From NCBI GenBank assembly GCA_937124585.1, contig CAKZKT010000031.1, positions 1 through 60,476 on the forward strand: 60,476 bases of DNA, written 5' to 3'. Source of the stretch: an uncultured Anaerolineae bacterium. Lineage in GTDB: Bacteria; Chloroflexota; Anaerolineae; CG2-30-64-16. The position numbers were made by a program, and so were the translations under genes. Under the pieces are notes generated by a model. That model had not been told where the DNA came from. It was given only the letters and a program-made list of their open reading frames with translations, and did no database searches. Below are positions 1 to 60,476 of the stretch, piece after piece. Position 1 is the stretch's first letter, and every line of letters begins with the position of its first letter.

Positions 1-95
1 TGACCATATGCCCTCCACATCAGAGATGCACATGGTATGCTGCAACCTGCTGAATTTGTCAAATTATCCGCAATGTTAAGGTACACTACCCCTTT

Positions 96-123
96 TTGTG
101 ATGCGCCTGATTTGTGTTATGAT
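96..123 (+). promoter_or_regulatory. Putative sigma70 promoter for the zinc-ribbon membrane gene
   Basis: TTGTGA (96-101), a 16-base spacer and TATGAT (118-123) lie in an A+T-rich stretch upstream of the start at 173. A short inverted repeat (CCCGT/ACGGG) and a GACGAGGA ribosome-binding site follow. Bases 1-95 contain no gene I can support. Confidence 0.4.
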
Positions 124-172
124 GAAATTCAATATTCTCCCGTCCTAACGGGATGACGAGGATTTCGGTGCT

Positions 173-763
173 ATGCCACAACTTCCGACTGAGTTATTGA
201 ATACGATCGGCGTGGTCCTGGAGCTGATCGTCGCCGGGATGACCGCGCTGTTGGTTGCGTTCTGGATCGGCCTGGTTGTCTGGACCTTTCGCGATATTCG
301 CGCGCGCACCCGTGATGTCTTTGCCTGGCTCCTGGCGACCCTGCTGGTGCTCCTCCTCGGCCCGATCGGCTGGCTGCTTTACTTCTTGCTGCGCCCACGC
401 GAGACGCTGGCGCAGGTCTACGACCGCCAGCTGGAAGAAGAAGCGCTGCTGCGCGACATCACGGCGCGGCGCGCCTGTCCCAAATGCCAGACGGTGACCG
501 AAGCCGACTGGCTGCTGTGCCCACGCTGTGGGCTCGAATTGCGTCGCCGCTGCGTGGACTGCGGTCGGCCCCTGGAGCTGGACTGGATCGCCTGTCCCTA
601 CTGCACGGCGCCGGTAAAAAGCGCCAAAGGTCAAGTGGGTGCCAGGACAGTCGAGGAACCGGTCGTCGCTTCCCAGGCCATGTATGCGGCTGAACCGGAA
701 ACCGCCGGCACGCCGCGGCCCCAGGCCGGCTTCGAGCCGCGACCTGAACCCGCGACGGAATGA
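173..763 (+). CDS. Membrane protein with two transmembrane helices and a double zinc ribbon
   Basis: The protein has 196 residues. Two hydrophobic helices (about 9-38 and 48-73) form a PLDc_N-like membrane hairpin, with the motif GPIGWLLYFLLRP at the end of the second. Four CxxC pairs follow (102-105, 116-119, 127-130, 141-144), which is a double zinc ribbon on the cytoplasmic side. The C-terminal 50 residues look disordered. A GAGGA ribosome-binding site precedes the ATG. Zinc binding is inferred from the cysteine pattern and the cellular role is unknown. The gene is monocistronic and ends at a strong hairpin shared with the convergent elp3. Confidence 0.75.
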   Translation: MPQLPTELLNTIGVVLELIVAGMTALLVAFWIGLVVWTFRDIRARTRDVFAWLLATLLVLLLGPIGWLLYFLLRPRETLAQVYDRQLEEEALLRDITARRACPKCQTVTEADWLLCPRCGLELRRRCVDCGRPLELDWIACPYCTAPVKSAKGQVGARTVEEPVVASQAMYAAEPETAGTPRPQAGFEPRPEPATE

Positions 764-769
764 CCTCAC

Positions 770-805
770 AGGCGGGGCGATCAGACGGGATCGCCCCGCC
801 TTTCA
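770..805. terminator. Bidirectional intrinsic terminator between convergent genes
   Basis: A perfect 13-bp stem (770-782 with 789-801) encloses a 6-base loop and is followed by TTT on the plus strand. It lies between the stop at 763 and the elp3 stop codon (803-805), and could end transcripts from both sides. Confidence 0.75.
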
Positions 806-2563
806 CAATGCGGCGATCATATACAGGTCGCCGCGCGCAAAGCCCAGCCGCTCGTAATAACGTCGCGTGCCGATGGCCGCGATGACCGCCAGCCGGTCGT
901 AGCCGGCCGCCGCGGCGCGCGCCTTCGCCTCCGCGATCAGCCGCCGGCCCAGGCCCAGGTGCTGCGCCTCCCCGGCGCTCGTCGCGCCGATCTCCAGCGC
1001 CGGCCCGTAGACGTGAACCTCGCGGATCATCGCCGCGCCGGCGATTTCCGGAATCGTCTCCCAAATATCGGCCACGGCCCGAGAACCCACCGCATCACCG
1101 TCACGCGCAGGCAGCGAGAGCCGCAGAAAACCCGCCAGCCGCCCCGCGGCGGTCTCATAGCTCAGAAAATGCTCCACGCTGCCGGCCGTCTCGTAGGCAT
1201 GCACAACCAGACGCAGGTCATCCTCACCGACGACACTGCCGCGCACCTCTCGACAGCGAATGCAGCGACACACCTGGCCGCGTGCCGCCATCCGTTCGTG
1301 CACGAGCTGGCGCAGGTTCGATGTCTTGACGCCCGCCACGATGTCGTCCGCCGGAATGTCCCGAAACACACGGTTGACGCGGCAATAGGGCGGAATGGTC
1401 GCCTTGCAGTCGGCTACCAGGTCAATCAGCTCGTCCTCCGTGTAGGGCCGATAGGCGCCTGCCTGCCACAGCCGATACAGCTCCGTCCCCGCAATGATCG
1501 AGCAGGGATAGATCTTCAACTCGTCGGGACGCAGCGCAGGGTCAGACCAGAGCCGGCCGAAGTCCAGCCGATCCGACTCCGGAGTAGCGCCATAGAGGTT
1601 GGGCATCCAGTGCAAGTGCAACTTGAAGCCGGCCGCGCGCAGCAGGCCAACCGCCCGGCGCACGGTCGCCACGTCGTGGCCGCGCTGGTTTAGCGCCAGG
1701 ATCGCGTCATCGAGGCTCTGCACGCCGAGCTGCACCTTGGTGACCCCCAGCCGACGTAGGTGCACGACCTCGTCCGGCGTCACCCAGTCGGGCCGGGTCT
1801 CGATCACCAGGCCGACATTGCGATGCGTCGCGGTCTCGTTGCGCGCCTGGGCCACGGCGAGGCGAGCGGACGATGTGGTGATGGAATGGCCGGGGGTGGT
1901 CTCCGGAGTCAGGGAGCCGGGCAGGGCGGATGGCGCTGCTTCTTCGTTCATGGCGTCCAGACAGCGGGTGACGAACCATTCGCGATAGCGTCGTGAGTAC
2001 GCACTCCACGTGCCGCCGAGGATCAGCAGCTCGACTTTATCCGCCGGATGGCCCATCGCCTCGAACGTCTCCAGTCGGGTGCGCACCTGGAGGTAGGGGT
2101 CGAAACCGCACTGCGCGGCGCGACGCGCGCCCGGCTCATCCGGCAAATAGCTCTTGGGCATCCCCTCCGCGTCGGGGCAGAAGATACAACGACCTGGACA
2201 GCCCGCCGGCTCGGTCAGCACGGTGACGGGCGTGACGCCAGAAGAGGTGCGCACCGGCTTCATCTGGAGGCGGCGCAAGACGAAACGCTCGAATGGCAGG
2301 ACGCCGGCCGCAGTCAGCTGCTGATAGGCTGTCACCAGCTCGATTTTGGAGAAATAGCCGGTTGTGCCGGCCTTGTTGTCTCGGCCGTGTCGTGCTAAGA
2401 TGCGCAGCAGCGCATCGTGATCCCAATCGGGCGCCTCGCGCACTGCGTTGAAGATCGCCAGCAACGCCTCCTGATGTTGCCGCGCGTCGAAATCGCGGCC
2501 GCGGGGCCGCCACACACGACTACCGCTCTGCGGCGAATGCTCGGATCGGACCTCATCCATCAT
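803..2563 (-). CDS. elp3: Elp3-type tRNA uridine-34 carboxymethyl-modifying enzyme (radical SAM/acetyltransferase)
   Basis: The protein has 586 residues. The radical SAM cluster motif is C122-x3-C126-x2-C129 (GCPGRCIFC followed by PDAEGMPKSY, which is diagnostic of Elp3). A C-terminal GNAT-like acetyl-CoA domain (about 480-586) contains LGLGRRLI and ends YYERLGFARGDLYM. Elp3 uses acetyl-CoA and 5'-deoxyadenosyl radical chemistry to place a carboxymethyl group on C5 of wobble uridine in tRNA. Bacterial and archaeal forms act without the other Elongator subunits. The start is the first of two adjacent ATG codons; it overlaps the start codon of the divergent methyltransferase. The terminator lies immediately after the stop. 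The family call is firm and the tRNA targets here are unknown. Confidence 0.93.
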   Translation of the reverse strand: MMDEVRSEHSPQSGSRVWRPRGRDFDARQHQEALLAIFNAVREAPDWDHDALLRILARHGRDNKAGTTGYFSKIELVTAYQQLTAAGVLPFERFVLRRLQMKPVRTSSGVTPVTVLTEPAGCPGRCIFCPDAEGMPKSYLPDEPGARRAAQCGFDPYLQVRTRLETFEAMGHPADKVELLILGGTWSAYSRRYREWFVTRCLDAMNEEAAPSALPGSLTPETTPGHSITTSSARLAVAQARNETATHRNVGLVIETRPDWVTPDEVVHLRRLGVTKVQLGVQSLDDAILALNQRGHDVATVRRAVGLLRAAGFKLHLHWMPNLYGATPESDRLDFGRLWSDPALRPDELKIYPCSIIAGTELYRLWQAGAYRPYTEDELIDLVADCKATIPPYCRVNRVFRDIPADDIVAGVKTSNLRQLVHERMAARGQVCRCIRCREVRGSVVGEDDLRLVVHAYETAGSVEHFLSYETAAGRLAGFLRLSLPARDGDAVGSRAVADIWETIPEIAGAAMIREVHVYGPALEIGATSAGEAQHLGLGRRLIAEAKARAAAAGYDRLAVIAAIGTRRYYERLGFARGDLYMIAAL

Positions 2564-3377
2564 GAAACCAGAAACCTGCGCGGCGCTCCTAGAATTGAAT
2601 CGCCGCTTCTATGAACAATTTGCCGGGGAATTTGCCCGCACGCGGCGCAGCTGGCCACCCGGCTTCGAACATATTTTACCGTATCTCCTACCGGCTGCCA
2701 ACATCATTGACCTGGGCTGCGGGAACGGTCGGTTGTTGCGCTTCCTGGCGGCGCGCGGCTGGCGCGGCCGCTATCTCGGCGTAGACAGCAGCGCGGCGCT
2801 GCTGTCCATTGCCGCAGACGAGGCCCCGCGCGCGTCGGGACTGCAGGCCGAATTCCGCCAGCTCGAGCTCATATCGCCGGACCTGACGCAGTCGTTGCGC
2901 CTGGCCGATGCAGCAGGCGAAACCACGTGGGAGGCAGCCACCGCGCTCGCCGTGCTGCATCACATCCCCGGCCGGGCACAGCGGGCTGCTTTCCTGACCG
3001 CGTGCGCCGACCTGCTCCGGCCCGACGGTGTCCTGATCCTCTCCACCTGGCAGTTCCTGACCGCACCCCGACTGGCGACGCGCCGCCTGCCCTGGGAAGC
3101 GGCCGGCATCCCGCCGGAAGAGGTGGAGCCGGAAGACTACCTGCTGGCGTGGGGCGAAGGTGCGGCCGGCCAGCGCTATTGCGCTGCGATCAACGAGGCG
3201 GCGCTGCGGGAGTTGGCCGAAGGTGCCGGCCTGACCTGCGTTGAATGCTTTCGGGCCGATGGCCACGAGGGAAATCTCAACCTGTACGGCGTCTTTCGCC
3301 GATCTCTGAAAAAAGAACGGCGGATGCCATCCGCAGAGGACAGATGCCATCCGCCCCTATCGTCACCCATCCCGTAG
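2562..3377 (+). CDS. Class I SAM methyltransferase resembling Trm9/ALKBH8 tRNA methyltransferase
   Basis: The protein has 271 residues. SAM-binding motif I is DLGCGNGRLL (50-59), followed by the acidic motif GVDSS (about 73-77). Several positions recall Trm9: an N-terminal FYEQFAGEFARTRRSWP block, AVLHH before the last strands, a Trp in LSTWQF, and a late RYCAAINEAALRELAEGAG segment that fits the YHLY...EL...AG region of Trm9. Trm9 esterifies the carboxymethyl group left on wobble uridine by Elp3. The gene is divergent from elp3 and shares its start site. The last 25 or so residues arise from a small palindrome and may be dispensable. The methyltransferase fold is certain; the tRNA role is inference from motif and neighbour. 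Confidence 0.8.
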   Translation: MKPETCAALLELNRRFYEQFAGEFARTRRSWPPGFEHILPYLLPAANIIDLGCGNGRLLRFLAARGWRGRYLGVDSSAALLSIAADEAPRASGLQAEFRQLELISPDLTQSLRLADAAGETTWEAATALAVLHHIPGRAQRAAFLTACADLLRPDGVLILSTWQFLTAPRLATRRLPWEAAGIPPEEVEPEDYLLAWGEGAAGQRYCAAINEAALRELAEGAGLTCVECFRADGHEGNLNLYGVFRRSLKKERRMPSAEDRCHPPLSSPIP

Positions 3378-3420
3378 CCGGAGCGGACGGCGTCTGCCCC
3401 GGCACGTCCGGCGCTCTGTC

Positions 3421-4686
3421 CTACACCATCTCTCGTAGACAGGCCAGACAATAGTCCACTTCCTCCCGCGTATTATAGTGCGCCAGGCCGGCGCGCACGA
3501 CCCCGCCCGTGGCCTCCAGCCCCAGCCGCTCGGTGACGGCCAGCGCGTAGAAATTGCCCGACCACACGTAGACCCCGCGCTGTGCCAGATGCTCGGCGAC
3601 CTCCTGGGGGGAATGGCCGGCCAGGCGGAACGCAGCCGTGGGCGTGCGCCGATCAAACCGCGCGAAATCGCGGATGCCGTAGAAGCTCAGCCCGGGGATC
3701 GCCAATAGCCCGGCGACGAAATGCTCGAACAGCGGCCGCTCGTAGGCCTGGATGGCCGCCATGGCCTGCTTCAGCGCCAATCGGCGGCCCGTAAAACCGG
3801 GAAACCGGCCTGCGAAAGGCGCGCCGAACTCCTCGCCCAGCTCGGCCAGGTACTCTATTGCCGCCAGCACGCCGGCCTGCGCCTCGTGACACTGCGTGCC
3901 GGTCTCGAACTTGTCCGGCGGCAGGTCGCCGGCTGGCCGCACCTTGTATGCCCGCAGCTGTTCGAGCAGCGCATATCTGCCCCACAGCACACCGGAATGA
4001 GGCCCGAAAAACTTGTACGGAGAACAGACCAGAAAATCGCAATCGAGCGCCTGTACGTCAATCGGGCCGTGCGGCGCGTAGTGGACGGCATCCACCCACA
4101 GCCACGCGCCGACGTGATGCGCCAGCTCGGCGATCTCGGCAATGGGGTTGACCGTGCCGACCGCGTTCGAGGCATAGCCGACCGCCACCAGCCGGGTGCG
4201 CGAGCTGAGCTGGCCGGCCAGGTCGTCGAGCCGCAGGGTACAGTCGGCCGGATCGAAATCCACCTCTTTCACGACCACCCCGCGCTCTGTCAGGGCCAGC
4301 CAGGGCGCGCGATTGGCGTCGTGATCGAGCCGCGTGATCAGGATCTCATCGCCGGCGCGCAGCTCCCGGCCGATGGCCCGGCTCAGCGCGAAGGTCAAAG
4401 AGGTCATGTTCGGCCCAAATACGATCTCGTCGGCCGACGCCGCGTTCAGAAAATCGGCCATGGCTTCGTGCGCGGCCTTCAGAATCGCATCGCTCTCTCG
4501 GCTGGTGCGAAACGCGCCGCCATGATTGGCATTGGTGCGCGCCAGGTAGTGGCTCATGGCATCAATCACGCACTGCGGCACCTGGGTGCCGCCTGGCCCG
4601 TCGAAGAAGATCGCCGGCCGACCGGCATCTTCGAGCACCAGGGCCGGGAACTGGCTGCGCACTGGGGAAAGATCTAAGACAGACAT
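3421..4686 (-). CDS. Cysteine desulfurase-like class V aminotransferase (PLP enzyme)
   Basis: The protein has 421 residues with a fold-type I PLP enzyme layout. LSRAIGRELRAGDEILITRLDHDAN contains the ring-stacking His (about 122), WVDAVHYAPH contains the pyridine-nitrogen Asp (about 199), and CSPYKFFGPHSG contains the Schiff-base Lys (about 225). It resembles the cysteine-desulfurase-like group (TIGR01976) rather than IscS or SufS; I see no clear catalytic Cys loop of the usual type, so desulfurase activity is not assured. No suf or isc genes are adjacent. It is convergent with the methyltransferase. The start was chosen as the ATG giving MSVLDLSPVRSQFPAL. Confidence 0.85.
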   Translation of the reverse strand: MSVLDLSPVRSQFPALVLEDAGRPAIFFDGPGGTQVPQCVIDAMSHYLARTNANHGGAFRTSRESDAILKAAHEAMADFLNAASADEIVFGPNMTSLTFALSRAIGRELRAGDEILITRLDHDANRAPWLALTERGVVVKEVDFDPADCTLRLDDLAGQLSSRTRLVAVGYASNAVGTVNPIAEIAELAHHVGAWLWVDAVHYAPHGPIDVQALDCDFLVCSPYKFFGPHSGVLWGRYALLEQLRAYKVRPAGDLPPDKFETGTQCHEAQAGVLAAIEYLAELGEEFGAPFAGRFPGFTGRRLALKQAMAAIQAYERPLFEHFVAGLLAIPGLSFYGIRDFARFDRRTPTAAFRLAGHSPQEVAEHLAQRGVYVWSGNFYALAVTERLGLEATGGVVRAGLAHYNTREEVDYCLACLREMV

Positions 4687-4824
4687 TGGGGCACTCTCCG
4701 AAAAAGATCAGTGCCTCCATGTTAACGGGTTTTGGGCCGGCTGGCAAGCCGTGCGCCTGGTTTCTCGAACCCGAAAAACTTATGCTATACTCGGCGCGGC
4801 GATCTTGATGAGGAGAGAGCTATC

Positions 4825-5397
4825 ATGGCATCGCAGGTTCGACTATTCATCAGCGCGGGGCCAGATCTGGAGCCCGCGCGCGAATTGCTCGGCCAGGCGC
4901 TGGCCGAGTTTCCGATCAACGTCGGTTGGGTGATCAAACGCACGCCGGATGTGGACTCGGTGGCCGAGAGCCATCTTTTCGTGTTGCTGCTTGGCGTAGA
5001 CATCACCGCGCCGGTCGGCCTGGAGCTTTACTGGGCACGGCGCACCGAGAAGCCGATCTATGCCTATCGCATGGAGACGCATCGCACTCCGGCCGGCCAG
5101 GTATTCCTGCAGGAGACCAGCCTCCTGGACTGGCGCCGTTGCCGCGATCTGGCCGCGCTGCGCCGCCACGTGCTGGCCGACCTGAGCCGTTTCCTGCTGG
5201 GCAATCTGGAACGCTACGGCATCACCGTGCTGGAGGCGGAACGCCTGCGAATGTTCATCGAATCGCTGGAGAAAACGACCGAGCCGGCCGGAGAACAGCC
5301 GGCGCCCAAGCCGGCCGGCGCGGCCGGCGGCGGCGTGATCCTGGCTCCGGGCAAAGACGAACCGCGCGGCGCACGCCTGATCGGCGACCGCGGCTGA
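4825..5397 (+). CDS. TIR/nucleoside-deoxyribosyltransferase-like protein (unassigned)
   Basis: The protein has 190 residues. The ATG at 4825 follows a GAGGAGAGAG ribosome-binding site. Residues 4-75 read as a Rossmann-like flavodoxin-type unit: VRLFISAGP at the first strand, then SVAESHLFVLLLGVDITAPVG, then LELYWARRTEKPIYAY. The 'ADxxVvlLg...PvGlEl..A...kPi' pattern is shared by TIR-like, DUF4062 and nucleoside 2-deoxyribosyltransferase folds; the Glu in GLELYWA would be the catalytic candidate. The C-terminus is helical and then Pro/Gly-rich. It is followed 10 bases later by a TPR gene. I do not know its substrate; an enzymatic role is only inference. Confidence 0.55.
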   Translation: MASQVRLFISAGPDLEPARELLGQALAEFPINVGWVIKRTPDVDSVAESHLFVLLLGVDITAPVGLELYWARRTEKPIYAYRMETHRTPAGQVFLQETSLLDWRRCRDLAALRRHVLADLSRFLLGNLERYGITVLEAERLRMFIESLEKTTEPAGEQPAPKPAGAAGGGVILAPGKDEPRGARLIGDRG

Positions 5398-5407
5398 GGG
5401 AGCCCTG

Positions 5408-6049
5408 ATGTACACATCGCCGATTGATCCGAGCATCGCAAACGACTACGCCGAACGCGGCCGCGCGCTCCTGGCTGCGGGCAAAGACGCCGCGGCGCTG
5501 GAGGCGTTCCAGCGCGCGGCATGGATGGCGCCCGACGACCCACGCATGCACTGGGCCGTCGCCAACACCCTCTGGCGGCTGAACCGCCACGAAGAAGCCG
5601 TCGCCAGCTACCTGCGGGTGATCGAGCTGCTGCCCGACGAGGCCGCGCCGCGCTGTAACCTGGCCGAGCTCTACGCGGTGATGGGCCGGCTGCAGGATGC
5701 CCAGCTGCAACTTCTCAATGCCAGAGCGTTCGCACCCGACGACCCGCACCTGCATCTGGCCGACGCAGTGGTCGCGCTGGCCCGTCGGCGGCCCGCGGCC
5801 GCCGAAAAAGCGGCGATGGCCGCGGTCGCCAGCGGCGTCCTGCCCAAATTCGCGTACCTCGACCTGGGGGATGCCCTCCTGGCGCAGGGACGCAGCGACG
5901 AGGCGCTGGAAGCCTATCGCCAGGCCCGTCGCCATGCCGCGCCTCCCGACCTGCTGGTCATGCGCCAGGACCTGGTCTGGCTGGCTACCGTCTATCCGAA
6001 TTTGCCGCAAGCCGCGTATCAGCAGGCGTTGGCACTCTTTTCGGCCTAG
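5408..6049 (+). CDS. Tetratricopeptide-repeat protein
   Basis: The protein has 213 residues with about five TPR units. The clearest are YAERGRALLAAGKDAAALEAFQRA, MHWAVANTLWRLNRHEEAVASY and YLDLGDALLAQGRSDEALEAYRQA, each with the W/L-G-Y-A-F-A-P spacing. There is no signal peptide or membrane helix. It starts 10 bases after the TIR/deoxyribosyltransferase-like gene, so the two are probably translated from one message, and a membrane protein gene follows 17 bases after the stop. TPR arrays bind partner proteins; the partner here is unknown. Confidence 0.8.
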   Translation: MYTSPIDPSIANDYAERGRALLAAGKDAAALEAFQRAAWMAPDDPRMHWAVANTLWRLNRHEEAVASYLRVIELLPDEAAPRCNLAELYAVMGRLQDAQLQLLNARAFAPDDPHLHLADAVVALARRRPAAAEKAAMAAVASGVLPKFAYLDLGDALLAQGRSDEALEAYRQARRHAAPPDLLVMRQDLVWLATVYPNLPQAAYQQALALFSA

Positions 6050-6066
6050 CGAGGCAACGACCCGCC

Positions 6067-7851
6067 ATGATGTTTTCGCGCATCCGACATCTCCTGATGG
6101 TCTGGCCGCGTCAGCGGGTCGGTGGCCTGGCGCTGGCGCTGCTGCTGACGATCCCGGCGCTGTTGCCGCTGGCCGCGCCGGGCTACTTCTTCAACGCGCA
6201 CGACGGCCATCACAGCGTCTTCTGGCTGTACGAGTTCGATGTCGCCCTGCGCGATGGCACGCTCTGGCCGGTCTGGGCGCCGGATCACGTGCTTGGCTTC
6301 GGCTATCCGCTCTGGCTGGTCTACACGCCGCTGGCGTTCTTCGTCGCCGAGGCGTTCCACCTGCTCGGCCTGGGCATGACGACCGCGGTCAAAACGGCGT
6401 GGGCGTTCTGGTTTCTGGTCGGCGCCGCCGGCATCTATCGGCTGGCGCGGCGCTGGTGGGGGCCGACACCGGCCGTCATCGCGGCGCTGGCCTACACCTA
6501 TGCGCCGTATCACCTAGTGGACATCTACGTGCGTGCCGCCTACGCAGAATTTGCAGCGCTGGCGATCGCGCCGTGGGCCCTGCTCGGCGTGGTTCACGTG
6601 TGGGAAAATCCTCGACCGCGGTCGGCGGCGCTGGCCGCGTTGCCGATCGCTGCACTGCTGCTGACGCACAGCGCGTCGCCGGCCGTCTTTCTGCCGCTGA
6701 TCGCGGGCCTGGCCGTCTGGAAAAGCGCGCAGGCGATGCTCGCGCGCGCGTTTCGGCTGCGTCCGGCCACCTGGACGGCCATCGCCTTTGCCCTGGGCAT
6801 CGGCCTGGCGCTGATCTTCTGGCTGCCGGCACTGCTCGAACGCCACTACATCCTGGAGGCAGACTGGCGGCGAGGCACCTACGATTACACACGGCATTTC
6901 GTGTACCCCGGCCAGTTCTTCAGCACGTTCTGGGGTTACGGCTTTTCGGTGCCTGGCCCCGGCGATGGCATGAGTTTTGGACTGGGCCTCATCCCGTGGC
7001 TCATCGGCGGAGTGGGCGCCCTGGCCGCGTTGGGCCTGGGCCGATCGCGGTTGGAGGAGTGTCGGGCCGAGGCGCTCTTCCTGGTCGTCGCCAGCCTGGT
7101 GGCCCTCCTGGCAATGACGCCGCTCGCCGCGCCCGCCTGGCGCGTGATTCCGCTCATCGCCAGCGTTCAGTTCCCGTGGCGATTCCTGGCGGTCTCCACC
7201 ATCGGCCTGGCGCTGTTGGCCGGCGCCGGCGTGCGCTGGCTGGAAAACCAGGCCGGCGCTGCCACGCCGTTCCCGCTTGTCCTGGCCCTGCTGATCGTCC
7301 TGGCGAGCTTCCCGTACCTCCAGCCTCAGCTGACGCCGATCCGACCGGAAGACGAGAATGCGCTGGCAATCGTCGAGTTCGAGGCCAAATATCCGGACAT
7401 GCGCGGCACGACGAGCTTCGCCCAGCGGCGTCCTGAGGAAGCCACGTCGCCGCTGATCGCCCAATACCTGGCCGGCGAACCGCTGCGCCGGGCCGAGATC
7501 GTGGAAGGTGAGGGCGAGGTGCTCGAACAACACGCTGCGGCCAACACCGCGTTTGCCCGCGTGCGCAGCTACAGCGACGTGCGGCTGCGGTTCTACACTA
7601 ACTATTTCCCTGGCTGGCAGGCCACAATGGACGGTCGGCCGGTCGAAATCACAGCCGACCCGCCCGATGGCCTGATCGGGCTGACGCTGCCGCCGGGCGA
7701 GCACATGGTCCGGCTGCGCTTCACTGCGACGCCTGTGCGTCGGCTCGGTCAGGCGCTGTCGCTGATCGCCGCCGCGCTCATCATCGGCCTCATCGCATGG
7801 GACAGACTTCGCACGGTGCGCCACGGTCGCAGCGAGGCCGAGCCTGCATGA
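6067..7851 (+). CDS. Polytopic membrane protein, 6-pyruvoyl-tetrahydropterin-synthase-related family (copy 1)
   Basis: The protein has 594 residues and roughly eleven to thirteen hydrophobic segments. The pattern recalls the PTPS_related membrane domain and YfhO/GT-C-like proteins. Early motifs are APGYFFNAHDGHHSVFWLYEFD, LGFGYPLWLVYTPLAFF and YAPYHLVDIYVRAAYAEFAA. Before the end there is an extracytoplasmic beta-rich domain (about 480-565), WQATMDGRPVEITADPPDGLIGLTLPPGEH, then a final helix. Function is unknown; GT-C-like layout suggests handling of lipid-linked sugars, but I see no conclusive catalytic motif. Similar proteins occur at 16888 and 18549. It may be co-transcribed with the TPR gene. 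Confidence 0.8.
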   Translation: MMFSRIRHLLMVWPRQRVGGLALALLLTIPALLPLAAPGYFFNAHDGHHSVFWLYEFDVALRDGTLWPVWAPDHVLGFGYPLWLVYTPLAFFVAEAFHLLGLGMTTAVKTAWAFWFLVGAAGIYRLARRWWGPTPAVIAALAYTYAPYHLVDIYVRAAYAEFAALAIAPWALLGVVHVWENPRPRSAALAALPIAALLLTHSASPAVFLPLIAGLAVWKSAQAMLARAFRLRPATWTAIAFALGIGLALIFWLPALLERHYILEADWRRGTYDYTRHFVYPGQFFSTFWGYGFSVPGPGDGMSFGLGLIPWLIGGVGALAALGLGRSRLEECRAEALFLVVASLVALLAMTPLAAPAWRVIPLIASVQFPWRFLAVSTIGLALLAGAGVRWLENQAGAATPFPLVLALLIVLASFPYLQPQLTPIRPEDENALAIVEFEAKYPDMRGTTSFAQRRPEEATSPLIAQYLAGEPLRRAEIVEGEGEVLEQHAAANTAFARVRSYSDVRLRFYTNYFPGWQATMDGRPVEITADPPDGLIGLTLPPGEHMVRLRFTATPVRRLGQALSLIAAALIIGLIAWDRLRTVRHGRSEAEPA

Positions 7852-7861
7852 GGCGTCTTCC

Positions 7862-7947
7862 ACGTGCCAGGCACTCTGCAAGATGCCTGGCACGTACGGC
7901 GGCGAAGTCTTCCACGTGCCAGGCACTCTGCAAGATGCCTGGCACGT
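7862..7947. repeat. Two tandem nested palindromes (GTGCCAGGCAC family, TCTGCAAG loop type)
   Basis: Two identical 34-base units (7862-7895 and 7914-7947) lie in a 52-base direct repeat. Each unit pairs ACGTGCCAGGCA with TGCCTGGCACGT around a CTCTGCAAGA loop. Each arm is itself almost palindromic (GTGCC-A-GGCAC), so it can fold in more than one way. They sit between the membrane-protein stop and the thiF-like start. No U-run follows, so a standard terminator is unlikely. Confidence 0.9.
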
Positions 7948-7993
7948 ACGGCTCCGTGTCCCATTTTCATCACAGTCGTGGTAAAATAGCACC

Positions 7994-9025
7994 ATGAACG
8001 AGAATCTCTCCCGCTATTCCAGGCAGATCATCTTCCCGCCCATCGGCGAGGCGGGGCAGCGCCGCCTGCTGGAGGCGCACGTGACGCTGATCGGCGTCGG
8101 CGCGACCGGTTCGATCCTGGCCGATCGTCTGGCGCGCGCCGGCATCGGCCACCTGCGATTGGTGGATCGCGATTTCGTCGAGCTCAACAACCTGCAGCGC
8201 CAGCTGATCTACGACGAAGACGATGTCGCTGCCATGCTCCCGAAGGCCATAGCCATGGCCCGCAAGCTGCGCCGCATCAACAGCACGATCGCCATCGAGG
8301 AGATCGTGGCCGACGTCAATCCCACCAATATCCTGGAGCTGATCGCCGACGCCGACGTCGTCGTGGAAGGCACCGACAACTTCGCCACGCGCTATCTGAT
8401 CAACGATGCCTGTGTGAAGCTCGGCAAGCCGTGGATTTACACCGGCGTGGTTGCCTCCTACGGCATGACCATGACGATCCGGCCCGGCATCACCCCTTGT
8501 CTGCGCTGCGTGATGGGCGAGCTGCCGGCGCCGGGCGCCGCGCCGACGTGCGACACCGCGGGCATCATCGGCCCGATCGTCAGCCTGATGGGCTCGATCA
8601 CGGTGGCCGAAGCGCTCAAGCTGCTCCTCGGCCGCGGCACGCTCAACGACGGCATGATCCACGTAGACCTGTGGGAAAACACCTTCGAGCAATTTACGCT
8701 CGGCGGCCCGCGGCCCGACTGCCCGACCTGCGGCCGGCGCGAATTCGCCTTCCTCAACGCGGAGGCCGGCACGCGGTTGACTGCCCTGTGTGGCCGAGAC
8801 GCCGTCCAGGTCAACGTGGCCGGCGCGCCGGCCATCAATCTGGCTGCATTGGGCGAGCGGCTGGCCGCGGCCCAGGTCGGCCAGGTGCAGGTCAACCCCT
8901 ATCTGCTGCGCGCCCGCATCGAGGGATTCGATTTCACCGTTTTCCCCGATGGCCGGGCGATCATCAAGGGCACGAACGACGAGGCAACCGCGGCCACTCT
9001 CTACGCGCGCTACGTGGGCGTGTAG
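7994..9025 (+). CDS. ThiF/MoeB/HesA-family E1-like adenylyltransferase
   Basis: The protein has 343 residues. The nucleotide-binding loop is GVGATGS (about 34-40), followed by LVDRDFVELNNLQRQ, the hallmark of E1-like enzymes that adenylate the C-terminus of a ubiquitin-like sulfur carrier. The crossover-loop Cys is in APTCDTAGIIGPIVS. Paired zinc cysteines are CLRC and CPTC. The C-terminal 80 residues form a small extra domain of beta-grasp-like length (TALCGRDAVQVNVAG to the end). No thiS or moaD gene is next to it, so the carrier is unknown. A TAAAAT box at 7982-7987 ends only six bases before the ATG, which would give a leaderless message if it is the -10. Confidence 0.85.
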   Translation: MNENLSRYSRQIIFPPIGEAGQRRLLEAHVTLIGVGATGSILADRLARAGIGHLRLVDRDFVELNNLQRQLIYDEDDVAAMLPKAIAMARKLRRINSTIAIEEIVADVNPTNILELIADADVVVEGTDNFATRYLINDACVKLGKPWIYTGVVASYGMTMTIRPGITPCLRCVMGELPAPGAAPTCDTAGIIGPIVSLMGSITVAEALKLLLGRGTLNDGMIHVDLWENTFEQFTLGGPRPDCPTCGRREFAFLNAEAGTRLTALCGRDAVQVNVAGAPAINLAALGERLAAAQVGQVQVNPYLLRARIEGFDFTVFPDGRAIIKGTNDEATAATLYARYVGV

Positions 9026-9065
9026 CGACGAGCCGGCCCAAACCTGTCTGAACAAGCGCGCATCG

Positions 9066-10031
9066 GTGAGCATCACGCTGACGACCTTTCTGCCCGCGCA
9101 TCTGCCGGCGCTGACGGCATTTCTGAATCGCGTCCTGGCCAGCCATCGCCATTGGGCGCCGATCAGCGAGGCGGATTTCGCGGAGCGCGTCCTGGAACAG
9201 CCGGCGTTTGATCCGAAGGGGCTGATCCTGGCCTGGGATACGGAGAGCAGCCAGGTGGTCGGCGGCATCCATGCAATCAAGCCGGCCGAAATTCCTCGCG
9301 ATCAACTGCAAGAGCCCCGCCACCATATCGCCTGGCTGGCGGTCGCTCCTGAAATGCGCGGCATGCGCCTGGGCAGCAAGCTCCTCATGGCGGCCGAAAA
9401 CTATCTGTACTACTGCCCTGTATATTTCGCCGCGCACACCACGCCGTTCTACGGCATCATCGAGAAGCTCTGGATGCCCTGGTACGGCTCGACCGAGCGC
9501 ATGGGCATCAGCGCAACCAACGACCGCGAGCTGGTAGAGTGGCTGGGCCGGCGCAACTACCACCCGACACGGCCCGGCGATGTCAGCATGGTCGCCACCC
9601 TGCACGGCCGAGAACGTCCTGCCGATCCCGGCCTGAGCGCGCACGGGCTGCACGTCGCCATGATCAACGAGGAAAACCCGTGGCAGGGCGATGAGCCCTC
9701 CTATCGCCTGCGCAACTGGGGCCGCAATGGCGGCCGACGCTATCAGGGGCTGGTCATCGCGGACGGCGACCGGGCTGTGGGCAGCGCCGTCTGGTATCCC
9801 CTACCCGATGGCGTGACTGCAGCGCTGGCCTGGATCGGCCTCGAACGGCGCTATCGAGGGCTCCGTTTCGGCTCCTACATGCTCGACCGCGCCCTGATCG
9901 AAATGGCCGCGCGCGGCTATCTTTCGGTCGAGGTCGAAGTGCACATGAAGGAAAGCCCCGAGGCGTACGCCATGTTTCGCCATCGCGGCTTCCAGGTGAT
10001 AGATTACTGGGTCAACCTGGTCAAAACTTGA
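9066..10031 (+). CDS. Tandem GNAT-family N-acetyltransferase
   Basis: The protein has about 321 residues with two GNAT folds. The first has WLAVAPEMRGMRLGSKLL (acetyl-CoA loop) in about residues 75-115; the second, in the last 110 residues, has WIGLERRYRGLRFGSYML and ends YAMFRHRGFQVIDYWVNL. The reading frame is open far upstream into the thiF-like gene, so the start is uncertain; GTG at 9066 is the first plausible start after that gene's stop, and no strong ribosome-binding site is visible. The acceptor is unknown. Confidence 0.75.
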   Translation: MSITLTTFLPAHLPALTAFLNRVLASHRHWAPISEADFAERVLEQPAFDPKGLILAWDTESSQVVGGIHAIKPAEIPRDQLQEPRHHIAWLAVAPEMRGMRLGSKLLMAAENYLYYCPVYFAAHTTPFYGIIEKLWMPWYGSTERMGISATNDRELVEWLGRRNYHPTRPGDVSMVATLHGRERPADPGLSAHGLHVAMINEENPWQGDEPSYRLRNWGRNGGRRYQGLVIADGDRAVGSAVWYPLPDGVTAALAWIGLERRYRGLRFGSYMLDRALIEMAARGYLSVEVEVHMKESPEAYAMFRHRGFQVIDYWVNLVKT

Positions 10032-10084
10032 ACGCTCAAACGGCCGCAGCCCGTCGGGCTGTTCGAATGAGGCACCGTCGGCAT

Positions 10085-10112
10085 TTGACAGATCGGCCAG
10101 CATAGATATAAT
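10085..10112 (+). promoter_or_regulatory. Consensus sigma70 promoter of the threonine operon
   Basis: A perfect TTGACA (10085-10090), a 16-base spacer and a perfect TATAAT (10107-10112) place the transcript start near 10119, just upstream of the T-box fold. It is one of the strongest promoter matches in the window. Confidence 0.85.
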
Positions 10113-10143
10113 GCGGTCAATCCCCACAGATCCAAATGCGTTG

Positions 10144-10390
10144 CCCGGGACGAGTACGCGACGTAGAAGCGACAGAGAACGCAGGTCACCGGTTGAGAGC
10201 CTGCCTCGCCGAAGCCCGCGGAAAACCACCCGGAAGCGAGCGCCTCAAATCATGTCGTAGAGTATGGCGCTCCGGTCGGCCCCGTTATCGGCTCTAGAGA
10301 TGATCTCGCCCTGAAGACCCGCAGGCTGCGTGATCGAATTTGGGTGGAACCGCGAAGCCCTTCGCCCCAACGGCGAAGGGCTTTTTTATT
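10144..10390 (+). promoter_or_regulatory. T-box riboswitch, specifier ACC (threonine)
   Basis: The T-box core GGGTGGAACCGCG is at 10342-10354, followed by a terminator. Stem I can be drawn: CCGGG (10145-10149) pairs with CCCGG (10229-10233), and CGCG (10157-10160) with CGCG (10217-10220). They enclose a specifier loop with the AGTA motif (10153-10156) opposite GAA (10221-10223). Downstream of GAA and one A is ACC (10225-10227), then A, which is the usual layout for a specifier codon followed by a purine. An AGAGA bulge (10174-10178) and an apical stem GCAGG/CCTGC (10181-10185/10200-10204) complete stem I. Uncharged tRNA-Thr would favour the antiterminator. This fits the aspartokinase-homoserine dehydrogenase operon. 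The specifier is my structural inference. Confidence 0.9.
10355..10387 (+). terminator. T-box-controlled intrinsic terminator
   Basis: A perfect 12-bp stem (10355-10366 with 10372-10383) has loop CCAAC and a run of T ending at 10387. It overlaps the 3' side of the T-box antiterminator, so the two are mutually exclusive. Confidence 0.9.
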
Positions 10391-10410
10391 CCTACCGTGG
10401 AGGTGATCCG

Positions 10411-11814
10411 ATGCGAATTCTGAAATTCGGCGGCACATCGGTCGGCGGCGCGCAAGCGATTGCCCAGACCGTCGCGATTGTGGCCGAACAGCGCGGGCAC
10501 GACCCGAACATCGTCGTGGTGACATCCGCCATGCGCGGCGTCACCGACCTGCTCATTGACTCGGCGAAAGCCGCAGCCGCCGGCGATAGACAGCGCTACC
10601 GCGACGCGCGGCAGGCGCTGATCGCCCGCCATCGCGACGCGGCCGAAGCGCTCATCTCCGACCTGGAGGAGCTCGATCAGATCGCGACCGTGCTCGACGA
10701 ACGGGTGCGCGAATTCGAGCGCCTGTGCATGGCGGTCGCCATCCTGGGCGAGCTGACCGATCGCGGGCTGGCGGTCATCTCCGGCCTGGGCGAGCGGCTG
10801 ATGGCGCCTCTGCTCGCTGCGGCCCTGCGCGGCCGCGGCGTACCGGCGGAATTCGTGGATGCGGGCGAGCTGATCGTGACCGACGACATCTACCTGTCGG
10901 GCAATCCGCAGATGGAGGCCACGCGTGCCAGGACGCGCGAACGTCTCCTGCCACTGCTCGGCCGCGGCCGCGTTCCGGTGACGACCGGCTTCGTGGCTGC
11001 CACGGCCGACGGCATCCCCACCGTGCTCGGCCGCGGCGGCTCCGACTACTCGGCCGCCATCCTGGGCGCCGCGCTCGACGCCGACGAGGTGCAGATCTGG
11101 ACCGATGTGGACGGCGTGCTGACCGCCGACCCGCGCCTGGTGCCCGAAGCGCGCCCGCTGCCCGAACTGAGCTACAGCGAGGCCGCGGAACTGGCCTACT
11201 TCGGCGCCAAAGTGCTCCATCCCAAGACGATGCTGCCGTGCATTGATCGGGGCATCCCCATCCGCGTGCTCAACACCTTCAACCCCACCTTCCCGGGCAC
11301 GCGCGTGGTCGCGCAGATGACCAACGGCAGCGGCGTCAAAGCGCTGACCGTCATTCGCGGTCTGGCGCTGGTGACGGTAGCCGGCCGCGGCATGATGGGC
11401 GTGCCCGGTATCGCCGCGCGCACCTTCGCAGCGGTCGCGGCCCAGGGCACCAACGTCCTCATGATCTCTCAGGCCTCCTCGGAGCAGAGCATCTGCTTCG
11501 TTGTGCCCGAAGGGGATGCGGCGCGCGTGGCCGCGGCACTGGAGACCGCGTTCGCGCACGAAATCCGCCACCGCGAGATTGACGGCGTGACCAGTGAGCG
11601 CGATATCGTCATCGTGGCCGTCGTCGGCGAAGGGATGCGCGGCACGCCAGGGATCGCCGCGCGGCTCTTCGGCGCGCTCGGCGAGAAAGGCATCAACGTG
11701 GTCGCTATCGCCCAGGGCTCCTCCGAGACCAACATCTCGCTGGCGCTCGCCGCGCGCGATGCCGATAGTGCAGTGCGTTCGATCCATACCGCCTTCGGCC
11801 TGGGCGGATCATGA
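10411..11814 (+). CDS. lysC: Aspartate kinase
   Basis: The protein has 467 residues. It starts MRILKFGGTSVG, the amino-acid kinase signature, at an ATG eight bases or so after GGAGGTGA. Further kinase motifs are VTTGFVAATADGIPTVLGRGGSDYSA and WTDVDGVLTADPR. Two ACT domains close the protein, marked by the repeated phrases VAGRGMMGVPGIAARTF and VVGEGMRGTPGIAARLF, which suggests end-product inhibition. It phosphorylates aspartate, the first step toward Thr, Met and Lys. It is the first gene behind the Thr T-box; its stop overlaps an ATGA in front of the dehydrogenase. Isoform naming (lysC versus thrA-type) is a choice; the enzyme is certain. Confidence 0.93.
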   Translation: MRILKFGGTSVGGAQAIAQTVAIVAEQRGHDPNIVVVTSAMRGVTDLLIDSAKAAAAGDRQRYRDARQALIARHRDAAEALISDLEELDQIATVLDERVREFERLCMAVAILGELTDRGLAVISGLGERLMAPLLAAALRGRGVPAEFVDAGELIVTDDIYLSGNPQMEATRARTRERLLPLLGRGRVPVTTGFVAATADGIPTVLGRGGSDYSAAILGAALDADEVQIWTDVDGVLTADPRLVPEARPLPELSYSEAAELAYFGAKVLHPKTMLPCIDRGIPIRVLNTFNPTFPGTRVVAQMTNGSGVKALTVIRGLALVTVAGRGMMGVPGIAARTFAAVAAQGTNVLMISQASSEQSICFVVPEGDAARVAAALETAFAHEIRHREIDGVTSERDIVIVAVVGEGMRGTPGIAARLFGALGEKGINVVAIAQGSSETNISLALAARDADSAVRSIHTAFGLGGS

Positions 11815-11831
11815 GCGAGGAGGATGCCGCG

Positions 11832-12932
11832 ATGAAACGAGCACCGCTCATCATCCTGGGCGCCGGCCAGGTGGGCCGGGCCCTGGTGCGACAGTTGCAT
11901 GAGGCCGCCGCACTGCACAGCCGTCGCGATGGCCTGGAATTGCCGATCGTGGCCTGGTGCGACAGCGCCGGCGCAGTGATCGAGGAACACGGCATCCCGG
12001 CCGAGACGCTGCAGGCACTTGCCGCGGCGAAAGCGGCCGGCGCATCTCTGGCCGAGACCGAACCGGGCTATCGCCAGGAAGACCCGGCTGCGATCGTGGA
12101 CCTGGCGGGCGTCAAGGGCTGCATCGTCGTGGACGTGACCGCCAGCACAACCACCGTGTCGGCGCTGGAGCTGGCGCTGCGCCAGGGCTATGCGGTCGTC
12201 ACGGCCAACAAGCTGCCGTTGGTCGGCCCGCAGGCGACCTTCGATGCGCTGATCGGCAGCCGACGCTTTCGCTACGAGTCCACCGTCGGGTCGGCCGTGC
12301 CGGTCATCGAGGCGATGCACGGCCTGTTGCGCGCGGCCGATCAGGTGAGCATGGTGCAGGGCGCCCTGAGCGGCACGCTGGGCTTCATCTGCACGGGCCT
12401 GCAGGCAGGACAGCCGCTCTCCGCGTTGATCCACGAGGCGATGCGCCGCGGCTACACCGAACCCGACCCGCGCATTGACCTGGCCGGCATGGACGTGGCG
12501 CGCAAGGCGCTCATCCTGGCACGCACGCTGGGCTGGCGGCTGGAGCTGGGCGATGTCGAGGTGCGCGGGCTGCTGCCGGCCGCCTACCTGGCGCCCGTCG
12601 GCGGCGAGCAGGCCGAGCCGCTGGGCGAATGGCTGGCGCGACTGCCCGAACTGGATGCGCATTTCGCGGCCGTGGTGGCCGGCGCCGCAGTCGAGGGCAA
12701 AGTGCTGCGCTACGTGGCCGAGCTCAAAGATGACCGAGCGACTGTGAGCCTCCAGGCTGTGCCGGCCGATTCGGCGCTGGGCCAGCTTAAGGGCAACGAC
12801 AACCTGGTGGCCTTCCACACGCGCTACTATGCCGCGACGCCGCTCGTGCTCCAGGGCCGCGGGGCCGGCGTCGAGGCCGCAGCCGCCGGCGTGCATTCCG
12901 ACATCGTGGCGCTGGCGCACTGCCACGCTTGA
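11832..12932 (+). CDS. hom: Homoserine dehydrogenase
   Basis: The protein has 366 residues. The NAD(P)-binding motif is LGAGQVGRALV near the N-terminus; the domain of substrate binding includes TANKLPLVG and YESTVGSAVPVIEAM, and GALSGTLGFI and EPDPRIDLAGMDVARKALILAR are diagnostic. It reduces aspartate semialdehyde to homoserine. An AGGAGG (11818-11823) lies eight bases before this ATG and decides against the upstream ATG at 11811 that overlaps the aspartokinase stop. There is no C-terminal ACT domain, so the enzyme is shorter than the regulated type. Second gene of the T-box operon. Confidence 0.93.
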   Translation: MKRAPLIILGAGQVGRALVRQLHEAAALHSRRDGLELPIVAWCDSAGAVIEEHGIPAETLQALAAAKAAGASLAETEPGYRQEDPAAIVDLAGVKGCIVVDVTASTTTVSALELALRQGYAVVTANKLPLVGPQATFDALIGSRRFRYESTVGSAVPVIEAMHGLLRAADQVSMVQGALSGTLGFICTGLQAGQPLSALIHEAMRRGYTEPDPRIDLAGMDVARKALILARTLGWRLELGDVEVRGLLPAAYLAPVGGEQAEPLGEWLARLPELDAHFAAVVAGAAVEGKVLRYVAELKDDRATVSLQAVPADSALGQLKGNDNLVAFHTRYYAATPLVLQGRGAGVEAAAAGVHSDIVALAHCHA

Positions 12933-12974
12933 GCGTAGCGCATTCCACATCACACGTTTGGGAAGGATAGAGAG

Positions 12975-14063
12975 ATGAGTCGTCAGAAAATACCTGTGGG
13001 AATTTTGGGCGCGACGGGCGCGGTGGGCCAGCGCTTCATCCAGCTGTTGGCCGACCACCCCTGGTTCGAGATCGCTGTGCTGACCGCATCGGACCGGTCG
13101 GCCGGCAAGCGTTATGTGGATGCTGCCAAATGGCTGCTGCGCGGGGGAATGCCGGCCGCAGTCGAAGATATGGTGCTCGTGCCCACCGCGCCGGAGGCGA
13201 TCGAGGCCGACGTGCGATTGCTCTTCTCCGCGTTGCCGGGCAGCGCGGCCGGCCAGGTCGAGTCCGATTTGGCCGCGGCCGGTTTTGCCGTCTGCTCCAA
13301 CGCGTCGGCCCATCGCATGGATGCGGACGTGCCGTTGCTGATCCCCGACGTGAACCCGGAACACACCGCGCTGATCCCGGTGCAGCAACAGGCACGCGGT
13401 TGGCGCGATCCCGTGACCAGCCGCGGGCGGGGCTTCATCGTCACCAACCCGAACTGCACGACCACCCATCTGGTGTGCGCGCTCAAACCGCTGTACGACG
13501 CATTCGGCCTGACCGCGGTCAACGTCGTCTCGATGCAGGCGCTGTCGGGCGCGGGCTATCCGGGCGTGCCGGCTCTCGACATCCTGGACAACGTTATCCC
13601 CTTCATCGCGGGCGAAGAGAGCAAGCTGGAGTCGGAGCCGCAGAAGCTGCTGGGCTCGCTGAGCGAGGGCCGGATCACGCCGGCCGATTTCGTCGTCTCG
13701 GCGCAGGCGAACCGGGTTGCAGTGCGCAACGGCCACCTGGAAGCGGTCTCGGTGAAACTCAAACGGCCGGCGCGGATCGAGGAGGTGGCCGAGGCATTCC
13801 GGGCCTACCGCGGCGAGCCGCAACGTCTGGGCCTGCCGAGCGCACCCGACCCGGCCATCATCCTGCACACGGCCGACGACCGGCCGCAGCCCCGGCTCGA
13901 TCGGCTGGCCGGCAACGGCATGGCAACCAATGTCGGCCGTTTGCGCGCCGACCCCATCTTCGATTATAAATTCATCGTGCTCGGCCACAACACGATTCGC
14001 GGCGCGGCCGGCGGCGCACTGCTGAACGCCGAATTGCTGGTGAGCCAGGGCTATCTGGAGTGA
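12975..14063 (+). CDS. asd: Aspartate-semialdehyde dehydrogenase
   Basis: The protein has 362 residues. The NADP motif GILGATGAVGQRFIQLL opens it; the catalytic Cys lies in TNPNCTTTHL, and GHNTIRGAAGGALLNAEL ends it. The form resembles the archaeal/fungal branch of the family rather than the E. coli one. It reduces aspartyl phosphate, made by the kinase upstream, to the semialdehyde used by hom. GGAAGGA precedes the ATG. The gene is the third in the operon and is followed after one base by the HAD-like gene. Confidence 0.93.
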   Translation: MSRQKIPVGILGATGAVGQRFIQLLADHPWFEIAVLTASDRSAGKRYVDAAKWLLRGGMPAAVEDMVLVPTAPEAIEADVRLLFSALPGSAAGQVESDLAAAGFAVCSNASAHRMDADVPLLIPDVNPEHTALIPVQQQARGWRDPVTSRGRGFIVTNPNCTTTHLVCALKPLYDAFGLTAVNVVSMQALSGAGYPGVPALDILDNVIPFIAGEESKLESEPQKLLGSLSEGRITPADFVVSAQANRVAVRNGHLEAVSVKLKRPARIEEVAEAFRAYRGEPQRLGLPSAPDPAIILHTADDRPQPRLDRLAGNGMATNVGRLRADPIFDYKFIVLGHNTIRGAAGGALLNAELLVSQGYLE

Positions 14064-14064
14064 T

Positions 14065-15219
14065 ATGAGTGTGGGCATGACAGCCGAATCCTCTCTCTAC
14101 GAAATCGTCGGGGACCTGGTGGTCTTCCGCAGCCTGAGCCCGGTAGACCCGCAGATTCCGGGCTACGACCAGGCCTGGGCCGAGATGGGAATGCCCGGCC
14201 CGGAGCGGCCGCGCAAGCAGGACCCGGCCTTCGCGCGGGCGTTGGCCTGGTTCCTGCGTCGCGGCCGTGCCCTCAACGGCGTGCGCACCCAGCTCACCGA
14301 GCTGATCTACCTGGGCGACACCGCACTGGCCGACGGCAATGCGTTTCGCAACGTGCGCGCGGCCGGCGGCTGGCGCGGCTGGGCCTTCATCGCGGCCGAG
14401 CGCGACGAGACGCTGGCTGTGGACATCCGAGAGGGCATCTTCCACGCCAACCGCTGGAACGCGCTGGCCGAGTTCGCCGGCTGGCTGCTGGCCGAAGGTG
14501 CCGCCCTCGATGCCCGCACCGCGGTGATCGTGGACATTGACAAGACCGCCCTGGGCGCACGCGGCCGCAACGACACCGCCATAGATCGCGCTCGGGTCGC
14601 CGCCATCGAAGCCACCGTGGCCGACGCGGTGGGAGAAGCGTTTGACCGAGACACCTTTCGCCGGGCCTACACGGCGATCATCCCGGCCAGATACCACCCG
14701 TTCACGACCGACAACCAGGACTACGTGGCCTACATCTGCCTGATGATCAGCGCCGGCTTCATTGCCCTGGAGGAGCTGCTGCGCCAGGTGGAGACCGGCG
14801 AGCTCGCCAGCTTCGCCGACTTCATCGGCCGGGTGGATGCCCGACAGGATGCCCTGCCGGATGCAGCGTTGCGGGCGCTGCACCGCGAAATCTATGGCCT
14901 GGTGCAGGCCGGCGATGCCACGCCATTCAAAGCATTCCGGCGCCGCGAATACATCGAAACAGTCAGTCGCATGGGCTGCCTGCCAGACGATGCGCCGTTG
15001 GGCCAACGTCTGGTCGAGGAGATCTGCCTGACGCGCGAGGTGTTCGACTTCACGCGCTGGTTGGCCGGCCGGGGTTGTCTGCTGATGGCCGTCTCCGACA
15101 AACCGGACGAGGCCAGCCTGCCCACGCCCGAACTGGTGGCGCAGGGCTATCTGCCGCTCCACCGCACGCGCACGCACGTGGTGGGCCAGCCCCTGGCCGA
15201 CCTGCTGCCGGGCAGTTGA
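14065..15219 (+). CDS. HAD-superfamily-like protein of unknown substrate in the threonine operon
   Basis: The protein has 384 residues. HAD motif I is visible as VIVDIDKTALG (about residues 152-162; the DxDxT nucleophile and acid), and a later LLMAVSDKPDEAS supplies Ser and Lys in the right order for motifs II/III. About 150 residues precede the nucleophile, and a long helical cap lies between the motifs. It starts one base after the asd stop, so translation is coupled. No thrB or thrC is in the window. A HAD enzyme, ThrH of Pseudomonas, can transfer phosphate to homoserine, so such a role is possible; no sequence feature here proves it. It could also be a phosphatase on another substrate. 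Confidence 0.6.
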   Translation: MSVGMTAESSLYEIVGDLVVFRSLSPVDPQIPGYDQAWAEMGMPGPERPRKQDPAFARALAWFLRRGRALNGVRTQLTELIYLGDTALADGNAFRNVRAAGGWRGWAFIAAERDETLAVDIREGIFHANRWNALAEFAGWLLAEGAALDARTAVIVDIDKTALGARGRNDTAIDRARVAAIEATVADAVGEAFDRDTFRRAYTAIIPARYHPFTTDNQDYVAYICLMISAGFIALEELLRQVETGELASFADFIGRVDARQDALPDAALRALHREIYGLVQAGDATPFKAFRRREYIETVSRMGCLPDDAPLGQRLVEEICLTREVFDFTRWLAGRGCLLMAVSDKPDEASLPTPELVAQGYLPLHRTRTHVVGQPLADLLPGS

Positions 15220-15247
15220 GCGCGAACTATATCCAGGAGATCGGCTC

Positions 15248-15757
15248 ATGTCAACGACGTATGGGCCCGCAGATCTGGCCGGCTACATCACTGCCCGCGG
15301 GATCGCCGCGGAACTGATCCCGATGGCCGTGGAAACGCCCACCGTGCCCGCAGCAGCCGCAGCCCTCGGCGTGGAGGTCGGTCAGATCATCAAATCGCTG
15401 CTCTTTCTGGTGCGCGAGGCGCCGGTACTGGTGATCGCCAGCGGCGACAGCGCGGTGGACCGCCGGCCGATCGCCGAACGTTTCGGCGTCGGCAAAAAAC
15501 AGGTGAAGCTGGCCGACCCCGACACAGTGCTGCGCCTGACCGGCTACCTGGCCGGCGGCGTGCCGCCCTTCGGCCACCGGACGATGCTGCCCGTGCTGCT
15601 CGACCGCCGCGTCCTGGCCTGGCCGATCGTCTACGGTGGCGGCGGCGACGATCACACGCTGCTGCGCATCACGCCGCAGGAGTTGGCGCGCGCCACAGGA
15701 GCGACCTGGGCCGATCTGGCTGCCGCGGCGAATGATTTGCCGACACAGCCGGGCTGA
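15248..15757 (+). CDS. YbaK/EbsC-family aminoacyl-tRNA deacylase
   Basis: The protein has 169 residues, normal for the family. Characteristic blocks are QIIKSLLFLV, LVIASGDSAVDRR, the substrate-loop GVPPFGH and the ending VYGGGGDDHTLLRITPQEL. Members hydrolyse mischarged aminoacyl-tRNA, often Cys- or Ala-tRNA(Pro). The exact substrate is not readable from sequence. The gene sits 28 bases after the HAD-like gene with AGGAG in front, so it may be the last member of the T-box operon. Confidence 0.85.
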   Translation: MSTTYGPADLAGYITARGIAAELIPMAVETPTVPAAAAALGVEVGQIIKSLLFLVREAPVLVIASGDSAVDRRPIAERFGVGKKQVKLADPDTVLRLTGYLAGGVPPFGHRTMLPVLLDRRVLAWPIVYGGGGDDHTLLRITPQELARATGATWADLAAAANDLPTQPG

Positions 15758-15765
15758 TGTACAAT
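15737..15765 (+). promoter_or_regulatory. Putative promoter for the LysM gene
   Basis: TTGCCG (15737-15742), a 17-base spacer and TACAAT (15760-15765) lie at the end of the deacylase gene. The predicted transcript start would be only a few bases from the ATG at 15776, so the message would be nearly leaderless. Confidence 0.4.
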
Positions 15766-15775
15766 CGGCCATGCT

Positions 15776-16891
15776 ATGGATGCCCCTGAGTCCGTTGCTT
15801 CTGACTATGGTCGTGCGCGCGTCTGCCCGCACTGCGGCGCGCGCGTCGCGCAGCGCGCCGAGAGCTGTCTCTATTGCGGCGGCCTGCTGAACGACGCACC
15901 GCGGCGACGTCCGCGCGCGTTTCCCTGGCCCGATTTGATCCTCTTTCTCTTCATCAGCGTCGTGGTGGCGTTGTGGTGGTTCCATACGCCGACACAGCCC
16001 AGCGCCGCGGAGACAACATCGGCGTCCCCGACCACGCCAACCTGGCCTGCGCCCGCCGTGTTTCCCAGGCTCTCGCCGACCGTGCCGACCGTCACGCCCA
16101 TGCCGACCCTGACGCCGACGCCGACTCTCACGCCGGCACCCACGCCCATCCGGCACAAGATCGCGGCCGGCGAATCACTGGCGTTGATCGCCGACAAATA
16201 TGGTTCGACCGCCAAAGAGATCGCCGAGGCGAACGGCATGACCGTCAACGACATGATCTATCCGGGACAGGAACTGGTCATCCCGCCGTCCAAAGCCGGT
16301 GACGCGCCGCGGCCGACGCCGACGCCGACCGGCGGCACCCTGCTTTACACGGTACAGGCCGGCGATACCCTCAGCGGGATCGCCGCCGAATTCGATTCGC
16401 GGCTGGAGTGGATCCTGGAGGCCAACAAACGGCGGCTGGACGACATACTGCGCCCCGGCGATCGACTGCTCATCCCGCTGAGCAACCGCACGCCGACACC
16501 GACCTTCTCGCCGACGCCGACGCTCACGCCGACGCCGACACCCACCTCGGACATCGTGCTGCGACCGCCGATCCTGCTGGCCCCGCCACATGAGGCAACG
16601 ATTGCCGGCAACGAAGATGTGCTCCTGCGTTGGGCCTCATCGGGAGTGCTGGCCAAAGATCAGTGGTATGTTGTCATGGTGCAGGTGATCGGCACGGATG
16701 CACTGGTCACCCCGCAGTGGACGAAAAACACGCAATGGCGTTTGCCGGGGGCATACCGCGATGCCGGCGCGACGACAACGCGCTTCGCCTGGCAGGTGCA
16801 GGTGTTCGCCGGCGCGCCAGGAGACCCTGCGGCACGGCCGGTCAGTCCGCCCAGCGAAATTCGGGTCTTCTCCTGGACACGGTCGCCGTGA
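15776..16891 (+). CDS. Zinc-ribbon, membrane-anchored LysM protein with Pro/Thr linkers
   Basis: The protein has 371 residues. Order of parts: a cytoplasmic zinc ribbon (CPHCG at about 18, CLYCGG at about 33), one membrane helix (about 50-68), a PTPT-rich linker, a first LysM (HKIAAGESLALIADKYGSTAKEIAEANGM), another PTPT linker, a second LysM (YTVQAGDTLSGIAAEFDSRLEWILEANK), a third PTPT linker and a C-terminal beta-sandwich-like domain (about 250-371). LysM binds N-acetylglucosamine polymers such as peptidoglycan. Long Thr-Pro linkers are common in Chloroflexota surface proteins. Its stop overlaps the GTG of the next gene. Confidence 0.8.
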   Translation: MDAPESVASDYGRARVCPHCGARVAQRAESCLYCGGLLNDAPRRRPRAFPWPDLILFLFISVVVALWWFHTPTQPSAAETTSASPTTPTWPAPAVFPRLSPTVPTVTPMPTLTPTPTLTPAPTPIRHKIAAGESLALIADKYGSTAKEIAEANGMTVNDMIYPGQELVIPPSKAGDAPRPTPTPTGGTLLYTVQAGDTLSGIAAEFDSRLEWILEANKRRLDDILRPGDRLLIPLSNRTPTPTFSPTPTLTPTPTPTSDIVLRPPILLAPPHEATIAGNEDVLLRWASSGVLAKDQWYVVMVQVIGTDALVTPQWTKNTQWRLPGAYRDAGATTTRFAWQVQVFAGAPGDPAARPVSPPSEIRVFSWTRSP

Positions 16892-18552
16892 ACGCACAGC
16901 CCCGCACCACCCTGATCTTGGTATTTCTGATCTCCGTCTTCGCCTGGGCCGGCCTGAGCTATCCGGGCTACTTTGAGCTGCACCACGGCTTCCGGCCGAT
17001 CTTCAACCTGGCCGACCTGGCCCGCAGCTTGCCGGCGATTGGCTGGGCGCCTGTGGTGGGCCAGCCGTTTGACCTGTGGCGTGGGGAAGGCAGCCTGCCG
17101 TACTGGCTGGCGCTCCTGCCGCGCGGCCTCGGCGCGACGCCGACCACGTCCATCAAACTCGGCTTTGCTGCCGGCCTGATCGGTGCCATGCTGGGCATGT
17201 ACGTTTGGGCGCGGCGGACGCTGGATGGCTGGTCGGCCCTGACCGCAGCGGCCATCTACGGGCTGTGGCCCATCGGCCTGGCCACCATCTACGTGCGCGG
17301 CGCGCCGGCCGAGGCGGTTTTTCTGGCCATCATGCCATGGCTGCTTTGGACCGTGACAGGCCATAAGCGCCATCATGCGGTGCTGCTGGCGCTCGGTGTG
17401 GCCGCTGCCGTCTGGACACAGGCCGGGCTGGCGCTCTGGTTCACGGCATTGCTGCTGGGCTATGCCGTCAGCGCGGCTGGAAGACAGCCCTCTGGGACGG
17501 GCAGCGCTGAACGGCACCGGAAGCCCACGCGATCCATGCGATTGCGCAGCCAGGCCTGGCCGATCGTTGCCGGCTTGATGCTCGGCGTAGCGGGACTGGC
17601 CCCGATCGCGGCCAGACATGGCCTCGGCGGCCAGACATATGTCAACTTCGCGGAACACTTCGTCTATCCGCACCAGCTGCTCTGGCCGGGCTGGGGCATC
17701 GAGCCAGGCATGGCCGGCCCAGACGACACCTTCGCCTTCCAGTTGGGCCTGATCGCATGCGGACTGGCCGTCCTGGGGCTGATATTGTCGGACCGCAACC
17801 CGACCACCCCACCGCCCGCAATGCTCGCGATGCCCGGCGCTTCACGCTTTTCGCTCATCGCCGCCCTGATCCCGGTCCTGCTCGCCACCACCGTGGCCGC
17901 GCCGTTCTGGCGCCTCCTGCCGTTCCTCCAGAACACGTTGACCTATCCGTGGCAGCTGCTCTTGCTGGCCGGGCCGTGGCTGGCATGGCTGGCCGGACTG
18001 GGCAGTCGGGCCCTGTTGGCGCGGTTGCCATCGTCGCGGCATGAGACCGCCACACCCCTGGTCGCCGCCTGCCTGTTGGCGCTCATCGTACTGGGCGCTT
18101 ACGGCTATGTGCGCCCGACGCGAACCGATACGCCCGCGCCGGACATGCCGCTGGCGATTTTCGGCGCCGACGAGATCGCCCTGCTCGACGCCCGACCGAC
18201 GATCATGCAGCCGGCCGGCGCAGATGCAGCCCTCCTCCAGGCCGGAACCACCATCAGCGTGACGGTGCAGTGGCAGGCGCTGCGGCCGCTGACGCGCGAT
18301 TACACGGTCTTCCTGCACCTCACCGACCCGAACGGCCGGCTTCAGGGGCAGCAGGACACTATGCCGCTGGACAACCAGTTGCCCACCAGTCGCTGGCGCC
18401 CCGGCCAGATCGTGGCCGATCAATATCACGCCACGCTCAAGCCCGGCGCGCCGGCCAGCGCCGACTATCGCGCCTATCTGGGGCTCTACCTGTGGCAGAC
18501 CGGCGAACGGCTGCGCACGGCAACGGACGACAAAGTGGCGGTGTTGCCATGA
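16888..18552 (+). CDS. Polytopic membrane protein, PTPS-related-like (copy 2)
   Basis: The protein has 554 residues. The GTG at 16888 overlaps the preceding stop as GTGA, which fixes the start despite an open frame further upstream. Many hydrophobic helices; landmarks are YPGYFELHHGFRPIFNLADL, RGEGSLPYWLALLPRGLG and IYVRGAPAEAVFLAIMPWLLW, which align with the same places in the proteins at 6067 and 18549. The last 120 residues are an extracytoplasmic beta domain (ISVTVQWQALRPLTRDYTVFLHLTDPNG). Function unknown; a GT-C-like envelope role is possible. Confidence 0.75.
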   Translation: MNAQPRTTLILVFLISVFAWAGLSYPGYFELHHGFRPIFNLADLARSLPAIGWAPVVGQPFDLWRGEGSLPYWLALLPRGLGATPTTSIKLGFAAGLIGAMLGMYVWARRTLDGWSALTAAAIYGLWPIGLATIYVRGAPAEAVFLAIMPWLLWTVTGHKRHHAVLLALGVAAAVWTQAGLALWFTALLLGYAVSAAGRQPSGTGSAERHRKPTRSMRLRSQAWPIVAGLMLGVAGLAPIAARHGLGGQTYVNFAEHFVYPHQLLWPGWGIEPGMAGPDDTFAFQLGLIACGLAVLGLILSDRNPTTPPPAMLAMPGASRFSLIAALIPVLLATTVAAPFWRLLPFLQNTLTYPWQLLLLAGPWLAWLAGLGSRALLARLPSSRHETATPLVAACLLALIVLGAYGYVRPTRTDTPAPDMPLAIFGADEIALLDARPTIMQPAGADAALLQAGTTISVTVQWQALRPLTRDYTVFLHLTDPNGRLQGQQDTMPLDNQLPTSRWRPGQIVADQYHATLKPGAPASADYRAYLGLYLWQTGERLRTATDDKVAVLP

Positions 18553-20501
18553 TCTCCGACGACCGCATCCTCGATGACGAACAACATACCATGAACAAAG
18601 CACCATCCGGCTCGGAAACCCGATCTTCTTCCGGTCACCATCTTCCGGACTCCATCTATCTCGTCCTGATCATCCTGTTCGGCCTGGTCATTATCTCGCC
18701 TCTGCTGCAGCCGGGCTACTTCTGGGGCGCGCATGATGCCCGCCATGCCGTTTACTTCATCTTCCAGTACGACAAAGCGGTTCAGGATGGCATCTGGCTG
18801 CCGGGCTGGGGGCCCGACTGGGCATTCGGCTATGGCTATCCGTTCTGGATCGTCTACGGCCCGCTCGCCACGTTCATCGGCGAACTTTTCCATCATTTCG
18901 CGGGCCTGGGCTTCGAGGACAGCGTCAAGACGGTGCTGGCGCTCTCGATCCTGTGCTCCGGCCTGGCGATGTACGGGTTGGTACGGTCATGGCTGGGCCG
19001 CAACGCGGGCCTGGTGGCGGCGGTGGCGTACATGGCGATCCCCTATCACCTGGTGGATGTGTATGTGCGGGCCGCTATGGCCGAATCGGTGGCGCTCGTC
19101 TTCTTGCCGTTGGCGCTCTGGGCTTTTCGCGCAGCGACGCTGCGGCCACGATTGACCGTGGTCATTGCCGCGGCCTTCACCTACGCGGCCATCATGTGGA
19201 CGAGCAATCTGGTCGCGCTCGTCTTCACGCCGGGGCTGGCCGCGTATGTGCTGGCGCTGCTGATCTGGACGGGGCGCGAAAAAAGCAGAGGGTGGCGCGA
19301 GCTCGTGGGATCTGGGCTGCGTCGGGGCCTGTGGCCCCTGAGCGCGGCGCTGCTGGGGCTGGGGCTCAGCGCGGCGTTCTTCGTCCCGGCGCTGGTCGAG
19401 CAACGCTACGTGAATCAAACGCAGTGGTTCGGCAAATACTACGATCCATTCCAGCACTTCGTCTATTTCTTTCAACTGTTCGATCCGGCGTGGGGCTTCG
19501 GGATCAGCCATCCGGGGCCGAACGATGCCGCGCAGGGCGGCATGAGCTTTCAACTGGGCGCGGCCGCCACGCTGCTCTCGCTGATCGCCGTCGTCCTGGC
19601 CCGGCGGCACGCGGCCGATCGGCGGCGCGAGGTCTGGTTCTGGGCCGGGTGGGCACTCGTCAGCATCTTCCTCACCCTGAACGTGGCGGCCTGGGTCTGG
19701 CGCTACGTGCCGCCGGTGCGTTACGCCCAATTCCCCTGGCGCTACCTGATGCTGGCGATCATCCCGCTCAGCATCCTGCCGGGAACCCTGGCCGCAGATG
19801 GTGGACAACGGACGGCAGACGATGCGCCGCGCCGAGCAGGCACGAGCGCTGACGCCGCGGTCGTGCCGCGCGATGCCCTGTGGCCGGCACTTCTGCTCTC
19901 TGGCCTGCTCCTGCTCAGCAGCGCGCCCTATTACAAAGTGGAGATGCGCGAGCCGACGCAGGAACAGGGCCCGGTCTCGATGGCAGCGCTCATGCGCTTC
20001 CAGCGCACCAGCAACGAAATGACCGGGGTCACCGCGTGGGTGGATCCTGATCGCATCCCGAACTGGTCGCCGCTGGCCGACGAGTGGGTGGCCGGCCGCG
20101 AAATCGTCACGCGCGCGGATTACAGCCGCATCCCGCAAAACGAGACGTTGGCAGTGAATGCCGAGGAGATGGGCAGTCAGCATGACCTGATCTGGTACTA
20201 CGCCGACGCGTCAGATCAGGCCATCACCTTCAACCGTTTCTGGTATCCGGGCTGGAAAGCTTATCTGCTGGACGACAAAACCAGGCGGCCCGTGCAGGAA
20301 CTGGAGGTCCGCCGCGAGGAGGGGCCGCTGGCGCGCATCGTGGTGCCGGTGCCTGTGGGCCAGGGTTATCTTCTGCTCCGCTTCGAGGACACACCATTGC
20401 GCGCGGCCGCCAAAGCAGTTTCGCTGGCGACACTGGCCGGGATCGTCGTCCTGACCCTGGCCAGGGGCGGCCGGCGGATCGCAACGCGGCGACGTGCTTG
20501 A
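18549..20501 (+). CDS. Polytopic membrane protein, PTPS-related family (copy 3)
   Basis: The protein has 650 residues. The ATG at 18549 overlaps the preceding stop as ATGA. About ten or more helices. It shares the motifs of copy 1 almost in order: QPGYFWGAHDARHAVYFIFQYD, FGYGYPFWIVYGPLATFIGE and IPYHLVDVYVRAAMAESVALVF. The late extracytoplasmic part reads ITFNRFWYPGWKAYLLDD before a final helix, like the WQATMDGRP segment in copy 1. Coupled translation of the LysM protein and two such membrane proteins suggests they act together at the envelope. No catalytic residues are assigned. Confidence 0.8.
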   Translation: MISDDRILDDEQHTMNKAPSGSETRSSSGHHLPDSIYLVLIILFGLVIISPLLQPGYFWGAHDARHAVYFIFQYDKAVQDGIWLPGWGPDWAFGYGYPFWIVYGPLATFIGELFHHFAGLGFEDSVKTVLALSILCSGLAMYGLVRSWLGRNAGLVAAVAYMAIPYHLVDVYVRAAMAESVALVFLPLALWAFRAATLRPRLTVVIAAAFTYAAIMWTSNLVALVFTPGLAAYVLALLIWTGREKSRGWRELVGSGLRRGLWPLSAALLGLGLSAAFFVPALVEQRYVNQTQWFGKYYDPFQHFVYFFQLFDPAWGFGISHPGPNDAAQGGMSFQLGAAATLLSLIAVVLARRHAADRRREVWFWAGWALVSIFLTLNVAAWVWRYVPPVRYAQFPWRYLMLAIIPLSILPGTLAADGGQRTADDAPRRAGTSADAAVVPRDALWPALLLSGLLLLSSAPYYKVEMREPTQEQGPVSMAALMRFQRTSNEMTGVTAWVDPDRIPNWSPLADEWVAGREIVTRADYSRIPQNETLAVNAEEMGSQHDLIWYYADASDQAITFNRFWYPGWKAYLLDDKTRRPVQELEVRREEGPLARIVVPVPVGQGYLLLRFEDTPLRAAAKAVSLATLAGIVVLTLARGGRRIATRRRA

Positions 20502-20510
20502 CTTTTCGAC

Positions 20511-20540
20511 AGACCCGAAAGCCCCGATAGCCTTTCGGGC
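20511..20540. repeat. Palindrome ACCCGAAAG...CTTTCGGGCT
   Basis: An 8-bp stem (20514-20521 with 20532-20539) lies between the copy 3 stop and the patatin gene. It has no U-run. Its ends (AGACCCGAA and TTCGGG.CTGC) resemble the palindrome inside glpB at 48998-49031. Confidence 0.5.
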
Positions 20541-20581
20541 TGCCGCAGACACATCTTCACAGACAACCAGGAGTGTGTTCC

Positions 20582-21511
20582 ATGCAGCCTTTTCGCAAAA
20601 ACGTCGCCATTGCCATAGATGGCGGTGGCATCCGCGGGGTGATCGTCACCCGGGCCCTGGCGCTCCTCGAACAGCACCTGGGCCAGCCTGTGCACAGCAT
20701 CTTTCGCCTGGCGGCCGGCACCTCGACCGGCTCCATCATCTCGGCCGGCATCGGCGCCGGACTGACGGCCGGCCAGATGCACGAGCTGTACGTCTCGCTG
20801 GGCCACATCATCTTTCGCAAAACGCTGCGCAGCCGACTCTGGGTGCTCTGCAAATACCGCTATCCCCTCGACGGCGTGGAAGCCGCGCTGAAACAACACG
20901 TCGGCGACAAAAAGATGGGCGATTTCTGGTCGGCCACGCCGCCGACCGATGTGGTCATCACCGCCTATGACCTGGTCGAGAACCGCACTCGCTTCATCAA
21001 GCCGTGGAAAACCGAGTATGCCACCTGGCCGGTGACCCGCGCGGTGCTCGCCTCATCATCGGTCCCCACCGTCTTCCCGCCGGTCGAAGGGCGCTACGTG
21101 GATGGCGGCGTCGGCGCCTATGCCAACCCGTGCTACATCGCCGCATACGAGGCAGTCAACTGCCTGGGCTGGGACCCGGCCGAGACGACCCTGCTCAGCT
21201 TCGGCACGGGCCACTTTCCGAGCGGCCTGAAGCCCGGCGAGGCCGCGCGCTTCTGGCCCTGGCAGTGGCTCGACCCACTCCTGGACGCCTTCCTGCAATC
21301 CGCCTACGATGAACAACTGCAGGTCGTGAATGCGCTCTTCCCGGGCCTCGACTTCCGGCGTTTTCAGGTGACCCTGCGCGAGGACATCGGCATGGATGCC
21401 GCCGACCAGATGACCCGGCTGGTCGAATATGGCGATGAGATGGGACAAAAGCTGCTGAACGACGAAACAGAGCCCATCCCCGATTTCCGGCGTGTGCGCC
21501 GAAGACCGTGA
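20582..21511 (+). CDS. Patatin-like phospholipase
   Basis: The protein has 309 residues. It carries the patatin oxyanion motif DGGGIRGV, the lipase elbow GTSTGS (nucleophilic Ser) and the DGG motif (YVDGGVGAY) with the catalytic Asp. The dyad is complete, so it is probably an active acyl hydrolase of membrane lipids. No signal peptide is seen. The start is the ATG about nine bases after CCAGGAG; a GTG at 20573 is the alternative. Its stop overlaps the surE start (TGATG). Confidence 0.9.
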   Translation: MQPFRKNVAIAIDGGGIRGVIVTRALALLEQHLGQPVHSIFRLAAGTSTGSIISAGIGAGLTAGQMHELYVSLGHIIFRKTLRSRLWVLCKYRYPLDGVEAALKQHVGDKKMGDFWSATPPTDVVITAYDLVENRTRFIKPWKTEYATWPVTRAVLASSSVPTVFPPVEGRYVDGGVGAYANPCYIAAYEAVNCLGWDPAETTLLSFGTGHFPSGLKPGEAARFWPWQWLDPLLDAFLQSAYDEQLQVVNALFPGLDFRRFQVTLREDIGMDAADQMTRLVEYGDEMGQKLLNDETEPIPDFRRVRRRP

Positions 21512-22335
21512 TGACAGCCGTGCGACCACTGATCCTGCTGACCAACGATGACGGCATTCGTTCGCCCGGCCTGATCGCTGCTGCCGAAGCGGTCTGCGAG
21601 CTGGGCGAGATCCTCATCGTCGCGCCGGCCACGCAACAGACCGGCATGGGACGCAGCACACCTCCGATCGTGCGCGGCGCCGTCACTCGCGACCGGTTGA
21701 CCATCCGCTGTCAGGACACCATCGCCTATGGCGTGACCGGCTCGCCGGCCCAGGCCGTGATCTACGCGATGCTGGTGCTGGCGCCCCGCCGGCCCGACCT
21801 GGTGATCTCCGGCATCAACTACGGCGAAAATCCTGGCACCTGCGTCACCGCTTCGGGCACGGTGGGTGCGGCGCTGCAGGCGGCAGAGTTCGGCGTCCCG
21901 GCGCTGGCGGTCTCGCTGGAGACAGACAAACGCTACCACTATCATCACGGCAACGACGTGGACTGGCGCGTTGCCGGCCAGATCACGCGCACGATGGCGC
22001 ACGCCGTCCTGCAGGCGCAACTTCCCTTCGACGTGGACGTATTGAAGATAGATGTGCCGGCCGATGCCACACCCGCCACACCGTGGCGCTTGACCCGCCA
22101 ATCGCGGCAGCCCTACTTTCGCCTGTTTCGACCCGAAGACGCCCAGGCCGATCCGCAGACCGGCTGGGTGCAACTGGACTACGACATCGTAATTGACTGG
22201 GAACAACTGGAACCGGACTCGGATATCGCCGTTTTTCTGCGTGAGCGCGCCATCACCGTGACGCCGCTGAGCCACGACCTGACCTCGCGCGTAGATTTCA
22301 GGCTGCTGGAGCAGAGGCTACGGCAGGCCACATAG
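21511..22335 (+). CDS. surE: 5'-nucleotidase SurE
   Basis: The protein has 274 residues. Diagnostic are ILLTNDDGIRSPGL near the N-terminus, with the metal-binding Asp pair, and VISGINYGENPGT in the middle. SurE is a divalent-metal phosphatase acting on nucleoside monophosphates. ATG at 21511 shares a base with the patatin stop, so the two are translationally coupled; a GTG one codon earlier is possible. The YhfC-type protease gene follows after 12 bases. Confidence 0.92.
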   Translation: MTAVRPLILLTNDDGIRSPGLIAAAEAVCELGEILIVAPATQQTGMGRSTPPIVRGAVTRDRLTIRCQDTIAYGVTGSPAQAVIYAMLVLAPRRPDLVISGINYGENPGTCVTASGTVGAALQAAEFGVPALAVSLETDKRYHYHHGNDVDWRVAGQITRTMAHAVLQAQLPFDVDVLKIDVPADATPATPWRLTRQSRQPYFRLFRPEDAQADPQTGWVQLDYDIVIDWEQLEPDSDIAVFLRERAITVTPLSHDLTSRVDFRLLEQRLRQAT

Positions 22336-22347
22336 GGAGGCACCAAA

Positions 22348-23226
22348 ATGGCACTCATACTGGCCACGATTCTGATCCAGCTCCCGCTGATGATCCTCCT
22401 GCCGTTGGCGCTTGGCTGGTGGATCCGGCGGCGCTACGGCATGAGCTGGGGGCTCTTCGGCGCCGGCGCGCTGACCTTCATCGCCTCACAGGTCGTCCAC
22501 CTGCCACTGAACTACGCGCTGGGGTTGCTGGGCGGCGGCCGAGGCGTGGCTCTGTGGCCGCTGCCGGCGATAGCGCTCGTCGCCGGGCTCAGCGCTGGCG
22601 TGTGCGAAGAGGGCGCGCGCTGGATCGCGCTGCGCTTCTTCCTGAAACGATCGCGCGGCTGGCGACCCGCGTTGCAGTTCGGCGCCGGTCACGGCGGCAG
22701 CGAGGCGATCATCTTCGGCGTGCTGGTGATGATCAATTTCATCACCATGCTGGCCCTGCGCGGCCAGATGCAGGCCCTTCCCGGCGTGACGCCCGAAATG
22801 GCCGAACAGATACGCGCCGCCGAGGCTGCCTACTGGGCGACACCCTGGTATCTGCCCATCGTGGCCGGCCTCGAACGGCTGTTTGCCATCACCATACAGA
22901 TCGCCTTCGCGCAGATCGTCATGGCCGCGTTCACACGGCACCAGCCGGCCTACCTGGCGCTGGCAATTGGCGCTCATGCCGCCGTGGATGCCTGGGCCGT
23001 CTGGAGCATGGATACGTGGGGCATCCTGGCCACGGAAGCCAGCGTGGCGTTGTTTGCGGCAGCGGCGTTCTGGCTGATCTGGCGGCTGCGCCAGGCCCCT
23101 GAACCGGATGTGGCCGCAGCGCCGGTCGCTGCTCAGCCGCCCGCGCTGACCGCGGCCGACCTGACCCCGGCCGCCCTTTCGGCCGAAGAGCTGGCGCGCC
23201 GGGCCGAAGCGTCGCGCTACGAATGA
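22348..23226 (+). CDS. YhfC-family intramembrane metalloprotease-like protein
   Basis: The protein has 292 residues with about seven hydrophobic helices. EEGARW in one helix and FGAGHGGSEAI in the next, with a later His in AIGAHAAVDAW, resemble the metal ligands of the CPBP/YhfC protease group. The C-terminal 50 residues are Ala/Pro-rich and cytoplasmic. GGGAGG precedes the ATG. An ABC exporter follows 13 bases after the stop. The substrate is unknown; proteolytic activity is inferred from the motif only. Confidence 0.75.
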   Translation: MALILATILIQLPLMILLPLALGWWIRRRYGMSWGLFGAGALTFIASQVVHLPLNYALGLLGGGRGVALWPLPAIALVAGLSAGVCEEGARWIALRFFLKRSRGWRPALQFGAGHGGSEAIIFGVLVMINFITMLALRGQMQALPGVTPEMAEQIRAAEAAYWATPWYLPIVAGLERLFAITIQIAFAQIVMAAFTRHQPAYLALAIGAHAAVDAWAVWSMDTWGILATEASVALFAAAAFWLIWRLRQAPEPDVAAAPVAAQPPALTAADLTPAALSAEELARRAEASRYE

Positions 23227-23239
23227 GCGGGAGGGGATC

Positions 23240-24205
23240 GTGATCCGCACCGAAGGGTTATGCAAATACTTCGCCAGCAACGGCAAAGAGGTCCGGGCTG
23301 TGGACGGTCTCGACCTGGAAGTCAACCGGGGCGAGGTCTTCGGCTTCCTGGGGCCAAACGGCGCCGGCAAGACGACCACCGTGCGTATGTTGGCCTGCCT
23401 CATCGCGCCGAGCGCCGGCCGCGCCTGGGTGGACGGCCTGGAGGTCGGCCAGGACAACTTGGCGATCCAGGCTCGCGTGGGCATCCTCACCGAAGCGCCG
23501 GGCCTCTACGAACGCCTGAGCGCACGCGCCAACCTGGAGCTCTTCGCCGAGCTGTACAATGTGAACGACGTCAAAGGCCAGGTCGAGAAATATCTGCGTC
23601 TGCTGGATCTCTGGGATCGCCGCGACACCGACGCCGGGACGTTCAGCAAAGGCATGAAGCAGAAGCTGGCGATCGCGCGCGCCCTGCTGCACGAACCGAG
23701 CGTCCTCTTCCTGGACGAGCCGACCGCCGCGCTCGACCCGGAGGCGGCCAAAACCGTGCGCGATTTCATCGCCACGCTGCGCGGCCAGGGCCGCACCATC
23801 TTCCTCTGCACCCACAACCTCGATGAGGCCGAACGGCTTTGCGATCGGATCGGCGTCTTCCGCCAGCGCTTGATCGCCGTGGACACGCCGGACGCGCTGC
23901 GCCGTCAGCTTTTCGGCCGCCAGACGGTCGTACACCTGGCCCCGCCCGAGGGCACGGCCGATGTCGAAGCGCTGGTGGCCGCGGTACGCAACCTGCCCTT
24001 CGTCCAGCACGTCACCACGCTCAGGCCAGAGAACGCAGCGGAAGACAACTACCGACTCGTCATCAGCCTGGACGATCCGGCCCGGCGCAATCCGATCATC
24101 GTGCAGATGCTGGTCGGCCACGGCGCGCAGGTCCGCTTCGTCAACGAGCTGCGCCATTCGCTCGAAGATGTCTATCTGAGCCTGTTGCGCAGCAACACCG
24201 CGTGA
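23240..24205 (+). CDS. ABC transporter ATP-binding protein
   Basis: The protein has 321 residues. Walker A is GPNGAGKTT, Walker B is VLFLDEPTAALDP, and the signature is FSKGMKQKLAIARALL (FSKGM instead of LSGGQ, as often in ABC-2 exporters). The H-loop is CTHNLDEAERLCDR. A C-terminal regulatory part of about 100 residues follows, like that in drug and Na+ exporters. The start is a GTG at 23240 or so after a GGGAGGGG site. It pairs with the permease 37 bases downstream. Confidence 0.9.
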   Translation: MIRTEGLCKYFASNGKEVRAVDGLDLEVNRGEVFGFLGPNGAGKTTTVRMLACLIAPSAGRAWVDGLEVGQDNLAIQARVGILTEAPGLYERLSARANLELFAELYNVNDVKGQVEKYLRLLDLWDRRDTDAGTFSKGMKQKLAIARALLHEPSVLFLDEPTAALDPEAAKTVRDFIATLRGQGRTIFLCTHNLDEAERLCDRIGVFRQRLIAVDTPDALRRQLFGRQTVVHLAPPEGTADVEALVAAVRNLPFVQHVTTLRPENAAEDNYRLVISLDDPARRNPIIVQMLVGHGAQVRFVNELRHSLEDVYLSLLRSNTA

Positions 24206-24242
24206 CGCCGCCGGCAGGCCGCGTTTTATCGAGGAGCAGACC

Positions 24243-25034
24243 ATGAGACAATTCCGTGCCCTCGTGCGCAAAGAATGGGCCGATATGCTGCGCAACAAAC
24301 TCGTGTTCTACGTCGTCATTTTTGTGCCGCTCCTGATGCTGGCCATTCCGGTCGCCATGCTCTTCGTCATGCGCCAGGTGCCTCCCAACGAGCAGGACCT
24401 GGCCGAGCTTGGCCGGATGCTTCAGAACCCCATCTTCGCGGGGATGAATGCGGTCGAGGCGATGCAGGCGATCATGGCGAGCAACATGTTGGTCCTCTTC
24501 CTGATGATGCCGCTGATGGTTCCGGTGACCATCGCGGCCTACAGCATCGTCGGGGAGAAGATGACGCGCTCTTTGGAGCCGCTGCTGGCGACGCCAATCA
24601 CGACCACGCGGCTATTGCTGGCGAAAGGCTTCGCCGCAGCCGCGCCGGGCATCGCCATGACCTGGATCTGTTATGCGCTCTTTCTGGTCGCCGCACGCTT
24701 CCTGTCCGCCAGCGAGCGCGTCTTTGCCGTCTTCGTAGACCCGATGTGGCTGGTGGCGATGTTCGTCCTGGCGCCGTTGACGACGGTCCTCGCCGTAATG
24801 GTTGGCGTCATCGTCAGCAGCCGGGTCAACGACCCGCGCGCCGCAGAGCAGTTGGGCGCACTGGTGCTGATCCCGCTCATGGCGCTGTTCATCGGCGCCA
24901 TGGCCGGCTTCATCATGCTGAACAGCACAACTTTCTGGATCAGCTCAGGACTGGTGGCGGTCGCCGACATCGGCCTGATTTATCTGGGCACAGCGTTGTT
25001 CCAGCGTGAGACGATCCTGACGCGCTGGAAATGA
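24243..25034 (+). CDS. ABC-2 type transporter permease
   Basis: The protein has 263 residues and six predicted helices. It opens RALVRKEWADMLRNKLVFYVVIF, the usual cytoplasmic lead of ABC-2 permeases, and has SIVGEKMTRSLEPLLATPITTTRLLLAK in the first third, typical of NatB/YhaP-like exporters. It forms a transporter with the ATPase just upstream. Substrate unknown. Confidence 0.88.
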   Translation: MRQFRALVRKEWADMLRNKLVFYVVIFVPLLMLAIPVAMLFVMRQVPPNEQDLAELGRMLQNPIFAGMNAVEAMQAIMASNMLVLFLMMPLMVPVTIAAYSIVGEKMTRSLEPLLATPITTTRLLLAKGFAAAAPGIAMTWICYALFLVAARFLSASERVFAVFVDPMWLVAMFVLAPLTTVLAVMVGVIVSSRVNDPRAAEQLGALVLIPLMALFIGAMAGFIMLNSTTFWISSGLVAVADIGLIYLGTALFQRETILTRWK

Positions 25035-25058
25035 ACACGCGCAGGAGATGGGAAGACG

Positions 25059-26555
25059 ATGCGCGCACGTTTTTTCGCCTACATCGTGGCTCTGCTCGGC
25101 CTGTGGGCAGCGCTCGCGGCTGCGATCATGCTTGGCCGCGCGCTGGTGACGCTGGGCGCGAGCCGTGCCTCGCCCGGCGCAGTCCTGGGCGTGCTGGCGA
25201 CCGGCCCGGGCGCAACGTGGCTCTGGCTGGGCGTGGCCGCGGCCACGGTCTGCGCCGGCGCCTGGGCATTGGCCGAACGCCAGACGCTGCCCGCGGAGCG
25301 AGACGCAGCCGGCCGCAAAGCGCTGCTTTACGTCGGTCAGATGGCGAGCCTGGCCGCGCTGATCTTCCAGGTCATTCGCACCATCATTGCCATTTTGAAC
25401 CGGCCGGCATACCCAGAAAACGCGGTCGAGATCGTGCAATGGGCCGTCGGCGCGGCCATCGCGCTGGTATTTTGGGCATTCCTCCGCTGGGTGACCGTCG
25501 GCGACGGCGACTTCGGTCAGGAGGCAAGCAACGCGGCCGGCTGGCGTCGGTTGTACTACTACGGTGGCGCGGCCGCCATGTTGTGCCTGTTTTTATTCGG
25601 CCTGCTGGAACTGCTGCGCATCATCCTGGGGGTAGGGCTGGGCGCAGCGAGAGTCGCTGCGGTCACCGACCGGGCGCGCTTCGTGCAGGCCGCCGCGTTG
25701 GCGCTGGTCGGTGCGCCCGCCTGGTGGGCGCTGTGGTGGGCGCAGCAGGCGCGTGCGCGCAGCCCCGATCCGTTCGGCGCCCGAGAGCGCGCTGCATTGA
25801 CGCGACGCCTCTATCTCTATACCGTCATCATGGCCGCGGCCGCCGCCTTCTTCTTCGGGGTGGGCATGAGCCTTTTCGGCATCCTGGTCGGCCGCAACCT
25901 GGCGCCAGTGGTCGCCTGGGCGCCCCTCGCGCTGATCGGCCTGATCTGCCTGGTGGGCCATCTGTGGACCCTGCGCACCGATGAGCGCGATCTGGCCGGT
26001 GAGACACGCTCCAAAGGAACGCCTGCTGCCGCCGCTGCCGTTGCGGCCGCGTGGCGCGAAGCCGACGCGCCGTCGCCGGCCACTGGCGCGCCCCGCCGCT
26101 TCGAACGCGCTGCGTTGCCGGCTTCGCCCATGATGGCCAGGGCACCGATCATCCTGGTGATAGACGGCGGCGACGGCGAGCTCGGCGCGCGGCTGATCGC
26201 CGCGCTGGCCGGCCGACTGCCCGATGTCGTCCTGTGGCCGCTCGGCCTCAACGCGGCCGCGCAGGTGGCGCTGCTCAACGCACTGGGGGGCGCTGTGCCG
26301 GCCGTCCCCGCCGACGCGCCGGCCAGAGCCACATTGATCGTCGGCCCCACCGAAATCCTCATCGCGGACGGGCTGGACGGCGAGGTCAGCGCAGAGCTGG
26401 CCGCCGCCGTGATGCGCAGCCCAGCGCGCAAGCTCCTGCTGCCGCCGCGCCAGACAGGGCTGCGCTGGGTGGCCGCGCCGACCTGGCCGCTCGAACGCTG
26501 GGCCGAAAACGCCGCGGTCGAAGCAGCCAACGCGCTCATCGAGGGCCGCCGATGA
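25059..26555 (+). CDS. DUF5671-type membrane protein with C-terminal soluble domain
   Basis: The protein has 498 residues. Eight or so helices in the first 310 residues form repeated units ([29 protein letters not shown] and [23 protein letters not shown]), the pattern of DUF5671. The last 190 residues are soluble: an Ala-rich linker and then an alpha/beta segment ([21 protein letters not shown] through [20 protein letters not shown]). GCAGGAGATGG precedes the ATG. Function unknown. Its stop overlaps the next start (ATGA). Confidence 0.7.
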
Positions 26556-26935
26556 CGGGCTGGCGCCGGCGCAGCCAGGCGCTCAAACAGGAAATCTACG
26601 CCCTCTACCTGGCCTATCGCGACCCGCGCACGCCGTGGGCGGCCCGCATCTTGGCCGCGGCCGTCGTCGCCTACGCGTTCAGCCCGCTCGACCTGATCCC
26701 CGACTTCGTGCCGGTGTTGGGCTATCTGGACGATCTGGTGCTCGTTCCACTGGGGATCGCCCTGGCCCTGCGGCTCATTCCGCCAGATGTGCTGACCGAC
26801 TGCCGCGAACGGGCCGGCACGATGACGACCCGACCAACCGGTCGGGCTGCCGCCGCGGTGATCGTGCTCATCTGGATCGGGCTGGCGGCGTTGGCCGCCA
26901 TGCTGATCAAAAAGGCGCTTGCCGGATGGCTGTGA
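26552..26935 (+). CDS. DUF1232 (YkvA-like) small membrane protein
   Basis: The protein has 127 residues. The DUF1232 signature [31 protein letters not shown] sits at about 40-70, and a second hydrophobic segment ends the protein. Start fixed by the ATGA overlap with the upstream stop. Members are often found near stress or membrane genes; no biochemical function is established. Confidence 0.88.
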
Positions 26936-26972
26936 TAAAATTGGCGGCGAACTTCATTCCGAGGGGCAACGC

Positions 26973-28181
26973 ATGCGTTCGATAGTCGTGTCTCACCGCG
27001 GCCGGTTCCAGAACGGACTGACTCTGCAGGGCCTCGCCGCGGCGCTGAAGGATCCGCAAAAACTCATCTGGCTCGACATCCAGGATCCGACCGAAGATGA
27101 CGTGGCGCTGCTGCGCGAACAGTTCGGCTTCCATCCGCTGGCGATCGAAGACGCAATTCGCGCTCACGAGCGGCCCAAAGTGAACGCCTATGGCGTGCCG
27201 GAAGAGGCGACCGACGAAGACATGCCGACCGCCGACGCGCTGCCTTCGCCGGATGCGACACAGGTCGCGGCCCCTGTGCCGGCGAATTACGCGATGGCCG
27301 CCGAAACCACAGGCGCGGCAGCATCTGCAGCCGATGGCGAAGAAACCCCCGGCGAGAGCGCGGAAGAATCGGTCCTGATCCCGCTCGAAATGCCCCCGGC
27401 GCCGCTCACCGAAGAAGACGAGGTGCTGATCGAACGCGGCTACTACTTCATCGTCTTCTATGCCGCCGCCTATGACCCCCAAGATGACCACATCGAGGCA
27501 CGGCCGGTCAGCATGTTCATCGGCGCCAACTACCTGGTGACAGTGCACAACGGCCCCATCCCGCACATCCCCGCCACGATCGCGCGCTGGCGGGCGCCGC
27601 GCAGCCCCCTGGCGCATCGCGTCAGCGCCCTGGTGCACGCGCTCCTCGACGCAATGGTGGACGACTACTTCCCGCTGATGGATCAGGTGGCAGACCGGGT
27701 CGAAGAGCTGGAGGACACGATCTTCGTCCATTTCGAGGAAGCCGCTATCCAAACCATATTCCGTCTGAAGAAAGACCTGCTCGCCATGCGTCGGATCGTG
27801 GCACCGGAACGCGACGTGCTGAACGTGCTGCTGCGTCGCCAGCTGCCCATCTTCTCGACGGAAGATATCGCCTACTTGCAAGACGTGTACGATCACATCG
27901 TGCGCGTGACCGACAACATTGACACCTATCGCGACTTGCTTTCCAGCGCCCTCGACTCGTACCTGTCGCTGCAGGGCAACCGGCTGAACCAGATCATGAA
28001 AACGCTGACAGTGGCCTCTATCATCCTGATGACCGCGGCGTTGATCACCGGTTTCTACGGCCAGAACTTTCACTTTTTCCCCGATCTGGATATTCCTCTG
28101 GGGTCGTTCTGGTCGTTGATCTTGATGGGGCTGGCGACGCTGGGCCTGGTGTTCTATTTCAGACGCAAGCAGTGGCTATGA
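26973..28181 (+). CDS. corA: CorA-family divalent cation transporter with acidic insertion and GQN variant
   Basis: The protein has 402 residues, longer than the usual 310-370. The cytoplasmic domain is interrupted after HERPKVNAYG by an acidic low-complexity insertion of about 75 residues before YYFIVFYAA. Two C-terminal helices follow a long coil. The pore signature, GMN in the family, reads YGQNF here. The ATG at 26973 follows a GAGGGG site. CorA forms a pentameric Mg2+ (or Co2+/Ni2+/Zn2+) channel; the changed signature and insertion make selectivity uncertain. A second CorA at 33694 has normal GMN. Confidence 0.88.
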   Translation: MRSIVVSHRGRFQNGLTLQGLAAALKDPQKLIWLDIQDPTEDDVALLREQFGFHPLAIEDAIRAHERPKVNAYGVPEEATDEDMPTADALPSPDATQVAAPVPANYAMAAETTGAAASAADGEETPGESAEESVLIPLEMPPAPLTEEDEVLIERGYYFIVFYAAAYDPQDDHIEARPVSMFIGANYLVTVHNGPIPHIPATIARWRAPRSPLAHRVSALVHALLDAMVDDYFPLMDQVADRVEELEDTIFVHFEEAAIQTIFRLKKDLLAMRRIVAPERDVLNVLLRRQLPIFSTEDIAYLQDVYDHIVRVTDNIDTYRDLLSSALDSYLSLQGNRLNQIMKTLTVASIILMTAALITGFYGQNFHFFPDLDIPLGSFWSLILMGLATLGLVFYFRRKQWL

Positions 28182-28183
28182 TA

Positions 28184-28358
28184 ACGTGCCAGGCACCCTC
28201 CCAGGTGCCTGGCACGTGGGCAACACGATAACGTGCCAGGCACCCTCCCAGGTGCCCGGCACGTGGGCAACACGATAACGTGCCAGGCACCCTCCCAGGT
28301 GCCCGGCACGTGGGCAACACGATAACGTGCCAGGCACCCTCCCAGGTGCCTGGCACGT
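28184..28358. repeat. Four tandem nested palindromes (GTGCCAGGCAC family, CTCCCA loop type)
   Basis: Four 34-base units start at 28184, 28231, 28278 and 28325, a strict 47-base period with the invariant spacer GGGCAACACGATA. Arms are ACGTGCCAGGCACC and GGTGCCTGGCACGT; units 2 and 3 carry GTGCCCGGCAC, one mismatch in the stem. They begin three bases after the corA stop and end 27 bases before the rph start. There are no unique spacers, so it is not CRISPR. Confidence 0.9.
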
Positions 28359-28384
28359 GGGGACCTGTTCTGAAAAGGAATCTC

Positions 28385-29095
28385 ATGCGACTCGACGGAC
28401 GACGCACCGACCAGATGCGGCCGGTGAAACTGGAAATCGGCTACACGCGCTGGGCCGAAGGCTCGGTGCTGATCAGCCAGGGCGACACAGTCGTCCTGTG
28501 CAATGCGACGATAGACGAACAGCTGCCGGCGTGGCTGATGCGCACCCAGGAAGCGCGCGGCTGGGTGACGGCCGAATACGCCATGTTGCCCCGCAGCACC
28601 CTCGTTCGCACCCCGCGCGAGACGATCCCCCAGGCCCGCACCCAGGAGATTCGCCGGCTGATCGGCCGCAGCCTGCGCGCGGCCGTGAATCTGGCGCTGT
28701 TGGGCAAGCGCCAGATCATCGTAGACTGCGACGTTCTGCAGGCCGACGGCGGCACGCGCACGGCTGCGATCACCGGCGGATATGTGGCGCTCGTCCTGGC
28801 GATGCGCAAGCTGATCGCCGGCGGCTACGTGCCGGTCGAGACGCTGCTGACGCCGGTGGCCGCGGTGAGCGTGGGCATCGTAGATGGCGAGCCGCTGCTC
28901 GACCTGTGCTACGAGGAAGATTTGACCGCGGACATGGACATGAACATCGTGATGAACCGCGATGGCCACTTCGTCGAGATCCAGGGCACTGCGGAGCGCA
29001 AGCCGTTCGACCGGGCCATGCTGAACCGCCTGCTCGACCTGGCCGCAGGCGGCATCGGCGAGCTGCTCCGACTGCAGGGAGAGGCATTGGCATGA
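28385..29095 (+). CDS. rph: Ribonuclease PH
   Basis: The protein has 236 residues, normal for the family. It opens MRLDGRRTDQMRPVKLEIGYTRWAEGSVLISQGDT; RSLRAAVNLALLGKRQIIVDCDVLQADGGTRTAAITGG is diagnostic, and DLCYEEDLTADMDMNIVM holds the catalytic acidic residues. RNase PH trims tRNA 3' ends by phosphorolysis. AAGGA precedes the ATG; an upstream extension of the frame would translate the palindromic repeats and is rejected. ATGA overlap with the next gene. Confidence 0.93.
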   Translation: MRLDGRRTDQMRPVKLEIGYTRWAEGSVLISQGDTVVLCNATIDEQLPAWLMRTQEARGWVTAEYAMLPRSTLVRTPRETIPQARTQEIRRLIGRSLRAAVNLALLGKRQIIVDCDVLQADGGTRTAAITGGYVALVLAMRKLIAGGYVPVETLLTPVAAVSVGIVDGEPLLDLCYEEDLTADMDMNIVMNRDGHFVEIQGTAERKPFDRAMLNRLLDLAAGGIGELLRLQGEALA

Positions 29096-29757
29096 AGCGC
29101 AGACAGCCGCGGTGGCGGGCGCGGGCCCGGCGTCTGCTCAAGATCGTCCTGATCGTCAGCGCGCTGATCGGCGGCGGCCTGATTGCGCTCTGGGGCTGGG
29201 TGCAGTGGCGCTATGGCCGCCAGGTGTTCACAGAGATTGGCACAATGCCGCCGCGACCGGTGGCGATCGTCTTCGGCGCGGGCGTGCAGCCCAGCGGCCG
29301 GCTCAGCCCCATGCTGCAGGATCGCATGGACACGGCCATTGCGCTCTACAAGGCGGGCAAAGTGCGTAAGCTGCTGGTCAGCGGCGACAATCGCTTCGTC
29401 AACTACAACGAGCCCGGCCGCATGTACGACTACGCCGTGGCGCGCGGCGTCCCACCGCGCGATGTCGTGCGCGACTACGCCGGCCGACGCACCTACGACA
29501 CCTGCTACCGCGCAGCGCAGATCTTCGGCGTCCGCCAGGCCGTGCTGATCACCCAGCGCTTCCACCTGCCGCGGGCCCTTTTCACCTGCCACAACCTGGG
29601 CGTGGAGAGCATCGGCGTCTCGGCCGACCGCCGTGTTTACTTGAGCAATCCGTACTACCAGCTGCGCGATGCGGTGGCCACCCTGCGCGCGTGGTGGGAT
29701 GTGAAAATCGCCCGACCCCAGCCGGTGCTCGGGCCGAAAGAAGATATGGGATTGTGA
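29092..29757 (+). CDS. SanA/YdcF-like DUF218 membrane protein
   Basis: The protein has 221 residues. A basic N-terminus and one membrane helix (about 17-38) precede an outward domain with DUF218 motifs: AIVFGAGVQPSGRLSP, VRKLLVSGDN and AVLITQRFHLPRALFTC. The family includes SanA, linked to envelope barrier function in E. coli. ATG at 29092 overlaps the rph stop. The insertion sequence begins 14 bases after the stop. Confidence 0.88.
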   Translation: MKRRQPRWRARARRLLKIVLIVSALIGGGLIALWGWVQWRYGRQVFTEIGTMPPRPVAIVFGAGVQPSGRLSPMLQDRMDTAIALYKAGKVRKLLVSGDNRFVNYNEPGRMYDYAVARGVPPRDVVRDYAGRRTYDTCYRAAQIFGVRQAVLITQRFHLPRALFTCHNLGVESIGVSADRRVYLSNPYYQLRDAVATLRAWWDVKIARPQPVLGPKEDMGL

Positions 29758-29771
29758 GGAAGACAGCCTAT

Positions 29772-31572
29772 GGCTCCCGGTTCGCTCATTTTTGGGCCGG
29801 ATTTGAAAAATGCGGTAAGCTATCGGCATGACCGAAACGCTTACCGCTATGACGCAATCGGTTGACGATCTTCCGGTGTTGTTGACTTCGATGGCGCGCC
29901 TGGGGTTGGCTGAGCTGGTGGATGAGCACTTTCGGCGCCACGGCAACTGGCAGGGCCTCAGTCCAGGCCAGGTGTTGGTAGGCTGGCTGGCCTGCATTTT
30001 GTCGGAAGGTGATCATCGGCTGAACCAGGTGCAAGACTGGGCTGCCGGGCGGCTGGACGTGCTGCGCAGCGCCTTGGCAGTCGAGACGCGCGCGCTGGAC
30101 TTCAGCGATGATCGCCTGGCCAGCGGGTTGGACTTGTTGCGTGACGATGCGGCGTGGGGCACCTTTGAGGCCGCCCTGAACCAGCGTACGCTGCGGGTCT
30201 ATGATCTGGCGGCGCAGCGGGTACGGTTGGATACCACCAGCGCCGGCGGCTACTGGGCCGTGACTGAAGATGGCCTGTTCCAGTTTGGGCACAGCAAGGA
30301 TCAGCGGCCCGATCTGGCCCAGGTGAAGGTGATGTTGGCGCCCCTCGATCCGTTGGGCCTGCCGCTGGTGACGCAGGTGGTCTCGGGCGAGAAGGCGGAT
30401 GATCCGCTGTACATCCCGGCGATTGACCAGGTACGCAGGGGCGTGGGGCAGCGCGGCCTGCTGTATGTGGGGGACTGCAAACTGATGGCGCTGGCCCCGC
30501 GCGGCCATCTGGCGGCCGGGGATGACTATTACCTGGCGCCCCTGGCTTCGACGCACCTGCCGCAAGCCGCAGTGGACGCTTATCTGGCCCCGGTCTGGGC
30601 GAACCAGCAAGCGTTGACCCCGATCTACCGCCTGCATCCCAGCGAGGGCCCGGTCAAGATTGCCGAAGGCTTCGAGTGCACGGAGGCGCTCACGACGACT
30701 CTGGCCAATGGTCGCCCCGTGACCTGGACGGAACGCCGCCTGGTGGTGCGCTCGCTGCAGCAGGCGGCTGCCACCACCGCGGCCTTGCACAAGCGGCTGG
30801 CGCAGGCGGAGGCGGCGCTCCAGGCGTTGAACACGCCGAAGCAAGGCCGCAAGCCGTGCGCAGATGTGCCGGCCTTGTGCCAGGCGGCTGAGGCGATCGT
30901 CAAACGGTACGACGTTGCTGGGTTGTTGACCGTGACCTGCCGTGAAAGGGTCAAGGAGCGGCAGGTGCGCAAGTATGGCAGCCGGCCGGCCGAAACCCGG
31001 ATCGAACGGACCCTTCAAGTGGACGTTGCCCGTGATGCGGCGGCCATTGCGGCGGCGGAACGTCGCCTGGGCTGGCGGGTCTATGGCACGAATCAGCTGG
31101 CGGCGGCGCTGACGCTGGAACAAGCGGTGTTGGCGTATCGGGACGAATACCTGGTGGAACGCGGCTTTGGCCGTCTCAAGGGCCGCAGCTTGAGCCTGAT
31201 TCCCATGTACCTGGCCGACGACGGCCGGGCCACCGGCCTGATTCGCTGGCTGACCGTGGGGTTGCGCGTCTTGACACTGCTGGAAGGGGTGGTCCGGCGG
31301 CGGTTGCAGGAACTGGGGACCCCACTGGCTGGTCTGTACGCCGGTAATCCGACGCGCGCCACAGCCCGTCCCACCGCCGAAAGCCTGTTGCGGGCCTTCA
31401 AAGGGTTGGCATTGAGTGTGGTAACCCTGGCGGGCCAGACGTATCGCCATGTGACGCCGCTTTCGGAAGTACAACATAAGAGGCTGGCGCTGCTGGATTA
31501 CCCGGTCACGATCTATACCGAACTGGCGGCCAATTCTGGAAACCCGCCGTAAAAAATGAGCGAACCGAGAGC
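29772..31572 (+). mobile_element. IS1634-like insertion sequence
   Basis: About 1.8 kb is bounded by imperfect inverted repeats of 22 bases. The left end (29772-29793) contains CGGTTCGCTCATTTTT and the right end (31551-31572) carries its complement, AAAAATGAGCGAACCG. One transposase fills the element. I could not find a convincing target duplication, so exact ends are good to a base or two. Confidence 0.85.
29828..31552 (+). CDS. IS1634-family DDE transposase
   Basis: The protein has 574 residues, complete. DDE candidates are Asp in VRLDTTSAGGYW, Asp in LYVGDCKLMALA and Glu in the block YRDEYLVERGFGRLKGR, which carries the IS4/IS1634-type Y-R-E-K arrangement. FGHSKDQRPDLAQVKVML is typical of IS1634 members. 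It occupies almost the whole element between the inverted repeats and looks intact. ATG at 29828. Confidence 0.9.
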   Translation: MTETLTAMTQSVDDLPVLLTSMARLGLAELVDEHFRRHGNWQGLSPGQVLVGWLACILSEGDHRLNQVQDWAAGRLDVLRSALAVETRALDFSDDRLASGLDLLRDDAAWGTFEAALNQRTLRVYDLAAQRVRLDTTSAGGYWAVTEDGLFQFGHSKDQRPDLAQVKVMLAPLDPLGLPLVTQVVSGEKADDPLYIPAIDQVRRGVGQRGLLYVGDCKLMALAPRGHLAAGDDYYLAPLASTHLPQAAVDAYLAPVWANQQALTPIYRLHPSEGPVKIAEGFECTEALTTTLANGRPVTWTERRLVVRSLQQAAATTAALHKRLAQAEAALQALNTPKQGRKPCADVPALCQAAEAIVKRYDVAGLLTVTCRERVKERQVRKYGSRPAETRIERTLQVDVARDAAAIAAAERRLGWRVYGTNQLAAALTLEQAVLAYRDEYLVERGFGRLKGRSLSLIPMYLADDGRATGLIRWLTVGLRVLTLLEGVVRRRLQELGTPLAGLYAGNPTRATARPTAESLLRAFKGLALSVVTLAGQTYRHVTPLSEVQHKRLALLDYPVTIYTELAANSGNPP

Positions 31573-31741
31573 ATTGAGCGTTTTTTTGCAGAGTATGTAC
31601 CGCAACATCAACTGGCCATAGACCCACAACGACCCAGTTATGAGGTTTACTATGAACGCACTATGGACTTTTGTGTTCCGCTTCAATGATCAGGCAATCA
31701 TAGACGATTGTTCAGAAAACTGTTCATACAAGGAGAAGATG

Positions 31742-32083
31742 ATGTTTCGATATGTCGTACCAAAATTCCCCGCTGCAAATGTACAGGCTTCGCTCGAATT
31801 TTACAAGAATAAAATGGGGTTTCGTGAACTATTTAACTATGGCGATTATGCCGCCGTCAAGCGTGACGCAGTAGAAATTCACCTTTGGGAATGTCAGGAT
31901 AGGAATATTGCCGAAAATACTGCCTGTCGGGTGGCAGTCGACGACATCGAAACACTGTATGCAGAATACCAGCAAGCAGGGGTCATTCATCCAAATGGGA
32001 CTTTGGAAGAAAAGCCTTGGGGCGGCAAAGAATTTGTTGCACTTGATGTGGATGGAAATGGGTTATTCTTTTTCCAAATATAA
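31742..32083 (+). CDS. VOC-superfamily (glyoxalase/bleomycin-resistance-like) protein
   Basis: The protein has 113 residues. The beta-alpha-beta-beta-beta layout is seen: FRYVVPKFPAANVQASLEFYKNKMGF, VEIHLWECQDRNIAENTACRVAV, and GGKEFVALDVDGNGLFFFQI. It is close to bleomycin-binding-protein-like members by length. AGGAG lies six bases before this ATG; an ATG one codon upstream is possible. Codons and sequence around 31573-32290 are visibly richer in A+T than the neighbours, a sign of transfer. The metal and substrate are unknown. Confidence 0.8.
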   Translation: MFRYVVPKFPAANVQASLEFYKNKMGFRELFNYGDYAAVKRDAVEIHLWECQDRNIAENTACRVAVDDIETLYAEYQQAGVIHPNGTLEEKPWGGKEFVALDVDGNGLFFFQI

Positions 32084-32186
32084 CGGCAACTGAACTCAAA
32101 CCCACGCCACCAACCCACGCTGCCAAGAACGTATCCCTTTGTCACAAGTCCGAAGCTCAACGGCCAGGTCATTGTCGCGCCGCGTC

Positions 32187-32215
32187 TTGACTTTCAGGCT
32201 GCGATATGATACAAA
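32187..32215 (+). promoter_or_regulatory. Putative promoter of the CHAT gene
   Basis: TTGACT (32187-32192), a 17-base spacer and TACAAA (32210-32215) stand in an A+T-rich segment. An imperfect inverted repeat (ACAAATAAA/TATTTATTGT) overlaps the start region and could be an operator. Confidence 0.4.
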
Positions 32216-32297
32216 TAAATTGTATTTATTGTCAACTAATCGTTGTCTCTATTTGTCATTTGCTAGAGGGACATCATCCGTTTCGCCAGGAGGTGAT

Positions 32298-33635
32298 GTG
32301 GAATACAACGATTACACGATCACGGTCGCAGCGCCCCTGGGAGCAGGATATCCGGTCTCGGTGAACGCAGAGGGCATCGGCCGTAGCGCGGCCCTGTTGC
32401 CGCCCCCTCCAGCCGAGCTGGTGCGCTTGATCGCTCAGGTGAATGACCTGCCGGTGGGCAACGGTCACAGCGATATCCTGACCATGGCCGGCGTGGCCCT
32501 GTTCCGCTGGCTCTTCGGCCAGTTGGAGACGCATCTGCGCATCGCCTGGGATCGCGCCGAGCACCAGGGCCGCGGCCTCCGCCTGCGCCTCAGCCTGGAC
32601 CCGCCGGAGATCAACGCCTGGCCGTGGGAATTGCTGCACGATCCGCATCGTGAACGCACCTTTGCCACCTCTATCGCCACACCGCTCGTGCGCTACCTGG
32701 ATCGCGCCGACCAGTTCGGCAGCCTGTTCACTTTGCGGGCGGACTTGCCGCTCAAAATGCTGTTGGTTTTGCCCAAATCGCCCGAGTTGAACCTGATCAA
32801 AGAGCGCGCCGTGATCGAACAAGCGCTTGCGCCGCTCGAAAAGGCTGTCGCTCTGCATACACTCGATGGCATCGTCACCCGGGCGCGTTTTGCCGATGCG
32901 CTGATCAGCGGCGACTACGAGATCGTGCACGGCAGCGGGCATGGCAGCTTTGTGGATGGCGCGGGCTACATCGGCCTCAACTACGCCGATGGCTCGCCGG
33001 ACTGGGTGGACGGTCAGGTGATGGCGCGCTTTGTGGTCAACTGTCGGTCGCTCAAACTGGGAGTGCTGAATGTATGCAGCAGCGGCAAGGTGGACGAAGG
33101 CCGCGCTTTTCAGGGCCTGGCGCCGCAACTGGTGCGCGCCGGCGTGCCGGCCGTCGTGGCGATGCAATTTCCGCTCAGCGACGACGCGGCGCTGGCGTTC
33201 GCAGAGGAGTTCTATCGCCGACTCTGCACGGGCGAAAACAGCAGCGGCCGGGTAGATGTCGCTGTTACCTATGCCCGCAACATGCTGGCGATCCTCTATC
33301 CGGGCGATCGCTGCTTCGCAGCGCCCGTGCTCTACACACACGCGGCCGATGGCGTGATCTTCACGCTGGAGCGGCCCGAGGAAACGGCGAAAACAAACCA
33401 TGCCCTGGCCGCATCGCTGGCCGATAGCGCGCTGTTTCGCGACGACCTGGCCCTGGCCGAGCCGGCGATGCTGCATACCTGGCGTCTGTCGCTCGAACAG
33501 GCGGCTGCAGAATACCAGCGCCACCTGCTGGAGCCCAGCGCAGTCGCTCAGGCCCTGGCCCAACAAGGGTTGAACCTGATCCGCCGCCGCATCCAGGCCA
33601 TCGACGCGCGCCTCGGCGCGCCGACGGCCGGCTGA
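32298..33635 (+). CDS. CHAT-domain protease-like protein (orphan)
   Basis: The protein has 445 residues from a GTG at 32298, chosen because AGGAGG (32288-32293) lies just before it and a promoter lies upstream; the frame is open farther upstream but with atypical sequence. Parts: an N-terminal domain to about 120, then a caspase-like CHAT domain with the His in DYEIVHGSGHGSF and the Cys in LGVLNVCSSGK, followed by PQLVRAGVPAVVAMQFPLSDDAALAF, typical of CHAT. A helical C-terminus ends it. The dyad is intact. CHAT proteases act in programmed death and defence systems; no TPR partner, gasdermin or nuclease gene is adjacent, so the target is unknown. Confidence 0.82.
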   Translation: MEYNDYTITVAAPLGAGYPVSVNAEGIGRSAALLPPPPAELVRLIAQVNDLPVGNGHSDILTMAGVALFRWLFGQLETHLRIAWDRAEHQGRGLRLRLSLDPPEINAWPWELLHDPHRERTFATSIATPLVRYLDRADQFGSLFTLRADLPLKMLLVLPKSPELNLIKERAVIEQALAPLEKAVALHTLDGIVTRARFADALISGDYEIVHGSGHGSFVDGAGYIGLNYADGSPDWVDGQVMARFVVNCRSLKLGVLNVCSSGKVDEGRAFQGLAPQLVRAGVPAVVAMQFPLSDDAALAFAEEFYRRLCTGENSSGRVDVAVTYARNMLAILYPGDRCFAAPVLYTHAADGVIFTLERPEETAKTNHALAASLADSALFRDDLALAEPAMLHTWRLSLEQAAAEYQRHLLEPSAVAQALAQQGLNLIRRRIQAIDARLGAPTAG

Positions 33636-33645
33636 TGTCTCCTCG

Positions 33646-33681
33646 CGCCAGACGCCCCTCAGGACGTCTGGCGTTCTTTCT
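33646..33681 (+). terminator. Intrinsic terminator after the CHAT gene
   Basis: CGCCAGACG (33646-33654) pairs perfectly with CGTCTGGCG (33665-33673) around a 10-base loop, followed by TTCTTTCT. It lies between the CHAT gene and convergent corA. Confidence 0.75.
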
Positions 33682-33693
33682 CATCTCCCACCA

Positions 33694-34623
33694 TCACATC
33701 CAATCGCGCTTGATGAAGATGCGCGCCACGATCAGGGCCAGGCCGGCCGAAACCGCAATCACGGCCCAAAAAGCATAGGACCACTCTTGCAGCGGCAGCG
33801 CCACGTTCATGCCATAAAGGCTGGCGATCAAGACCGGCAATGTCAGCACGATGGTCATGGCCGCCAGGAACTTCATGACCGTGTTCATGTTGTTCGAGAT
33901 GATGGAAGCGAACGCATCCATCATGGTGCTGAGAATGTTGCTGGCGATATTGGTCATTTCAATGGCCTGCTGGTTCTCGGTCAGCACATCCTCCAGCAGG
34001 TCCGTGTCGTCGGGGTAGGCCGCAAAATGCTGGCTGCGCTGCAGGCGTTCCATCATCAGCTCGTTGGATTTGAGCGCGGTCGTAAAATAGACGAGGCTTT
34101 TCTGATATTTCAGCAGCGCCAGCAGCTCGCGATTGCGCAGCGACATCTGCAGCTGATCCTCTAAAGAATCCACGACACGATTGATTTCCCGCAAATAGCT
34201 CAGATATTTGGCGGCTGTATTCAGCAGCAGGCGCAGGATGAAACGATTGCGTTTGGCCGTGCTCAAATCGCGCACGCGGCCACGCGCCAGCTCCTGCAGG
34301 ATCTCGTTGTCCCGCTTGCTAATGGTCACGATGTGCTGGCTGGTGAGCACTATGCCGACCGCATGGGTGATGAACGGCACATCCGCCTGTGGGCCTTCGG
34401 CCGCGGGCAGGCGCACGATGATGAGGATGACGCCATCTTCCCGCTCAACGCGCGCCCGTTCGTCCACGTCCAAAGGAGCCAAAATGAATTCCGGCGGCAG
34501 GCCCAGCTCCTGCAAACAATTGATCTCTTCCGGCGTCGGATCAATGACGTTGATCCAGCAACCCTTGATTGCCTCCGAGATCACTTCCAGCCCACGTTCT
34601 CCGGTTTTATAGATGGTGATCAT
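33694..34623 (-). CDS. corA: CorA-family magnesium transporter
   Basis: The protein has 309 residues, normal for the family. Start MITIYKTGERGLEVI follows GAGGAGG. The soluble domain contains VDERARVEREDGVILIIVRLP, the long helix spans about 170-250, and the pore signature YGMNV lies between the two C-terminal helices, with the positive tail IFIKRDWM. This is a complete CorA, unlike the GQN variant at 26973. It forms a homopentameric divalent cation channel. Confidence 0.92.
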   Translation of the reverse strand: MITIYKTGERGLEVISEAIKGCWINVIDPTPEEINCLQELGLPPEFILAPLDVDERARVEREDGVILIIVRLPAAEGPQADVPFITHAVGIVLTSQHIVTISKRDNEILQELARGRVRDLSTAKRNRFILRLLLNTAAKYLSYLREINRVVDSLEDQLQMSLRNRELLALLKYQKSLVYFTTALKSNELMMERLQRSQHFAAYPDDTDLLEDVLTENQQAIEMTNIASNILSTMMDAFASIISNNMNTVMKFLAAMTIVLTLPVLIASLYGMNVALPLQEWSYAFWAVIAVSAGLALIVARIFIKRDWM

Positions 34624-35146
34624 CGGCGTCCTCCTCGAGACGTAAGGCAGAGATGGTCGGCGCCCGGCCGGCGGGCGCGGCCACACGCCGCGCCGCGGGT
34701 TGCCTGGCCACTCAGCGGCGCGCGCGAAGATATGTGTGCACGGACGTAGAGCATGTCGGCTCGCTTCAAAGCTGCCTCCGTAAACTGGAATATGACAGCA
34801 GAAGCGAGGGGGTCGCCGCCGGCGCATCACGAGGAGAGGATGCTCCGGCGGACAGGAAGATCAGGCCCGAGGAGAATCCTCTATGTGAAATGCAAAGCGG
34901 AGTGATGGCCGGCAGCGCGCCTGGCCACTGCTGTGTTTGCTTGCCCGGCCTGAATGGGCCGGGTTGGGACTACTGGGTAAAGAATCGCTTGACATCTTCT
35001 GGATTATGATCTATAGCCGGCTATCAAGCGCCGGACAGCCGCACATGGCCACCCTGACATCGAGGTGAGAAACCTATGCGTCCGGCGGCATTCTACTCCT
35101 GTTCGGCGAGATGTCAAATCGGCGGGGCAAGACTGCGAAGACCGGC
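34624..35146. other. 523-base intergenic stretch with structure, promoter and small ORF candidates
   Basis: No gene is supported. On the plus strand there is TTGACA (34990-34995), 17 bases, TATAGC (35013-35018), then GAGGTGAG and an ATG at 35076 opening a 53-codon frame to 35237 that runs into murE's 3' end on the other strand. Inverted repeats include CTCGCTTC/GAAGCGAG near 34750-34808. The stretch also forms the leader of minus-strand corA. I could not match a known Mg2+ (M-box) or cobalamin riboswitch. Confidence 0.4.
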
Positions 35147-36775
35147 TCAATCTGTGTTCCAGGTGGGCAGGATGAAAGGCGGATGCGACGCCGCGACGCC
35201 GCGCAAAACATCCAACGCCCAGATCAGGGCGTCCTGATCGCGCCACGGGTGTTCGACATTGCCGAAACACATGGATTGCTCGTGTCCCTTGCCACACACG
35301 ATGACCGCATCGCCCGGCTGCGCCTGCTGAACGGCAAACAGAATGGCCCGCTGACGGTCGGCGATGCGCACGAAGTCCTGTCCTTCCAGCCGGCCGGCGC
35401 ATGCCAGCGCTGTGGCCGTCTCGGCCATGATCGCCGCCAGATCTTCGGTGCGTGGGTCTTCGGCCGTGATCACGGTCAAGTCGGCCAGCCGCGCGGCGAC
35501 TTCGCCCATCAGGTGCCGTTTCTCGCGGTCGCGCAGCCCGGCCGAGCCGAAGACGACGATCAGCCGACCGGCCGGCGACAACATGGCACGCACTGTGGTC
35601 AGCGCCTGGGCCAGGGCGTTGGGCGTATGCGCGAAATCCACGAGCGCGGTGAACGGCTGCCCGCGCTCGATCCGTTCCATCCGGCCGGGAACGCCCCGCA
35701 TGGCCCGCACACCGGCCTGGATCGCTGTGTCGGGGATGCCCAGCGCCAGCGCGGCGGCCGTCGCGGCCAGGATGTTGTAGACGTTGAAGTCGCCGATCAG
35801 CGGCGTGCGCATCGGCAGCGGCACATCCTGCCGGCCGGGCCGCGAGGCGACACGCGCGATCTCGAACTCAATGCCGGTCGGCGTGTGGCGGATGTGGTCG
35901 GCGCGCAGGGTCAGCACGGCCAGAGGCGTTTCGGAAACGACCGATGCAGGCCCGGCCATGTTGTCTGCCAGGCCGTAGACGATGCGTCGCTCGGCCGGGA
36001 TGGCAGCCAGGAAGGGGAACGAGCTGTCGTCTCGGTTCAGGACGGCGGTTTTGGCCAGCCCCGGCTTGCGCGGGCTGGCCCCCAGGCTGTGAAAAAGCCG
36101 GGCTTTGGCTTCACGATAGGCCTCGTAGCTGCCGTGCGCGTCCAGATGCTCGTGCGTGATGTTAGTGATCACCGCGACATCGAACGCGCAGCCGGTCACA
36201 CGGTGCTGTGCCAGGCCGTGTGACGTGGTTTCCAGGACGGCGATCTCGGTGTCAGCCTCCCGCATCGCGGCCAGATAGCGCTGGATATCGGGCGCGTCGG
36301 GTGTGGTGGTGTGCAGGCCGGTGTCGAACGTGCGGTCGCCGATCACCGCGTTGACCGTGCTGATCACGCCGGCCCGTCGGCCGGCCGCCCGCAGGATGCT
36401 GAAGAGCAAGTTGGCGGTCGTGGTCTTGCCGTCGGTGCCGGTGATGCCCACCAGTGCCATCGCCCGGCTGGGATGGCCGTACCAGGTGGCGCTCAGCCAG
36501 GCCAGTGCGGCGCGGCCATCGGGGACCTGAACGTAGTTCGGCGGCTGTACCGGCAGTGCGGCCAGGGGCAGTTCGCCGACGACCGCGCCGGCTCCGCGCG
36601 TCAACGCGTCAGGGATGAAGCGATGCCCGTCCGTGCCCACCCCACGATAAGCAACGAAAAGCGCTCCAGAGACGACCTGGCGCGAATCGGCGGTGATGCC
36701 GGTGATGAGGCTGTCCGAGGAACTCCAGGCTGCCGTCAGGTCGGGCAGGCTGGCGATCAGGTGGCTGAGCTGCAT
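35147..36775 (-). CDS. murE: UDP-N-acetylmuramyl-tripeptide synthetase MurE
   Basis: The protein has 542 residues from ATG at 36775; a GTG at 36802 is an alternative but overlaps the upstream gene. The Mur ligase P-loop is GITGTDGKTTT. HTTTPDAPDIQRYLAAM and ETTSHGLAQHRV belong to the central domain; the last domain has FGSAGLRDREKR, AEDPRTEDLAAIM and GKGHEQSM. It adds the third amino acid to the peptidoglycan precursor. The DPR segment is like the diaminopimelate-type signature (DNPR) but not identical, so the added amino acid is not certain. It follows the small zinc-ribbon membrane gene by 10 bases. Confidence 0.92.
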   Translation of the reverse strand: MQLSHLIASLPDLTAAWSSSDSLITGITADSRQVVSGALFVAYRGVGTDGHRFIPDALTRGAGAVVGELPLAALPVQPPNYVQVPDGRAALAWLSATWYGHPSRAMALVGITGTDGKTTTANLLFSILRAAGRRAGVISTVNAVIGDRTFDTGLHTTTPDAPDIQRYLAAMREADTEIAVLETTSHGLAQHRVTGCAFDVAVITNITHEHLDAHGSYEAYREAKARLFHSLGASPRKPGLAKTAVLNRDDSSFPFLAAIPAERRIVYGLADNMAGPASVVSETPLAVLTLRADHIRHTPTGIEFEIARVASRPGRQDVPLPMRTPLIGDFNVYNILAATAAALALGIPDTAIQAGVRAMRGVPGRMERIERGQPFTALVDFAHTPNALAQALTTVRAMLSPAGRLIVVFGSAGLRDREKRHLMGEVAARLADLTVITAEDPRTEDLAAIMAETATALACAGRLEGQDFVRIADRQRAILFAVQQAQPGDAVIVCGKGHEQSMCFGNVEHPWRDQDALIWALDVLRGVAASHPPFILPTWNTD

Positions 36776-36785
36776 GTGGCTGCGC

Positions 36786-37307
36786 TCACCCCGACGAGGC
36801 ACGCGGATGCCTTTTGTGGGTATGGGCGGCGACCCGGATGCCCGACCAGCCGCACTCCCGATTGGTGCAATGATAGCGTCGCACCGGTACGATAATGCTG
36901 ATCAGCCGATCTGTCATGTGGCGGTGCACCCGATGGATGTTGCCCTTGCAACGCGGACAATGCAGGTCGGTAAGCGCGGGCGTGTGCTGAGCACGCCAGC
37001 GAACGCGCCAGGCGGTGATCAGGAGCACGATCAACAGCAACGGGATTGCGATGAGCTCTGAGAGACCGAGGGTGGTGACGAAACGAATGAGCGTATCGGC
37101 AGTCTGGCTGGCGGCACCTACGCCCCATCTGATCGCTGCGTTCAGCCCGCGCACCAGCGTGACGCGAATCTGAATGCGCTCGAACATCAGAAAGAGGCCC
37201 AGCGCCAGACCGATCACAATGGCGATTTCGACCCAGTACTCCCGCAAAAAAGGAGGGATGATCTGGCGACGTCGTTCGTGCTGGCGCCGTCGTACCTCTT
37301 CAGTCAT
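36786..37307 (-). CDS. Membrane protein with C-terminal zinc-ribbon-like domain
   Basis: The protein has 173 residues. ATG at 37307 follows AGGGAGA. Two helices (about 27-46 and 82-102) precede a soluble tail with CPRC (about 119) and CTNRECGW (about 148), a four-Cys zinc site split around a His-rich stretch (HRVHRHM). I do not recognise the family. It lies 10 bases upstream of murE, so they are likely co-transcribed. Confidence 0.6.
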   Translation of the reverse strand: MTEEVRRRQHERRRQIIPPFLREYWVEIAIVIGLALGLFLMFERIQIRVTLVRGLNAAIRWGVGAASQTADTLIRFVTTLGLSELIAIPLLLIVLLITAWRVRWRAQHTPALTDLHCPRCKGNIHRVHRHMTDRLISIIVPVRRYHCTNRECGWSGIRVAAHTHKRHPRASSG

Positions 37308-37386
37308 GATCTGTCTCCCTGTCGGTTCACAAAGCTGGCCGACCTTGTGTGAGATATCAGCCAGCATATTGTAGCGCATCTCACGT

Positions 37387-38886
37387 TCAGCGCCAAGCCA
37401 GCAGCCGCACCGACTGATCTGCCCACTGGATCAGCCAGCCGGGCAGCAGGCCGATCAGCAGGGTGAGGGCGCCGGTGAGGAGTACGGTCGCCTGCAGGGG
37501 TCGCGCCACGACCACCGGTTCGGCGTCGGGTTCGGGTGGCACGAAGAACATCACGCGCACGACGTTCAAGTAGTAGAACGCCGAAACGACAACGTTCAGC
37601 GCGCCGATCACGGCCAGGGGGATCATGGCGGCCCGCACAGCCGCGCCGAAGACGAACAGCTTACCGACGAAGCCGGCCGTCGGCGGGATGCCTGCCAGCG
37701 AGAGGAGAAAGATGAAGAGGGCCACCGCCAGCCACGGCGCGCGGCGGATCAGCCCTGCATAATCTTTGATCTCGACTTTGCCCGAACGATTTTCGACGGC
37801 GATCACCACGGCGAACGCGCCGACGTTCGTCACCAGGTAGGCAAACAGGTAGATCAGCACGCCATTGATGCCGTCGAACGGCCCGGCGGTCGCTCCGCTC
37901 TCCGCGGCCACGGCCGCGACGCCGATCAGGATGTAGCCGGCCTGGGCGATGGACGAGAACGCCAGCATCCGCTTGATGTTGGTCTGGCGGATGGCGGTCA
38001 AGTTGCCCAGGGTCATCGTCAGGACGGACACGAGCGCCAGCAACGCCACCCACAGTGGTTGCAGATCGGGCAGCGCGCTGAGGAAGACGCGGATCAGGAT
38101 GGCAAAGCCGGCCGCTTTGGAGGCCGTTGAGAGGAAGGCCGTCACCGGCGTCGGCGCGCCCTCGTAGGTGTCGGGCGCCCACTGATGGAACGGCACGAGG
38201 CTGGCCTTGAAGCCGAAGCCGACCAGGAGCAGGATGATCGCCGGCCCGCCCAGCCACAACAGGTCCGCGCGGCCGCGCTGGCCAAGCGCCTGCGCGATGC
38301 CGGCGAGATCGGTCGTGCCGGTCGCGCCGTAGAGCAGCGACATGCCGTAGAGCATCACGGCCGAGGCGGTTGCGCCGTAGAGGAAATACTTGATGGCCGC
38401 CTCGCCCGATTTGCGATCCTCGCGGAAGTAGCCGGCCAGGACATAACTGGTGATGCTCAAGAACTCCATCGCCAGATAGAGCATGATGAGGTTGGCCGCG
38501 CTGACGACCAGGCAAATCGCCGCGGCCGAAACCAGCAGCAGCGCGTAAAATTCGCCCACATAGGGGGTGCGCGTGCGCATGTAGGGCAGCGCCGCGGCGA
38601 TGACCAGGGCCACGCCGAGGATCGCCAGTGCTTTGAAGAAGATCGCGAACGGGTCTGCTGCCAGCATGGCGGCGACCTGTCGTGTCTGGCCGACGCCCGG
38701 CAGCAGGCCCAGCGCAGCCGCGGCCAGGCCGCCGAGCGCCACATAGGACAGCCACGGTTTAGCCGGCCGCATCAGCGTGTCGGGATCGTCTGGCCGACGG
38801 CCGATGAGGTCGAGGATGAAGATCGCGGCTGCCGCCAGCAGCAGGATGAGTTCAGGCAGCAGGAAGATCAAATCGTTCAGGCTCAA
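37387..38886 (-). CDS. nuoN: NADH-quinone oxidoreductase subunit N
   Basis: The protein has 499 residues and about 14 helices. It is an antiporter-like subunit with LYLAMEFLSITSYVLAGY (glutamate), YFLYGATASAVMLYGMSLLYGATGT, LVPFHQWAPDTYEGAPTPV (lysine-rich channel region) and MLAFSSIAQAGYILIG. It pumps protons in complex I. Last gene of a minus-strand operon nuoAHJKLMN. Confidence 0.94.
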   Translation of the reverse strand: MSLNDLIFLLPELILLLAAAAIFILDLIGRRPDDPDTLMRPAKPWLSYVALGGLAAAALGLLPGVGQTRQVAAMLAADPFAIFFKALAILGVALVIAAALPYMRTRTPYVGEFYALLLVSAAAICLVVSAANLIMLYLAMEFLSITSYVLAGYFREDRKSGEAAIKYFLYGATASAVMLYGMSLLYGATGTTDLAGIAQALGQRGRADLLWLGGPAIILLLVGFGFKASLVPFHQWAPDTYEGAPTPVTAFLSTASKAAGFAILIRVFLSALPDLQPLWVALLALVSVLTMTLGNLTAIRQTNIKRMLAFSSIAQAGYILIGVAAVAAESGATAGPFDGINGVLIYLFAYLVTNVGAFAVVIAVENRSGKVEIKDYAGLIRRAPWLAVALFIFLLSLAGIPPTAGFVGKLFVFGAAVRAAMIPLAVIGALNVVVSAFYYLNVVRVMFFVPPEPDAEPVVVARPLQATVLLTGALTLLIGLLPGWLIQWADQSVRLLAWR

Positions 38887-38926
38887 GGGATCGCCTCCCC
38901 GGCTGGAAGCCGAAAACGTATCATGG

Positions 38927-40507
38927 TCATTTTCCGGCCAGGCTGGTCAAGAGCGCCAGGAACGCGGCGTTGAAATAGTTCAGCAGCACGGCCGGAAAGA
39001 TGCCGACCAGCACCATGAAGAAGACCAGCGGCCAGAGGGTGATTTTTTCGAAGCGCGCCACGTCGGTCGGTTCGTGCCCTTCGGCGCCGGTCGTCGGATC
39101 GGTCCAGTGCTTGATTTTGTGCGGATCGTATTGGCCGAGGAAGACGTACTGCACGACCTTCCACAGGATATAGGCCGCGGTCAGCACGATGCCGATGACG
39201 CCGATGGCTGCCCAGATGCGCACGATGTCGAACGCGCCGCGGAAGACGAAGAACTCGCCCCAGAAGCCGGCCAGGCCGGGCAACCCCAGCGAGGTGAACG
39301 CGGTCACGGCGAAGAGGCCGTAGTAGTAGGGGAGCTTGTTGCTCAGCCCGCCGAACATCTTCAGGTCGCGCAAGTGGGCCCGCTCGTAGATCACGCCGAC
39401 GAGGAAGAACAACGCGCCGGTGCTGATGCCGTGATTGAACATCGTCAGGGCCGCGCCGTTGAGGGCCATGACACCGGAGTCCGTCCATTCCTGCGCACCG
39501 ATGGCCAACGCTGCCGCACCGGCGCCCAGCATCACATAGCCCATGTGGCTGACGGAAGAGTAGGCGATCAGGCGTTTGAGATCCCACTGCGCCAACGACA
39601 CCAACGCGCCATAAACGATGGAGATGACGCCGAGAATGACCACGATCAGGCCGTAGGCTTTGAACGCCTGCGGGAAGATCGGCAGGTTGATGCGCAGGAT
39701 GCCGTAGGCACCGAGCTTCAGCAGGATGCCGGCCAGGATGACCGAGCCGGCGGTCGGCGCGGCGGTGTGGGCATCGGGCAACCAGGTGTGGAACGGCCAG
39801 CTCGGCACCTTGATGGCGAAGGCGATGAAGAAGGCCCAGAAGGCCAGGCTGGCCAGCGTGAAGTTGTCGGCGAATGGCTTCAGGCGGGCGGCTTCGACGA
39901 TGTCGAACGTGCCGACCGAGAGATAGATGCCGATGATCGCCAGCAGCATCAGCACCGAACCGGCCATGGTGTAGAGGAAGAATTTAATGGCCGAGTATTG
40001 CGGGCGGTCCTTCGGTTGTCCCCACACGCCGATGAGCAGGTACATCGGCACCAGTCCCAGCTCCCAGAAGACGTAGAAAAGCACCAGGTCGAGCGAGACG
40101 AAGACGCCGATCATGCCCATTTCCAGGAGCAGGAACAGGAAGAAGAACTCGCGCACCCGGGTTTTGATCGTCTGCGCCGAATACCAGAGGCCGAGGGTCG
40201 TGAGCAATGTGGTCAGGAAGACGAGCGGCACGCTCAGGCCATCCACGCCGAGATGATAGTGGACGTTGAGCGCTGTGATCCAGGGCACCTTGATCTCGAA
40301 CTGGAAGCCTGGTGCCGAGGGATTATACTGCGCCGCCAGCATCAGCGCCAGGCCCAACGGCAAGAGGCTGATGGCGGTGGCGCCGTTTTTGATCAGGCGC
40401 TCCTCCCGATCCTTGTCTATGCCCAGCCACCGCCCCCACGGAAACAGGGTGAGGATGGCGCCAAGCAGGGGCACGAAAGTGATGACGGTAAGCAGTGAAC
40501 TGGTCAT
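38927..40507 (-). CDS. nuoM: NADH-quinone oxidoreductase subunit M
   Basis: The protein has 526 residues and about 14 helices. GGAGGAC lies before ATG 40507. Diagnostic are VFLTTLLTTLGLWYSA, FYVFWELGLVPMYLLIGVWG (essential Glu), FAIKVPSWPFHTWLPDAHTAAPTAGSV and LIAYSSVSHMGYVMLG. It is a proton-pumping antiporter-like subunit. The frame is open far upstream of the start and into nuoL, which is not coding. Spacing to nuoN is 40 bases. Confidence 0.94.
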   Translation of the reverse strand: MTSSLLTVITFVPLLGAILTLFPWGRWLGIDKDREERLIKNGATAISLLPLGLALMLAAQYNPSAPGFQFEIKVPWITALNVHYHLGVDGLSVPLVFLTTLLTTLGLWYSAQTIKTRVREFFFLFLLLEMGMIGVFVSLDLVLFYVFWELGLVPMYLLIGVWGQPKDRPQYSAIKFFLYTMAGSVLMLLAIIGIYLSVGTFDIVEAARLKPFADNFTLASLAFWAFFIAFAIKVPSWPFHTWLPDAHTAAPTAGSVILAGILLKLGAYGILRINLPIFPQAFKAYGLIVVILGVISIVYGALVSLAQWDLKRLIAYSSVSHMGYVMLGAGAAALAIGAQEWTDSGVMALNGAALTMFNHGISTGALFFLVGVIYERAHLRDLKMFGGLSNKLPYYYGLFAVTAFTSLGLPGLAGFWGEFFVFRGAFDIVRIWAAIGVIGIVLTAAYILWKVVQYVFLGQYDPHKIKHWTDPTTGAEGHEPTDVARFEKITLWPLVFFMVLVGIFPAVLLNYFNAAFLALLTSLAGK

Positions 40508-40569
40508 GCAACTGTCCTCCGAAGCTCTCGGTGTGTGATTGATCCAATCGGGATTTCCCGGCGTTCGCC

Positions 40570-42891
40570 TTATTTCGGCAACACGAGGAAGACCCCCAGC
40601 AGCACCGATGCGGCTGCCAGCCCTACCAGCAGGTAGTTCTGCGCGCGGCCGGTCTGAATGAAGCGCAGGGCGCTGCCCACGGCCGCGGTGACCGCGCCGA
40701 TCCCATTCACGATGCCATCTACGATTCGCTCGTCGAAGACGTGGCCCCATTCCGAGAGGCGACGCCACAGCCGGCCGACGCCGTCCACAATCGGGTCAAT
40801 GACCCAGGCGTCGTCGAAGTGGAAAAGCCAGTTGGCGAGGCGCTGTACTCCTTTGATGAACACCCGGCCGTAGAACTCGTCGAAATAGTACTTGTTCTGC
40901 AGCACCGTGTAGACCCGGCCGAGCGGTCGCGCCAGCGGATCGGGCATCTGCAACGGCGACCAGGTCGGGTCGCCGATCCGTTGGCCGATCTGTGCCACCC
41001 GGCGATAGGTCAGCCAGCCCAGCAGCAGCCCACCCAGCGCGACCACCACCGAAGTGAGCAGCGGCGTGGCTGCGAAGGGGAGTTCGGCCGCCTCGATATG
41101 CAACGCTTCGGCCAGGCTGCCCATCAGGTGATGGAAGGGATTGCTCGACCATTGTCCCAGCACCGGGAATGTGGTCGGGATGCCGACCCAGCCGAACCCG
41201 ATGGCGAAGACCGAGAGCGCCATCAGCGGGATCGTCATCCACGTGAAGATGCTGTCGTGCTCGCTGGCGTGTTCGGCCGCCGGGGTGCGCGGCGCGCCGA
41301 AGAAGGTCATCACGATCTGGCGAGCCGTGTAGAAGGCGGTCAACAGCGCGGCCACGGCCAGCGTGACGAAGATCACGGTGTGGCCATGTACCCAGGCGTC
41401 GGCCAGGATCTCATCCTTGCTCCAAAAACCGGCCGTGACGATCGGGAAGCCCGCCAGCGCCATTCCGCCGATGATGAAAGTCCAGGCCGTGCGCGGCATG
41501 CGCCGGAACAGGCCGCCCATATTGCGCATGTCCTGGGGGTCGAAGGCGGGTAGATCAGTAGACAAGTGATGAGTAGACAAGTGATGGCCACCCCCACTCA
41601 CCTCCTTGTCTCCTTGTTTCCTTGTTTCCTTGTCTCCTCGTCTACTTGTTTCCTGCTCTCCCTCGTGATGTCCATGCTCCATCCCGTGGATCACGCTGCC
41701 GGAGCCGAGGAAGAGGAGTGCCTTGAAGAAAGAATGCGTCAGCAGATGGAATGTGGCCGCGATGTAGGCACCGATGCCGAGCGCGGCAAACATGAAGCCG
41801 AGCTGTGAAACTGTCGAGTAGGCCAGCACCTTCTTGATGTCGTTCTGCGCCACGGCAATGGTCGCCGAGAAGAGCGCGGTGAACGCGCCGATGAACGCGA
41901 TGAACTGAAGCGCCGGCCCATGTTCGACCGCGGCCATCAGCGGGAAGGTGCGGATGATCAGATAGACGCCGGCCGAGACCATGGTGGCCGCGTGGATCAG
42001 CGCGGAGACCGGCGTGGGGCCCTCCATGGCATCGGGGAGCCATACGTGGAGCGGAAACTGCGCGCTTTTGCCGATCGCGCCACAGAAGATCAGGATAGCG
42101 ATCAACGTAGCCCAGGGCACCGGCCCGACCAGGGGCAGATGCGTCGTCGCTGTGGCCAGATGTTCCAGGGTCTCTGGCCGGAAAATATCGTTGAAACTGA
42201 GCGAGCCGATCTGCGCAAACAACAGCAAGATGCCGGCCAGCATCAGCGTGTCGCCGATGCGCGTGGTGAGGAAGGCCTTCAGGCCAGCCTCCTTCGGCGT
42301 GATCTTCTTGGGATCATCGTAGGTGCGGGCGAACCAGAAGCCGATCAGCAGATAGGAGCACAGCCCCATGATCTCCCAGAAGATCAGCAGCATGATCAGG
42401 TTGTCGGCAAGCACCAGACCGATCATGCCGGTGGCGAAGAGGGCGATATAGGCGAAAAACCGGCTGGCGAGCGGATCCACGTGGCCCGGCGTGGCCGGCC
42501 AGCCGCGTTGATCGTGCGCACTGATCGGCTTCCCGATCCCCATATAGCCGTAGGAATAGACGAAGATCAGGAAACAGACGAACGGCACCATCAACAGCAT
42601 CAGCGCGGACAGCGGATCCACCATGAAACCGAAGGCCTGCCAGGCGCGGCTGGCCGGCAGCCAGGCGCGAGCCATGCGGAAGGGATGCTCAGCGATTTCG
42701 TGTGCGCCGAAAGCCGTGAAAGCGATTGCCCAGCCGATCAACCACGAAAGCGCGATGCTGCCGATGGCCAGGCCCGCGCTGAGCTTTTTATTGCGATTCG
42801 CCCAGAGAACGATCAACGCAAAAGCCAGGAATGGAAGGACAGGGACGAGGATGGTCAGATTGTAGATAAAGGGTATGGAAGATTCGTGCAT
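40570..42891 (-). CDS. nuoL: NADH-quinone oxidoreductase subunit L with a repeat-derived insertion
   Basis: The protein has 773 residues against about 610-660 usually. It has FWEIMGLCSYLLIGFWF, SAQFPLHVWLPDAMEGPTPVSALIHAATMV and KVLAYSTVSQLGFMFAALG, plus the long lateral helix and tail typical of NuoL. After GSVIHGMEHGHHEG, a roughly 40-residue polar insertion (GEQETSRRGDKETRKQGDKE, then STHHLSTD repeats) precedes the normal DMRNMGGLFRRMP. The insertion is encoded by short tandem repeats (41551-41662) and keeps the frame. Function as a proton pump is probably unaffected, as the loop is extramembrane. Confidence 0.94.
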   Translation of the reverse strand: MHESSIPFIYNLTILVPVLPFLAFALIVLWANRNKKLSAGLAIGSIALSWLIGWAIAFTAFGAHEIAEHPFRMARAWLPASRAWQAFGFMVDPLSALMLLMVPFVCFLIFVYSYGYMGIGKPISAHDQRGWPATPGHVDPLASRFFAYIALFATGMIGLVLADNLIMLLIFWEIMGLCSYLLIGFWFARTYDDPKKITPKEAGLKAFLTTRIGDTLMLAGILLLFAQIGSLSFNDIFRPETLEHLATATTHLPLVGPVPWATLIAILIFCGAIGKSAQFPLHVWLPDAMEGPTPVSALIHAATMVSAGVYLIIRTFPLMAAVEHGPALQFIAFIGAFTALFSATIAVAQNDIKKVLAYSTVSQLGFMFAALGIGAYIAATFHLLTHSFFKALLFLGSGSVIHGMEHGHHEGEQETSRRGDKETRKQGDKEVSGGGHHLSTHHLSTDLPAFDPQDMRNMGGLFRRMPRTAWTFIIGGMALAGFPIVTAGFWSKDEILADAWVHGHTVIFVTLAVAALLTAFYTARQIVMTFFGAPRTPAAEHASEHDSIFTWMTIPLMALSVFAIGFGWVGIPTTFPVLGQWSSNPFHHLMGSLAEALHIEAAELPFAATPLLTSVVVALGGLLLGWLTYRRVAQIGQRIGDPTWSPLQMPDPLARPLGRVYTVLQNKYYFDEFYGRVFIKGVQRLANWLFHFDDAWVIDPIVDGVGRLWRRLSEWGHVFDERIVDGIVNGIGAVTAAVGSALRFIQTGRAQNYLLVGLAAASVLLGVFLVLPK
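41551..41662. repeat. In-frame tandem repeats inside nuoL
   Basis: Two copies of AGTAGACAAGTGATG near 41557-41586 are followed by about seven copies of a CCTTGTTT/CCTTGTCT 8-mer (about 41602-41658). They encode the polar insertion of NuoL. Both repeats share the GACAAG core, in opposite orientation. Confidence 0.8.
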
Positions 42892-42901
42892 AGCCGTTTG
42901 C

Positions 42902-43210
42902 CTATCCCTTCATTGCATCCAGCTCTTCGACGTTGACGGTGTCGCGCTGGCGATAGACCGCGATGAACAGCGCCACGCCGACGGCAGCCTCGGCGGCTGC
43001 CACGGTGATGACGAAGACCGCGAACGCATGGCCCACCAGCTCGCCCAGGGCGGTGTAACGCCAGAAAGCCAGCAAGTTGATATTGACCGCGTTCAACATG
43101 AGTTCAACGCCCATCAGGACAGCCACGGCGTTCTTGCGGGCCAACACGCCGAACATCCCTATGGCGAACAATGCCGCCGCAAGAACCAGATACCAGGTCA
43201 GTGGAACCAT
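42902..43210 (-). CDS. nuoK: NADH-quinone oxidoreductase subunit K
   Basis: The protein has 102 residues and three helices; MVPLTWYLVLAAALFAIGMFGVLARKNAVAVLMGVELMLNAVNINLLAF contains the conserved helix with Glu. ATG at 43210 was preferred over an upstream extension. Proton-channel subunit of complex I. It ends 10 bases before nuoL. Confidence 0.93.
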   Translation of the reverse strand: MVPLTWYLVLAAALFAIGMFGVLARKNAVAVLMGVELMLNAVNINLLAFWRYTALGELVGHAFAVFVITVAAAEAAVGVALFIAVYRQRDTVNVEELDAMKG

Positions 43211-43303
43211 TGTTTGTGCTCCTATGGAAACGTGAAGCGCGAAACGTCGCCGGCGAACCGGCATCGCGCTCGGGTTTTACGCACGACGCTTCTCGCTTCT
43301 CGC

Positions 43304-43792
43304 CTACCCCCGTTCCCTCGCGATAATGATCGCGCCGATCATCGCGACGACCAGTAGCACCGATGCGACCTCGAAAGGCACGGCATAGACGCCGACGAAA
43401 TCCGCGCCGAGTTGTTTGATCGGCTCGGCAGGCAGCGTCGCGCTCGTCGTCGGCCAGGCCACGCGCGTTGTCACGGCGGCCAGCACGACAAACAGCAGAG
43501 CCGCCAGCCCGCCCACCAGCCCCCACTGGCTGTTGAAGCGCGGCTGCTGCGGATCCATGATCCGCCGTGTCAACATGATGGCGAAGATGATCAGAGTCGA
43601 AATCGCGCCGATATAGATCAGCACCTGCACCACAGCCAGAAACTCAGCGTGCAGCAGGATGAAAAAGCCGGCGATGCCGAAAAAGACAAGGATCAGCCAG
43701 AACGCGGCATGCAGCAAATTGCGCGTCGTGACCACCATGAGCGCAGCGCTGAGAGTCAGCAGGGCCAGAAGGATGAAGAAGAGCTGCTCCAT
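43304..43792 (-). CDS. nuoJ: NADH-quinone oxidoreductase subunit J
   Basis: The protein has 162 residues and five helices, with RNLLHAAFWLILVFFGIAGFFILLHAEFLAVVQVLIYIGAISTLIIFAIML, the signature of ND6/NuoJ. ATG at 43792. It follows nuoH directly; nuoI, which usually lies between them, is absent. Confidence 0.93.
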   Translation of the reverse strand: MEQLFFILLALLTLSAALMVVTTRNLLHAAFWLILVFFGIAGFFILLHAEFLAVVQVLIYIGAISTLIIFAIMLTRRIMDPQQPRFNSQWGLVGGLAALLFVVLAAVTTRVAWPTTSATLPAEPIKQLGADFVGVYAVPFEVASVLLVVAMIGAIIIARERG

Positions 43793-43847
43793 GACGGAAT
43801 TCCTCTGCAAATTGCGTGCGAATAGACTGCGTTGTGCGGATGGGGAA

Positions 43848-45017
43848 CTAGGCGCGTGTTCCGACCATGCCGCGGCGGGCAGCGTAGCGTTTGGCCGCCT
43901 GGCCCATCAGCGTCAACGTCACCAGCAGGGCAAGCACATTGCCGGCCAGGATGAAGGCCCATTGCAGCCAGACCGGCAGCGGCAGTTTGATCATCGTCGC
44001 CACCCAGAGCAGGTTGAACAGGCCCAACGGCACCAACACCTTCCAGGCCAATGCCAGCATTTGATCAATGCGGAAACGGGGCCAGGTGCCGCGAATCCAC
44101 ATCAGCAAGAAGACGATCAGGATGGTTTTGATGCCGAAATAGAGCGGCCCGAGCACCGGCGCCTGATCTGCGAATGGGCCGCGCCAGCCGCCCAGGAACA
44201 ACGTGGCAGCAATGGCCGAAACCGCCAGCAGGTTGCCGTATTCGGCAATATAGAACCAGCCGAACTTCAGGCCGCTGTACTCGATGAAATAGCCGGCCAC
44301 GATCTCCGAGTCCGCCTCGACCAGATCGAACGGCGCCCGGCCCGTCTCGGCGGCTGCAGCCAGAATGTAGGTGATGAATGCCACCGGCAGGATCAGCAAG
44401 AAAGGAATGGACTGGAGCTCGACGATTTCGCCCATCTTCATCGTGCCGACCAGGGCCACCACCGAGGCCATCGCCAGCACCATCGGGATCTCGTAGCTCA
44501 GCAGTTGGGCCACGATGCGGAACGCGCCGATCAGGGCGAATTTGTTGTTGGATGACCAGCCGGCCATGACGATCGCGATCGTGGAGATCGAGCCGACAGC
44601 CACCAGATAGAGGACGCCTACATTCAGGTCCTGGCCGATCACCCCGCGGCCAAAGGGAATCACCGCCCAGAGCAGCGCCGCGCCGAGGAAGATCAGCAGC
44701 GGCGCCAGGTTGAACAGCGGCTTGTCCGCGTTCACCGGGACGATATCCTCTTTGGTCAGCAGCTTGATGGCGTCGGGGATGGCCTGAAAGATGCCCCACG
44801 GCCCGACCCGATTGGGGCCGATCCGGTTCTGGATGCGCGCGATGATCTTGCGCTCCATGATCGTGAGGGTCATGGTGGCGATCACGGGCATGAGGACGAG
44901 CAGCAATGCCACGATGATAAAGTTGATCAGGATCACCGCCCAGGGCGGCAGAAAAGAGCTGAGCAGGGAGGTCCAGGAGTTGCCGAGGTTGACGAAGAAG
45001 TTACTGATGTATTCCAT
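43848..45017 (-). CDS. nuoH: NADH-quinone oxidoreductase subunit H
   Basis: The protein has 389 residues and eight or nine helices. ERKIIARIQNRIGPNRVGPWGIFQAIPDAIKLLTKED is diagnostic, with the quinone-site loop AETGRAPFDLVEADSEIVAGYFIEYSG. It anchors the quinone chamber. GGAG lies eight bases before ATG 45017; an ATG at 45035 is an alternative. Confidence 0.93.
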   Translation of the reverse strand: MEYISNFFVNLGNSWTSLLSSFLPPWAVILINFIIVALLLVLMPVIATMTLTIMERKIIARIQNRIGPNRVGPWGIFQAIPDAIKLLTKEDIVPVNADKPLFNLAPLLIFLGAALLWAVIPFGRGVIGQDLNVGVLYLVAVGSISTIAIVMAGWSSNNKFALIGAFRIVAQLLSYEIPMVLAMASVVALVGTMKMGEIVELQSIPFLLILPVAFITYILAAAAETGRAPFDLVEADSEIVAGYFIEYSGLKFGWFYIAEYGNLLAVSAIAATLFLGGWRGPFADQAPVLGPLYFGIKTILIVFLLMWIRGTWPRFRIDQMLALAWKVLVPLGLFNLLWVATMIKLPLPVWLQWAFILAGNVLALLVTLTLMGQAAKRYAARRGMVGTRA

Positions 45018-45095
45018 TGCCGAGCTCCAAATCATCAGCCCCGCAAAGCAGACTGTCGGGCGCTCCTTCCTGCGCTGCGGCGGGGGCTGCGTTCA

Positions 45096-45452
45096 TTACC
45101 GCCATTCCAGTGCGCCTTTGCGCCAGGCATACATCAACCCGCCGAACAGGATCGCCACAAAGAGGATCATCTCGACCAGAGCATACAGGCCGAGCTGATT
45201 GTAGGCCACTGCCCACGGAAATATGAAGGCTGCCTCGACATCGAAAACGACGAAGATCAGGGCGTACAGATAGTATTGCGCGCGAAACTGCACCCAGGTC
45301 TCCCCGATCGTTTCCATGCCGCATTCATATGTCGAGTTTTTGATGGGATTGGGCTTTTTGGGGCGCAAAGCCCACGCAACCGCCAGGCCGATGGCGGGCA
45401 GCGCCAGAGCGACAACAGCGAAGATCGCGATGAACAAATACTGGGACTGCAC
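45096..45452 (-). CDS. nuoA: NADH-quinone oxidoreductase subunit A
   Basis: The protein has 118 residues and three helices. YECGMETIGETWVQFRAQYYLYALIFVVFDVEAAFIFPWAV is the family signature, with the loop Cys near quinone. It is the first gene of the minus-strand operon and lies behind a promoter about 120 bases upstream. It is followed by nuoH, without nuoB, C, D. Confidence 0.93.
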   Translation of the reverse strand: MQSQYLFIAIFAVVALALPAIGLAVAWALRPKKPNPIKNSTYECGMETIGETWVQFRAQYYLYALIFVVFDVEAAFIFPWAVAYNQLGLYALVEMILFVAILFGGLMYAWRKGALEWR

Positions 45453-45571
45453 TGCCTCCCCTCCTTTGGGTGGATCGCGCCCGACCCGGCGCTCGGACAG
45501 GCTAGACGGGAACGGGCCACGTCGTGAACGTGCACGGGCGAGGGATGTGAACTGTTCTCAAAAACGGGCGA

Positions 45572-45600
45572 ATTGTAGCACAGGACACAATAGAATGCAA
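45572..45600 (-). promoter_or_regulatory. Putative sigma70 promoter of the nuo operon
   Basis: On the minus strand, TTGCAT (45595-45600), a 17-base spacer and TACAAT (45572-45577) are positioned to transcribe nuoA. The spacing and -10 are good. Confidence 0.6.
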
Positions 45601-45642
45601 AGTTTGGGGCATCGGGAAGCATTCATGTGAGTACGGCGATTT

Positions 45643-47604
45643 TCAGGCCAGCGGCGGAAAAGCCAGAGCTGCCATGAAGAGCCGTTGAAAATCGCCTTCG
45701 AGCGGCGTGGCGACATGCCGTACCCGGCGTGCAACCTCGGCAGCCTCGCGGCGTTTGGCCCGATCGAGCAGCGCGATGCGTGCGCCGTCGCCCGCCGCGT
45801 TGCCCACCGCCATCACCCGGCTCAGGTCGCAACGAGGGATCATCCCGATCCGCATCGCGTGGTATGGATCAATCACGCTGCCGAAAGCGCCGGCCAGCGC
45901 CACGCGTGTCACCGTCTGGGCGCCAAATTCCCGCAGCAGCACCTGCGCGCCCACATAGAGCGCCGCTTTGGCCAGTTGAATCGCCCGCACATCGGTCTGC
46001 GAGACCACGATGGCCGCGCCGCCGGCCGTCTGCTCCGGCCAGGCCAGGATGAACGCCGGAATCCCCTCGGCAGTCGTCGTGTGCCGCGGCGAGCTCAGCC
46101 GGCGATTGAAGCGGCCGTTCGCCTCGATGATCCCGGCGGCATACATCTCCGACACCGCCTCGATGATTCCGCTGCCGCAGATGCCGGCGGCTAGCAGCGC
46201 AGTGCGCGAAGGCTGGAGATCTGAACGCGCAGATGGCCGGTCTGCGGCTTTGTTGACGTGCGGTTCCACCCACTCCGCACAGCCGATCACCTTAAACCGC
46301 ACGTCCAGCGTCTCCGGATCAATGCGCACCCGCTCGATGGCGCCCGGTGCGGCGCGCATGCCGTGAGTGATCTGCGCGCCCTCCAACGCCGGGCCGGTGG
46401 GGCTGGAGGCGCAGAACAATTTGTCGCGGTTGCCGAGCAAAAGCTCCCCATTCGTCCCGACGTCAATGATCAGCATCACCTCGTCCTGGCGGTGCGGCTC
46501 CTCGGCCAGGATCACGCCGACGTTGTCCGCGCCGACATAGCCGGCCTCCAGGGGCAGCACGTGCAGCCGCGTGCCGGGATTCAGCGCCAGGCCCAGGTCG
46601 GCAGCGCGCAGATCGAGCGGCGCCTTCGTGGTGGGCGTGAATGGCGCTGCACCGAGTGGCTCCGGATCGAGCCCCAGCGCCAGGTGATGCATCACGCTGT
46701 TGCCGACCAGGGTCATGTCCACGATGTCGGTCGGCAGGAGCCCGGCCTGGTGTGCCGCGTTCGCGGCCAGATCGTTCAACGCGGCGATGATCACCCCGTG
46801 CAGTCGCGCCAGGCCGCCAGGCTGTTCGGTCGCGTAGGAGATGCGCGCCATGATGTCGTCGCCGTAGCTCACCTGTGGATTGACGGCCGCCGCGGTCGCC
46901 AGCAGTTCGCCCGTACGCAGATCGCACAGGTAGGCGGCCAGGGTCGTCGTGCCCAGATCCACGGCCAGGCCGACCGCGCGCTCGTGATAGCCCGGCTGCA
47001 CGCGGATGATCTGCCGATCGTCCCAGACGGTGAGCGTGATCGCCCATTGCCCGCGCCGCAGCGCGGGCGCCAGATCGCGCAGCGCGGACAGATCGAACTC
47101 CAGATGGTGCAGGCCGAACCGCGCTGCCAGCTCGGCCAACACGCGCTCGCGATCGGCCGGCGCGTCCATCTCCGGCGGCTCCAGTTCGACGTAGTAGAGC
47201 CGGATGATCGGATCCACCGTGACCGTCCGCGCGCGCGCGGCCTTCAGCACCACCTGCTTCTGCCCCTGGCTCTCCGGCGGCACGGTGACCACCAGGTCGC
47301 CGACGACGCGCGCCGCGCAGGCGTAGCGCATTCCGGCGGGCAGCCCGCGACGACGTTCCTGTTCGTCCGCGGCGGTCACATGATCGCCGTGTGACCGGAT
47401 GCTGTGGCGGGCAAACTCGCCCTCCTCGATCCGCACGACGCATTTGGCGCACGTCTGCCGGCCGCCGCAGATGGATTCGATGGCCACGCCGAGCCGACGC
47501 GCGGCCTCGAGCAGGGTCGTGCCTTCGGCCACCCGGCCGCGGCGGCCGGACGGCTCGAACACGACGGTGTGCAGGCGGGTCGGATCGAACGTCGCGTCGG
47601 CCAT
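45643..47604 (-). CDS. RACo-like corrinoid-activating protein ([2Fe-2S] plus DUF4445 ASKHA ATPase)
   Basis: The protein has 653 residues. An N-terminal ferredoxin domain has C46, C52, C55 and C96 (SICGGRQTCAKC and YACAAR). A middle linker is followed by the ASKHA ATPase with AVDLGTTTLAAYLCDL and IIDVGTNGELLLG (phosphate loops) and AGICGSGIIEAV. RACo proteins use ATP to reduce inactive Co(II) corrinoid on methyltransferase partners. No corrinoid protein or methyltransferase gene is in the window. ATG at 47604 shares one base with the stop of the Rieske gene (TAATG), so translation is coupled. Last gene of the cluster. Confidence 0.85.
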   Translation of the reverse strand: MADATFDPTRLHTVVFEPSGRRGRVAEGTTLLEAARRLGVAIESICGGRQTCAKCVVRIEEGEFARHSIRSHGDHVTAADEQERRRGLPAGMRYACAARVVGDLVVTVPPESQGQKQVVLKAARARTVTVDPIIRLYYVELEPPEMDAPADRERVLAELAARFGLHHLEFDLSALRDLAPALRRGQWAITLTVWDDRQIIRVQPGYHERAVGLAVDLGTTTLAAYLCDLRTGELLATAAAVNPQVSYGDDIMARISYATEQPGGLARLHGVIIAALNDLAANAAHQAGLLPTDIVDMTLVGNSVMHHLALGLDPEPLGAAPFTPTTKAPLDLRAADLGLALNPGTRLHVLPLEAGYVGADNVGVILAEEPHRQDEVMLIIDVGTNGELLLGNRDKLFCASSPTGPALEGAQITHGMRAAPGAIERVRIDPETLDVRFKVIGCAEWVEPHVNKAADRPSARSDLQPSRTALLAAGICGSGIIEAVSEMYAAGIIEANGRFNRRLSSPRHTTTAEGIPAFILAWPEQTAGGAAIVVSQTDVRAIQLAKAALYVGAQVLLREFGAQTVTRVALAGAFGSVIDPYHAMRIGMIPRCDLSRVMAVGNAAGDGARIALLDRAKRREAAEVARRVRHVATPLEGDFQRLFMAALAFPPLA

Positions 47605-48578
47605 TACGCCACACCGTAGCCGAGGCCCAGCTCGCGCAACCAGCGGCGATAGGCGATCGCGGTCCGGTCGCTGCGCAGATGCAGCTCCGCCTGCAGATCG
47701 AGCGGCAGGAGAGACGGCTGCTGCGACTCGACGATCGGCGCATCCTGGGCCACGATGGCATCCTGAAATGCCCGCATCTGCTCGTCCGTCATGTCCGTCT
47801 CGTAATTCAGGGCCAGCCACATCCACAGGAGGCTGCGCGTCATCTCGACCGGGGTCACCGTCATGAAGATGGCGAAGGCATGGTCGCCGCTGCGTTTGGT
47901 GAAGCGGGCTGTGAGCGGCCTGAGCGCCTGATACGTGTAGGAGACCCACGCGCCGACGCCGGAGCCATCCGGATCGGGCTGCCAGACCCGGATATCGCGC
48001 GCGATGACGCCTGTCGCCGTGGTCTCTGCGACATAATCGGGCACGGTGGCGTGCTGCGGATCGCCCAGGTAGCCGGCATGGACGAAGGGAAAATGCGCCA
48101 CGTCGAGGAAATTCTCGACCACGCGCGGGCCGGCCGCGTTGATGAGATAGGGTCCACAGAGCACTTTGCGATAGCTCGCATCGGCCCATTCCGTGAAGGG
48201 CGGCACATCGCCCGTCGGCTTGCCCAGGCAGACCCAGATCAGGCCGTAGGCTTCCCGCGTGCGATAGGCGGTGGCTGCAGCGCGGTCCGACGGCTTCTGA
48301 TCGGGGTGGGCCGGGAAATGCGTGCACATGCCGTCTGCGGCAAAGCGCCAGCCATGATAGGGGCAGACCAGTTCGTCCTCTTCGGCGCGAACCTGGCCCA
48401 ACGACAGCCGCGCGCCGCGATGGGGGCAGCGATCCTGCCAGGCCAGCACGCTTGTGCGGCTGCGCCAGATCACCAGCGCTTCGCCGAGCAGGCGCACTGC
48501 CAACGGCCGGTCGGGGCGAAGCTGATCGGAAGCCGCGACGGGCAACCAGTCGTTGGCCAACACGGGATCGGGCGACAT
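47604..48578 (-). CDS. Rieske [2Fe-2S] non-heme iron oxygenase, demethylase-like
   Basis: The protein has 324 residues. The Rieske cluster ligands are in CPHRGARL and CPYHGWRF. The mononuclear iron site is VVENFLDVAHFPFVHAG with Asp and two His. Length and layout match the alpha-subunit type used for O- or N-demethylation (VanA/DdmC/NdmA-like) and ring hydroxylation; the substrate cannot be read. AGGAGGACC precedes ATG. No reductase gene is adjacent, though the RACo-like gene downstream carries its own plant-type [2Fe-2S] domain. It follows glpB by 23 bases. Confidence 0.88.
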   Translation of the reverse strand: MSPDPVLANDWLPVAASDQLRPDRPLAVRLLGEALVIWRSRTSVLAWQDRCPHRGARLSLGQVRAEEDELVCPYHGWRFAADGMCTHFPAHPDQKPSDRAAATAYRTREAYGLIWVCLGKPTGDVPPFTEWADASYRKVLCGPYLINAAGPRVVENFLDVAHFPFVHAGYLGDPQHATVPDYVAETTATGVIARDIRVWQPDPDGSGVGAWVSYTYQALRPLTARFTKRSGDHAFAIFMTVTPVEMTRSLLWMWLALNYETDMTDEQMRAFQDAIVAQDAPIVESQQPSLLPLDLQAELHLRSDRTAIAYRRWLRELGLGYGVA

Positions 48579-48601
48579 CGGATGGTCCTCCTGAGACAAT
48601 A

Positions 48602-49876
48602 TCATTCTGTCCCGGCGCGGTAGCCGGTGGCCAGCCAGACTCCTTCGGTCGAGCCTTCGACGATCGGGTCGTAGCCGGCCAGCGTCCTACCTGCCACGCG
48701 CACGTTCTCCAGCAGCACCTCTCCCTGGGCATCCACCGGCTGCAGTCGTTCGTTCGCGCGCACGCCGGCCAGGTGCACCGCGTGGCCGGATCTGGCCAGG
48801 AATGCGTCATCGAACCAGACGCCCGGCTCGCCCGGTGTCTGCACGGGCAGGTCGAACACGGCCTCGCGCATCTCGCCCCGGCGGTCGCTGGTGATGCCGC
48901 CGCCGTACAGGCCGCCCGTCGCCAGGATGATGGTATCCGCCTGGTAGATGGCCGCGCGTACCACGTTCGGCGCGACGACGCCAGATGCCCGTACGCCAGA
49001 CCCGAATGGCCTTTGGAGCCCCTTCGGGTCTGCGATTACTCCTCGCGTGACGGTCATGTCGAGGAGGATCGGCACGCCGGCGCGCGTGAGTCCGGCTTTG
49101 AACGCGTTGAACAGCCGGATACCTGGCACGCTGGGTGGCAGCGTGGGGATCTCGAACACGGGCACGCCGAGGCGCTCCTGGAGATCCTGCCAGACCTCTG
49201 TGTGCTGCGCCAGGCCGAGGATGGCCGGCAGACCGACACGCGTTGCGGCATCGAGCCTGGGCTTGAGCTGCGCGGCGACGCGCGCCCGCACCTCGGCCCG
49301 CTCGAAGAGCTGCGCCAGGCCGACCGGCGTCAGGTCGAAGCGGCTGGCCGCGGCCATTTCCGGCAGCTCGAAGCGGACGCCGCGAACCGGATAGCCCTGC
49401 CGGGCTAGGTTTTCGGCGCACAGTTCGGGGTAAAAATCGCGCCAGGAGGCCGGCCCGGCGATCAACATGACACCGGGCTGTCGCAGGTCGCCTGCGGCAA
49501 AGCTTTCCGACACCAGCGCGGCCGGGATCACTGCGCCGAGCGCGGTGGGCAGCCGATAGTTGCCCGTCAGGTCGCCGAGATAGTTCAGCCCGGCGGCCGC
49601 GCAGACCTTGCGCAGGGCCGCGATGCCGGCCTCCAGCGCCGCACGGCCCGCCAGGGCATAGGGGTGGGTGGGGTGCGCGGCGATCCAGTCGTCGAGCGCC
49701 GCGTTCAGGTCGCCGGCCGCGTCGAGCACGCCGATCCAGCCCGCGCTGACGTGGGTGGTGCCGATCCCGGTCGCCAGCACGCGCACGCGCGCGCCGCGCT
49801 GTCGCGCCGTCCAGGCGGCCAGCAGTCCGGCCGGCCCCGCGCCGATTATCAGAACGTCATCCGCTGCAACAGCCAT
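48602..49876 (-). CDS. glpB: Anaerobic glycerol-3-phosphate dehydrogenase subunit B
   Basis: The protein has 424 residues. The FAD loop VLIIGAGPAGLLAAW is at the N-terminus; TIILATGGLYGGGITSDRRGEMREAVF and EGVWLATGYRAGTE are GlpB-like. It transfers electrons from GlpA toward quinones. ATG at 49876 with AGAGGAAAGC in front. A 34-base palindrome (48998-49031) lies in the frame and encodes a segment (DPKGLQRPFGSG) that E. coli GlpB appears to lack. No glpC is present. Confidence 0.85.
   Translation of the reverse strand: MAVAADDVLIIGAGPAGLLAAWTARQRGARVRVLATGIGTTHVSAGWIGVLDAAGDLNAALDDWIAAHPTHPYALAGRAALEAGIAALRKVCAAAGLNYLGDLTGNYRLPTALGAVIPAALVSESFAAGDLRQPGVMLIAGPASWRDFYPELCAENLARQGYPVRGVRFELPEMAAASRFDLTPVGLAQLFERAEVRARVAAQLKPRLDAATRVGLPAILGLAQHTEVWQDLQERLGVPVFEIPTLPPSVPGIRLFNAFKAGLTRAGVPILLDMTVTRGVIADPKGLQRPFGSGVRASGVVAPNVVRAAIYQADTIILATGGLYGGGITSDRRGEMREAVFDLPVQTPGEPGVWFDDAFLARSGHAVHLAGVRANERLQPVDAQGEVLLENVRVAGRTLAGYDPIVEGSTEGVWLATGYRAGTE
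48998..49031. repeat. Palindrome within glpB
   Basis: AGACCCGAA (48998-49006) pairs perfectly with TTCGGGTCT (49023-49031) around a 16-base loop. It keeps the glpB frame. It resembles the intergenic palindrome at 20511-20540. Confidence 0.6.
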
Positions 49877-49928
49877 GCTTTCCTCTTGACAAAGCGATGT
49901 CCTATTGCGACACTCGGCGCACGCGAGG

Positions 49929-51494
49929 TCAAACGCACAGGCGATCCAGCCCCAGGAGGCCGCGATAGATCTGTTCATCGAGCAGCGCCTGGCGCAGGCT
50001 TTGGCCCCAGAGCAGAGGCCGTTGTCCCTTCCAGCGGCGCTGCGCGAAGTCGGCCAGCGCGGCCGTGGCCTGCGCCGCATCGTGATGGCCCTGTTCGTGG
50101 AGGATGCCCGCAGCGCGGTAGCCGCAGAATCCGCCCTGGCATGGCCCCATGCCCAGCCGCAGGTCTCGGCGCAGGTCGTCCAGGATCCAGGGCGCAGTGA
50201 CGTCGCTGTGCGCAGCGGCCGCCGCTTCCAGATCGGGCCGTGTGACCAGCTCGCACTCGCAGATCAGCTGATCCTGCCGCGGGCCGCGTTCCAGTGTCTC
50301 CAGCCGATGGCCGAGCCGATGCGGTTGCGGCGGATGGATGGGGACGCGCACATCGGGCAGCACGAATTCGCGCGTGATGCAGGGCCGCGCCACGTTGAGT
50401 TGCGCGGCCACCATGTCGGCGGCGCGTTCGGCCATCAGCCGATAGGTGGTGAATTTGCCACCGACCACCGTGACCAGGCCGGCGACCCCATCGCGCGCGG
50501 CGTGATCGAGCACGGCGAAAGTGCGTTTGGCTTCGCGGCCCTCGGCGCTGGTGCCCTCTTCGTAGAGCGGGCGCACACCGGCCCAGGCGCGCAGCGCGCG
50601 CGCCTGGCTGAAGCCGGGGACCAGCTTCTCGCCTTCGTCCAGCATCAGCTGTACCTCCCACGGCTCCACGCTCGTGTCGTTCGGGTCGGCCACGTTGACC
50701 GAGGTCGTGCCGATCACGGCGACCGTGCCCACTGGCACGAGGATGTCGCCGTCGCCGGGCTTGTGCAGCCGGTTGATGATCGTGTTGACAAAGCGATAGG
50801 CCATGGCGACCATCGTGCCTTTGTTGGGCCGCACGGTGAGCGAACAGCCGGCCATGGCCGCGATCTGCCCGGCCCACGCGCCGGCCGCGTTGACGACCAT
50901 GGCCGCAGGGATGAACCGCTCTTCGCCGCTGCGTCGGCTGCGCACCGTCGCGCCCACCACCCGGCCGGCCTCGACGCGCAGGCCGACGACCTCGTGGTAG
51001 GTGAGCACCTGGCCGCCGTGCTGCTGAATTGCCGCTCCGAGCGCGGTCAGGATGTCGAACGAATCGCACGCGGCATCGGGCACGCGGAAAACGCGACGGA
51101 TGGCCGGGTTCAGCATCGGTTCTTCTTTGAGCGCCTGGGCCGGGCTGATCTCTTCGGTCGGGATGCCGCATTCCCGGCACGCCGCGATCCACTTTTCCGC
51201 GTATTCCGGATCATCTTCCGGCGTCTGCACGAAGAAGCCGCCCGTGTCCTCGATGCCATGCGGGACGATCTTGCGCAACACGCGGTTCTCCTCGATGCAT
51301 TCGCGCGCGGATTCGGGGTCGCGCACGGCATAGCGGCCGCCAGAGTGGAGCAATCCGTGATAGCGGCCCGAAGTGCCGTCGGTCAGGTCGGCGCGTTCGA
51401 CGAGGATGACCTGCAGCCCGCGCAGGGCCAGGTCGAGCGCGGCGCCGCCGCCTGTTGCGCCGCCGCCGATGACGATGACGTCGTATTCTCGCAT
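49929..51494 (-). CDS. glpA: Anaerobic glycerol-3-phosphate dehydrogenase subunit A
   Basis: The protein has 521 residues. The FAD motif is DVIVIGGGATGGGAALDLALRG, with LVERADLTDGTSGRYHGLLHSGGRYA as the substrate region and VVGGKFTTYRLMAERAADMV later. A C-terminal BFD-like [2Fe-2S] domain has CECELVTRPDLE and MGPCQGGFCGYRAA, which separates GlpA from aerobic GlpD. It oxidises glycerol 3-phosphate to dihydroxyacetone phosphate. It is followed by glpB after 52 bases. Confidence 0.92.
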   Translation of the reverse strand: MREYDVIVIGGGATGGGAALDLALRGLQVILVERADLTDGTSGRYHGLLHSGGRYAVRDPESARECIEENRVLRKIVPHGIEDTGGFFVQTPEDDPEYAEKWIAACRECGIPTEEISPAQALKEEPMLNPAIRRVFRVPDAACDSFDILTALGAAIQQHGGQVLTYHEVVGLRVEAGRVVGATVRSRRSGEERFIPAAMVVNAAGAWAGQIAAMAGCSLTVRPNKGTMVAMAYRFVNTIINRLHKPGDGDILVPVGTVAVIGTTSVNVADPNDTSVEPWEVQLMLDEGEKLVPGFSQARALRAWAGVRPLYEEGTSAEGREAKRTFAVLDHAARDGVAGLVTVVGGKFTTYRLMAERAADMVAAQLNVARPCITREFVLPDVRVPIHPPQPHRLGHRLETLERGPRQDQLICECELVTRPDLEAAAAAHSDVTAPWILDDLRRDLRLGMGPCQGGFCGYRAAGILHEQGHHDAAQATAALADFAQRRWKGQRPLLWGQSLRQALLDEQIYRGLLGLDRLCV

Positions 51495-51551
51495 GTCACT
51501 TCACCTGCTCAATTGCCCATAACGAGCCATGAAAGAAAACAAGCCGTGTTC

Positions 51552-51585
51552 ACGTGCCAGGCACTCTGCAAGATGCCTGGCACGT
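51552..51585. repeat. Single nested palindrome (GTGCCAGGCAC family, TCTGCAAG loop type)
   Basis: One 34-base unit identical in arms and loop to those at 7862 and 7914. It lies between ftsH and glpA, both on the minus strand. Confidence 0.88.
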
Positions 51586-51603
51586 CTGGCGACGATTTTC
51601 AGA

Positions 51604-53556
51604 TTAATTCTCCGGCTTCTCGCAGGTGCGCACCTGACCTGCCAGCGCGGCCTTGACCGCGCTGCCGTCCACCGTCTCGCAGCGCAGCAGCTCCTGGGTC
51701 AGCAGCTCGAGCGCGGTCCGGTTCTCCTGGAGGAGGCGCTGCACCCGCTCGTACTGCTCGCTGATGATGCGTTTGACCTCGCTGTCAATCAGTTTGCGCG
51801 TCTCCTGGCTGAGGCTGCTGTTGTCTTCGATGGCATTGCCCAGGTATTGCAGCTGCTGGCCGGCGTAGCGCACCGAGCCGAGCACCTCGCTCATGCCGAA
51901 CTCGGTGACCATGCGCCGGGCCAGCTCGGTGGCGCGCAGGATGTCGTCGCTGGCGCCGGTGCTGATCTCGTTGAAGATGATCTTCTCTGCGGCACGGCCG
52001 GCCAGCATGACCGCGATGCGGTCTTCCAGTTCGGCCTGGCGCAGCAGGTAGCGGTCTTCGGTGGGCATCTGCATGGTGTAGCCCAGCGCGCCCCGGCTGC
52101 GAGGGACGATGCTGATCTTGCTCACCGGGTCGCCGTGCGGGACGAGTTCGGCGACCAGGGCATGGCCGGCCTCGTGGTAGGCCACGGCGCGGCGCACTTC
52201 GGCGCTCATCACGCGCGTGCGCTGCTCCAGCCCGGCGACGATGCGCTCGATGGCGACCGCAAAGTCGTTCAGGGTCACCGCTTCGGCATTGCGGCGGGCG
52301 GCCAGGAGGGCCGCCTCGTTCATCGCGTTCGCCAAATCGGCGCCCGAAAAGCCGGGCGTCATGCGTGCCGCGGCCTCGATGTCGAAGTCGGGCGCCAGCT
52401 TGATCCCTTTGCTGTGGATGCGCAGGATCTGCTGGCGGCCGATCAGGTCGGGATTGCCCACGGTCACCTGGCGGTCGAAGCGGCCGGCGCGCAGCAGGGC
52501 GGGATCGAGCACTTCGGGCCGGTTGGTGGCCGCCATGATGATCACGGGCGCGCCGGTGCTCGATTTGAAGCCGTCAATTTCGGCCAGTAGCTGGTTCAGG
52601 GTCTGTTCGCGCTCGTCGTTCCCGCCGATGCGGATGGCATTTGCCCGGCTCTGGCCGATGGCGTCTATTTCGTCAATGAAGACGATGGCCGGCGCGGCCT
52701 TGCGCGCGTTTTCGAACAGATCGCGCACGCGCGCCGCCCCCACGCCGACGAACATCTCCACGAATTCGGAGCCGCTGGTCTGGAAGAACGCCACGCCTGC
52801 CTCGCCGGCGGTGGCTTTGGCCAGCAACGTCTTGCCGGTGCCGGGCGGCCCCACCAGTAGCACGCCTTTGGGGATGCGGCCGCCGAGTTTGGCGAAGCGT
52901 TCCGGCGCGCGCAGGAACTGGATGATCTCCTGCAGCTCGGCGATGGCCTCATCCGCGCCGCCCACATCTTTGAAGGTGACGCCGACATCTTCGGGCTTGA
53001 CTTCGGTCGCTTTGCTTTTGCTCACGCCGAAGATGCCGCCCAGGCCGCCGACGCCGCCACTCATGCGACGATAGGCGAAATACCAGAAGGCGCCCAACAG
53101 GCCCAACGGCAAGAGCCAGGAGAGGATCAGCGCGCCGACCGGGCTGGCCGGCCGCTGAAAGCTGAATTTGACGCCGGCCGCCTGCAGATCCTCGATCAGT
53201 TTGGGGTCGCTGCCCGGCGTGAAGACTGTATCGAACGGCACGAGTTCGGGTTGGCCCTCCGGATCGGGGTTCTTCATCTGGCCGAGGATGTCGTGTTCGG
53301 CGATGGTCACGCTCACGATCTGGCCGGCCGCCAGCTTTTCGCGGAACTCGCTGTAGCTGATCTGACGGGCCTGCTGGAGCACCAGCGGCGCCAGGATGAA
53401 CTCCTGAAACAGCCAGAGCACGATCAGCGCAGTGACGATGTAGCTCAGGCTGAAGCGCATCTGGCGCTGCATGCGCTCGCGTCGCTTTTCTTCTTCGTTC
53501 TGGTCTTGATCCGGCTTCTGGGGGCCGGTCTTGCCGGCCGGTCGTCTCTCGTTCAC
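51604..53556 (-). CDS. ftsH: ATP-dependent zinc metalloprotease FtsH
   Basis: The protein has 650 residues. Two N-terminal helices flank a periplasmic domain ([18 protein letters not shown]). The AAA module has [27 protein letters not shown] and [19 protein letters not shown]. The protease has the zinc motif YHEAGHALV and ends in a long helical region. FtsH degrades unneeded membrane proteins. The start is a GTG at 53556, one base from the glpK stop, so it is transcribed with the glycerol genes. All catalytic motifs are intact. Confidence 0.95.
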
Positions 53557-53557
53557 A

Positions 53558-55054
<1,497 letters not shown>

Positions 55055-55168
55055 TTTGGCCGTGCTCCTTGTTGCTGCGCTGAACGGTGACATGAGGATG
55101 GCAGAACAGATCTTCCGCGGACATACCCGTCATACCGAGGTCGTGGCAAATCATCGTGGGAGTTCATC

Positions 55169-55255
55169 TGGTGAGGCAGGAGGGGGTCGAACCCTCAAGG
55201 TCTCCCGACCGGCAGATTTTAAGTCTGCTGCGTTTGCCGATTTCGCCACTGCCCC
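55169..55255 (-). tRNA. tRNA-Leu (anticodon UAA)
   Basis: The minus strand folds as a leucine tRNA with a long variable arm. The acceptor GGGGCAG (from 55255) pairs with CTGCCTC with one G-U. The anticodon stem GCAGA/TCTGC encloses loop CTTAAAA with anticodon TAA (plus-strand 55219-55221). The T stem is GAGGG/CCCTC around TTCGACC, and CCA is encoded (55169-55171). It reads UUA and UUG codons. Confidence 0.93.
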
Positions 55256-55274
55256 GCAGCGCGCCATTATCTAT

Positions 55275-55303
55275 AGCCTACATCAGCTTATCGGCGCTGT
55301 CAA
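55275..55303 (-). promoter_or_regulatory. Putative promoter of tRNA-Leu
   Basis: On the minus strand TTGACA (55298-55303), a 17-base spacer and TAGGCT (55275-55280) stand 19 bases before the mature 5' end. The -35 is perfect and the -10 is weak; glpK may be read through from it. Confidence 0.45.
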
Positions 55304-55352
55304 ATCATCCAGTGCGCGCGCTCTTGTGCCGGCCGCACGCAGCCGGCGCAAG

Positions 55353-55381
55353 TTGCGCAGAACGGCCAACAATGCTAAACT
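55353..55381 (+). promoter_or_regulatory. Putative promoter of the thymidylate kinase pair
   Basis: TTGCGC (55353-55358), 17 bases and TAAACT (55376-55381) lie about 34 bases before the ATG at 55415. Confidence 0.45.
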
Positions 55382-55414
55382 GGAAATGTACAATTTCGGC
55401 ACAAGGAGGACGGC

Positions 55415-56176
55415 ATGGCGACTCTGCCCGATGGAACGCCGTTGCCGGGTCGGCTGTTCGTGGTCGAGGGGATAGACGGCTCGGGCAAAAGCACACAGCT
55501 TGATCTGTTGCACAAATGGCTCATCAGCGAAGGCTACCTGGTCGTCTTCACCGAATGGAACTCCTCGCCGCTGGTGCGCCGCACCACACAGCGCGGCAAA
55601 CGCGACCGCTTGCTGACCCCACTCACGTTCAGCCTGATCCATGCGGCCGACCTGGCCGATCGCATGGAGCGCCAGTTGTTGCCGGCGTTGCGTGCCGGTG
55701 CCATTGTCCTGGCCGACCGTTACATCTACACTGCGTTTGCGCGCGACGGCGCCCGTGGCCTGCCGGCCCCCTGGGTGCGTCGGGTGTACAGCTTTGCGGT
55801 GCGGCCGACCGTCGCGTTTTACTTCAAGGTGCCGCTCGAAGAAGCCCTGCATCGCATTCTGATCGGCCGGCCCGAGCTGAAATGGTACGAGGCCGGCATG
55901 GACCTGGGCCTGAGTCCCGATCCGTATGAGTCTTTTCGCCTGTTCCAGCAGCGCATCCTGAAACAGTACGAGGCGATGATCGAGGAGTTCGGGTTGACAG
56001 TGATTGACGCCACGCAGCCGCTCGTCCAGCAGCAGCAACAGGTGCGCGCGCTCTTGATGCCGCACCTGCATCATTTGCAGAAGAGCACACCATCGCCCTG
56101 GCGCCAGGTGCTGACCCGCGAAGGGCTTTATGGCCGCTATCTGCAAAAAGAACCCGAACCGCGCGAGGAGCCTTGA
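55415..56176 (+). CDS. Thymidylate kinase-like protein (first of two)
   Basis: The protein has 253 residues. Walker A is VEGIDGSGKSTQ and the DR motif is VLADRYIYTAFARDGARG; both fit dTMP kinase. It is longer than typical dTMP kinases (about 210), with a C-terminal tail of about 40 residues. An AGGAGG site precedes the ATG. It would phosphorylate dTMP to dTDP; the lid region is not standard, so substrate choice is open. The paralog follows 10 bases after its stop. Confidence 0.85.
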   Translation: MATLPDGTPLPGRLFVVEGIDGSGKSTQLDLLHKWLISEGYLVVFTEWNSSPLVRRTTQRGKRDRLLTPLTFSLIHAADLADRMERQLLPALRAGAIVLADRYIYTAFARDGARGLPAPWVRRVYSFAVRPTVAFYFKVPLEEALHRILIGRPELKWYEAGMDLGLSPDPYESFRLFQQRILKQYEAMIEEFGLTVIDATQPLVQQQQQVRALLMPHLHHLQKSTPSPWRQVLTREGLYGRYLQKEPEPREEP

Positions 56177-56186
56177 AGAGGTAACC

Positions 56187-56891
56187 ATGACGAAGATTCG
56201 CTACTATGGCAGCGGTGCCATCCCGGGCTTCGACAGCAAAGAACTGCCCGGCCGGCTGATCGTCCTCGAGGGCACGGACGGCGTCGGCCGCTCGACGCAG
56301 GTGGCGCTCCTGCACGAGTGGCTGGAAGCGAACGGCTACGCGGTGACACAAACCGGCCTGGCGCGCTCATCGCTGGTGGGGCCGGGCCTGACGCGCGCCA
56401 AGCAGGGCCACACCCTGGGCGACAGCACCCTCAACCTCTTCTATGCCACCGATTTCGCCGACCGCCTGGAGCGGGAAATCATCCCGGCGTTGCGCGCCGG
56501 CTTCGTCTGCCTGACCGATCGCTACATCTATTCGATCATTGCCCGCGCGCGCGTCCGTGGGGTAGATCCCGAGTGGCTAAAAGATCTGTTCGGCTTTGCC
56601 ATCGTGCCCGACGCGGTCTTCTACCTGGAAGCCGACCTGGAGCACCTGATTCCGCGCGTCCTGTCGGGCGAGGGGTTTGACTACTGGGAATCCGGCATGG
56701 ATGTTCTGCGCGGGGACGACATCTACGCCAACTGGCGCATCTACCAGACGCAACTGCTGGAACAGTTCCGCCTGATCGGGCAGGAATATCAGTTCATCCA
56801 CATTGACGCCAACCGGTCGGTGCACGAGATCTTCACCGATCTGCGTCGGCGCCTGAAGCCGATTCTGAAGGGGATGCGACCGGCGGCGTAA
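56187..56891 (+). CDS. Thymidylate kinase-like paralog with altered Walker A
   Basis: The protein has 234 residues. It aligns with its upstream neighbour throughout: the P-loop is VLEGTDGVGRSTQ, where the catalytic Lys of GKST is Arg, and the DR motif is LTDRYIYSIIARARVRG. The Lys-to-Arg change usually harms phosphate transfer, so it may be regulatory or form a heterodimer with the first protein. Start MTKIRYYG at 56187 with GAAGAGG in front. Its last 59 bases overlap the convergent fur gene. Confidence 0.82.
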   Translation: MTKIRYYGSGAIPGFDSKELPGRLIVLEGTDGVGRSTQVALLHEWLEANGYAVTQTGLARSSLVGPGLTRAKQGHTLGDSTLNLFYATDFADRLEREIIPALRAGFVCLTDRYIYSIIARARVRGVDPEWLKDLFGFAIVPDAVFYLEADLEHLIPRVLSGEGFDYWESGMDVLRGDDIYANWRIYQTQLLEQFRLIGQEYQFIHIDANRSVHEIFTDLRRRLKPILKGMRPAA

Positions 56892-57327
56892 TCTCGTGGC
56901 CGGCCGAACGGCACCGCGCGCACAGGCCGGGCAGGTGGAGCTGCGTTAGATCTACCTGGAAGCCACATTGCTTCAGGATCGCCGTGACGCCGGGCAAGAG
57001 CAGCTCCTGCGGTACCCCGCTGACTTCGCCGCAGGCAATACAGACCAGGTGCACATGCGGCCCGTGATCGGTCACCAGGTCATAGCGGCGCTGGCCATCG
57101 TTCCCCTCGACGCAGGCGACCAGCCGGAATTCCTGGAGCAGATCGAGCGTGCGGTAGACTGTGGAGAGATCCACTGCGGTGCTGAGCGTGCGCACGCGCT
57201 CGAAGATCTCCTCGGCCGAGGCGAATCCTTCGATCTGATGCAGGACGTTCAGCACCATCTCGCGCTGCGGCGTCAGTCGGAAGCCGCGCGCGTGCAATCG
57301 CTGGATGAAGGTTTCTTCGCAACTCAT
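56833..57327 (-). CDS. Fur-family metalloregulator
   Basis: The protein has 164 residues. A winged helix (RLTPQREMVLNVL, ASAEEIFERV, STVYRTLDLL) is followed by the metal-binding dimer domain: DHGPHVHLVC with the His site and CIAC plus CARC, the structural zinc pairs. GGAG lies before ATG 57327; a GTG at 57339 is possible. It is last in the cbiM-cbiQ-cbiO operon and probably controls it through the palindromes at 59942-59963. Nickel (Nur-like) or zinc sensing is undecided. Confidence 0.9.
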   Translation of the reverse strand: MSCEETFIQRLHARGFRLTPQREMVLNVLHQIEGFASAEEIFERVRTLSTAVDLSTVYRTLDLLQEFRLVACVEGNDGQRRYDLVTDHGPHVHLVCIACGEVSGVPQELLLPGVTAILKQCGFQVDLTQLHLPGLCARCRSAGHEITPPVASPSESASGADADR

Positions 57328-57348
57328 CTGCGACTCCACTCTGGCTGG

Positions 57349-58065
57349 TCACAGTTCCAGGCCATGTGCCTCCAGAAAGGCTGCGTCGGCCAGCACCTCC
57401 GCGGTCGGCCGATCGGCCACGATACGGCCCCCATCCATTACCACCGTCCGCGGCAACAGCTCGGCCACCATGCGCAGATCATGCGTCGAGATGAGCATCG
57501 TCTGCGGCAGGCTGCACAACAGCGTGATCAGCCCGCGCCGCGCGCGCGGATCGAGCCCGGCGGTGGGTTCATCGAGCGCCAGGAGCTCCGGTTCCATGGC
57601 GAGCACCGTGGCGATGGCGATGCGTTTCTTTTCGCCCACGCTCAGGTGGTGGGAAACGCGCGGCGCATATTCCGCCATATGCACATGGGCGAGCGCCGCA
57701 GCCACGCGCGCCCGCACTTCGCGCTCGGGCAGCCCCTGGTAGATCGGCCCGAACGCCACATCGTCGAAGACGGTCGGCGAGAAGAGCTGATCGTCGGGGT
57801 CCTGGAACACCAGGCCGACCCACGCGCGCACGCGGCCCAGCGTCTTCTCTTCTACCGGCAAGCCGCCGATGCGCACGACGCCCGTAGTCGGCCGCAGGAT
57901 GCCGTTCAGGTGCAACATCAAGGTGGATTTGCCGGCGCCGTTCGGCCCCACCAGCGCCACTTTCTCCCCGCGGTGGATGTGCAGCGACACATCGCGCAGG
58001 GCCTGATGGCCGTTCCCGTAGCTGAACGACAGATGTTCGATTTGGACGAAAGGTCCTGTATCCAT
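57349..58065 (-). CDS. cbiO: ECF transporter ATPase for cobalt/nickel
   Basis: The protein has 238 residues. Walker A is GPNGAGKST, the Q-loop is VFQDPDDQLFSPTVFDDVAFGP (typical of CbiO/NikO), the signature is LSVGEKKRIAIA and Walker B is LLALDEPTAGLDP. It energises the CbiM/CbiQ complex. It starts at ATG 58065, 7 bases after cbiQ. Confidence 0.92.
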   Translation of the reverse strand: MDTGPFVQIEHLSFSYGNGHQALRDVSLHIHRGEKVALVGPNGAGKSTLMLHLNGILRPTTGVVRIGGLPVEEKTLGRVRAWVGLVFQDPDDQLFSPTVFDDVAFGPIYQGLPEREVRARVAAALAHVHMAEYAPRVSHHLSVGEKKRIAIATVLAMEPELLALDEPTAGLDPRARRGLITLLCSLPQTMLISTHDLRMVAELLPRTVVMDGGRIVADRPTAEVLADAAFLEAHGLEL

Positions 58066-58072
58066 GAACGAC

Positions 58073-58879
58073 TCACAAAAGATGGCCCAGGCCCACCAAC
58101 AGCGCCAGCAGCACCAGGCCACCGATCAACGCCAGCCGCTGACCGGCCGGAATGGGCGGCATGGGGAACGCGCGTATTTCGCCATCATAGCCGCGCGCGG
58201 CCATGGCCGCGTAGATGCGCTCTCCGCGGTCGAACGAGCGGATCAGCAGGTTGCCGGCCATGCCGCCCGCCACGCGCGCCCGCCACGCGACCGACCCGCC
58301 CGGCCGCGCGCCCGCAATCGGGCGGGTCGGCGCGGCGCTGCGCGCTGCGCGCGCCCGCAGCAGTCGCAGCGCTTCATCCACCAGCACGAACAGATAGCGC
58401 CACATCAGGCCGAAAATGGCGACCAGCAGGCGGGGAACGCGCAGCGCCCGCATCGCCAGCAGCAATTGAGGAAAGGTCGTGCTGGCCGCCAGCACGATCG
58501 CCATCTGCACCGACAACCATGATTTCAGCACGATGCTGCCGAAACGCGCCAGGCCGGCATCCGTCAGCCGGAGCGACAGGCCGGCCAGCGTTGCCTCCCA
58601 CAGCGTCGCGCCTGGTGCCGTCACCAGGATCGGGATGGCTGCCAGCACGAAAGGCAGCGCCAGCGCAGACCGCTTCAGCACGTGCCCGACGCCCAGCTCA
58701 GAGAGCAGCACGACCGAGAGGAGGAGTGCCGCCAGCAGGACGTAGACAGGCCACGCGGCAATCGGCGTCAGGGCCACTGCCAGGATGAAGGCGAGCGCCA
58801 GCGCCAGCTTCACGCGCGGATCGAGCGCGTGGATCAGGCTGGGCCGTGGGCGATACGGGTCGAGAAAATGGACGTGCAT
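58073..58879 (-). CDS. cbiQ: ECF transporter transmembrane protein CbiQ
   Basis: The protein has 268 residues and about five helices. LDPRVKLALALAFILAVALTP is the usual opening; an ARARAARS coupling loop occurs in the cytoplasmic region, and AMAARGYDGEIR is the conserved end motif. It links the substrate-binding CbiM to the ATPase. The start MHVHFLDPYRPRPSL was selected; the frame is open further upstream into cbiM. It begins 19 bases after cbiM's stop. Confidence 0.9.
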   Translation of the reverse strand: MHVHFLDPYRPRPSLIHALDPRVKLALALAFILAVALTPIAAWPVYVLLAALLLSVVLLSELGVGHVLKRSALALPFVLAAIPILVTAPGATLWEATLAGLSLRLTDAGLARFGSIVLKSWLSVQMAIVLAASTTFPQLLLAMRALRVPRLLVAIFGLMWRYLFVLVDEALRLLRARAARSAAPTRPIAGARPGGSVAWRARVAGGMAGNLLIRSFDRGERIYAAMAARGYDGEIRAFPMPPIPAGQRLALIGGLVLLALLVGLGHLL

Positions 58880-58898
58880 GGCGGCCGATCGGGATGGC

Positions 58899-59858
58899 TC
58901 AACCCGGCGTAGAAGTGCTGCGGCGACGCCGATTGACGGCGATGCCCAGCGCCACCATGAAGACCAGCAGCGTGCCCAGCACGCCGGCCACGATGGTCGC
59001 CAGGGCCGGATCGCTGATTCCCGGGAAGGCATAGTCGGGGATGAGATCGTACAGCGGGCTCTGGGCGCGATCTATGAAGCCCTGTTGTTCGGCGAACCAC
59101 TCCAGGCCGTCCGGATGAGCGGAGGCCAGCGGCGAGAGCACGGCCAGCACCAGCGCGATGACGAGCCCGATGGCCCACACCGCGCGGCCGGCCCGTCCCG
59201 ATGCTGCGCTGCGGCCGAGCAGCTCGGGCCGCGCGGCGCGCACGAAGAGCAGCGCACCGATCGTGATCAGCCCCTCGCCGACGCCGATCAGCATGTGGAT
59301 CAGTCCCATCGCCGGCACCGCCACATTGGCGGGCGACGTCCCGGAAACCGCCAGTTCCAGGGCGGTCGCCAGCGCCGCCACCACCACCGAGAGCCAGGCG
59401 GCGGCAAAGCCGCCGACGAGCAGCCCCCATCTCTGGTTGCCGGCAAATTTGCGGATCGTCTGATACGCGAAATAGGAGACCGCCACGCCCACGATCGCCA
59501 TGTTAAAGATGTTGGCGCCCAACGCCAGCAGGCCGCCGTCCTGGAAGATCAGCGCCTGCACGCTGACCACGCAGACCATGACCACGATGGCAGCCCAGGG
59601 GCCAAGCAGGATCGTCGCCAGCGCGGCGCCCAACAGGTGGCCGGATGTGCCGCCTGCCACCGTGAAGTTCAGCATTTGTCCGGCGAAAATCGCCGCAGCC
59701 AGCACGCCCATCAGCGGTGCCTGGCGCTCGCCGAGATCCTGATTGACTCGTTTCAGCGCATAGCCCAGGCCGGCCAGCGACACGATCCACAGGATCACTG
59801 CGACCACAACCGAGAGGAAACCATCAGGAATGTGCAACGGCGCAGGTGAGTAGTGCAT
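58899..59858 (-). CDS. cbiM: Nickel/cobalt ECF substrate-binding protein CbiM/NikM fused to a PDGLE domain
   Basis: The protein has 319 residues. The N-terminus is MHYSPAPLHIPDGFLS, then helices with FTVAGGTSGHLLGAALATILLGPWAA, which holds the second metal His. Near the end, SAHPDGLEWFAEQ is the PDGLE (CbiN/NikN-like) tail with a last helix. In solved family members the metal binds the amino terminus and His2; here His2 exists but six residues separate it from the LHIPDG start normally seen. It begins after GGAGGTAG, about 85 bases downstream of palindromic operators. Confidence 0.9.
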   Translation of the reverse strand: MHYSPAPLHIPDGFLSVVVAVILWIVSLAGLGYALKRVNQDLGERQAPLMGVLAAAIFAGQMLNFTVAGGTSGHLLGAALATILLGPWAAIVVMVCVVSVQALIFQDGGLLALGANIFNMAIVGVAVSYFAYQTIRKFAGNQRWGLLVGGFAAAWLSVVVAALATALELAVSGTSPANVAVPAMGLIHMLIGVGEGLITIGALLFVRAARPELLGRSAASGRAGRAVWAIGLVIALVLAVLSPLASAHPDGLEWFAEQQGFIDRAQSPLYDLIPDYAFPGISDPALATIVAGVLGTLLVFMVALGIAVNRRRRSTSTPG

Positions 59859-59917
59859 CGTCTACCTCCATATGAGACAGGATGTTCCGGCGGCGTGTTC
59901 TGCCGGGTACCCTGGCG

Positions 59918-59963
59918 ATTATAGGCCAGAATCGGCCTTAGTGCAAGTATTTGCAACTGCAAA
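59918..59963 (-). promoter_or_regulatory. cbiM operon promoter overlapped by Fur-family operators
   Basis: On the minus strand TTGCAC (59941-59946), 17 bases and TATAAT (59918-59923) form a near-perfect promoter. Over the -35 lie two overlapping palindromes: TGCAA-N4-TTGCA (59942-59955) and TTTGCA-AC-TGCAAA (59950-59963). Such TTGCAA repeats resemble Nur-type boxes of Streptomyces nickel regulators. Binding would block RNA polymerase, giving repression by metal-loaded Fur-type regulator. Confidence 0.75.
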
Positions 59964-59990
59964 GAAAATTCAGTAGGGCGGCGTCCTGTC

Positions 59991-60476
59991 TCAACGGATG
60001 CGCAACAGCAATCGGCCATCCCGCGCCTGGACCTCCTCGATGTACCACTGGCCGGTGAGCTGGGCCAGCATCTGATTGGCCAGGGATGGCAGCAGGCTGG
60101 CGACCAGGCCGCGCGGGGAGATCGTTTCTGCCTCGAAATAGAGTTTGCCGTCTTCGGCTACGAGCCGGCCGCTTATCATCAGCTGCTGTACCTGCACAGG
60201 GCCCAGCTCGAGACGATCCGCGGCGACGGCCATCCGGTCATCGCGGAAGCGGATCTGCAGGCCCTCTGCCTTCAGCCCCTGGGCTTCGGTCGCGCCGCCG
60301 GTGATGGCCCGGCTCATCTCCTCTTCGCCCACGATGATCAGCTTGGCGTCGGGCGTCGGCGTGGGCCGTTGAGTCGCCTCCACGCCCCGAGTTGGCGATG
60401 ATGGCGGCGTGGACGATGGCTCTGTGGCCGGGGTTGCGATGGTGCGTACGGTCGTCGTCGGCGAGGGCAGCTGTGG
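59991..60476 (-). CDS. Partial Pro/Thr-linker protein with DUF2993-like C-terminal domain
   Basis: The reading frame is open to the window edge, so the 5' part is missing. The visible 161 residues begin with a Pro/Thr/Ser-rich linker (PSSTPPSSPTRG..., TQRPTPTPDAK) and end in a beta-rich domain (about 100 residues, SGRLVAEDGKLYFEAETISPRGLVASLL... QWYIEEVQARDGRLLLRIR) that recalls DUF2993/LmeA lipid-binding-like proteins. This is likely a surface protein with a signal sequence outside the window. The stop is about 130 bases upstream of the cbiM start, with the cbiM promoter between. Confidence 0.6.
   Translation of the reverse strand, partial: PQLPSPTTTVRTIATPATEPSSTPPSSPTRGVEATQRPTPTPDAKLIIVGEEEMSRAITGGATEAQGLKAEGLQIRFRDDRMAVAADRLELGPVQVQQLMISGRLVAEDGKLYFEAETISPRGLVASLLPSLANQMLAQLTGQWYIEEVQARDGRLLLRIR

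Follow-up and report, generated by a model that had tools for sequence, protein, structure and literature searches.

The window analyzed here, a 60,476-nucleotide stretch of DNA from an uncultured Anaerolineae bacterium, carries a gene for Elp3 head to head with a gene for a Trm9-like class I methyltransferase (MT). We consider it highly probable that the two enzymes form a wobble-uridine pathway leading to mcm5U34 that replaces MnmE-MnmG. In the proposed pathway, Elp3 would use acetyl-CoA and radical SAM chemistry to carboxymethylate U34 at C5 (cm5U34), and the divergently encoded MT would then methylate the cm5U34 carboxylate in a SAM-dependent reaction to give mcm5U34. A separately encoded MnmA would add the 2-thiolation in the tRNAs for Lys, Glu, and Gln (mcm5s2U34). 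The pair would thus substitute for the MnmE-MnmG route, and would do so without a recognizable Trm112 in the window genome. Five observations at the sequence level underlie the proposal: intact catalytic residues, divergent linkage, co-occurrence, exclusion of MnmG, and Trm9 substrate-site residues in the MT. From these we infer the substrates, products, and target tRNAs of the pair.

The gene pair in the window

A preliminary description of this DNA placed Elp3 directly divergent from a class I MT, and this arrangement is borne out: Both reading frames lie where they were reported (Table 1), with their ATG codons inside one CATG. The same -2 overlap of the starts is seen in the close relatives L046, L047, and L048 and also at L052, L054, L114, L116, L117, and L118, and is found in two distant branches of the MT family. 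In the window, the overlap implies either that the leader and ribosome site of each gene lie inside the other gene or that the mRNAs are leaderless. The Elp3 start is supported, since in L046, L047, and L048 this CATG likewise supplies an ATG in frame, 5′ of the conserved WxPRGRDFD block.

Table 1. Features of the Elp3-MT locus in the window
Feature	Position	Strand	Basis
Elp3 (radical SAM + GNAT), 586 aa	803..2563	-	TIGR01211, 490.6 bits; PDB 5l7j, 5.7e-109; key residues intact
Elp3 radical-SAM cluster motif CPGRCIFC, residues 122-129	2177..2200	-	Sequence
Elp3 GNAT/acetyl-CoA domain, residues 501-576	836..1063	-	Pfam Acetyltransf_1
Trm9-like class I SAM methyltransferase (MT), 271 aa	2562..3377	+	Pfam MT families; family and Trm9 comparisons
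CATG common to both start codons, head to head	2561..2564	.	Sequence
MT FARTR, R28 = Trm9 R29	2631..2645	+	Alignment; R in 42/42 bacterial family members
MT SAM-binding motif I IIDLGCGNG, residues 48-56	2703..2729	+	Alignment
MT HH (133-134) = Trm9 H115-H116	2958..2963	+	Alignment, family conservation
MT R205-Y206 = Trm9 R241-Y242	3174..3179	+	Alignment, family conservation
MT N240 = Trm9 N271	3279..3281	+	Alignment

Convergent with the MT is a gene for a cysteine desulfurase-like protein (3421-4686, minus strand; TIGR01976, 491 bits), which may have a connection through sulfur to the thiolation of U34, and a ThiF/E1-like protein (7994-9025, plus strand; Pfam ThiF, 248 bits) is encoded a few genes from the pair. 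At two other loci, L073 (3217-3954) and L079 (3201-3953), a gene that by eye resembles PAPS reductase (CysH family) separates Elp3 from the MT and runs in the direction of Elp3. The gap between Elp3 and the MT is of similar size in other Anaerolineales.

Elp3

Database comparisons confirm the minus-strand gene as an intact bacterial Elp3. The protein, with its rSAM and GNAT domains, exceeds the 350-bit cut-off of the NCBIfam ELP3 model, and among PDB Elp3 chains its E-values reach down to that of the crystallized Dehalococcoides mccartyi enzyme (DmcElp3, 5l7j), with which it is 47% identical across 436 aligned positions. The cysteines of the radical-SAM motif CX3CX2C (122-129) are present, as is the CRCIRC motif (432-437). 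The equivalents of DmcElp3 K77, K193, E386, and Y441, residues for acetyl-CoA and tRNA (PMC6367351), are all conserved, as are the 4Fe-4S cysteines. Judging from its family, the window Elp3 would install cm5 on the wobble uridine.

One Elp3-carrying genome in our sample (G020, locus L142) encodes an Elp3 that is 100% identical to 5l7j over all 459 residues. A Trm9-branch MT (1429-2103) is divergent from this Elp3 (2147-3526), 43 bases apart. The Elp3 that serves as the bacterial structural model, that of Dehalococcoides, is thus accompanied by this neighbor as well.

Elp3 was historically named a histone acetyltransferase, and the window protein has the KAT domain. One could accordingly suppose that it does not act on tRNA here but, for example, acetylates proteins, with the MT modifying a protein. 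We regard this as highly improbable: All rSAM and KAT residues examined are intact, MnmG is absent from every sampled Chloroflexota genome with Elp3 (see below), and tRNA is the substrate on which DmcElp3 works (PMC6367351).

Conservation of the divergent pair and co-occurrence of its members

In a sample of 151 Chloroflexota genomes, we found clear orthologs of the window MT (E-value of 7e-38 or better; next match, 3e-8) in 14, all belonging to the window's class. The preliminary description had suggested looking for the same pairing in other Chloroflexota, and the pairing does recur: All 14 Elp3-containing genomes of the class have the MT, and in 12 the two genes adjoin. In G096 and G144, Elp3 is on a different contig from the MT.

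We then searched the 151 genomes with a second MT profile (A2), built from non-Chloroflexota members only. The top matches fall in 27 genomes, at 162 to 100 bits (E-values of 4e-47 to 1e-28), with the next match at 91 bits (2e-25), the threshold having been set from this score gap after the search. They coincide exactly with the 27 genomes in which Elp3 passes its cut-off: 14 from the window's class and 13 from other families, Dehalococcoides among them. By their coordinates, the two genes are divergent and adjacent in 25 of the 27 carriers, a count that is independent of the threshold.

Searching other bacteria in GTDB with only the MT alignment, we obtained 80 loci. Elp3 lies within ∼4 kb at 64 of these, and all 64 are divergent (counting two with overlapping starts). 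Among the 16 loci without Elp3 on their DNA, six have <750 bases of contig upstream, and one (L125) seems to be a methyltransferase of generic type. Beyond Chloroflexota, carriers are found in, among others, Patescibacteria (Buchananbacteria, Magasanikbacteria, Nealsonbacteria, and Peregrinibacteria), Dojkabacteria, and Acidobacteriota. Leptolinea tardivitalis YMTK-2 (L076) and Dehalococcoides mccartyi are carriers that have been cultured. Within the pairs, MT identity is ∼40% through the window's class and 25%-35% in other phyla, and since the pairing recurs at such identities, it is not due to chance. A restriction of the pair to the window's lineage is ruled out by its presence in other Chloroflexota families and in other phyla.

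The relationship is less symmetrical in a second sample, comprising 87 genomes of a Patescibacteria-type phylum. Elp3 was found in 36 of these and the MT in 27, and 26 of the 27 MT-containing genomes have Elp3. Ten of the 36 genomes with Elp3 lack a clear MT (G179, G185, G190, G193, G201, G209, G227, G241, G243, and G245); their cm5U may stay unmethylated or become another product. Dependence of the MT on Elp3 is thus stronger than the reverse, as would be expected of a second-step enzyme. In this sample, a single MT-family match above 100 bits (G238:C10:79253-80053) occurs in a genome in which no Elp3 was detected.

Relationship of the methyltransferase to Trm9

The preliminary description credited the MT with Trm9-like N-terminal, Trp, and late "AG" motifs. 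The N-terminal FARTR, the Trp within LSTWQF, and late conserved residues (in GQRY and NLNLY) are indeed present, but the "AG" wording was imprecise, the late conserved motifs being R205-Y206 and N240. The alignment used a sequence taken to be that of yeast Trm9; it matches the deposited Yarrowia lipolytica Trm9 (YlTrm9, 5cm2_Z) at 2e-72, and the residues described in the literature occur in it at the expected numbers. Loss of R29, H115, R241, Y243, or N271 in yeast Trm9 impairs tRNA affinity and activity (PMC5372719). The window MT has R28, H133, R205, C207, and N240 at these positions, so that four of the five are kept. The equivalents of R29, H115, R241, and W144 are invariant in all 42 bacterial family members, and are not so in 26 other class I MTs. 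The position of Y243 is V, C, or A in the window's branch, and is Y in Dehalococcoidia and in about half of the Patescibacterial members; many Anaerolineae relatives have G in place of N271.

Profile searches of the PDB also point to Trm9. YlTrm9 is the top match of the Patescibacterial A2 profile (1.9e-26) and ranks third with the Anaerolineae profile, A1 (2e-10). A tree with 14 outgroups unites the MT family and Trm9 in one clade (support 97/95) and groups Trm9 with the partners from Patescibacteria and Dehalococcoidia (99/99); with 26 outgroups, Trm9 nests with Patescibacterial members (97/93). In the MT tree, true Trm9 falls within the branch of the Patescibacterial members. The window's own Anaerolineae/Acidobacteriota branch is separate from the strict Trm9 branch in two trees (100/99 and 99/98). 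When the 26 harder outgroups are used, which include the best-scoring unlinked MTs, the join between the Anaerolineae and Trm9 branches lacks firm support, and a single clade of MT family plus Trm9 is not rejected (p-AU = 0.588).

The AlphaFold model of the window MT (pLDDT 93) has a class I Rossmann fold with the SAM motif. In a Foldseek search with this model, 5cm2_Z has the highest target-normalized TM-score listed (0.76), although it ranks only 10th; the top matches are generic, and many class I MTs rank alike. The structural comparison with Trm9 proposed earlier does not discriminate it from other class I enzymes, and the fold is weak evidence, since it is common to all class I MTs.

We use the label Trm9-like, and no stronger one, because neither the tree join with the Trm9 branch nor Foldseek decides the matter. 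The original assignment holds to that extent: The MT has Trm9 functional residues and joins no small-molecule grouping that excludes Trm9, but it sits in a branch of its own outside strict Trm9.

Two other roles for the MT have to be weighed. One is that of a small-molecule or unrelated class I enzyme that merely lies beside Elp3, as might be read from its Pfam matches, which are generic (Methyltransf_23, 12, 25, and 11), from the best PDB matches of the single window sequence (Hen1, UbiG, and antibiotic methyltransferases, most of the list being generic class I), and from the generic Foldseek matches. Set against these are the perfect match between MT and Elp3 occurrence across 151 genomes, which holds even in G096 and G144, where adjacency has been lost; the divergent linkage across phyla; and the Trm9 substrate residues. 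On the co-occurrence with Elp3, we rejected both the chance-neighbor and the small-molecule readings, and would give such a role a barely appreciable probability.

The other role is a closer competitor, if still an unlikely one: The MT may act after Elp3 on a different product or atom, such as hydroxylated cm5U, the 2′-O of U34, or another base of the anticodon loop. Drift at two of the five Trm9 positions (Y243 to C/V/A, and N271 to G in many members) would fit this, as would the separation of the window's branch from strict Trm9. However, R29, H115, and R241, the residues that place cm5U34 in yeast Trm9, are invariant, and members of the strict Trm9 branch occupy the same divergent position in Dehalococcoidia and Patescibacteria. 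Methylation of cm5U34 itself is thus the reading we prefer.

Exclusion of MnmG and presence of MnmA

MnmG belongs to the usual bacterial U34 pathway. Among the Chloroflexota, it is over the cut-off in none of the 27 genomes with Elp3 vs. 66 of the 124 without (P = 2.8e-8, Fisher's test by genome); the Fisher tests given here count related genomes as independent. By family, the numbers are 0 of 9 and 25 of 49 (P = 0.004). The Patescibacteria-type sample gives MnmG in 0 of 36 genomes with Elp3 and 5 of 51 others (P = 0.07). Among 22 pair-carrying genomes, mostly from non-Chloroflexota phyla, MnmG is missing from 20. The two exceptions, carrying L117 (Ignavibacteriales) and L124 (Latescibacterota), are likely due to mis-binning: The MT on the 17-kb L117 contig groups with those of L116 and L118. 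The L124 contig measures 3.1 kb and carries an Elp3 that is 52% identical to the window Elp3. The window genome has no MnmG over the cut-off, only a partial 62-bit match in a 513-aa ORF that is probably TrmFO.

MnmA is present in 26 of the 27 Elp3-containing Chloroflexota. Exclusion of MnmG together with near-universal MnmA suggests that U34 is the target and that mcm5s2U is a likely end product in some tRNAs. The exclusion is one-way, since ∼58 of the 151 Chloroflexota genomes have neither Elp3 nor MnmG; nearly all of these have MnmA.

Trm112

Eukaryotic Trm9 requires Trm112. Using PF03966, we found no credible Trm112 in the window genome, where the only match is a 958-aa ORF at 23.8 bits, and none in the carriers G055, G120, G007, G020, and G030. 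Matches are patchy, and several are short ORFs at marginal scores. We therefore rejected Trm112 as the partner of the pair, and the bacterial MT, as far as these genomes indicate, probably acts without it. Alternatively, there may be a diverged Trm112 partner that is too distant for recognition by PF03966.

Comparison with known systems

Taken across the genomes sampled, it seems probable that several phyla (Chloroflexota including Dehalococcoides, many Patescibacteria, and some Acidobacteriota) rely on the mcm5(s2)U34 type of eukaryotes and archaea, synthesized by a Trm112-free divergent pair, rather than on (c)mnm5(s2)U34 from MnmEG, and that eukaryotic Trm9 lies within the bacterial diversity. 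The preliminary description saw in the window a minimal prokaryotic version of the two-step pathway. A bacterial pair is supported, but it is not the first in prokaryotes: Genes for Elp3 and Trm9 homologs sit together in the archaeon Sulfolobus (PMC2584109), and a review credits archaeal Trm9-Trm112 with the formation of mcm5U (PMC7694415). The archaeal system has the same lone Elp3 and Trm9 homolog and differs in domain of life and in its dependence on Trm112.

Textbook accounts derive the U34 chemistry of bacteria from MnmEG. In a 2020 review, cm5U and mcm5U are listed for archaea and eukaryotes, not bacteria (PMC7694415), and a 2017 review describes the Trm112-partner methyltransferases as having no detected bacterial homologs (PMC5372719). 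In the open-access papers searched, we found no report of a bacterial Trm9, nor any statement on the downstream fate of the cm5U made by bacterial Elp3. The new part thus appears to be the bacterial version of the Elp3-Trm9 pathway. If it is correct, the Trm9-like enzyme supplies the missing step after bacterial Elp3, including the crystallized DmcElp3; a two-protein system becomes available for study of the Elongator pathway; and an mcm5U-type nucleoside new to bacteria is predicted.

Two bacterial systems are related. The MnmE-MnmG(-MnmC) route to (c)mnm5U34 acts on the same position, C5 of U34, in tRNAs of the same class and shares thiolation by MnmA, but its chemistry and enzymes differ. 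CmoM, the bacterial cmo5U34 carboxyl methyltransferase, is also a class I MT that forms a methyl ester on a wobble-uridine carboxylate, with another substrate, and it is not known to be linked to Elp3; in the PDB profile search it is a weak match at the foot of the list (8joz, E-value of 5e-6).

The closest parallel is the eukaryotic route to mcm5(s2)U34 by Elongator and Trm9-Trm112/ALKBH8. No other Elongator subunits are seen in the neighborhood of the window pair. The window MT differs from eukaryotic Trm9 in lacking Y243 and W272, and its genome in lacking a recognizable Trm112. The Elp3 catalytic core is nevertheless the same, and the MT shares with Trm9 the FSxTR, HH, W, PW, and RY motifs along with four of the five functional residues. 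The same two reactions are predicted for the window genes, which, in contrast to the eukaryotic pathway, are bacterial and divergent neighbors.
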